From NCBI GenBank assembly GCA_012521035.1, contig JAAYND010000046.1:1-38474 (forward strand): a stretch of 38,474 nucleotides of DNA, read 5' to 3'. Every line of letters begins with the position of its first letter. Positions within the stretch are counted from its first letter, which is position 1. Both the position numbers and the translations under genes were made by a program. The notes under the pieces are model-generated. The model did no database searches. It was not told where the DNA came from and saw nothing but the letters and a program-made list of their open reading frames with translations. Source of the DNA: Methanomicrobiales archaeon (GTDB lineage Archaea > Halobacteriota > Methanomicrobia > Methanomicrobiales > Methanoculleaceae). Of the stretch, positions 1 to 38,474 are shown in pieces.

Positions 1-766
1 TGATATCGGGATTCCCGCAGGCCATCCCGATCCGCCACCCGGTCATGTTGTAGGTCTTTGAGAGCGAGTGCATCTCGACGCCCACCTCCATGGCGCCGTC
101 GGCCTCGAGGAACGAGGGCGCCACGTAGCCATCGAAGGTGATCTCGGAGTAGGCGTTGTCGTGGACGGCGACGATATCATGCTCACGCGCAAACTCGACG
201 ACCTCATCGAAGAACGAGAGCGGGGCTACGGCTGCGGTTGGGTTGTTCGGGTAGTTGATGAAGAGCAACTTTGCCTGTTTCATGACATCGGCCGGGATCT
301 CATCGAGTGCCGGAAGGAAGTTGTTCTCGGCGCGGATGGGAAGCTCGTGAACCTTTCCCTCGGCAAAGAGCGTGGATGTCTTGTAGACCGGGTAGCCGGG
401 GTCGGCGGCGAGGACGACGTCGCCGGGGTTGACGAAAGCCTCGGCGATGTGAGCGATGCCCTCCTTTGAGCCTATGAGGGCGAGGGCTTCCTTCTTCGGG
501 TCAAGGTCAACGCCGAACCGGCTCCGGTACCACCCGGCGACCGCCTCGCGGTAGGCGGGCATGCCGGCATACGAAGGGTAGTGGTGGGTTTTCGGGTCGC
601 GGGCGGCGGTGCAGAGCGCCTCGACGATATGCGGAGGGGTGGGGAGGTCGGGGTCGCCGACACCGAGATCGATGACGTCGACTCCCTGGCGCAGTTTTTC
701 CTCTTTCATCTCGTCGATACGCGCAAAAAGGTATGGCGGAAGGTGATCCATGCGTCTTGCGTACAT
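1..766 (-). CDS. dapL: Class I/II PLP aminotransferase, probably LL-diaminopimelate aminotransferase (3' end truncated by window edge)
   Basis: Reverse-strand translation from ATG at 766: [51 protein letters not shown]...[15 protein letters not shown]...[14 protein letters not shown]...[24 protein letters not shown]-lysine motif [14 protein letters not shown] and NYPNNPT are diagnostic of the family. Absent from the ORF track because it runs off the edge. The specific DapL assignment is less certain than the family. Confidence 0.85.
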
Positions 767-1010
767 TACCTGAATACTTGCGCCCGGAGACCTATCTATT
801 TTCTCACTTGCGGCAGGTGCCCCGGAGATCTCACCTGGAACCCACCGTGCCCACATATCAAGAAGGAGAGATGCCCATCTGGCTGATAATACGTATGGTC
901 GCTGGTGCGCGATCCCGGTCGCCGGGGATCGAAGGAATCCTCATGCCCGGCAACCTCGCACTCCCCTCCGATGAATAGACCTATACCCCGGCGGAGGGAG
1001 ATATAACTGT

Positions 1011-1694
1011 ATGCAGTATGAGATCACCGGAGACAACCTCCAGATGGTGACGCTCCGCCTCACCCCGGGGGAGAAGGCCTGCGCTGAGGCTGGCGCCATG
1101 GTCAACATGAGCGGGAATATGCAGATGACCACCCATATGAGGGGCGGCCTCTTCGGGGGGCTCAAGCGTATTGCGACCGGCGAGAGCTTCTTCATGACCG
1201 AGTTCACTCCAGAGAGCGGGGAGGGGTTCGTCTCCTTCGCCGGGAACGTTCCGGGAAAGATATTCACGCTCGACCTTACCGAAGGCGAGTTCATCGCCCA
1301 GAAGACGGCGTTCCTCTGCTCGGAGGAGGGAGTCAACCTCGATGTCGCGTTCACAAAGCGCCTCCGTTCGGGCCTCTTCGGCGGTGAGGGGTTCATCCTC
1401 CAGCGGCTCTCCGGCAGGGGGAGGGTGTTTCTTCACTGTTGCGGGGATATCATGGAGATGACGCTTGCACCCGGTGAGACGATCAGGGTGGAGACGGGAC
1501 TCGTGGTCGGGTTTGAGAGCGGTGTCGACTACAACATAGCAGTCGCCGGCGGCGTGAAGACCGTCCTCTTCGGTGGCGAAGGGCTCTTTTTGACCACACT
1601 GACCGGACCGGGCCGGGTTGTCCTGCAGTCGATGAACCTCGCAAAACTCGCCACGGCCCTGATACCCTTCATCCCCACCGGGAACTCATCGTAA
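1011..1694 (+). CDS. TIGR00266 / AIM24 family protein
   Basis: 227 aa, MQYEITGDNLQMVTLRLTPGEKACAEAGAMVNMSGN...GGLFGGLKR...ESFFMTEFT; typical TIGR00266 pattern. Confidence 0.85.
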   Translation: MQYEITGDNLQMVTLRLTPGEKACAEAGAMVNMSGNMQMTTHMRGGLFGGLKRIATGESFFMTEFTPESGEGFVSFAGNVPGKIFTLDLTEGEFIAQKTAFLCSEEGVNLDVAFTKRLRSGLFGGEGFILQRLSGRGRVFLHCCGDIMEMTLAPGETIRVETGLVVGFESGVDYNIAVAGGVKTVLFGGEGLFLTTLTGPGRVVLQSMNLAKLATALIPFIPTGNSS

Positions 1695-1704
1695 CGGTAA
1701 CCTG

Positions 1705-2757
1705 ATGGTCGAAGAAAACCAGAATTATACCATGAATCCCCCGGTCATGGTGGTGCACGGCCCGGAGGTCTTCGATGCAGGCGACGTCGAGAGGTTGATC
1801 ACCCTCCTCTCGCCCCGCGAGGTCCTGGTCGCAGGAGTGATGGCCCGGACCGCCGCGAGGGAGTCAGGGCTCCCGGCGACCTGCACCGACGAGCGACCGA
1901 GCATCCTCATTCGGAGCCTCCCCGACCGTGCCTTTCTGGTCAACCGTGGGAAGACGCCGGAGTCCGGCAGGATATTCGGGGATCTCGTCGCCGGTCGCCT
2001 GGATGATGGTCTCGTCCACGTCGAGTGCTCAAACAACACCGTCTACGTATGGGACCGTGCCGATGTGCTCCTCGCGCGAGAGATTGCGGAGAAGACCGGG
2101 TTTTCTCTCACGCCTGCGATGAGCACCCCTCCCGGGCAGGGCGAGACGCGAGAGATCCGCGGCTGTTTACCAGGAGAGGCGGTCTTTGTAGACGGGATCG
2201 TGATCGGGACGGCGACGGCCGGGACGGTCACCCTCTCCATCCGGGACGGGACGATCCAGGCCGTCTCCGGGCTTGATGTAAAACCCCACGGGGTTGAGAA
2301 ACTCCTCCGGAAGGGGCTCCCCGATCTCGAGGCGGCCTGGTGCAAGAGCGGCATGATCCGGTCTGCCCCGCCCCGACCGGGGAAGGCCCGCGCCCCGCGC
2401 GCCGGCCGGATCGCGGTCATCGACCACTGTGGCCACACCCTCTACCAGGAGATCGAAGGCGAGGGTGTCTGCGGCGTCCTCGCTATCGGGGATGACACGA
2501 CCGCTGTCTGCGGCCATATCTGCTCCCACGCCGGCATCCCGGTCTTCGGGGTGATCGACGGCGACGGGGATGGTATCGTCGAACCGGGGTTTGCGCCCGG
2601 TTCGGTTGTGGTCAGGGTCATATCCGGGCGGGACGATGACGTCGGGCGCGAGGTCGCCGCCGCCCGCGATCTCGACCCCGTCACCTGGGAGGAGTGGGTC
2701 GAAGAGACCCTCCGCTTCCTCGAGGGAAGGGGCCGGATCGTCATCGACCGGCGGTGA
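1705..2757 (+). CDS. DUF2117-like conserved methanogen protein
   Basis: 350 aa ORF, MVVHGPEVFDAGDVERLITLLSPREVLVAGVMARTAARESGLP...; C-terminal region HICSHAGIPVFGVIDGDGDGI. Family recognised from memory. Confidence 0.7.
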   Translation: MVEENQNYTMNPPVMVVHGPEVFDAGDVERLITLLSPREVLVAGVMARTAARESGLPATCTDERPSILIRSLPDRAFLVNRGKTPESGRIFGDLVAGRLDDGLVHVECSNNTVYVWDRADVLLAREIAEKTGFSLTPAMSTPPGQGETREIRGCLPGEAVFVDGIVIGTATAGTVTLSIRDGTIQAVSGLDVKPHGVEKLLRKGLPDLEAAWCKSGMIRSAPPRPGKARAPRAGRIAVIDHCGHTLYQEIEGEGVCGVLAIGDDTTAVCGHICSHAGIPVFGVIDGDGDGIVEPGFAPGSVVVRVISGRDDDVGREVAAARDLDPVTWEEWVEETLRFLEGRGRIVIDRR

Positions 2758-2760
2758 TAT

Positions 2761-3903
2761 ATGCGGTGCGCTGAGTGTAAGGGGAGGGGGCTCTGCGGGC
2801 TATCTCGCTGCCCGATCATGAGCCGGTTCTACGCCCAGGCCCCGGTCAGGCCGAGCGACCACTACCAGGGCACGGCCCCCTCAGTCTTCGTCGGGAGCTA
2901 CGGCTACCCGAAGGTCTCGGGCGGGCCGCTGATGATCAACGATGCCGATAACCCACCGGACTGGATAGTGCGCGGGCTTGGAATAGAGGATATCGTCGGG
3001 ATACGCGCCCGGACGATACGTGGCACCACCGGACCCGGCCGGATCACCGATAACCTCCAGGAGATAGCGCTCTCAAGCAGGCCGCTCGACGTGGAGGTGC
3101 GGTTTGTAAAACCTGTTGCCTTCGATCTGCGGTTCGACGGCACGATCGCGCCCGTCGGTCTCACCGGGGCCATCCGGAAGATGGACGTCCTCAATAACGC
3201 GCGGGTTGACCGGGCGGTGGACCGGGCCACATCAGACACCGACCTCTCCGCCACGGACGCCTTTGAGGTCCTCCACGCCTCAGGAACCGATGTCTACCAG
3301 ATCACCCAGCTCCTCACCGCCGGCCTTCTCGGGCGGCGGCGGCGCGTTGTCCCGACACGCTGGGCGATAACAGCGGTCGATGACTCGGTATCGACCCGGC
3401 TCAAGAAGAAGATAGCGCGCTACCCTCCGATCAGCGATATAGAGGTATTCTCGGCCTCACTCTACGGAAACCATATCGTCTGCCTCCTCGTCCCCGGAGA
3501 CTGGCGGTTTGAGATGATCGAGGTCTGGGGGAAGCAGTCGCTCTGGGGCGGCGAGGAGGAGACTATCGCGCAGGACGGCGAAGGACTCACCCGGTCCGGC
3601 TACTCGCCCCTCATGGGAGCCTACTACTCAGCCCGTCTCGCAGTCACCGAGTACCTGGAGAGGATACGGCGCTCTGCCCGGGTGCTCGTGCTCCGGAATA
3701 TCACCGGCGAGTACTGGGCACCGCTCGGAACCTGGGTGGTGCGGGAGGCGACGCGAAACGCCATGCGCGGAGAGAAGATCCGGTGCGCTACCCTCCAGGA
3801 GGGTATCGATACCGCCTCCCACCTCATAGGGTTCTCCCGCTGGCGCCCCCACAGCAGGCTCATACCGGATTTGATGACCCAGAAGACGCTTTTTGATTTC
3901 TAG
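2761..3903 (+). CDS. nreA: Nre family DNA repair protein with C-terminal PIP box
   Basis: 380 aa, N-terminal Cys cluster [19 protein letters not shown], then [18 protein letters not shown], and C-terminal QKTLFDF (PCNA-interaction motif) typical of archaeal NreA. Confidence 0.88.
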
Positions 3904-5537
3904 ACTCTCTGCTGCCGGTAGCGCCCGACCAGGTTATCCAGGCTCTCGGCCTCGTCCACGCTCTTGTCCTCCCGGACCGCTATAAGCCTCGGGAACCGGA
4001 GCGCATACCCGCTCGCGTAATTCGGGCTCGCCTGGATCTCGGAGTAGCCCACCTCAAAGACGACCTTCGGCTCAAAAGAGACCTCTTTTCCTGATTGAGC
4101 GATCACACTATCCTTCAGGAGGGCGTAGAGGTCGGCGAGAACCTCATCCGTGATCCCGGTCGCAACCTTTCCTACGGGGAGGAGCCGGCCCTGGTCCTGG
4201 ACAGCAAGCAGGAACGATCCAAACATCTTCGCCCGCCGGCCTTCACCCCACTCTGCCCCGATCACCGCGAGGTCGAGCGTCTCCACACCGGGTTTCACCT
4301 TCACCCAGAGGCGTCCCCGGACGCCCGGGGTGTAAGGAGACGAGGGGACTTTCACCATCACACCCTCGTGCCCGAGGTCCAGGGCTTCGGCATAGATCGC
4401 CTCCGCACCGGCGACATCAGTTACCAGGAACTGCGGGGTGACGTGGGCATCGAGCACCTCCTCGAGGATCCGGCGCCGCTCGGTGAGGGGACGGTCCAGT
4501 AAGGTCTCACCGTCGAGGTAAAGGATATCAAAGACCTGCGGCACGACCTCGATCTTCTCCATCATGGCGCTCACCTGGTGTTTCCGCCGGAATCGTCGGA
4601 TGACGTACTGAAACGGCATCGGCCGACCATCCCGGACAGCGACCACCTCGCCGTCCAGGATCACGTCGTGGCCTGTGGCCTCCTTGAGGTGCATGACGAT
4701 ATCGGGGAGGCTCGCCGTGACCTCTTCAAGCCTCCTTGAGTATATCCGGCAGGCGTCGCCCACCTTGTGGAACTGGAACCTGCTCCCGTCGTACTTGTAC
4801 TCAACGGCAACTTCGCCGTGGTCCTCGATCTGCCCTGCGATGGTTCCTGCCTGCGCAAGCATCATCTTCACCGGCCGGAATGGTTCGATCGTCACCTCTG
4901 AGAGGGCGGCGGGGTCACGCCGGGCGAGGAGTGCCACCTCACCGAGGTCGTTCATCGCCTGGTGGGCATGCTCGACCAGGTGGACGTCGATATCAAACGC
5001 CTTTGCGACGGCATCGCGGACGCTCCCCTCGCCCATGCCTATCCTGAGCTCCTCGAGCATGAGGCGGGCGAGGTAGCGCCCTTCCAGGGGTCGGGAGTTT
5101 GCAAAGAGTTTCCGGACCAGGAGGAGCTTTTCGCGCTGGGACCGCGCTCCCTCAGCGGCCGCCACCCGCTCAAAGTCGCGGTAGACCTCGATGAGATCCA
5201 TCTCCTGGATGAAGAACGACGTCTGCTCTTTACCGGTGAGGAGGCCCTCGATAGCAAGGCCGGCATCGCCGGTCGCGTTGATCGCTTCCCTGACGTGCTC
5301 CCGCTTTGTGCCGACGACGTAGGCGACGGCGTCGTAGAGAAGGTTTGGACCGATACCGAGCTTCTGGGGACTCCAGTCAGGGAAGACCCGGCCCATGATG
5401 AAGCGAACAAATATGGGGAGTTCCTCATCACCGAGTCCAGGCAGAGCAGCGCTGACCTGCTCGATCATATCCAGGCGTCCGCTGATCCCCTCCAGGCGTT
5501 CGCAGATTTGAGCAAACTCCAGAAATTGCATACCCAC
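3900..5537 (-). CDS. lig: ATP-dependent DNA ligase (archaeal LigI type)
   Basis: 545 aa with adenylation motif [56 protein letters not shown]; start may be the Met two codons downstream (5531). Confidence 0.95.
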
Positions 5538-5639
5538 ATCCTCCTGGAGTATTGGGACGCAGGAGGAATCAATCCTTCTGTTCTGTGAGTTTGCCGTGAG
5601 GCTGGAAGGTCATAGACTGACAAAATACCAACGTGACGA

Positions 5640-6500
5640 TTCGCGCCTAAGTCATGGGAAAACGTGGCAACCTGAAGCACCCGGGAGCGGGAGGCCTGAA
5701 CACCTTCAGGCTACCACGAACGAGTGTATCGAGAAGAAGATCGACCGGGTGGAAGGAAACCTGCCGGTCTTCTGCGGGCACGTTGCTGCCACGCTCGATA
5801 GGATATCTCCCGGCCAGGATGACCGATCATACGGCGACTCCGTAGACGCGGTGACCCTCACGCTGCTCAACACCATGCACGAGACCCTGCGGCAGAGCAC
5901 CTTGAAAAGATCCTCCGGCATGCCATGAGAAACCGGCGGCAGAGACCGGGGCGGGTAGTCCTCGATACGATCGTGGGCCTCAAACCGATCGACATGGGTG
6001 ATTACCTGCAGGCGATCGGGTACCTGGTGCGCTACAGGAATTACGGCGGCCGGATCAAGACAGCAAGCGCCCGCTGTTACTACTCGCCCTCAAGAACGGC
6101 CAGCAGGAGACGGGGTATCAGCCCGGGCGAACCGGAACTTCACGTCCGTGAAGCGATATTGAGTCTCTCCTGGCCTTCGACCGAAAAGACGTCGGGTTGA
6201 ATCGGATCTTCTGGTTCATGCTCGATCCGACGTTCACCTGGTTCCCCCGGGAACTTGAACTCCACCGCATGGAGACTCCGTGAGCGAAGCACGAGGGCGA
6301 TATCGAGTGTCGCCAAAACCTCCTCACCCACGCCACTGAGTGGTTCCCGGATGGCAGGTACTTCCCGGCAGAAGCGCTCGATGCCTGCCTTGAATGGCAG
6401 GGCTGGAGCAGCGCTACCGGCGTTATCAAACAGACGATGCAACAGTACCAGCGCCTGATCGGTACTGCATGCACGTCCTCAAGATCAGGGCGGGTGTGTG
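5640..6500 (+). pseudogene. Decayed coding region of unknown family (several frame segments)
   Basis: Protein-like segments in different frames: TTNECIEKKIDRVEGNLPVFCGHVAATLDRISPGQDD (ORF 5596-5928), MRNRRQRPGRVVLDTIVGLKPIDMGDYLQAIGYLVRYRNYGGR (ORF 5925-6200), then SDIESLLAFDRKDVGLNRIFWFMLDPTFTWFPRELELHRMETP* in another frame, then RQNLLTHATEWFPDGRYFPAEALDACLEWQGW. No single intact ORF spans them. Confidence 0.3.
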
Positions 6501-6554
6501 GAGAGCCATATCCTCAGCGCCGGGGATCCACCGCCGACCAGAATGTATTCGAAC

Positions 6555-6610
6555 AACATTCACGAAAGAATCATGAATGTTATTCATTTTAATGAAATGT
6601 TCGTGATTCT
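6555..6610. repeat. Nested AT-rich inverted repeats upstream of the PAS gene
   Basis: Perfect 8-bp arms AACATTCA (6555-6562) / TGAATGTT (6574-6581); TTCATT-TT-AATGAA (6583-6596); AGAATCATGAA (6567-6577) / TTCGTGATTCT (6600-6610) with one mismatch. Confidence 0.6.
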
Positions 6611-6709
6611 ACAGAAATAAAAAACGATGGATATATCTATGAGAATCGGTAAGATTCACTATGATCGACACCAGCGATCCCTGATCGGACTACCGGGGAA
6701 TCAGACACT

Positions 6710-7696
6710 ATGACAGGAAATAGTAGTATTCGACGCAAGGAGGAGGATGCACCAGGGATGGGTAGAGCACAGGAGCTTCCCGGCGGGGAGATCTGCCTCT
6801 CGCTCCTGCGTGAAGCGCCGGATGGGTTTGTCCTGACAGATGATGAGGGGCGGTGCTGGTACCTGAACCAGACATTCACCAGGATCACCGGATACACCGG
6901 GGACGACATCCCCTCCATAGCGGTCTGGTTTGAACGTGCCCACCCAAATCCTGCATACCGCCGGGAGGTGCAGAAGATGTGGGAGGAACTGGCCCGTGGC
7001 GATCGGGGCGCTGTGATTGCAGGCGCCGTCTGTCGGGACGGGAGGGTCCGGGATATCGAGACACGGCAGGCATTCATCGGGGAGAGGTACAATCTCTACG
7101 TTGTCCGGGACGTCACCGAGCATATCGCGACCGAAGAACTCCTCAAGCAGGCCACGTCAGAGCTGACAGCAGTGATCGAGGCTTTTCCGGACCTCTTCCT
7201 CCGGCTTAACGTCGATGGCACGATCATCGAGTCCCGGACCGGCAGGCGGGGTGAGGGGGCGCAGGTGTCCCGGGTACTGCTCGGGCGGCGGGTGCAGGAA
7301 TTTCTCCCCGCTGATCTCGGAAAAGTGGTCGGGAATGTGCTCAAGGAGGTGGTCAGGACCGGTGAACCTGCTGCACCACTTGAGTTCTGTCATCGGGAAG
7401 GCGGGAGGGTGCTCCACTACGAGGCGCGGATTGTGCCGCTCCACGATCTGCATGTGATGGCGGTCGTCAGGGATATAACCGCGCGGAAGCAGGCGGAGCA
7501 GGAACTGCACCGCTACCGCGAGCACCTTGAGGAACTCGTCGCCGGGCGGACGGCCGAACTTGAGCGTGCGAACAAGCAGCTCCAGCGCCTCCTCCATTAC
7601 ATCGATATGGCCGAGCGGAGAACCGCCGAAGACTGGCTGGACCACATGGCCGAAGAAGGGGTGACTGAACCGAATGGGGAGGATCACCATCGATGA
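6710..7696 (+). CDS. PAS domain S-box protein, two PAS modules, no kinase domain
   Basis: 328 aa; APDGFVLTDDEGRCWYLNQTFTRITGYTGDD; second PAS FPDLFLRLNVDGTIIESRTG; VVRDITARKQAEQELHRYREHLEELVAGRTAELERANKQLQ linker; ends in a short coiled coil with no HisKA/HATPase. Confidence 0.85.
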   Translation: MTGNSSIRRKEEDAPGMGRAQELPGGEICLSLLREAPDGFVLTDDEGRCWYLNQTFTRITGYTGDDIPSIAVWFERAHPNPAYRREVQKMWEELARGDRGAVIAGAVCRDGRVRDIETRQAFIGERYNLYVVRDVTEHIATEELLKQATSELTAVIEAFPDLFLRLNVDGTIIESRTGRRGEGAQVSRVLLGRRVQEFLPADLGKVVGNVLKEVVRTGEPAAPLEFCHREGGRVLHYEARIVPLHDLHVMAVVRDITARKQAEQELHRYREHLEELVAGRTAELERANKQLQRLLHYIDMAERRTAEDWLDHMAEEGVTEPNGEDHHR

Positions 7697-7814
7697 CGCC
7701 GGGACGATCATCGACGGGACTACCGTGCGCCTGACCGGCTACGCCCGGGCGTTCCTCTCCTGTACTGCCGGTGTCTGACCGCGAGGAGGGTCTTTGCGCC
7801 CAAAATCCGCGCGG

Positions 7815-8600
7815 TCAGAGGTGAAACCCACAGGATCCCGGGTATTCCAGGCCGGGATCCTGTTCCGCCACGCTGACCGCGACCTGGTCTGAGTAGAGTC
7901 CGAGCCCCTCGAGAGCGGAGAAGAGCGCTCTCTCCTCTGTGTTGTTGGTCTCGCTTAAGTGGGCGAGCATCGCCATGTGGATATCTCCGGCGAGCCTCTG
8001 CAGGCAGCGCGCGGCGTCCGGATTTGAGAGATGCCCGAGGTTTGAGCGGATCCGCCTCTTCAGGAATGCCGGGTACGGACCCTCCTCAAGCATCCGGGGG
8101 CAGTGGTTGCTCTCCAGGAGGACGGCGTCACAGGAGGCGAGGTGATCGAATATGGTCGGCGTTATCGTGCCGGTATCGGTGCAACACCCGACACGGAGGT
8201 CGCCCTCTGTTACGCAGAACCCACAGGGTTCCCGGGCGTCGTGAGAGGTGGCGAAGGGCTCGACCGAAAAATCGCCCACAGTGAATGATTCTCCGTACCT
8301 GCATCGACGGATCTCGGTCGTTCTCCGGCCGCATTTCTGTAAGAGAGCCTCAGCCGTCCCGGCGGTTGCGTATATGGGGACGTTGAGCCTCCGCGCCAGG
8401 ACATCGACCCCCTTTATATGGTCAGTATGCTCGTGGGTGACGAGGATCGCCTCGATCACCGATGGATCCTCACCGGCGGCTGCAAGACGGCGGAGGGTCT
8501 CCCGGGCTGAGAGCCCCACGTCGATGAGGAGCGAGCCGTGCCCACCCCGGATACAGGTGCAGTTTCCCCTGCTCCCGCTGGCGAGGACTGTCAGTTCCAT
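7815..8600 (-). CDS. MBL-fold metallo-hydrolase
   Basis: ATG at 8600: MELTVLASGSRGNCTCIRGGHGSLLIDVGLSARETLRRLAAAG...AILVTHEHTDHIKG...LLESNHCP...LAHLSETNN. Motif HEHTDH. The track ORF to 9398 extends antisense into the next gene and is not real. Confidence 0.9.
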   Translation of the reverse strand: MELTVLASGSRGNCTCIRGGHGSLLIDVGLSARETLRRLAAAGEDPSVIEAILVTHEHTDHIKGVDVLARRLNVPIYATAGTAEALLQKCGRRTTEIRRCRYGESFTVGDFSVEPFATSHDAREPCGFCVTEGDLRVGCCTDTGTITPTIFDHLASCDAVLLESNHCPRMLEEGPYPAFLKRRIRSNLGHLSNPDAARCLQRLAGDIHMAMLAHLSETNNTEERALFSALEGLGLYSDQVAVSVAEQDPGLEYPGSCGFHL

Positions 8601-8696
8601 GCTAAAGATGGTGGGTGTTTCCGCTATATAAGACCGGGGAAGATACCTCACAGGAAAGAGCCTTGTGGCCCGGGATACCAGTACCTGGTAGAGAGC

Positions 8697-10070
8697 ATGA
8701 GCGGAAAAGACGGCTCCTGGCAGAGTGAGATCCACCGGATCCTCCCCGATCTTGCGGGTGACCGAATAGGGATCGACTATCCAGTGATCAGGAACCTCAC
8801 AAACACCTACCTCGTCAGGTCGCTCGACGGAACGGCGCTCCGGTTCAGTATACCGGTCCTGCTCACGGCGCCGGTGCCGGAGGCCGGGGCCGGCGGTGAC
8901 GGGATGGCAGGCGTCATCATCGATGCGGTCAAGGCGGCGATCCCGGGGGAGCGGGATCTCGGTCCTATCGCGGGGATCGGGACCGAACACCCCGGCCACT
9001 GTCTCCAGAACATTGAGCCGGTCACGCTGGTGGCGTCGAGGAGCGCCATCGGCACGGATCTCTGGCGGCCAGACCACGGGAACCGGATCGACGGTGAGGG
9101 GGTCCATCTCGTCGTCAGGGGTGCTCTCCCCTACCCGGGCGCGCCCACGCCGGCACGCATCCGCGAGATCATAGAGAGATTCCGGGCGCTCCTCGATGCG
9201 CTGGACCGCGTCGTGCGCCGGATTCCTGAGGGGGATCTCGTGGCGGCGCGAGACCTCTCCATCGACCAGAAGGAACTCCGGCGCGCCCTCCCGGGTATGG
9301 GGCTTGTCGCGTTCATCGCTGACGGCACGCTGCCGGCACGCCGGTTCACCCACCTCCGATGCCACCCCCGCATCGCCGGGCCGAAGGAGGGGGTGCATGT
9401 GCCGTTCCGGTGTCCACCAGAACTCGAACCGGTCGAGGTCGAGCTCGCCGGGAGCGGGAGGATGGTGACGGGGCTTTCGATCCGGCGGCGGGAGGCCTTC
9501 GCCATCGCGGGCTCAAACGCCGAGGGAAAGAGCACACTCCTCCACGCGGTCATCGCCGGGCAGGACGACCACGCCGCCGGGGACGGCCGGGAGCTCCTGG
9601 TCAGCGTCAACGGGATCGCCCGGGCGGATGCGAGCGAACGGGGGTTATTCGGGGCGGACGTCAGCCTCTTCTTCTCCCGGCTCCCGCCCGGCGTCGGGGG
9701 AGATCCCCGGGCGGCCTTCGGGCAGGGGAGCGGGTCGCTTGTGATGGCACACGAGATCCAGACTGCTCTCCGGGTCGGATCACCGCTCCTCATCATCGAC
9801 GAGGACCGGGCCGCAACAAACCTCCTGGTGCCGGGTTGTCTCCAGGGCGATGAGGTGACGCCGCTTGCAACCCTGCTCGCCACCCGGCGGGAGGCCTTCG
9901 GGGATACGGCGATAATCTTCGCCGCGTCGTCGCTCGATATCCTCATCGCAGAGGCGGACCGGATCATGCAGCTCTCCGATCATGAGACCCGGGCGCTCGA
10001 CCGGGAGGAGTTCCGGTGCCGACTGGACAGCTACCTCGCCGGGGTGCGGGAGCGGCTCGGGGTGGGGTGA
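8697..10070 (+). CDS. Predicted ABC-class ATPase (COG3044 / ABC_ATPase family)
   Basis: From MSGKDGSWQSEIHRILPDLAGDRIGIDYP; Walker-A-like GSNAEGKSTLLHAV; LLIIDEDRAATNLLV; VSLFFSRLPPG. Matches COG3044 architecture. Confidence 0.85.
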   Translation: MSGKDGSWQSEIHRILPDLAGDRIGIDYPVIRNLTNTYLVRSLDGTALRFSIPVLLTAPVPEAGAGGDGMAGVIIDAVKAAIPGERDLGPIAGIGTEHPGHCLQNIEPVTLVASRSAIGTDLWRPDHGNRIDGEGVHLVVRGALPYPGAPTPARIREIIERFRALLDALDRVVRRIPEGDLVAARDLSIDQKELRRALPGMGLVAFIADGTLPARRFTHLRCHPRIAGPKEGVHVPFRCPPELEPVEVELAGSGRMVTGLSIRRREAFAIAGSNAEGKSTLLHAVIAGQDDHAAGDGRELLVSVNGIARADASERGLFGADVSLFFSRLPPGVGGDPRAAFGQGSGSLVMAHEIQTALRVGSPLLIIDEDRAATNLLVPGCLQGDEVTPLATLLATRREAFGDTAIIFAASSLDILIAEADRIMQLSDHETRALDREEFRCRLDSYLAGVRERLGVG

Positions 10071-10390
10071 AGTGGCGCCTTCCCGTATGATCGGGGAGCC
10101 CTGCGTGAGGCGTTATCACCATGAACCGGGGCGGGCATGCACAGGAGGCCGGCACCGGGATCGATCGGATCGTATAGGCGTTTCGGGTACTCCGGCAAAG
10201 AGCGAGCAATCGCGGAAGAGGGAGAGAACTGATCTTCTCCGGGAGATCCCGATCCGGATCACTACCAACCGCGCATTCCGGAGCGGCGATTCTGGTGTTA
10301 TCCAGCACCTTGACCGGGCGAGAGAACGGGGCAAGATACCGGGCCAGAACTACTGTTATGACAGGTTAATATAGTGATGAAAATAACAAC

Positions 10391-10632
10391 TTTTCGCGAA
10401 AATAAACGATTATTAGTGTCCAATTTTTACAGATGTTCAGGACTTAACCTGATACTGGCGAAAACCAAACAACCACGCTAATAAGCGCATTTCACCAGAA
10501 AAATGATTTCCTGCTACAACTAGAAAGTTAATCCGGGGAAGTTAACTTAACTTGATCAACTAAATGCAATCTTTATCTATCCCTTTGGTTCTATCTTCAA
10601 ATGTTCGTTAAGTCAGCGGACTGTTTAAAACG
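10391..10632 (+). promoter_or_regulatory. AT-rich upstream control region of the exported-protein operon with palindromes, repeated RACTTAAC motif and TATA-like element
   Basis: TTTTCGCGAAAA palindrome 10391-10402; GACTTAAC 10441-10448; AACTTAAC 10544-10551; inverted copy GTTAAGTC 10607-10614; AAGTTAACTT palindrome 10539-10548; TATA-like GTTTAAAAC at about 10623-10631, about 25 bp before ATG 10657. Confidence 0.45.
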
Positions 10633-10656
10633 AGTATTTAAGAAATCGGTGATAAC

Positions 10657-13600
10657 ATGAGTCGTCTGAAGAATAAGATTCAGTATGTCCTGTTCATACT
10701 GATAGTATGCCTGCTGCTGGTCTCATCGGCAGCAGCGACGGAAGCACCCGGCGATCCGGGTGTGAATCAGGCGGAATATACGCCTGAATTATCGATGCTG
10801 GCCGCAGAGACGGTGCCACTCTTTGACGGCACCGTCGCACTGACAGAGGGGTCGTTTGAGTGTACGGCTTACAACTCTGGTACCGCCTACACCGTCCCGA
10901 ACAATACCCCGCTCGGGGCCCTCCAGGCGGTGGCGGAGCGCAAGGGCTTCACGTACGCGGTCACCGACAAGAAGTGGAGCGCCAATAGTGAAGTCCTCCT
11001 GCTCGATGACATCGGTGAATACACAAGGAATGGCGATAAGTGGGTCTGCTACGTCAACGGTGTCAAGAAGGACGACGGGTACAAAGTCAAAGAAAATGGT
11101 CTCAATGTCATAGCGCTTACTGAAGGCGATGAAGTCGTCTTCTGCTATGGCAGTGATCCGGCGCCGGACGACGCGGACGTCCTGATCAGGATCGTCATGG
11201 GCCTGGAGGACTCGGATGAGACACCCACCACCTGGCGCATAACACTCAAAGGTGCTCTGACCGATATCGTCAGCCAGAGCTACTTCGAGCGGGGGATCGC
11301 TCAAGGGCATGTTGCCGAGTACACTGATGACGACGGTAATGTCTGGGCGGGCATGCCCCTCTGGTACCTCGTCGGCCTCGTAGATGATGAACAGGGGCAC
11401 GGTGCCGGGACGTTCAACGAGGCCCTCGCCGAGAAGGGCTACTCCATCAGGGTCACGTCGAGCGACGACTACTCCATCAACTTCGACAGCGCAAGCGTCG
11501 CAAAGAACGATAACATCATCGTCGCAAACACCCGCAACGGCGAACCACTCCCGGAGACAATCGGTAGTGAGAACAAGCCCTGCTGGCCGCTCCAGATGAT
11601 CGGCAAAGACGTGAACGCCGGCCAGAAGGTCGGTGGCGTCACCACCATCGAGCTCATCGCACTCCCTGAGGTCTCCGATGGGTGGGAGATCACGCTCGCG
11701 GGCGCGTTCAGCCGGACGGTTTCTCAGGATGAGTTTGAGGACTGGACCGGGTGCCACAGCGGGAGGTACACCGACTCCAAAAACCAGGTCTGGACCGGAG
11801 TTCCGCTCTGGTACCTTGTCGGTGCAGTCGATGACGTAGAAGAATCAGGCAGTCACTGGAAATTCAACAATGCACTGGCGGATGAGGGCTACAACGTGCG
11901 GGTGACCGCGGCGGATGGGTTCAACGCTGTCTTCGACATCGCTGATATAGCGAAGAACAATTCATTCATCGTTGCAAACAAGATGAATGCAGCAACACTG
12001 GGTGAAGATGACAGTAACTGGCCGCTGAGGTTCGTCGGCCCCGGCCTCTCCGGTAAAGAGCAGGTCGGCAACATAGTATCGATCTCCCTTGAGGGGCTGC
12101 CGGGTGAAGACGCCACGCCGGAGTGGGTGCTCACCCTTGAGGGGCCGAAGATCACGTATGCCTTCACGAAGGAAGAGTTTGAGGCCGCTGAAGCGTGCTC
12201 TCACCACAAGAAGACCTACAATGACGGAGAAAACACCTGGACCGGCATCACGCTGAAGGCCCTCTGTGGATGGGTTGACGATGATGTCATGCACGGCTCC
12301 GGGGCGTTTGACACCAACCTTGCCCAGACCGGCTACACGGTGATCGTCTCCTCTGGTGAGGATAGCCCCTACAGCAAGGAATTCACCAGCCAGGATATCG
12401 CGGCAAACGCTGATGACTACATCGTCGCAAGCAAGATCAATGGCGATCCCATCGACGGCAAGAACTACCCACTCCGCCTCGTTGGTAAGGGCGCGGCCGG
12501 GAGCCTGAGCGTCGGGAACGTCCAGAGGATCCAGCTCGTCGACTTCCAGAAACCGACGGAACCGCCCTCCATCCGGATCATCAGGTATGCCTCCGATGGC
12601 AGGACGATCGCTGAAGAAGTGACGAAGACCTGCGAGTGGATGGAAGAGAACCTTAAGGTCTATGGTGATCCAGACGGAATCCATCTCCGGTTCCAGGGCC
12701 CGACGTTCGATCCAGACGACCTCTGGAACCCGGCTGAGGATAAAAACCTCGGCAAGGTCGATGAGGTCGTGAAGGGGACAGCGATCAAGGATCTCTGTAA
12801 CCTCGTGGGTGGCGTCCCCGAGGGAGGCGAGGTCGAGCTCATCGCATCCGATGGCAACATAGTCAAGATCAACCACACCAACGTCTACAATCCGCCTGAG
12901 CAGCAGGGAGAGGCGATCGTCGTCTGGTGGGCAGAGCGGCAGGGCTACGTGCCTGACTACCGTGACGGCCCGCGCCTCTTCTACAACACCCCCGACGGCG
13001 TCTTCGGTGCCGAGGACATGCGGACATGCCTTGCTGAAGCCTACTGGCATTACTACCACGACTCCGGCATCCAGTATCCCTCGGCAGCCGGCGTATCCAA
13101 CAAGAACATCGCGACGATCGCGATCAAGCCGAGCCCACGTGAAGACTGGAGCCTCATGCTGAAGGGCGCTATCATAGATTATATCGATCGGTCCTATTTC
13201 GAGTCGGGCAAGGCCTGTGCCATGGCTGGCAGCCACGGCGCGACCTGGACCGATGGGGATGGGCAGGTCTGGTCAGGGATGCCGCTCTGGGTTCTCTGCG
13301 GCTGGGTCGACGACGACAACAAGCATGACTACGGGACAGATCCCTTCAATGACGACCTCGCGAATGCGGGCTACAATGTGACCGTCATCAGCTACGGCCC
13401 CGACGGCATAAAAGGCACAGGCGATGACTTCTCCTGCACATTCAACAGCTCGTTTGTCAAACGCAACAACAACATCATCGTCGCCGATGAGATCGACGGT
13501 GCACCGCTGCCAGAGGACGGCAAGAGCTGGCCGCTGAAACTTGTCGGTGACGCCCTGACATCTGGCAAAGAAAAAATAGGGAGCATCGATGAGATCGAGC

Positions 13601-14139
13601 TGACCGGGGTACCTACCTTTTACGATGCGGCCCTCTCCCTTAAACCTGGCTGGAACTTCGTATCAGTACCGAAATTGCTCCCGGATGAAGAAGATACCGC
13701 TACAATGTTTGCTAATGTCGATCGTGCGCAACACAGCATCTGGCAGTATAACGCCGCGGTAAAGAATTGGAAACGGGTGGAGGATACCGACAGGGTTCTT
13801 CCGCTTGAGGGGTACTGGATCTACTCCACCAAATACCGTGAGATTCCGCTGTGTTTCGATACTGACGTGATCAGGACACCGCCTGCAAAGATGCTTGCCA
13901 GGGGCTGGAACGCCATCGGGTTCAGCGACACCGAGCCTGCAACGGCCCGTGACACCCTCCTCTCGCTCGGCGATGCATGGACACAGGTGATCGGGCACGA
14001 TGCCGGTAAGCAACGCTATGAGACCTCCATCATACGAGGAGGATCGGGCAACCACGCTGACACACAGGAGATGCTGCCTATGAAGGGTTACTGGGTCTAC
14101 CTGCGTGGCGAGAGCGAGCTTGCCGCGATCGGGGCATAA
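10657..14139 (+). CDS. Large exported surface protein: signal peptide, DUF4430-like domain, four sulfite-oxidase-fold-like repeats, shared YHQGP-type domain, duplicated GWN...GYW C-terminal module
   Basis: Signal peptide IQYVLFILIVCLLLVSSAAATEA; DUF4430-like LGALQAVAERKGFTYAV...DKWVCYVNGVKKDDGYKV; repeats starting WRITLKGAL (11233), WEITLAGAF (11683), WVLTLEGPK (12124), WSLMLKGAI (13147); C-terminus GWNFVSVP...LPLEGYWIY and GWNAIGFS...LPMKGYWVY. Confidence 0.85.
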   Translation: MSRLKNKIQYVLFILIVCLLLVSSAAATEAPGDPGVNQAEYTPELSMLAAETVPLFDGTVALTEGSFECTAYNSGTAYTVPNNTPLGALQAVAERKGFTYAVTDKKWSANSEVLLLDDIGEYTRNGDKWVCYVNGVKKDDGYKVKENGLNVIALTEGDEVVFCYGSDPAPDDADVLIRIVMGLEDSDETPTTWRITLKGALTDIVSQSYFERGIAQGHVAEYTDDDGNVWAGMPLWYLVGLVDDEQGHGAGTFNEALAEKGYSIRVTSSDDYSINFDSASVAKNDNIIVANTRNGEPLPETIGSENKPCWPLQMIGKDVNAGQKVGGVTTIELIALPEVSDGWEITLAGAFSRTVSQDEFEDWTGCHSGRYTDSKNQVWTGVPLWYLVGAVDDVEESGSHWKFNNALADEGYNVRVTAADGFNAVFDIADIAKNNSFIVANKMNAATLGEDDSNWPLRFVGPGLSGKEQVGNIVSISLEGLPGEDATPEWVLTLEGPKITYAFTKEEFEAAEACSHHKKTYNDGENTWTGITLKALCGWVDDDVMHGSGAFDTNLAQTGYTVIVSSGEDSPYSKEFTSQDIAANADDYIVASKINGDPIDGKNYPLRLVGKGAAGSLSVGNVQRIQLVDFQKPTEPPSIRIIRYASDGRTIAEEVTKTCEWMEENLKVYGDPDGIHLRFQGPTFDPDDLWNPAEDKNLGKVDEVVKGTAIKDLCNLVGGVPEGGEVELIASDGNIVKINHTNVYNPPEQQGEAIVVWWAERQGYVPDYRDGPRLFYNTPDGVFGAEDMRTCLAEAYWHYYHDSGIQYPSAAGVSNKNIATIAIKPSPREDWSLMLKGAIIDYIDRSYFESGKACAMAGSHGATWTDGDGQVWSGMPLWVLCGWVDDDNKHDYGTDPFNDDLANAGYNVTVISYGPDGIKGTGDDFSCTFNSSFVKRNNNIIVADEIDGAPLPEDGKSWPLKLVGDALTSGKEKIGSIDEIELTGVPTFYDAALSLKPGWNFVSVPKLLPDEEDTATMFANVDRAQHSIWQYNAAVKNWKRVEDTDRVLPLEGYWIYSTKYREIPLCFDTDVIRTPPAKMLARGWNAIGFSDTEPATARDTLLSLGDAWTQVIGHDAGKQRYETSIIRGGSGNHADTQEMLPMKGYWVYLRGESELAAIGA
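11233..12546 (+). repeat. Three consecutive protein-level repeats of about 145 aa in the 1160-aa protein (a fourth copy at about 13147-13614)
   Basis: Each copy: W-x-L-x-L-x-G ... FE...H...YTD..G.VW.GMPLWYLVG.VDD ... F...LA..GY.V.V ... IIVAN..NG..L ... WPL..VG......K.G.I..I.L. Start spacing 450 and 441 nt. Confidence 0.85.
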
Positions 14140-14150
14140 CGGAGTGCACC

Positions 14151-15917
14151 ATGGGTATCAGGCATATCCTGTCTCTCCTCATCCTCTTTTCCCTGGTCGG
14201 CATGGCAGCAGCCCTGCCGGTACTGCCCGATGAATTCGCCGGCAGCGTCACGCTTGATGGCAAAGCCGCACCCCCGGGGACCACCATCACAGCCAGGATA
14301 GACTGGAACGAGCGGGGGTCCACGGTCGTCACAGTGGCAGGGGTGTACGGGCCCCTGGACTCTTCAGACGTCCTCGCGGTCAAGGCGACCGAAGACGACC
14401 TCCGGTATACGGCATCCCCGATCATAACCTTCTGGGTGAACGGTCACAGGGCTGACCAGGAGATCGCGTTTGAGAGTGGAACTGCCCGGCAGCTCGACCT
14501 CTCGGCCGTCACGGGCGGGGAGGAGACTGAACCGGTGCCGGTGGCATCCGGCGGGAACTCGTTTGAGATCGAGGGGGTCGGTGTCACGGATACCGATGAA
14601 GGACAGCAGGTTGTCATCGATAGCAGAACCGTCCTTGGCAACATCACCACCAACGAGACCGCCATCACCCTGAACGATGTGGAGGGCTGGGAGGAAGTGA
14701 TCATCTTCACAAAGGAGAAGCCAAAAGGAGATGCACAGATCACCGGCACCGTCGAGAGTGTCCACGCCCGGAGCAGCCCGGTCAACACCGGAACGGCCTG
14801 GGCGCAGATCGATCTTGAGATGAGCAGCCACCCGAACTCCACCGCACGACTTGAGACGACGGTCTTTGAGAAACCCGGAACTGATGAGCAGAAGGCGTTT
14901 GAAGACGTTGCCTACAAGCTGGCAGGCAGTAGTAACGTCGATATCAGCATTGCGTGTGTCCTGAAAGTACAGAAGACCGGCATCGCAAACGAGGGGGACG
15001 GTGGCATCATCAGGGCCGCAACGATCAGGATGGCGGCCAGCCCCGAATGGGTTGCCAGCATGGGCGGCACGGAGAACGTCGTCATCCTGCGGCAGGCTGA
15101 TGGCGACGACACACCGACCGAACTTCCTACACGCTACGCCGGTAGGGATGCTGCCGGAAATTACATCTTTGAGGCCGTATCCTCGAAAGGTCTCTCGGCA
15201 TTCGCCCTGGTTGCTACAAAAGCCCGGGATAGTGGCCCCGGAACCGGGCCAAGCCCACCATCCGGTAGCAGTGGAGGCCCTTCCAGAGATCCCGGATCGC
15301 AGATCACCTATGACCCCGATGCTCCGGAAGTGTATATCGGGAGCGCACCCCTGACCACATCGCCGGCCGGGGTGGTTCTTGAGTCCGTGACGCTCAGGAC
15401 CGCTGACGGGATCTGTGCCGTCTTGATACAGGAAGGGACCACCGCCCTCGACAAAGACCGGAGATCACTCGGTGAGGTGACCGGTAGAACGATCGCCCCG
15501 GCTGATCTTCCGGCGGCCCCGCCGGGGGTGACGGTTGCCGTCGCTCTCGAATGCGGTCCCGCGGGCGCCATGTTCGACCCGCCGGCCGTCCTCACCTACA
15601 CCCTCTCCGCGGATGAGTGGGCGAAGGCAGGCAAGGGCGCCAGAGCGAAGGTGATCTGGTATAACCCGGAGACGGGGGAGTGGCAGGATATTCCCTCAAC
15701 GGTGAATGTCGCCACACGGACGGTCACCGCGGAGGTCTCGCACTTCAGCATATATGCCCTTGCGTGGACCGCCGCGGAGGCGGCGACGCCGGCATCTGTG
15801 GATACCACCCCACCCGCTGATCAGGAACCAGGGGTTACGTTCCCGGTCTGGGCGCTGGTCATCGTCATCGTGCTGATCGCCGCGGTTGTAGCATTCCTCG
15901 TTATGAGGAAGAACTAA
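14151..15917 (+). CDS. Exported, C-terminally membrane-anchored surface protein
   Basis: Signal peptide RHILSLLILFSLVGMAAALP; LPDEFAGSVTLDGKAAPPGTTITARIDWNERGSTVVTVAGVYG module seen in methanogen surface proteins; C-terminal TM FPVWALVIVIVLIAAVVAFLVMRKN. Confidence 0.8.
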   Translation: MGIRHILSLLILFSLVGMAAALPVLPDEFAGSVTLDGKAAPPGTTITARIDWNERGSTVVTVAGVYGPLDSSDVLAVKATEDDLRYTASPIITFWVNGHRADQEIAFESGTARQLDLSAVTGGEETEPVPVASGGNSFEIEGVGVTDTDEGQQVVIDSRTVLGNITTNETAITLNDVEGWEEVIIFTKEKPKGDAQITGTVESVHARSSPVNTGTAWAQIDLEMSSHPNSTARLETTVFEKPGTDEQKAFEDVAYKLAGSSNVDISIACVLKVQKTGIANEGDGGIIRAATIRMAASPEWVASMGGTENVVILRQADGDDTPTELPTRYAGRDAAGNYIFEAVSSKGLSAFALVATKARDSGPGTGPSPPSGSSGGPSRDPGSQITYDPDAPEVYIGSAPLTTSPAGVVLESVTLRTADGICAVLIQEGTTALDKDRRSLGEVTGRTIAPADLPAAPPGVTVAVALECGPAGAMFDPPAVLTYTLSADEWAKAGKGARAKVIWYNPETGEWQDIPSTVNVATRTVTAEVSHFSIYALAWTAAEAATPASVDTTPPADQEPGVTFPVWALVIVIVLIAAVVAFLVMRKN

Positions 15918-15939
15918 CCCCTTTTTCCTGAGATGAGCC

Positions 15940-18456
15940 ATGGTTTCAGAGCACACACAGGGCGCCTCCTGGCGCCTCATCATCCTCTCGCTCTGCCTCC
16001 TGCTGGCGCTGGCAGCCCCGGTTGTCGCGGCACCGACAACCGAGCTCCACATCAAGAAGATAGCAGCCGACGGAATCACCATCTTGGGCGAAAAAACGGT
16101 CGACTACCGCTGGCTCGAAGCAAATCTCCCCGTCCAGGGAGACGGTCAGACCCACTACTATCACCAGGGACCGGTCTTTGAGGGGGACCCCTGGAACCCG
16201 GAGGAGGATACCAACGTTCTTGACAAGGACATGGGCGCGGTGAAGGGGACAGACCTCAAGGACATCTGCGAACTCGTCGGGGGGATGAGCGAGGAGGATA
16301 CCGTCAGGATCAGGGCGGTAGACGGGATGTCAAAGACGTTCCCCTACAGGAACGTCTACGAACCGGAGTCCCGGCAGGGGCCGATGGTCATCACCTGGTA
16401 CCGGGCTGAGGACGGGTACGTCCCTGACTACTACACCGGGATGCGTCTCGTATTCTTCGCGGACACATCGACCAATCCCGACGGCGTCCACGCTTTCGGG
16501 GTCTGGGATATGCACGAGTGCTTCGATGAGGAGTACTGGTACTTCTTCCAGCCAAACCTCCCGACCACCACGGGTCTCTCTGTACAGTATGTAAGCGAGA
16601 TCACCATCTACAGCGAGGAAGAGGCGACCGGGAGCATCTACGTAAACTCTACTCCCTCCGGGGCTACAATCTATGTGGATGATGAAAAGGCCGGCGGCGT
16701 GACACCCTGCACCATCCCCGGGATCGAGGTCGGCAGCCATTCCGTCCTGGTCAAGCTGGAGGGGTTCGCCCGGCCGGATGAGAAGTGGGTCACGGTCAGG
16801 GTAAACGAGGTCACGGAGGTCGAGTTCAACCTCACCGCCGAGACCGGGAGCATCGCCGTATCCTCTGTCCCGACGAACGCGAGCATATACCTCGATGGAA
16901 ATGTGACAGGGTTCTTCACCGATGCAATCCTGGAGGATATCCTCGTCGGTGAGCATACGATCAAACTCGTGCTTCCAGGATACCTGAACGCTACCCATAC
17001 GATCGAGGTCGAGAAAGACGAGTGCAGTATCCTGGATATCGTTCTCTTCTCCGAGGAGAGTGCTCTGTCTGAACCCATTCCTGGTACCGGAACAATCGCC
17101 GTATCCTCGGTCCCGGCGAACGCGAGTATATACCTCGATGGAGAGGCGACGGGGCTCTGGACCAACACAACCCTGAAAGCAGTGCCAGCTGGTGAGCATA
17201 CGATCAAACTCGTGCTCCCCGGATACCGGAACGCTACAGAGATCGTCACCGTCGAGGAGGGGGGGCATATCGCCCTTGACCTGACCCTCTCCCGGGCAGG
17301 TGATGAGACTGAAGCAGACACCACGGTCCGCGATGAACCCACCCCCGAACGTCAGGAGCCAGACGGCCCTGTAGAGGCTTTCATCGAGACTATCCGCGCT
17401 TTCCTGAAGAATCTATTCTCGTTCTTCGGAGGAGGTACAGCAACCCCGATGAAGCCTGAGAGCACTCAGACCCCGGGCAAGGGTACAGCGACCCCCGCAC
17501 CGACCGGTGCCGCGGCACCCCCCACAAAGAGACCGAGTGAGACAGAGATCGTGAAGAGCCACTCCGGCGGGCTCTACATCGAGTCCTACCCGCCGGACAT
17601 GGCGATCATCCTCGACAACAAAAAACAGATCTGGAAGACGCCACACGTCATCTACGGTCTCCGTGAAGGTCTGCACACCATCGATCTCGAAGAGAGTGAC
17701 CCTGCCGGGAAGAAGGAAGATTCCAGCTACCGGTTTGAACCACGCCAGGTCTGGGTCTACCCCGATGCGATCGCGCCGGTATCCCTCGACGGCCTGACAC
17801 CCAGGCGCTGGAAGACCGTCCAGATAGACTCAGAGGCCTATGTGGGTGCAAAGTTCACGGTGAACGGATTCTATCCGGCCAGTAACATCCCGGGTACCGC
17901 CGAGATCGAAGGCGCAAAGTCCTGGGTCACCGTCCTCTGGGAGGAGACATACCGCTCACACGCGATACCCTTGAGAGTCGGGGACGATGAGACGTACACA
18001 GTAGAACCAGGAAGCGAGAATACCGTCTCGATCACCATCCGGTCAGACCCCGGGGGCGCCGGGGTATTCATCGACGGGTTCCCCACCGGGAAGGTTACGC
18101 CGTGCCGGATAGACGGCATCTCGCCCGGCCAGCACCGTATCCTTGTCTCAAAGCCCGGTTACCTCCCCGCCGAAGAGGTCATCAGTATACAGGAGGGGGC
18201 CAGGACCGGCGGCGCCATCACCTGCGCGCTCCGGGAGTACGTCAGCGGCGACCTCCTCGTCGAGAGCACGGTCCCGGACGCGAAGATCTACCTCTACGGC
18301 AGGTATACAGGCGAGAAAGCACCCCACACCTTCCCTGCGATGTGCATCGGCATATACGATGTCAGAGCGGTCTCCGAGAACGACTCAAAGACCGTCTGGG
18401 ATGTGCTGGTGACACCGGGAGAGACGACCATATGCAGGGTGGTGCTCAAAGAGTGA
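15940..18456 (+). CDS. Exported protein with N-terminal YHQGP-type (SUOX-like) domain and multiple PEGA domains
   Basis: 838 aa; signal peptide LIILSLCLLLALAAPVVAA; TVDYRWLEANLPVQGDGQTHYYHQGPVFEGDPWNP...KGTDLKDICELVGGM...GYVPDYYTGMRLVFFAD; PEGA units such as GSIYVNSTPSGATIYVDDEKAGGVTPCTIPGIEVGSHSVLVKLEGF and SIAVSSVPTNASIYLDGNVTG...GEHTIKLVLPGY. Confidence 0.88.
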   Translation: MVSEHTQGASWRLIILSLCLLLALAAPVVAAPTTELHIKKIAADGITILGEKTVDYRWLEANLPVQGDGQTHYYHQGPVFEGDPWNPEEDTNVLDKDMGAVKGTDLKDICELVGGMSEEDTVRIRAVDGMSKTFPYRNVYEPESRQGPMVITWYRAEDGYVPDYYTGMRLVFFADTSTNPDGVHAFGVWDMHECFDEEYWYFFQPNLPTTTGLSVQYVSEITIYSEEEATGSIYVNSTPSGATIYVDDEKAGGVTPCTIPGIEVGSHSVLVKLEGFARPDEKWVTVRVNEVTEVEFNLTAETGSIAVSSVPTNASIYLDGNVTGFFTDAILEDILVGEHTIKLVLPGYLNATHTIEVEKDECSILDIVLFSEESALSEPIPGTGTIAVSSVPANASIYLDGEATGLWTNTTLKAVPAGEHTIKLVLPGYRNATEIVTVEEGGHIALDLTLSRAGDETEADTTVRDEPTPERQEPDGPVEAFIETIRAFLKNLFSFFGGGTATPMKPESTQTPGKGTATPAPTGAAAPPTKRPSETEIVKSHSGGLYIESYPPDMAIILDNKKQIWKTPHVIYGLREGLHTIDLEESDPAGKKEDSSYRFEPRQVWVYPDAIAPVSLDGLTPRRWKTVQIDSEAYVGAKFTVNGFYPASNIPGTAEIEGAKSWVTVLWEETYRSHAIPLRVGDDETYTVEPGSENTVSITIRSDPGGAGVFIDGFPTGKVTPCRIDGISPGQHRILVSKPGYLPAEEVISIQEGARTGGAITCALREYVSGDLLVESTVPDAKIYLYGRYTGEKAPHTFPAMCIGIYDVRAVSENDSKTVWDVLVTPGETTICRVVLKE
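16855..17226 (+). repeat. Recent tandem duplication of a PEGA domain (period 243 nt = 81 codons)
   Basis: gccgtatcctctgtcccgacgaacgcgagcatatacctcgatgga (16855) vs gccgtatcctcggtcccggcgaacgcgagtatatacctcgatgga (17098); ggtgagcatacgatcaaactcgtgct also shared in both copies. Confidence 0.85.
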
Positions 18457-19631
18457 ACTGGGTGAGGTGGTTCTCTGCGATGGCGGTCGTGCTCCTCGTC
18501 CCGGCGGCATCAGCAGCCATCATATGGGGGCCATACGTCACGAACACCACCGCAGACTCGGCGACGATCAACTGGAAGGCGACCGGGAACGCCACAGGAT
18601 GGGTCGAGTACTCCCCCGAAGGCGGTGGGACCACCTGCATCCCCTCCCCCGGGGATGAGGGCATGCACCGGGTACACCTCGCCGGGCTCCTGCCGGCGAC
18701 CACCTACAGATACCGGGTCGGCGCCGGCGATGGGGTGGTGGAGGACTGCAGGTTCCGGACATTCGGGGACCGGGCGTTCACCTGTATCATATACGGCGAT
18801 AGCCAGGGGCAGAGACCCTTCTTTACGCAGACCGAACGGCACGGCCTTGTGGCGGAGAGGATGGCCGAAAAGGGGGATATTCTCTTTCTCCTCCATACCG
18901 GCGACTTCGTCGGCGATGAGTCGGAGTGGGATGAGTTCTTCGCTATAGCAGGGCCGGTGCTCAGGAACACGACCCTTGTGCCGGTGGCGGGCAACCACGA
19001 CGGCCCGGTGGAGACCTTCACCGAGATCTTCGGGCTCCCACCCCGTTACTCCTTCGATGCCGGCAGCCTCCACGTGACCGTCCTCGACAGCAACGACCGG
19101 GCATGGGCAGACATGAAGAGACAGACCACCTGGCTCGAAGAAGACCTCACGTCCCCCCTGCCCCGGAAGATCGTGGCGTTCCACCACCCGCCGTTCAGCT
19201 CCGACCGGAAACATCCGGGCGGAGACCTGGCGCTCAGGGCCGAGTGGAGCGAGATCTTCTCACAGAGTGGTGTTGACGCGGTCTTTAGCGGGCACACCCA
19301 TACCTACGAGCGCTACCGGGTTTGCGGGACGGAGTACTTCGTCGCCGGGTGCGGCGGTGGTCCGTTCTATCCCCTTGCAGAGGAGAAACCCGGGGGCTAC
19401 CAGGCCGGCAACGAGAGAATACTCGGCTACGTCCGGGCCACCGTCAGCCCGGGGTCGATCGATGCGGAGATGGTAGCGGTGGCAGAGATCACGGAGGAGG
19501 ACGGGGTGACGATCTACCCGGCAGGGACCGTCATCGATTCCGTCCGCCTCCCGGCAGGCATGACCGGTGGATGGTTGAGCGTACTCACATCCCTCCCGGG
19601 CGTGCCGGAATTATCCAGATTCTGGAGATGA
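18453..19631 (+). CDS. Exported calcineurin-like (purple-acid-phosphatase-type) metallophosphoesterase with N-terminal FN3-like domain
   Basis: GTG start overlapping the previous stop (GTGA, 18453-18456), alternative ATG 18432; signal peptide WFSAMAVVLLVPAASAA; motifs GDSQG, GDFVGDESEW, GNHD, HHPPF, GHTHTYER. Confidence 0.88.
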   Translation: MNWVRWFSAMAVVLLVPAASAAIIWGPYVTNTTADSATINWKATGNATGWVEYSPEGGGTTCIPSPGDEGMHRVHLAGLLPATTYRYRVGAGDGVVEDCRFRTFGDRAFTCIIYGDSQGQRPFFTQTERHGLVAERMAEKGDILFLLHTGDFVGDESEWDEFFAIAGPVLRNTTLVPVAGNHDGPVETFTEIFGLPPRYSFDAGSLHVTVLDSNDRAWADMKRQTTWLEEDLTSPLPRKIVAFHHPPFSSDRKHPGGDLALRAEWSEIFSQSGVDAVFSGHTHTYERYRVCGTEYFVAGCGGGPFYPLAEEKPGGYQAGNERILGYVRATVSPGSIDAEMVAVAEITEEDGVTIYPAGTVIDSVRLPAGMTGGWLSVLTSLPGVPELSRFWR

Positions 19632-19635
19632 GACT

Positions 19636-20466
19636 ATGCAGAAGAGACTGATATGGACGCTGCTCGCGCTCCTCTGTGTGAGCATGCTTGCAGGCGCCGC
19701 ATCGGCGGCGCCGACGACCGAACTGCACGTTGCAAAGATCGCAGAAGATGGGGTTACCGTCATAGACGAGACGACGGTCGATTATCGCTGGATGGAGAAG
19801 AATCTCCCGGTCCTCGGGGACGGCGTGACCCACTACTACCACCAGGGACCGGTCTTTGAGGGAGACAAGTGGGATCCCCTGGAGACGACGAACTTCAAGG
19901 ACCGGGGAGCCGTGAAGGGTACGAACGTACGCGACCTCGCTGAACTGGTCGGCGGCGCCGAACCCGGTGATGAGATCATGATCCGGGCGGCCGACGGCTA
20001 CCACGTCGAGTTTGCCTACGAGAACGTCTATGAACCCGACCCGCGCCAGGGGCCCATAGGTATCTGCTGGTATAACGGTGCCGAGGCCGGGGCGGGGGAG
20101 CGGCAGGGGTGCGGTTACGTCCCTGACTACTACACCGGGATGCGCCTCGTATTCTTTGCGGACGACTCGACCAACGAAGAAGGTCTCCACGTCTACGGGA
20201 ACTGGGATATGCACGAGACGCTCCCGGACTCTGCACAGCACTTCTATGACCTCTACCCCTCAACCGGCGGCCTTACGGTGAAGTGGATAGATGAGATCCG
20301 CGTCTACTCCGGCGGTTTCCCGGGTGAGCGGGGAGCCCTTGCGGCATCCCTCAACCCCACGGAGGTGAAGGCGACGACGGAGGCGGCAAAGTCCCCACTC
20401 TCCCTCATGGCGGTTCTCGGGGCAGCACTCGGGGCGGTGGCGCTCCATGCCCGGAGGGAGACGTGA
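19636..20466 (+). CDS. Exported membrane-anchored protein with the YHQGP-type (SUOX-like) domain
   Basis: 276 aa; signal peptide; TTELHVAKIAEDGVTVIDETTVDYRWMEKNLPVLGDGVTHYYHQGPVFEGDKWDPLE, near-copy of the 15940 N-terminus; C-terminal TM SPLSLMAVLGAALGAVALHARRET. Confidence 0.85.
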   Translation: MQKRLIWTLLALLCVSMLAGAASAAPTTELHVAKIAEDGVTVIDETTVDYRWMEKNLPVLGDGVTHYYHQGPVFEGDKWDPLETTNFKDRGAVKGTNVRDLAELVGGAEPGDEIMIRAADGYHVEFAYENVYEPDPRQGPIGICWYNGAEAGAGERQGCGYVPDYYTGMRLVFFADDSTNEEGLHVYGNWDMHETLPDSAQHFYDLYPSTGGLTVKWIDEIRVYSGGFPGERGALAASLNPTEVKATTEAAKSPLSLMAVLGAALGAVALHARRET

Positions 20467-21029
20467 TCCCGGTGCGCCGGATCTCCCTCCCCCTCATCCT
20501 CATGCTGATCGGATCTCTCGTTCTTGTATCCGGTTGTATTGATACGACACCCCCTGACGACTACCCCGCCTGGAACCTGACTCTCGTCGGGGATGGTGAG
20601 ACAGTCCTCACCCACCCTGAGATCAGGGCACTCCCGGCCGCTGAAGGCTACGGCTACTCGGTCTCGACGGTCGGCATAAAGCATGGTCCGAACCACTACC
20701 GTGGTGTGCTCCTTGCTGATCTCGTTCAGGCGGCGGGCGGCGCCGAGGAGAACGATCTGATCTACGTCTCGGCAGAGGACGGATACCTCTGGGTCTTTGG
20801 TATGGACCAGGTGAGGGGTGAGGGGTTCTTCACCTTCGACGAAAACCTCAAGGAGGTTCCACCACCGCCGCTCCGCGTGATCCTGGCCTACGAGCAGGAT
20901 AAAAGACCACTACCCCTCGATGAGGGGGGGCCGCTCCGCCTCATCATCATCACCGAGAGCCCCGATGTCATCACCGAGGGGAGCCCGTGGGTGAAGTGGG
21001 TTGACCGGGTTGAGGTCCAGAAGCGATGA
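20463..21029 (+). CDS. Lipoprotein with Oxidored_molyb (SUOX)-like fold
   Basis: GTG start overlapping previous stop (GTGA); lipobox LVLVSGC; YRGVLLADLVQAAGGAEENDLIYVSAEDGYLWVFGMDQV...GGPLRLIIITESPDVITEGSPWVKWVDRVEVQ pattern. Confidence 0.75.
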   Translation: MIPVRRISLPLILMLIGSLVLVSGCIDTTPPDDYPAWNLTLVGDGETVLTHPEIRALPAAEGYGYSVSTVGIKHGPNHYRGVLLADLVQAAGGAEENDLIYVSAEDGYLWVFGMDQVRGEGFFTFDENLKEVPPPPLRVILAYEQDKRPLPLDEGGPLRLIIITESPDVITEGSPWVKWVDRVEVQKR

Positions 21030-22021
21030 ATCGACCTGCGACTCTCGCCGCCCTCCTTCTCCTCCTGGTGATATCGGCAGGTTGCACTGATGCCGACCCT
21101 GAACGCACCACCCTCATGGTGATACCGGCAGGCAGCCTCCTCTACCCGCTTGAGGATATCGAGGCTGCTTTCGAGGATCAGCACCCCGGTATCGACGTCC
21201 GCATCGAAGGGCACGGGAGCATCCAGGCCATCAGGCAGGTAACGGATCTCAGGAGGGATGTTGATGTCGTCGCAGTCGCAGATGCATCGCTGATACCGGA
21301 TATGATGTACCGGCCTATGCCGGATGGGGGCAGTAACTACACCGACTGGTATGTCGCCTTTGCCGAGAACGAGGTGGTGATCGCCTACACCGATAAGAGC
21401 ATCGGCGCAACCGAGATCACACAGGAGAATTGGTACCGGATCCTCTCCCGCCCGGATGTGCGGGTAGGGTTCTCAAACCCCATGCTCGATGCCTGCGGCT
21501 ACCGGGCGCTCATGGTGACGGTACTTGCTGAGGAGTACTATGGAGAGCCCGGACTCTTTGATGCGATCATAGGTGGATCCTTCAATCCCCTCCTCCCGGT
21601 GACCCGCGAAGATGGTGTAGCAAAGATCACCCTGCCGGAACTGATGAGGCCGGCAGGCGATAAGGTCGCCATCCGCGATGGGAGTATCTACCTCCTCTCG
21701 CTCCTTGACGCCGGCGGTATCGACTACGCCTTCGAGTACCGGAGCGTCGCAGAAGACCATGGACTTTTGTGGATCGATCTGCCCCCCGAGATCAACCTGG
21801 GTTTCGCGGAGTACGCCGATGATTACCAGAAGGCGCACGTGACCCTCGGGTTCAGGCGGTTTCAGTCCATCGAGAGCGAGCGTGTAGGCCAGCCGATCGT
21901 CTACGCGATGACAATCCCGGCAGATGCGCCACACCCCGAGGAGGCGAGGATCTTTGTCGATTTTGTCCTGGAGGCGTTCCAGGACGGCTGGCCGAGATCC
22001 GGTGCTACCGCGATAGACTGA
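21026..22021 (+). CDS. wtpA: WtpA/ModA-like tungstate/molybdate-binding lipoprotein
   Basis: ATGA overlap with upstream gene; lipobox LLVISAGC; LMVIPAGSLLYPLEDIEAAFEDQHPGIDVRIEGHGSIQAIRQVTDLRRDVDVVAVADASLI...NWYRILSRPDVRVGFSNPMLDACGYRALM...YAFEYRSVA...PPEINLGFAEYA, characteristic of the archaeal WtpA family. Confidence 0.85.
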   Translation: MNRPATLAALLLLLVISAGCTDADPERTTLMVIPAGSLLYPLEDIEAAFEDQHPGIDVRIEGHGSIQAIRQVTDLRRDVDVVAVADASLIPDMMYRPMPDGGSNYTDWYVAFAENEVVIAYTDKSIGATEITQENWYRILSRPDVRVGFSNPMLDACGYRALMVTVLAEEYYGEPGLFDAIIGGSFNPLLPVTREDGVAKITLPELMRPAGDKVAIRDGSIYLLSLLDAGGIDYAFEYRSVAEDHGLLWIDLPPEINLGFAEYADDYQKAHVTLGFRRFQSIESERVGQPIVYAMTIPADAPHPEEARIFVDFVLEAFQDGWPRSGATAID

Positions 22022-22053
22022 AGGAGAGATTTCCCGGTAGGGGTTCTCTACCC

Positions 22054-22752
22054 CTACCCGATCACGATATCGCAGTACACCCCATCGACCGGCTCGACAA
22101 AGAGGATCGCCTTTCCCCCGATGAAAGCCGGCTTTGGAAACTTCCGGAGCGCCACGAGACCTTCATCAACCACCGCACCGTCGCGCGTCATGACCCGGTC
22201 GACGCCGCAGGCGAGGATCGCATCGACCGTCTGGGTGCCCTGCAGGCTCCGGGTCTCGCCCCTGATGATGAACCGGCCGTCGTTTGCGGACGCCGCAAGC
22301 CCTATGCCGGCGAGCGCACCGATCACGCCGTCCTCGGTCCCACCGAGCCCTTCGAGGCGGATCCCCGCCGCCCGCGCAAGCCCCCGGGCCCGGCCCTGCG
22401 TCACAACACTTTTCTTTGCGGTGAACCCGAAGTCACGGATCTCATCCCCGATCTCAGCCTCTGTCGCAACGCAGATCCCGGGATCGCTCCCCTCAACGAA
22501 GTCGGAGAGCATCAGTTCCTTTGCAGCCGAGAAGAGATCCGCGCCGGCCCCGTTATCCGCACCCTCGATATGGATGACCGCGCAACTGTTGTGCGAGGTA
22601 TACGGGATGGACAGGTGGACATAGAGCTGGTGGCGGGTAACCCCGGTGACCGTGTACGACCGGGCGAGTTCTGCTGCAATCATGCGGGCGAGTCGTCCGG
22701 TTCCCCGGGACTCGAGGGTGTCAGTGTCATCAATGCCAAGATAGAGAGTCAT
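22054..22752 (-). CDS. TiaS-like domain protein (tRNA-Ile2 agmatinylcytidine synthetase N-terminal-like)
   Basis: 232 aa, MTLYLGIDDTDTLESRGTGRLARMIAAELA...; IDDTD(T/S)xxxxGTG signature; much shorter than full TiaS. Confidence 0.75.
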   Translation of the reverse strand: MTLYLGIDDTDTLESRGTGRLARMIAAELARSYTVTGVTRHQLYVHLSIPYTSHNSCAVIHIEGADNGAGADLFSAAKELMLSDFVEGSDPGICVATEAEIGDEIRDFGFTAKKSVVTQGRARGLARAAGIRLEGLGGTEDGVIGALAGIGLAASANDGRFIIRGETRSLQGTQTVDAILACGVDRVMTRDGAVVDEGLVALRKFPKPAFIGGKAILFVEPVDGVYCDIVIG

Positions 22753-22837
22753 GGAATCGCTCGTTACTCTATATCCGCACGCAAAATTTAAGAATTCTTC
22801 TCTGAAGTTAAATAAAATAGGTTTACTAAAGGGCCGC

Positions 22838-23644
22838 TCACGCTCTGATTATGGTGCCGACACGCTCACCGTTCATGAGCCGTGTGAGGGTTCCGGGTAC
22901 ATGAACGTTCACGATCTTGATCTCTTTGACATGAACAGCGTCCCGGAGCAACTCGATCGCCATGCCCTCAAGCACCATATCCTCGAGGTTCATCTCCAGG
23001 AGCTCATCGGCTGTTATATCCGCTATGAACTCTGCATCAGGGTTTACAAACGGATTTTCGGTATAGAGACCATCCACGTTCTTCCCGAGGATACAGTTCT
23101 TCGCGCCCACGACCTCGGCTATCAGGAACGCCCCGGTATCAGTCCGGTGCGGCGGGATACTGCCGATCCTCGGCGGGTGCTCGTAGAGCCCGTAGGGTGG
23201 TGTGCCCTGCACGACCGGCAGCATACCGAGCGATATGAGCGATGGGAGGTTTAAGAGGTCGTCGGTCTCGATCCGGATACCGTTGTACCTTGAGAAGAGT
23301 AGCGATATCATGATCGCGTTCTGCTCGCTGATCTTGCCCGCCAGTTCTGCGAGCACCCCCGTCGGCATACCGAGGTCGATCCCGACATCGAGTATGTGCC
23401 GCGTCCGGGCGCCGCCGCCGGTAGCAACCAGGATCTTGTGATCCCGGGTGAGTTCGCCGATCTCCTCGATCAGCGGGTAGATCACTTTCTTCCCGTAATC
23501 AATGACACCGTGGCCGCCGATCTTGATCACGTTCAGGTCTGGCATGACCCTGATCTGCTGGACTTTCGCGGTCTCCCGCATCAGGCCACGTCGGACAAGG
23601 CTCTCGCCCCGTAACTTCGATCCGATCTCAATTCGTCCTGTCAT
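22838..23644 (-). CDS. Amino-acid-kinase-fold protein resembling molybdenum/tungsten storage protein (MosA/MosB); usually auto-annotated as uridylate kinase
   Basis: VMPDLNVIKIGGHGVIDYGKKVIYPLIEEIGEL...KILVATGGGARTRHILDVGIDLGMPTGVLAELAGKISEQNA...IGSIPPHRTDTGAFLIAEVVGAKNCILGKNVDGLYTENPF...KEIKIVNVHVPGTLTRLMNGERVGTIIRA; the IPPHR.DTGAFL.A and VPG.LT....GE.VGT.IR blocks match what I recall of MoSto subunits. Confidence 0.75.
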   Translation of the reverse strand: MTGRIEIGSKLRGESLVRRGLMRETAKVQQIRVMPDLNVIKIGGHGVIDYGKKVIYPLIEEIGELTRDHKILVATGGGARTRHILDVGIDLGMPTGVLAELAGKISEQNAIMISLLFSRYNGIRIETDDLLNLPSLISLGMLPVVQGTPPYGLYEHPPRIGSIPPHRTDTGAFLIAEVVGAKNCILGKNVDGLYTENPFVNPDAEFIADITADELLEMNLEDMVLEGMAIELLRDAVHVKEIKIVNVHVPGTLTRLMNGERVGTIIRA

Positions 23645-23693
23645 GATATCTCATCCCCATACTGAATGAGTGGGGAAAGTATTAAGAACTTCG

Positions 23694-23715
23694 TGGTATA
23701 TCTACTGATATACCA
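23694..23715. promoter_or_regulatory. Perfect 9-4-9 dyad with back-to-back TATA-like elements between divergent genes
   Basis: TGGTATATC-TACT-GATATACCA; arms are exact reverse complements; lies between starts at 23644 (-) and 23738 (+). Confidence 0.7.
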
Positions 23716-23737
23716 GTTGGTTAGGAGTGATGAAGCG

Positions 23738-23971
23738 ATGAAGATCTATGCACGAGAGCGCCAGAAGGTCGGTACCGGCGTAAAGCAGCCCAGGTTCCGC
23801 GTTGTCGCCGTCGCCACAGAGAAGGGCGATGAGAAGCACCTGAAGGTAGAGGGAGTCCACTTCCGGAAGATCGAGCTCGAAGAGATCGCAAAAGATCTCG
23901 GGGCTGAGATCATCTACCTCGAGGAGATGCCCGAAGAAGAGCGGGGCGAGATGAAGGCAGAGGCTGCGTAA
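23738..23971 (+). CDS. Conserved small protein, 77 aa
   Basis: MKIYARERQKVGTGVKQPRFRVVAVATEKGDEKHLKVEGVHFRKIELEEIAKDLGAEIIYLEEMPEEERGEMKAEAA; the track start at 23666 would extend through the promoter dyad, so ATG 23738 is preferred. Confidence 0.75.
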   Translation: MKIYARERQKVGTGVKQPRFRVVAVATEKGDEKHLKVEGVHFRKIELEEIAKDLGAEIIYLEEMPEEERGEMKAEAA

Positions 23972-23980
23972 CAAAACCGA

Positions 23981-23992
23981 CCCCTTTTTTTC
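23981..23992 (+). terminator. Poly-T transcription terminator
   Basis: CCCCTTTTTTTCT immediately after the 77-aa gene. Confidence 0.5.
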
Positions 23993-24022
23993 TCCCGGAC
24001 GTCAATCTACTCCCACGATCAG

Positions 24023-24376
24023 ATGCCCATACATGAACATGACGAGATGATCGATGCGGCTATCCGTATCCTTCTCGAAGAAGACCAGCAGATAACCATC
24101 AGTTTTTCTCCAGGCGGCATCTCCATCCGTTTCCCCACAACCCGCAAACTCGCTGAATACCTCGGTATCCCTCATTACTATGTCCTGCCCCGGTTCGGTG
24201 CGATGGAGCGGGACGGGCTTATCACCCGCATTGAGCGAGTCGGCATATCAACCACGGTGGCAGGGACAAAAGAGCTCCTCAGGCTCATGGCGGAGCACTA
24301 CCAGGAGCGCGCGGAGGAGATCCTGGGAAAAGAGTTCCTCCGGGCCCTGCAGGCGAACGCGAACGGCAGGGAGTAG
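24023..24376 (+). CDS. Small winged-helix-like DNA-binding protein
   Basis: 117 aa; TTRKLAEYLGIPHYYVLPRFGAMERDGLITRIERVGISTTVAGTKELLRLM, HTH-like arrangement. Confidence 0.6.
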   Translation: MPIHEHDEMIDAAIRILLEEDQQITISFSPGGISIRFPTTRKLAEYLGIPHYYVLPRFGAMERDGLITRIERVGISTTVAGTKELLRLMAEHYQERAEEILGKEFLRALQANANGRE

Positions 24377-24696
24377 AGAAAGCGGGAGTTCGTGCAAAAC
24401 TCATCTCCGCGCATAGCCTGACAGAGAGCGGTAGCGCGCCACAGGAAGGAGCGAAAAACCGCACCCCGACCCGCCTGCATGGCGGATCACTGGCAGGGAT
24501 CACGCCGGGTGATTGGCTTTTCGGCACGCCTCTCATCGCAGGTCAACCCATTACCGGGGACAAATGTACAGCGGAGTCGGCCCGGAGGTACGCCCGTCGC
24601 CCTCACCGGGCAACCCCCCGGGATCAGGTATATGCCTCATGGGGGGGAGACTGGTCAGTACACCCGGGATCGCGGGAAAACCATCAGGGCGCAGAG

Positions 24697-25128
24697 ATGT
24701 CATTACACCCATCAGCAGGCGACGAGTCGACCCTCATGCGGTGGATGCGGCTTGAGATCGGCAGGATCAATAACGGGATCGTTACGGAGCGAAAACGCCT
24801 CTCGCATCTCCTGAGAGAAGAGCACCCATCATCCGTCACGAAGGATGGGAGCCAGTACAACTTCGATCAGGAGACCCTCCACAGACTGGAGCAGGCTCTC
24901 CCCGGAGAACTACAGAGACAGCTCAGGCTCCCGATCACGTTTTACTTCGATTCGACCGTCCCGGACAGCTTCTTCCTCACCGATGAGGCCGCTCTCCTGG
25001 CCCTCCAGCACCTGGAAGAGATCAGTCCCCTCCGGCGGATGCGGGAGGGGAGGCTCTGGATAGCAAAGCCGATCGTGTACACCATAGTGAACCGCTACCC
25101 GACGGCCATGCAGATCATGATGCGGTAG
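24697..25128 (+). CDS. UPF0216 / DUF61 family protein
   Basis: 143 aa; LMRWMRLEIGRINNGIVTERKRLSHLLREEHPSSVTKDGSQYNFDQETLHRLEQALP. Confidence 0.8.
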   Translation: MSLHPSAGDESTLMRWMRLEIGRINNGIVTERKRLSHLLREEHPSSVTKDGSQYNFDQETLHRLEQALPGELQRQLRLPITFYFDSTVPDSFFLTDEAALLALQHLEEISPLRRMREGRLWIAKPIVYTIVNRYPTAMQIMMR

Positions 25129-25134
25129 GCGCGG

Positions 25135-25371
25135 TCACGCCAGAAAAGAGATGAGATCGGAGCCAGAACTGCCGATCTCCGGCAGGGGGTCTGTGGGCCA
25201 GGTTCCCGATGAGCGGATGACGGCACCAGCAGCCGGCGAGACGTCCCCCGGCCGGTACCCCGGGTCCGGTGTGGTTGTGGGGGTGTGCTGATCCTGTGGT
25301 CCGACGACGATGCAGGCAACGAGTCCGGCGATGACAAGCGCCTGTATGGCGACAACCAGTGCTACAGCCAT
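25135..25371 (-). CDS. Small membrane/secreted protein
   Basis: 78 aa; N-terminal hydrophobic segment MAVALVVAIQALVIAGLVACIVV then Thr/Pro-rich stretch. Confidence 0.5.
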   Translation of the reverse strand: MAVALVVAIQALVIAGLVACIVVGPQDQHTPTTTPDPGYRPGDVSPAAGAVIRSSGTWPTDPLPEIGSSGSDLISFLA

Positions 25372-25552
25372 TCTATGCTGAGAGATATTATATCACCTCG
25401 CATGCCGGATGGAGGGGATCTTATTTATATTTTTCTGGATTTATAATATCTGATGCAATATATTGCCCTGAAAGAAGGGATTAACCGATTTCCAGAGATT
25501 TCACGCCCGGCACACCGGATCGGGTGCTCTTCTTCCCGGACAGGCATCTTCG

Positions 25553-26194
25553 CTAACTCGAACGACCGGCACGACCTCCGCGATCCCTCTCTCCCCGGAA
25601 TGCCCGCCGGATTCGCTCAGACGCCGGCAGGGTGACCTCATCCATCTGTGCATCGAAGTAATCCACCCACTCCGCGACGACCGCGAGCTCCTCCTGGAGG
25701 CCGGCGATAGTTTCCCGGAGGTCTTCGATCTCCCTCATCCTCTCTTCCCGTTCCCGCTCGATCCCGGTTGTCAGGTGTGCGATCCGGCGCTCCTGCCGGG
25801 CCAGTCTCTCCTGCATCACCTGGATATCGATCACCACTTCGGGTGGGAGCGCGGGAGCGGTCCGGTCAATCCCGGCCGCAGGTTCTTCAGAGATCGCCGG
25901 AGAATCCACCGATCGAACTTCCCGGACGATCTCTTCAGGTGTGAGACCCTTTCCGGAGAGTTCGATGAGATTCCTGGCAACCTGGACCGCGCTCTCGGGG
26001 AATATCCTGACCGGGCCGATGGTCCGGTAGGTAAAGAGGCTCTCGTATCTCTGGATGAGCGCCCGGATATCCTTCTCGGATACCCCGGTGAGCTGCGCGA
26101 TCTCGCCGATCTTGAGTTCTTTCCTGGTTATGCTGCCACCATCCTCTCTATCTGCTTCGCTGGCGAAACCCTCACCGTATTTCTTTGTTCTCAT
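25553..26194 (-). CDS. MerR-type HTH transcriptional regulator with coiled coil
   Basis: ATG at 26194: MRTKKYGEGFASEADREDGGSITRKELKIGEIAQLTGVSEKDIRALIQRYESLFTYRTIGPVRIFPESAVQVARNLIELSGKGLTPEEI; followed by coiled coil. Confidence 0.75.
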   Translation of the reverse strand: MRTKKYGEGFASEADREDGGSITRKELKIGEIAQLTGVSEKDIRALIQRYESLFTYRTIGPVRIFPESAVQVARNLIELSGKGLTPEEIVREVRSVDSPAISEEPAAGIDRTAPALPPEVVIDIQVMQERLARQERRIAHLTTGIEREREERMREIEDLRETIAGLQEELAVVAEWVDYFDAQMDEVTLPASERIRRAFRGERDRGGRAGRSS

Positions 26195-26253
26195 CAGGTA
26201 TAGGTACGTGCCGATCGGGTTTTTCTCACTCCGCCACCCAGGTACCTGGTACC

Positions 26254-26934
26254 ATGGAACAGAGAGAGGATGGAGTCTTAGCAGGTGTAACCGTCGTGCG
26301 TAAGGCGGTGCGGTCCGCCAGGCTCCAGGTGCAGCCGGACGGAACCCTGCGGGTGGTCGCCCCTGCATCGTTCAACGTCGAGGAGTTCCTGCAGCGCAAC
26401 GTCGTCTGGATCGAGGAACAACGCGCGAAGTACGATCGACTTGCCGCCGCCGGGCGCGGAAAGGAGGACCGCCTCCTCCTGCACGGAGAGTTCTACCGTG
26501 TGCTCCCTGGCGTGCGGTTTGCGATCGACGGGGCCTCTGGCTGCGTCACATCGCCATCTACCTCTATCCTCAAACGAAACCTCACCCGTATGTTAAAAGA
26601 GGAGGTCAGCGATCGCCTGAAGGACTACCCGGACCTCGTGGGGAAAGGGGTGGGCAGGATCTCGATCAAACTCCAGAGGACCAGGTGGGGGAGCTGCTCC
26701 TCACTCGGCAACCTCAACATCAACCTGCGCACCGTAGCCCTCCCCGAGACCCTGCGCGAGTATATCGTCATCCATGAGGCGACCCACCTCCGGGAGCAGA
26801 ATCACTCGGCCCGGTTCTGGAAGCTGGTAGAGGATCACTATCCCGACCACCGGACGGCGGAGGCCGAACTGCGGCGCTACTGGGTCATCCTCGAACGAAA
26901 TCGGGTCTGGCGTTCACTCCAGGATGCGCCGTGA
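26254..26934 (+). CDS. YgjP/DUF45-type zinc metallopeptidase
   Basis: LREYIVIHEATHLREQNHSARFWKLVEDHYPDHRTAEAELRRYW (HExxH motif); LQRTRWGSCSSLGNLNINLRTVALP typical of the family. Confidence 0.88.
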   Translation: MEQREDGVLAGVTVVRKAVRSARLQVQPDGTLRVVAPASFNVEEFLQRNVVWIEEQRAKYDRLAAAGRGKEDRLLLHGEFYRVLPGVRFAIDGASGCVTSPSTSILKRNLTRMLKEEVSDRLKDYPDLVGKGVGRISIKLQRTRWGSCSSLGNLNINLRTVALPETLREYIVIHEATHLREQNHSARFWKLVEDHYPDHRTAEAELRRYWVILERNRVWRSLQDAP

Positions 26935-26976
26935 GGGAGGAAAACCCCCTGGCAGCCTTCGGGCGCCGGTGCACTC

Positions 26977-28557
26977 TCAGGAGTATCTCCGCCAGAAGTG
27001 CGAGAGCTTCCTTGATTCGACCCACCGCTCATCGAGCTGATCGATGATCGCATCGATACGCTTCACCTGTTGCCGGATCTTCTCTCTCGCCCCGGGGTCA
27101 TCCATCAGCTCGGCATACCCCAGTATCGCCTGGAGCGGGTTTCGGATATGATCGGCGAGCAGGGCAAACTGCTCCATGTTCCGCTCGATCTGAGAGTACG
27201 CCTTTGTTTTCTGGTCTTCAGCCTCTTTCTGAGCGGTTATATCACGGACGACAGCGATGATCCGGGTTACCTCACCATGCTTGAATATCGGAAACTGCGT
27301 CTCCCGGACGACCAGGACCCGATCGTCAACCTGCAAGGGCCGTTCTGATGTCAGCGATCTCCCTGTCCGTATGGTCCGTTCGTACTGCTGCCGTGTGGCG
27401 GTCGGGAGGAACGGCATGACAGAGAAGAGGTTCTTTCCGATAATATTTGTCTCAAGCCCGAGCTCCTCACACCAGGCGACGAATGTATTGTTTGCAAGAA
27501 GGATGGTGAAATTGGTATCGACGATGATGATGGCATCGGTGATCGCGTCAAGGACGACCTGGCAGAGGTTCTCTGACTCCCGGAAGAGAGACTCCGATTG
27601 CCTGCGCTCAAGCGCACCGGCGATGATGTGGACGGCCGCATCCAGGAACGCGACGTCTTCCTCCGCGAACCGGCTACCAGCATCCAGCTCATATCCGACA
27701 AACCCGACGACCTTTCCCTCCAGTCGGAGCGGGATCATCAGTGTCGAAGCAATACTGCGCCGCTTCAAAAACTCCCGTTCCTGCCCGGAGATCCGTTTAT
27801 CCCCGGGTCGTCCATCCATACGCACAGTCTCGCCATCCAGGATCTTCATGACCCACCAGGGGAGCTCGGTCGTGAGGAATTTCTGGAACTCCCCGCGACA
27901 GGGCACCCTCCCGGGCATACACCACTCGTGCGTTGTTCCAAACACTGTCCTGGGATCGCTGAAGAAAGAGAGGTAGACCCTGCAGGCCCCACACGCCCGG
28001 CCAAGATCTTTAAGCGATTCATCTATCGCCGTATCGATCTGCGCGGGATCCGTGAAACGTGCAGGCATCGCAGCGATAGTGTGTTCGAGGTTGCGACAGC
28101 GACCGGATGCGTCCGCCACCGTCCGCGATCCTGTGGCGTCGAGGCAGGAGAGGAGGAACCAGACATCGGCGGCCCCTGGATCGCGGACGGTGCTGACCGA
28201 TACCCGGACATCGAAGAGCGAGGAGTCCTTCCGCCGGGCAACGATCACCCCGCTCCACCGCCCTGCGGAGAGGGCGCGGTCCATACAGTCCTCCCCCGCC
28301 TCCCGGGAGAGCCAGAGGAGCTCTACAGGTTTACCGATCAGTTCGCACCGGGCATAGCCCCATATGGCAAGCAGTTCCTGGTTGGCATAGGCTATGCGTC
28401 CCTGCCGGTCGACGATGCAGACCCCGGAGAGTGAAGCCTCGACCATCTGCCCGAACATGGCAGAAGTGACACCGGACATCTCAATCCGTGTCCCGGCGAT
28501 ATCCCTTCTACCCGGGCTATCCCGGTGCCGTAGAATATCTATCAAGTGCGGATCCAT
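26977..28557 (-). CDS. PAS/GAF/PAS sensor protein with HisKA-like H-box but no HATPase domain
   Basis: ATG at 28557 (MDPHLIDILRHRD); VEASLSGVCIVDRQGRIAYANQELLAIWGYARCELIGK; GAF STLMIPLRLEGKVVGFVGYELDAG; PAS ITDAIIIVDTNFTILLANNTFV; C-terminus QFALLADHIRNPLQAILGYAELMDD...WVESRKLSHFWRRYS*. Confidence 0.85.
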   Translation of the reverse strand: MDPHLIDILRHRDSPGRRDIAGTRIEMSGVTSAMFGQMVEASLSGVCIVDRQGRIAYANQELLAIWGYARCELIGKPVELLWLSREAGEDCMDRALSAGRWSGVIVARRKDSSLFDVRVSVSTVRDPGAADVWFLLSCLDATGSRTVADASGRCRNLEHTIAAMPARFTDPAQIDTAIDESLKDLGRACGACRVYLSFFSDPRTVFGTTHEWCMPGRVPCRGEFQKFLTTELPWWVMKILDGETVRMDGRPGDKRISGQEREFLKRRSIASTLMIPLRLEGKVVGFVGYELDAGSRFAEEDVAFLDAAVHIIAGALERRQSESLFRESENLCQVVLDAITDAIIIVDTNFTILLANNTFVAWCEELGLETNIIGKNLFSVMPFLPTATRQQYERTIRTGRSLTSERPLQVDDRVLVVRETQFPIFKHGEVTRIIAVVRDITAQKEAEDQKTKAYSQIERNMEQFALLADHIRNPLQAILGYAELMDDPGAREKIRQQVKRIDAIIDQLDERWVESRKLSHFWRRYS

Positions 28558-28929
28558 TCCCGAATCATCCTGGAGTGGCAGATATCTGCTGCCACCCCTC
28601 GCTGCTCTGGAAAGAGTCGGATCGATGCTTGAGTAATGCACCAGGACATATAATACCTTTCCTATTCTGACAACAACAACACCGCCCGGCATACGACTCC
28701 GGGGGGTGGTCAGACTCCCGTTTCCTCGTCCACATGCAGTCCCGGGCCCATCTCCGATACCTGGTGAAATGAAGATCCCTCCGACAGAATCCAGGGGCCC
28801 GGGGCAAGCGCGATCGGCCACCCGGATATACCAGGGAGGAGAGATCTTCGCCTGCACGGAGGATACAAACAACCATCACGCGAGAGAGCGGGGATCCGGA
28901 GGATAGCGGGATGCTCCACTGATCCGGGG

Positions 28930-29373
28930 TCACCCCTCCCCGCCGGTAGAGCGGGTGGATTCCCGGGTATTGAGTATATGCTCAACGATCTTCGATGAAC
29001 TGGCAAGCGAGCCAGGATATCCCGATATCCGTATGACGTCCGCGCAGAGTCCGCGATCCGCAAGCCTCCTCCGGAGGCCTTCCTCATCGAAGTGCTGGTT
29101 AAACCCGAGCGTTATAATATCAGGCCGGATCTCAGCGATCGGCCTGAACATATCGTGGAGATCGCCGAGGAGCGCGTGATCGACCGGCTTTAGTGCCCCG
29201 ACCATCCGGAGCCTCTGGTCCTCGGGGAGGAGCGGCCGGGGTTTATGCTTCACGTTCGCATCCCGCGCCACGATCACGTAGAGCTCATCACCGAGATTCC
29301 GGGACTCTTCGAGGTAATGGAGATGCCCGGGGTGGAGGATATCAAACGTCCCGGTCGCGACCACACGGATCAC
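28930..29373 (-). CDS. ribL: FAD synthase (archaeal RibL-type cytidylyltransferase-fold)
   Basis: MIRVVATGTFDILHPGHLHYLEESRNLGDELYVIVARDANVKHKPRPLLPEDQRLRMVGALKPVDHALLGD...; HxGH motif HPGH. Confidence 0.88.
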   Translation of the reverse strand: MIRVVATGTFDILHPGHLHYLEESRNLGDELYVIVARDANVKHKPRPLLPEDQRLRMVGALKPVDHALLGDLHDMFRPIAEIRPDIITLGFNQHFDEEGLRRRLADRGLCADVIRISGYPGSLASSSKIVEHILNTRESTRSTGGEG

Positions 29374-29741
29374 TCGACCACCTCAAGGTGTGTGGGGGTG
29401 CCGTCCGCCCGATAACATCGCCAGTCCCTCTCCCGGTACGGGTATCCGATGATGATGTGGTAACGGCCTACCGTGGGAAAGAACCTGAGATCCGCCGGTG
29501 AGGGAGAGAGGGCACCGTTCGGGTGGCTATGAGCGCTACCGGCCTGGTGGATATCGAGCGGGAGCATGTTGAGGAGGAACGAGGCGCTATTTTCCCTGAC
29601 GATCGTGCCGGGCACCAGGTTGAGGTCACGGATGACGCCGCCCTGTTCCCGTAGCACCGCGACGAACTCGTTCGGGTGGTGTTCCCGCCCAAGCTCAAAG
29701 AGCATAGCAAGCAGATCTCTGCTTATCCCATGTACAGCCAT
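29370..29741 (-). CDS. JAB/MPN (JAMM) domain metalloprotease-like protein
   Basis: From MAVHGISRDLLAMLFELGREHHPNEFVAVLREQGG; JAMM motif HSHPNGALSPSPADLRFF; 4-nt overlap with ribL. Confidence 0.85.
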   Translation of the reverse strand: MAVHGISRDLLAMLFELGREHHPNEFVAVLREQGGVIRDLNLVPGTIVRENSASFLLNMLPLDIHQAGSAHSHPNGALSPSPADLRFFPTVGRYHIIIGYPYRERDWRCYRADGTPTHLEVVE

Positions 29742-29878
29742 TCTACTGAATATTAGGGGTGAGGTAAACATAAGCCCTCGCGTCGGGTGCAGATGTTGGA
29801 GCAGTCGGATCCGGGAGGACTCCGGGAGATAGAGCCGCGCGCCTGAGCATGGCGGTATCATCCGGATCTCTGGACCGT

Positions 29879-31303
29879 TCAGAACTGTCCGTCCTGCTCA
29901 AAACTCCTCTTCAGTCTTATAGCAAGTTCCGCCTTGAAGAGCTCTTTCCCGAGGTAGGCGGCGTGATCGAGGCGCGAAAGACATCCGTTCTCAAGAAGCG
30001 TATAGAAGACATCTTCCCAGTGCTTCCCCCGCACAGCGCGGCGCCGGTGGACCGCCACAATACAGTCCCCCTCAATGCCGATGCGGATGCACCCGAGGGG
30101 GTCGTAGGTGATCTCATCGGGCGGGGTCTGCGTCTCGAGGATACTCCTGTACTTCGGTAGAGGCTCCCGGCGCCGCCGCTTCTCCTTCAGGATCAAGAGA
30201 TCGATCCCGAGATCCTTGGGATACGGCCGGCCGGTCATAAGCGCCATCATCTCGGTCGCCAGCCGCATCTCGGCCACCGATCCCCGGGTCTTGTCGCTGT
30301 GCTCGCTCGTGAATATGATCGCAGCACCGACCTCATGCGCCATACCGGCGAGCAGCGCGTTTGCCCCCGGAGAGTCGGCATCCAGGAGCTCGGTGACATT
30401 TCCCGCCCCGAAGAAGAGCGGATAGGAGATCCCTGAGAAACCCCGGAGCGAGTCGGTGAGCCCGGACCCCACCGGCTGGAGGAGGGGGTCGGCGATGAGA
30501 CGGCAGATCCCGGCCTCCTCTGCCGCAGCAAGGTTCTCAGAGAGCGTCTGCTCGCGCGGCACCACGACCGCTGCCGCCCCGGCATCGGCCACCGCCCGGC
30601 CCACGAGGGGGATATTCCCTTCGTGAAGAGAGAGAACCAGATCAGCGCGGAAGAGCGCTGCCTCTATGAGGGAGGGATCCTGTGTATCGACCGCGAGCGG
30701 CCCCTCGATACCCTCGAGGGCCCGGAAACACCGTTCTACATCTCCGGGCGTTGTATCAAAGCCAAACCCCAGGTCCACGATATCCGCACCGTCGGCGAAG
30801 AACCGCCTGACCTCGGCCTCGAGGTCATCGCGCCTGTGTGCATCCATGATCTCGGCGAGCACCTTCATCCGCGCCCCCCCGCCTATCTTCACACCCCGGA
30901 TGACGAGATCGGGGTTCGCCGCCTCTTCGTGGAGCATCATCTTCTGACAGGCCTCTTTGCGCCGCGCTTCGGCCAGGAACTCATCAGCAGGAACAGTTCT
31001 TGAGAACCTGAACCGCTCAAGCAGCGGGAGCACCAGCGGGAGGTCCGCCGCATGCCGCGGCCCCCGGTAGACCGGAACACCGGTTGTGCGTTCGACGTCG
31101 GCGAATGACGCGGTGCACATGCCAGAGACGATGGCCATATCGTAGTTGCCACCGCAGATCAGTCGTTTGAGGCTGTCGGGCGTGAGAAATGAAGCTACCT
31201 TACCACTGACCACTACATCTATTGTATGGCGGTCGCTCACCTGGCTAACCGCCGCCTTCACGATTCCGACCGTCGCCGAACCGGTCGGGAGGAGAATGCG
31301 CAT
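29879..31303 (-). CDS. Dihydropteroate synthase-related protein (TIGR00284-like)
   Basis: [49 protein letters not shown]...; DHPS-like TIM-barrel region [44 protein letters not shown]. Confidence 0.8.
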
Positions 31304-31344
31304 ACATCTCAATTATTATCCAGGATAACAAATATTCTGATCTC

Positions 31345-32010
31345 ATGTTGCGGTGCGATCTACATATTCACACAAGGTTCTCCAGGGACGGGGAGAGCAG
31401 TGTGGAGGAGATTCTGCGCAGGGCGGAGGCGGTCGGTCTTGATGCCATCGCGATCACCGATCATGACACCGTAGACGGTGCCCGCCACGCCCTCCGGTGC
31501 GACACCACCGTGACCGTGATCCCGGGGATCGAGATATCGACGAGACAGGGCCACCTGCTCGCTCTCGGGGTCACAGACCCCATACCGGCAGGACGCGACT
31601 TCCTCGAGACCGTCGCTCTGGCCCGGAGTCGGGGGGCACTCCTGATCCTCCCGCACCCCTTCCACCGCTGGCGTCACGGTGTCGGGAGGAAGATCGCGAC
31701 CAGCATCGGGGCCGTGGATGCCGTAGAGGTCTTCAACAGTCGCTACATCACCGGGTCGGCGAACCGGAAGGCAGCGGTTGCCGCAAGGAGATACGGGAAA
31801 CCTGCTGTCGCGGGAAGCGACGCTCACAACGCCCGCTATGTCGGGTTCGGGATCACGTATGTCGCGGCCGAGCCGGACGTGGCCTCCATCCTCACCGCGA
31901 TACGGGAAGGGCGGACGATGATCGGGGGGAGAATGACACCGCTGCACACCTATACACAGCAGTCCATCAAGGGTGCTATCCGCCGGATACGGCAGACGGT
32001 GGAACGATGA
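31345..32010 (+). CDS. PHP domain phosphoesterase
   Basis: [46 protein letters not shown]...[11 protein letters not shown]. Confidence 0.9.
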
Positions 32011-32480
32011 GATCCGCTACTACAACAGGGATTGAGACCTCCGGGGGCCGGTCGGAGGTGCGCGAACTCAGGAGAGAAGAGTTCCCTGCCGCAAACGAGG
32101 TCTGGCGCGATTACCGCAACACCATCGGCGAGCCCGACAGAGATAGGGTCTTTGCAGTCTTCCTCGCGGGAGAGATCGTCTCACTTGCCCGGTGCAGGAG
32201 ACATCCCGACGGCCTGGAGGTCGATGGCGTCTTCACGCCAGAGCAGTATCGCGGCAGGGGCTACGCACGTATGGTGATGGAGGCACTGGTCGTGGCATGC
32301 CACAACGACGACCTCTATATGTACGCAGTCGAGGACCTCTCCAGGTTTTACGCTGAGTTTCGCTTCATATCGATACCGGAACGCGACCTCCCGCCCTCTG
32401 TCCGCGAACGTTACACCTGGGCGGCAGGAAACGTAGAGGGAGCCAATGTCCGGCCGATGTACCGGAGAGCCGGGCTATGA
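32007..32480 (+). CDS. GNAT family N-acetyltransferase
   Basis: [52 protein letters not shown] overlaps upstream stop (ATGA). Confidence 0.8.
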
Positions 32481-33580
32481 CAGACGTCTATTTTGCAGAT
32501 CTCCGGGCGAGGGGGCCTCACGAGAACAAGAGCCAGAAGATCCGCCGCCTCTTTGATGCTGCCGGGTTTGGCAGGATGGTCCGGCCGGGGGATCTTACCG
32601 CCATCAAACTCCACGTCGGGGAGCGGGGATGCGACACCTACCTCCGCCCGATATTCGCCCGGCAGGTGGTCGAGAAGGTGCGCGAGCGCGGGGCGCACCC
32701 GTTCATAACCGATACCGGCACCCTGTATGCCGGGAGCAGGTCCGACGCCGTCAGGCATACCGTCACCGCCATCGAGCACGGGTTTGACTATGCAGTCGTC
32801 GGCGCCCCGGTGATCATCGCGGATGGGCTCCGGGGCGGCCACTGGAGGGAGGTTCCCATCAACGGGAAGCACTTTGAGAGAGCCCGGATCGCCGGCGGGA
32901 TCCTTGATGCCGACAGCATGATCGTCCTCTCGCACGTCAAGGGCCACGACCTCGCCGGGTTCGGGGGCGCGATCAAGAACCTGGCGATGGGCTGCTCCCC
33001 ACCCTCCGGGAAGGCAGAGCAGCACGCCGGCCGGCCGTTCGTGGAGGTCGAGCGGTGCGGGGGATGCGGGAAGTGCACCCTCGTCTGCCCACAGGCGGCG
33101 ATGACGCTCGTTGAAGGCCGGGCACACCTGAACCCCGAGCACTGCGTCGGGTGCGGCGACTGCATGCGCGCCTGCCCCGAGGGAGCGATCGAGTTTGACT
33201 GGACGACGGAGATCCGGCCGTTCATCGAACGACTCTGCGACTACGCCCTCGGTGCCGTCCACGGGAAGGCAGGAAGGGTGGGCTACATCAACTTCCTCTT
33301 AAACATCACCCCCGACTGCGACTGTGTCCCCTGGAGCGACGCTGCGATCGTCCCCGACATCGGTATACTCGCCTCGACCGATCCGGTCGCGATCGATCAG
33401 GCAAGCCTCGATCTCGTCAACAGCGAACGGGGATTTGTCCGGACACAACTTGCGGCGAACCACGCGCCGGGGGAGGATAAGTTCAGGGGCACCTGGGACT
33501 ACACAGACGGCAGGTACCAGACCACCTGCGCCGCCCGGATCGGTCTTGGAGAAGAGGATTATCGGTTGATCGAGATCTGA
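32477..33580 (+). CDS. DUF362 domain iron-sulfur protein (two 4Fe-4S clusters)
   Basis: [30 protein letters not shown]...TAIKLHVGERGCDTYLRP...CGGCGKCTLVCP...CVGCGDCMRACP. Confidence 0.9.
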   Translation: MTDVYFADLRARGPHENKSQKIRRLFDAAGFGRMVRPGDLTAIKLHVGERGCDTYLRPIFARQVVEKVRERGAHPFITDTGTLYAGSRSDAVRHTVTAIEHGFDYAVVGAPVIIADGLRGGHWREVPINGKHFERARIAGGILDADSMIVLSHVKGHDLAGFGGAIKNLAMGCSPPSGKAEQHAGRPFVEVERCGGCGKCTLVCPQAAMTLVEGRAHLNPEHCVGCGDCMRACPEGAIEFDWTTEIRPFIERLCDYALGAVHGKAGRVGYINFLLNITPDCDCVPWSDAAIVPDIGILASTDPVAIDQASLDLVNSERGFVRTQLAANHAPGEDKFRGTWDYTDGRYQTTCAARIGLGEEDYRLIEI

Positions 33581-33603
33581 CCGGGGCCTCATCGCCAGGC
33601 GCG

Positions 33604-33658
33604 ATCCCGGGGGAAAAGCAGTGCTCCCCGGGATTCGGGGGGAGGCAGGAGCTTTTTT
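33604..33658 (+). terminator. GC-rich hairpin followed by T-tract
   Basis: ATCCCGGGG (33604-33612) / CCCCGGGAT (33626-33634) perfect 9-bp arms; T6 at 33653-33658. The T-tract may instead belong to the promoter of the next gene. Confidence 0.45.
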
Positions 33659-33682
33659 ATCTTGCGGGGAGAGGATCTGGTA

Positions 33683-34030
33683 ATGGATCTCTCATCCGAA
33701 CCGATCAGACCGGATGTCGCGGATACGGCGCCGTTGACCCGGCGGGAGATCGCCGACCTCCTGCCCGGAGTTCCGGGATGGTCACTCGAGGACAGGCGCC
33801 TGGTCGCCCGGTTTGCCTGTAAGAGTTTCTGCGATGCTGTCGCGTTCCTCCAGGATGTTGCACGCCTCTCCGCGCAGGAGAGTCACTACCCGGACATAAG
33901 CATCCGCAAAGGTCGGACCGTGGATGTCGCCTGGTACACCTACGCCATCGGCGGACTCTCCCGAAACGACTTCATCATGGCCGCAAAACTCTCCGAGTGG
34001 CTCAGGTACCGGCAGAGCGGGAGTCTCTAG
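33683..34030 (+). CDS. Pterin-4a-carbinolamine dehydratase family protein
   Basis: LPGVPGWSLEDRRLVARFACKSFCDAVAFLQDVARLSAQESHYPDISIRKGRTVDVAWYTYAIGGLSRNDFIMAAKL. Confidence 0.85.
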   Translation: MDLSSEPIRPDVADTAPLTRREIADLLPGVPGWSLEDRRLVARFACKSFCDAVAFLQDVARLSAQESHYPDISIRKGRTVDVAWYTYAIGGLSRNDFIMAAKLSEWLRYRQSGSL

Positions 34031-34067
34031 ACCCCGCGCTGCATCCCGGATGAGGGTTTTGACGCGC

Positions 34068-34484
34068 TTAACCGGTCTCAAAGGCCCGCATGACCCTTGA
34101 CCGCATGGCCTCTTCTGGAAGCGCGCCGACCACCCTGTCGATGAGCATGCCGTTTGCAAAGAACAGAAGCGTTGGAATCGCCGTTATACTGAAACTCGCT
34201 GCTATCCTCGGATTGAGATCAACGTTGCATTTACCAAAGGTCACCCTGCCGGCAAAATCGCGCGCAAGATTCTCTATCACCGGGGCAACCATCCGGCAGG
34301 GGCCACACCACTCCGCCCAGAGATCGATGACGAGGAAAGGGTGCTTCTTCATGGTATCCTGGAACGTGGTATCACTGATCTCAACGACTCTGCCGGTGCC
34401 GCCCAGGAGGCCAGCCTCAAGCTCACGGAGACGTTCCTCGCGGATACGCTGCAGGTCATCATCCATCGGTCTGTTCTCTTCCAT
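34068..34484 (-). CDS. trxA: Thioredoxin family protein
   Basis: FLVIDLWAEWCGPCRMVAPVIENLARDFAGRVTFGKCNVDLNPRIAASFSITAIPTLLFFANG; WCGPC active site. Confidence 0.93.
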   Translation of the reverse strand: MEENRPMDDDLQRIREERLRELEAGLLGGTGRVVEISDTTFQDTMKKHPFLVIDLWAEWCGPCRMVAPVIENLARDFAGRVTFGKCNVDLNPRIAASFSITAIPTLLFFANGMLIDRVVGALPEEAMRSRVMRAFETG

Positions 34485-34589
34485 ACAGTGGAGGTATGAC
34501 GGTATGCCTCTATAATAGTTGGGAGCAGGTCAGACACGCACAAAGGTATATATCAGCATACTCTCAACATGTTATATCACACGGGTTGA

Positions 34590-34664
34590 AGCGAGGTGGG
34601 GTAGTCAGGAAATCCCGGCGGGCTCATAACCCGTAGATCGATGGTTCAAATCCATCCCTCGCTA
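34590..34664 (+). tRNA. Initiator tRNA-Met (anticodon CAT)
   Basis: AGCGAGG TG GGGTAGTCAGGAAATCCC G GCGGG CTCATAA CCCGT AGATC GATGG TTCAAAT CCATC CCTCGCT A; A1:U72 and three G:C pairs flanking the anticodon loop indicate the archaeal initiator; no encoded CCA. TATA-like GGTATATAT at about 34545. Confidence 0.93.
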
Positions 34665-34788
34665 TCTGCTGTTTTCTTCCAGTATCTCTCTTCTACCGTA
34701 GGTAGTATCTCTCAGGAGTAGGCGCAAAATCAGGGAGATTACAAAAAACGTGGGATCCCCGGGGCCGGCCATACATCCCGCATAGGGG

Positions 34789-36225
34789 TTACGTCCGCTG
34801 CTTCCCGGCCCTGAAGGTCGAGAGGTCCGCCTGATGGGTGCCGGCCACGTACTCCACAACGCAGTGGTAGCACTTCTCGCCGTCGATATCCACCGGGTAG
34901 CGCCCGGTCAGGCACCCGGTGCAGAGGTTCCGCTCACCGCACCCGATCGCCTCCACCAGATCGCTGAGCGGGACGTAGGCAAGCGACGTCGCGCCGATGC
35001 TCTCCCGCACCGCCTCAACCTCCTTCCCGCTCGCGATCAGCTCGGCACGGTTGGGCATATCGACACCGAGGTAGCAGGGGGATATGATCGGTGGGGAGCC
35101 GACGCGGAGATGGATCTCGTCTGCTCCGGCCTCACGGATCATCTTTACGATCCGCCGCGACGTCGTCCCCCGGACGATGCTGTCATCGATAAGGATCACC
35201 TTCCTGCCCTTGAGATTCCCCCGGACGGTGTTGAGCTTGATCCTGACCGCCCACTCTCGCTGCTGCTGGGTCGGCATGATGAACGTCCGCCCCATGTAAC
35301 GGTTCTTCATCAACCCCTCGACGAAGGGGACGCCTGACCGCTCGGCATATCCGGCGGCGTAAGCGGTTCCGGAGTCAGGGACAGGACAGACGATATCTCC
35401 CTCAACCGGAGCTGCATCATAGAGTTCCTGCCCGATCCGGCGGCGGACATCGTAGACCAGTGTTCCGTCTATGACCGAGTCAGCGCGGGCAAAATAGATA
35501 TACTCGAATATACAGTGCGCCTTCTGGTTTGCGGTCGCGATCTGGACGGATGAGAGCCCATTCCTGTCAATTCGAACGAGCTCCCCCGGCCGCACATCCC
35601 TGATGAGCGTGCCATCGAGCGCATCTATCGCCACACTCTCAGAGGCAACGATGTAACCGTGGTCGAACTTACCGATACAGAGCGGTTTGATGCCGAGCGG
35701 ATCGCGGAAGGCATATACGGTATCGTTTAAGAGCGCAGCGATGGCGTAGGAGCCCCGCAGACGCCGCATGCAGAGCCGGACGGCATCTTCCATGCTCTTT
35801 GATGTCCGGAGCGCCTCAGCGATGATGTTTCCTATGATCTCGGTATCCGTGGATGTGCAGAAGATCTGTCCCCGGCGTTCGTACTCCTCCCGGATCTCAG
35901 CCGTGTTGACCAGGTTGCCGTTATGGGCGATCGAGAGGTCAAGACCCCGGTAACGAAAGTTAAACGGTTGGACGTTCTCCGGGATCTTCGCTTCAGCCGT
36001 CGGGTACCGGACATGCCCGATCCCGGCGTTGCCGTGCAACCCCTCAAGGGTGTCGTGATCGAAGACCTCAGCGACGAGCCCCTGGGCCTTATGGGTGTAG
36101 AGGGTCGTGCCTTCAAAAGTGGATATCCCTGCGCTCTCCTGCCCCCGATGCTGGAGAGCGTACAGGGCGTAATACAGCGGAAAAGAGACACCGCCAGCAT
36201 CGACGATGCCAACGATACCACACAT
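34789..36225 (-). CDS. purF: Amidophosphoribosyltransferase
   Basis: MCGIVGIVDAGGVSFPLYYALYALQHRGQESAGIST...; PRPP-binding VILIDDSIVRGTTSRRIV. Confidence 0.96.
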   Translation of the reverse strand: MCGIVGIVDAGGVSFPLYYALYALQHRGQESAGISTFEGTTLYTHKAQGLVAEVFDHDTLEGLHGNAGIGHVRYPTAEAKIPENVQPFNFRYRGLDLSIAHNGNLVNTAEIREEYERRGQIFCTSTDTEIIGNIIAEALRTSKSMEDAVRLCMRRLRGSYAIAALLNDTVYAFRDPLGIKPLCIGKFDHGYIVASESVAIDALDGTLIRDVRPGELVRIDRNGLSSVQIATANQKAHCIFEYIYFARADSVIDGTLVYDVRRRIGQELYDAAPVEGDIVCPVPDSGTAYAAGYAERSGVPFVEGLMKNRYMGRTFIMPTQQQREWAVRIKLNTVRGNLKGRKVILIDDSIVRGTTSRRIVKMIREAGADEIHLRVGSPPIISPCYLGVDMPNRAELIASGKEVEAVRESIGATSLAYVPLSDLVEAIGCGERNLCTGCLTGRYPVDIDGEKCYHCVVEYVAGTHQADLSTFRAGKQRT

Positions 36226-36234
36226 AATGCAACT

Positions 36235-36417
36235 CTAGTGCGTCGGTACCTTTGCTTTCTTCTCAGTCCAGCGATAGCTGCGCAACTTCCGGCTTTTTCC
36301 AAAACCACAGGCCGCACAGACCCTGTGCTGCGCATGGTACGAGGGCTTGCCACAACGCCTGCAGGTGATGTGGGTACGCTTCTGCCGTTTGCCCATTGAT
36401 GGTGTGCCTTTTGACAT
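36235..36417 (-). CDS. rpl37e: 50S ribosomal protein L37e
   Basis: [50 protein letters not shown]. Confidence 0.96.
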
Positions 36418-36431
36418 TCTCTCTCACCTAC

Positions 36432-36713
<282 letters not shown>

Positions 36714-36770
36714 TTAAATATACCCGCGCTCTCGCGAAAAAAAGAACGTCTCTCCCGAGGTCTGGAAGAA

Positions 36771-37268
36771 ATGTCAAAGTTTACCGTAAAAAAGCGTCAC
36801 GTTATCAGAAAATCACAGGTCGCCCGCCTCTTCGAACATCTCGCTGAAGAGATCGGGCCATCGGCCGAACTCTTCCGATCTGACCGCATCGAGCGGATCG
36901 AGACCGACGCCCCCGTCGAGATCTACCTCGTCGACAAAAAACCGCTCCTGATGGCCACCGGAGACTGGACCTTCCCCACCCTGCGGGGACTGGTCGAACA
37001 CCCCATCCCCGAGCGGCGGGTGGTGGTCGATACCGGCGCGGTCAGGTTTGTCGCAAACGGCGCGGATGCCATGCGCCCCGGGATCGTCTCGATATCGCCA
37101 GATATCCGCGCCGGGCACCCGGCACAGGTAGTCGAAGAACGTTATGGAAAACCGCTTGCCGTGGGGATAGCACTCCTCGATGCCGCCGATATGGAGCAGC
37201 AGGAGAAGGGAAAATCGGTCAGGAGTATCCACCGTGTCGGGGATGATATCTGGAATATCGAGATCTAG
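36771..37268 (+). CDS. PUA domain RNA-binding protein
   Basis: MSKFTVKKRHVIRKSQVARLFEHL...VVDTGAVRFVANGADAMRPGIVSISPDIRAGHPAQVVEERYGKPLAVGIALL (PUA). Confidence 0.85.
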   Translation: MSKFTVKKRHVIRKSQVARLFEHLAEEIGPSAELFRSDRIERIETDAPVEIYLVDKKPLLMATGDWTFPTLRGLVEHPIPERRVVVDTGAVRFVANGADAMRPGIVSISPDIRAGHPAQVVEERYGKPLAVGIALLDAADMEQQEKGKSVRSIHRVGDDIWNIEI

Positions 37269-37318
37269 CGCGAAAACTAAAAGATACTATTAAATAAAAT
37301 TCTTTCCTCACTTTTTCT

Positions 37319-37696
37319 ATGGTTAAAAAGCTCTTTGACAGCATTCTCGGTAAAAGTCCTGTAAAAAATGAGGACGAATACATGGAACTCGATCTCGCCT
37401 CCTATGAGGGATCAACCTCGGAGGAACCGGCATCCATGTATGTCAAGATCGCCACCATCGCCGATCTCAAGGACACCCCCCGGGTCAAGGACGAGGTCTA
37501 CAACGGCAATATCGTCATCGTCGACATCGGGCGGCTGAAGATGGACAAGGTGACATTCGAGCGGATCTTAAAGGATCTCCGCGATGTGGCGAATGACGTG
37601 AACGGTGATATCGTCGGTCTTGGCGAGCAGAAGTACGTCATCATAACGCCGATGTCCGTCAAGATCTCGCGCGAGAAGATCGGCGGTGGCCTGTAA
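37319..37696 (+). CDS. sepF: Archaeal SepF cell division protein
   Basis: MVKKLFDSILGKS...EEPASMYVKIATIADLKDTPRVKDEVYNGNIVIVDIGRLKMDKVTFERILKDLRDVANDVNGDIVGLGEQKYVIITP. Confidence 0.9.
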   Translation: MVKKLFDSILGKSPVKNEDEYMELDLASYEGSTSEEPASMYVKIATIADLKDTPRVKDEVYNGNIVIVDIGRLKMDKVTFERILKDLRDVANDVNGDIVGLGEQKYVIITPMSVKISREKIGGGL

Positions 37697-38221
37697 GTGC
37701 GGGAGATCTACCCGGGAACCTGTCCCGCGTGCGGAGGTGAGGTGCAGATCGTCCACCACCATCTCGAGATCCCCCATTTTCCGGATCTCCTGGTGGTCTC
37801 GATCGCCTGCAGTGGCTGCGGCTACCGGCACACCGACACGATCATACCGGAGGAGAGAGAGGCGGCCCGGTGGACGGTGCGGGTCGAAGAAGCCGCCGAT
37901 CTCGCAATCAGGGTGGTGCGGAGCATGACCGGGACGATCCGGATCCCGGAGCTCGGGCTCATGGTCGAGCCCGGGAGCGCCTGTGAGGGGTTCGTCACCA
38001 ATATCGAGGGAGTTCTTTTGCGGTTCTCAGGGGCGGTGGAGAGCGCTCTGGCCGGCGCGGAGAGCGACGAAGAACGGGCTGCAGCGCTCCGGATGCAGGA
38101 CGCGATCGCCGCTGCCCGGGAGGTGGCCTTCCCGTTCACGGTCATCCTCGAAGACCCCGCCGGAAACAGCGCGCTCATCGGAGAGAAGGCCGAGAAGACG
38201 CGCCTCGATATAACAACCTGA
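37697..38221 (+). CDS. ZPR1 zinc-finger domain protein
   Basis: GTG start immediately after the sepF stop; CPACGGEVQIVHHHLEIPHFPDLLVVSIACSGCGYRHTDTI...GTIRIPELGLMVEPGSACEGFVTNIEGVL. Confidence 0.9.
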   Translation: MREIYPGTCPACGGEVQIVHHHLEIPHFPDLLVVSIACSGCGYRHTDTIIPEEREAARWTVRVEEAADLAIRVVRSMTGTIRIPELGLMVEPGSACEGFVTNIEGVLLRFSGAVESALAGAESDEERAAALRMQDAIAAAREVAFPFTVILEDPAGNSALIGEKAEKTRLDITT

Positions 38222-38474
38222 TCTCTTTTTCTCGGCTAAACTGCCACAGGGGATAACCTGAAATAGAACCACCTCTTCATACACCCCACTGTGAGGTGAA
38301 AAGAGATGGCACGAACACTATCCGTGGTGAAGTGGGAGAGCATACAGGACCTGACTTTGTGATTTTGTAACTTCAAATTTCTTGACCTCCTCAACATCCT
38401 CCTTCTATATTCGAGCTGTTTCGAAATTCCTGGTCAGTATCGAATAGAAACCTTTATCATCTTGTAGGTTATAA

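Follow-up and report, generated by a model that had tools for sequence, protein, structure and literature searches.

The window analysed here, 38,474 nucleotides long, takes up all of contig C223, which comes from a draft metagenome-assembled genome (2.24 Mb in 326 contigs, 87% complete, 4.3% contamination), and it carries a run of genes for surface proteins on the plus strand, among which lies a gene for a tungstate/molybdate-binding lipoprotein of the WtpA family (21026–22021, +), hereafter WtpA2. Upstream of this gene were found a 1160-aa secreted protein (10657–14139, +) with repeated SUOX-fold (Oxidored_molyb) domains in two stretches (PF00174, E = 2e-16) and a D-like stretch; A (14151–15917, +), a membrane-anchored surface protein with no family above cut-off; B (15940–18456, +), a surface protein with five PEGA domains (PF08308, E = 6e-71) and a D-like N-terminal domain recognized from tblastn cross-hits; C (18453–19631, +), a secreted calcineurin-like metallophosphoesterase with a purple-acid-phosphatase N-terminal domain (PF00149, E = 6e-15; PF16656, E = 4e-9), the start of which was inferred from a GTGA overlap with B; D (19636–20466, +), a surface protein with a signal peptide, a PruR-like domain by weak fold match and a C-terminal hydrophobic helix; and E (20463–21029, +), a lipoprotein with a GTG start and the lipobox VSG-C25, assigned to the SUOX fold by PF00174 (E = 8e-12), AlphaFold2 and Foldseek. 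The D and E genes overlap as GTGA (20463–20466), and the stop of E overlaps the start of WtpA2 as ATGA (21026–21029), confirming the coupling to a SUOX-fold lipoprotein that was described in the initial annotation. The gene next to WtpA2 lies on the opposite strand, as had also been stated there, and encodes a TiaS-like or methanogenesis-marker-11-like protein (22054–22752, −; TIGR03280 and NF040849 both below cut-off). It is followed by a gene for an amino-acid-kinase-fold protein resembling a subunit of the molybdenum storage protein, MoSto (22838–23644, −). Large surface-protein clusters built of PEGA proteins and SUOX-repeat proteins like that at 10657–14139 also occur elsewhere in the order. 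The genes downstream of WtpA2 in other Methanoculleus-like genomes had no recognizable connection with metal uptake, two reading from sequence as phenylacetate-CoA ligases and one as an ACT-domain protein.

The WtpA2 open reading frame encodes 331 aa, and sequence reading revealed the lipobox ISAG-C20, of which G19-C20 was conserved in at least 95% of 51 orthologues. The signal peptide and lipobox, both kept in the orthologues, indicate an exported and membrane-anchored protein. WtpA2 passed the curated cut-off of TIGR03730, tungstate_WtpA (E = 2.8e-100; 335 bits against 242.75), so its designation as a WtpA-type lipoprotein holds, and scored below that of the equivalog model NF003196 (312.9 against 355). 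In addition, five solved WtpA/ModA proteins matched at E = 1e-53 or better, among them PDB 3cfz (E = 2e-71). No PF00528 permease was detected on contig C223, the entire window, in agreement with the reported absence of wtpBC from the operon. The genome search for wtpB, wtpC and a second wtpA that had been proposed found both elsewhere: two further WtpA matches exceeded the cut-off, on contigs C24 and C79, and matches to WtpB and WtpC were present, with WtpBC on C79. The C24 and C79 copies resemble versions of a single tupA-tupB-tupC-wtpA-wtpB-wtpC locus from two strains. The genome thus possesses an ordinary WtpABC besides WtpA2, which appears as an orphan in the window because its pump genes stand elsewhere.

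A survey of 150 genomes of the order Methanomicrobiales separated the WtpA matches into two classes, with 52–88% identity (WtpA2) and about 35–48% identity (ordinary WtpA), respectively. WtpA2 was present in 57 genomes, including that of the window, and shared about 40% identity with ordinary WtpA. A tree of 149 sequences placed WtpA2 in one clade (SH-aLRT 100), with second WtpA copies from other families of the phylum as its sisters (joint clade support 100). The clade is marked by H63, Q67, A/S156, S220, R278 and R286, of which H63, Q67, R278 and R286 are invariant and specific to WtpA2, as is a short insert. The motif LDACGYR, which had been remarked upon for departing from the common LDPCGYR, proved to be a clade trait, with Ala in 56 and Ser in 2 of the 58 sequences compared with Pro in 51/51 ordinary WtpA. 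A WtpA2 with 84% identity was also found on a contig titled Clostridiaceae (L021), probably a misbinned archaeal contig.

WtpA holds tungstate octahedrally via Asp160 and Glu218 (P. furiosus numbering for Asp160) (PMC10221389). The first carboxylate corresponds to Asp155 of WtpA2 and was Asp in all 149 aligned sequences. At the Glu218 position, placed in the alignment by inference from chain numbering, WtpA2 has Ser220 (Ser in 58/58 of the clade). Glu218 was also missing in many ordinary WtpA, so this residue is no mark of the whole family. The acidic residue of AFEYRS, at position 237, had been taken as a metal ligand, for which the solved structures were rejected as proof, since the A. fulgidus, M. 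jannaschii, M. acetivorans and P. horikoshii proteins have Ile there; within the WtpA2 clade the assignment was nonetheless plausible through an exchange with the known ligand position. Among the 149 sequences, three of which are PDB sequences, 39 had an acidic residue only at Glu218, 102 only at position 237 (Glu or Asp), none at both and 5 at neither; the exchange had been perfect in a sample of 109, and the five were added by wider sampling. On the tree, this pattern amounts to only three to four independent switches (sign test, p = 0.25). Hence, Glu237 may be a second tungsten ligand replacing Glu218, and the pattern suggests, short of proof, that the second ligand of WtpA has moved between positions. 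Such a movable ligand would bear on how selectivity for tungsten versus molybdenum is built.

WtpA2 lay immediately 3′ of E, and D immediately 5′ of it, in 50 of 55 loci each, the exceptions including contig ends and gaps in gene calling. The E and WtpA2 genes overlapped or started within 80 nt in 48 of the 50 relatives examined, showing that the coupling is not due to chance and bearing out a stable association with surface proteins of the SUOX fold. The triad recurs across Methanomicrobiales and related families of the phylum, where the sister WtpA copies have E upstream, and mostly D too, wherever the contig extends far enough. The phosphoesterase C was present in many, not all, relatives, and the other surface proteins of the cluster differ between lineages. 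This variability would suit an explanation in which WtpA2 is a second copy like any other, without a special role, and the triad a long-standing operon, its surface proteins unrelated, that has persisted through inertia, but we regard it as quite improbable, considering that E was found in 57/57 WtpA2 genomes, that the single genome with a strong E match and no WtpA2 has its E cut at a contig edge, and that the D-E-WtpA2 order is maintained outside the order Methanomicrobiales although WtpBC and the neighbouring genes vary in presence. The constant pairing of WtpA2 with SUOX-fold proteins devoid of the molybdenum cysteine is new here, and in the literature searched, a partnership with such surface proteins appears in no described Wtp system; likewise, no literature joining PEGA proteins with tungstate was found, mostly among papers outside subscription.

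The AlphaFold2 model of E (pLDDT 91.6) adopts the SUOX fold, and Foldseek returned PruR (7kom; TMt 0.72) as its best solved match, with sulfite oxidase-type enzymes next. D had no sequence match in Pfam, NCBIfam or PDB; its top three Foldseek matches were all PruR (best E = 0.01, prob 0.99), which, given a low-confidence model (pLDDT 65), serves as a lead only. No conserved cysteine was detected in the D or E families except that of the E lipobox (53 E sequences), which makes a molybdenum centre of the sulfite-oxidase type unlikely, E having no Cys ligand of molybdenum as found in SUOX molybdoenzymes. E does agree with the definition of PruR as a small secreted SUOX fold without the molybdenum cysteine (PMC13259868). 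PruR, which does not have this cysteine, binds reduced pterins, with Trp160 and Tyr104 (A. tumefaciens numbering) as pterin-binding residues (PMC13259868). Among the invariant residues of E are Trp110, Trp176, Trp179 and Tyr108.

These likenesses raise the question of whether D and E could bind pterin as PruR does, either gating WtpA2/WtpBC or recovering tungsten or molybdenum from released pterin cofactor, which would make the locus a pterin-linked metal uptake operon. The nearness of E (and weakly of D) to PruR, the absence of a conserved cysteine beyond the E lipobox, PruR likewise having no molybdenum cysteine (PMC13259868), and the secreted phosphoesterase often found in the cluster are consistent with this. 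The support, however, is one of fold similarity, and SUOX-fold domains are repeated in the surface-protein cluster, where they may serve as scaffold; we therefore hold such an operon to be a long shot. Equally doubtful is its fuller version, a surface pterin-linked acquisition of tungsten and molybdenum in which D and E would bind a signal pterin or released tungsto- or molybdopterin and control or feed WtpA2 as a dedicated oxyanion-binding protein, which would dock on a shared WtpBC.

The distribution of the permease across genomes argued for import by WtpA2. Near-complete genomes were defined as those at least 90% complete (108 in the order), and WtpB was called at about 197 bits or more, our own cut, as the NCBI cut-off of 340 was reached by 0/150 genomes, including those with complete wtpABC operons; match positions for the co-occurrence count were transferred by hand from the genome searches. 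WtpA2 occurred in 47 of the 108 near-complete genomes, and all 47 had WtpB, WtpA2 being the only WtpA in 12 of them and both kinds being present in 35. Ordinary WtpA and WtpB without WtpA2 were found in 13 near-complete genomes, neither WtpA in 41, none of which had WtpB, and WtpB without any WtpA never occurred among the 108 (Fisher, p = 6e-19, uncorrected for kinship). Among the matches listed, seven genomes had ordinary WtpA without WtpB by the 197-bit criterion, and two WtpA2 genomes without WtpB (G128 and G067) were fragments 81–83% complete.

Moreover, WtpBC adjoins WtpA2 in eleven genomes, directly 3′ in G005, G036, G041, G073, G101 and G137, with one gene between in G008, convergent in G054, G078 and G082, and upstream in G149; WtpBC also stands beside the corresponding WtpA in further families of the phylum. 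A TupA-WtpA fusion, a single lipoprotein of 649 aa in which a TupA domain precedes a WtpA domain, was observed at L088:4892-6841 and also in G137 and G073; in these genomes the only WtpB adjoins WtpA2.

In 13 genomes, including G022, G100, G145, G004, G010 and G086, no WtpA other than WtpA2 exceeded the cut-off. The locus of the first three reads tupA-tupA-tupB-tupC-wtpB-wtpC with wtpA gone, while wtpBC follows another gene in G004 and G010 and lies about 10 kb from WtpA2 in G086. The gap between tupC and wtpB ends in a C-terminal WtpA remnant in G022 and has an N-terminal remnant in G145, and WtpB and WtpC are intact in both. The remnants of ordinary wtpA between tupC and wtpB (L115:8334-8685 and L119:7585-7833) read as recent pseudogenes. 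The dN/dS of WtpB/WtpC was 0.13–0.28 where wtpA was lost and 0.16–0.26 where it was kept; WtpBC is under purifying selection in several Methanoculleus-like genomes that lost ordinary wtpA. The WtpB tree tracks the host and not the type of partner, and the WtpBs without ordinary wtpA are scattered in it, indicating repeated losses of wtpA. A lone WtpA serving a distant WtpBC, the arrangement that the initial annotation had set against its own proposal, was thus found in relatives (G022, G100, G145, G004 and G010) and not in the genome of the window. The proposal itself, in which surface proteins take the place of WtpBC as partners of WtpA2, is not supported, given the presence of WtpB in every near-complete WtpA2 genome, the adjacency in relatives, the 12 near-complete genomes with WtpA2 as sole WtpA, and the decay of at least two ordinary wtpA copies beside intact wtpBC.

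For the six genomes named above, where WtpA2 is the only WtpA and WtpBC stands intact elsewhere or about 10 kb away, use of WtpBC by WtpA2 in trans is the simplest interpretation, and it is likewise the simplest that WtpA2 can do so in the genome of the window. As such, we consider WtpA2, with a probability of roughly 75%, to be a second substrate-binding lipoprotein of the WtpABC importer, feeding WtpBC in trans here with D and E assisting at the surface. Tungsten and molybdenum are essential to the formate and CO2 metabolism of these methanogens. From its anchor on the outside of the membrane, WtpA2 would bind the oxyanion via Asp155 and probably Glu237 and would then hand it to the WtpBC permease and ATPase; the only WtpBC found in this genome belongs to the tup-wtpABC locus on the other contig, which would imply action in trans. 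D and E, made together with WtpA2, would most likely help to capture the ligand, to present it or to regulate the transporter. Judged from sequence and gene context, WtpA2 very probably works in import through WtpBC. Counting against this are the D-E linkage, which plain import leaves unexplained, the 44 of 57 WtpA2 genomes that retain an ordinary WtpA and in which a further role is possible, the Ser at the Glu218 position, the sub-threshold NF003196 score, and the incompleteness and contamination of the genome.

Where ordinary WtpABC is kept, WtpA2 might alternatively be no part of a transporter, acting through D and E as a surface sensor or oxyanion donor. The triad is constant and mostly without WtpBC in the operon, and the four invariant residues together with the insert could form a new contact surface; on the other hand, the operon has no known signalling partner, WtpB accompanies WtpA2 in every near-complete genome, and many genomes, also within the same genus, have no WtpA besides WtpA2. 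We judge this alternative, the delivery to surface proteins or sensing first suggested for this gene, unlikely, and it is not needed to explain the data. The import reading is retained, and what emerges is a second clade of WtpA, which apparently uses the same permease as ordinary WtpA and has repeatedly replaced it.

The MoSto-like neighbour was also considered. Its product matched the beta subunit of MoSto (PDB 2ogx_B) at E = 3e-63, compared with about 1e-9 for UMP kinases, and in 35 of 45 genomes with both on one contig, the gene lay within 16 kb of ordinary WtpA or its WtpBC. This proximity suggests that methanogens may store tungsten or molybdenum. As an explanation of WtpA2 the gene was rejected, since its distribution follows WtpA2 less than it follows the locus of ordinary WtpABC. 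A 2019 paper on MoSto stated that no homologues were known (PMC6448029), and our search, mostly without subscription papers, found none joining the molybdenum storage protein with methanogens. Two small proteins of unknown family (23666–23971 and 24023–24376, +), the latter with a weak regulator-like match, recur near the MoSto-like gene, and both types also lie beside WtpA2 in a genome outside the order (G210, locus L200).

Compared with known systems, TupABC and ModABC perform the same kind of ABC oxyanion import, and tup genes adjoin ordinary wtpABC in this genus, but WtpA2 belongs to neither the TupA nor the ModA family. E shares its domain family and fold with the sulfite oxidase and YedY molybdoenzymes (PF00174), whereas it has no molybdenum-ligating cysteine, making such catalysis unlikely. 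With PruR, E shares the fold, small size, secretion and absence of the molybdenum cysteine (D weakly so); however, E is an archaeal lipoprotein encoded beside a metal-oxyanion-binding protein, PruR stands beside DcpA, and pterin binding by E is only hypothetical. WtpA2 is closest to the WtpA/ModA-type proteins (P. furiosus WtpA, AF_0094, MJ1186 and MA_0280), with strong similarity and the same family model, lipoprotein anchor, AGSL and GS motifs and Asp ligand. It differs from them in forming a separate clade with Ser at the Glu218 position, Glu or Asp at 237, DA for DP, an EGHGSIQ motif and an insert after MMY, and in having SUOX-fold operon partners with WtpBC usually not adjacent.
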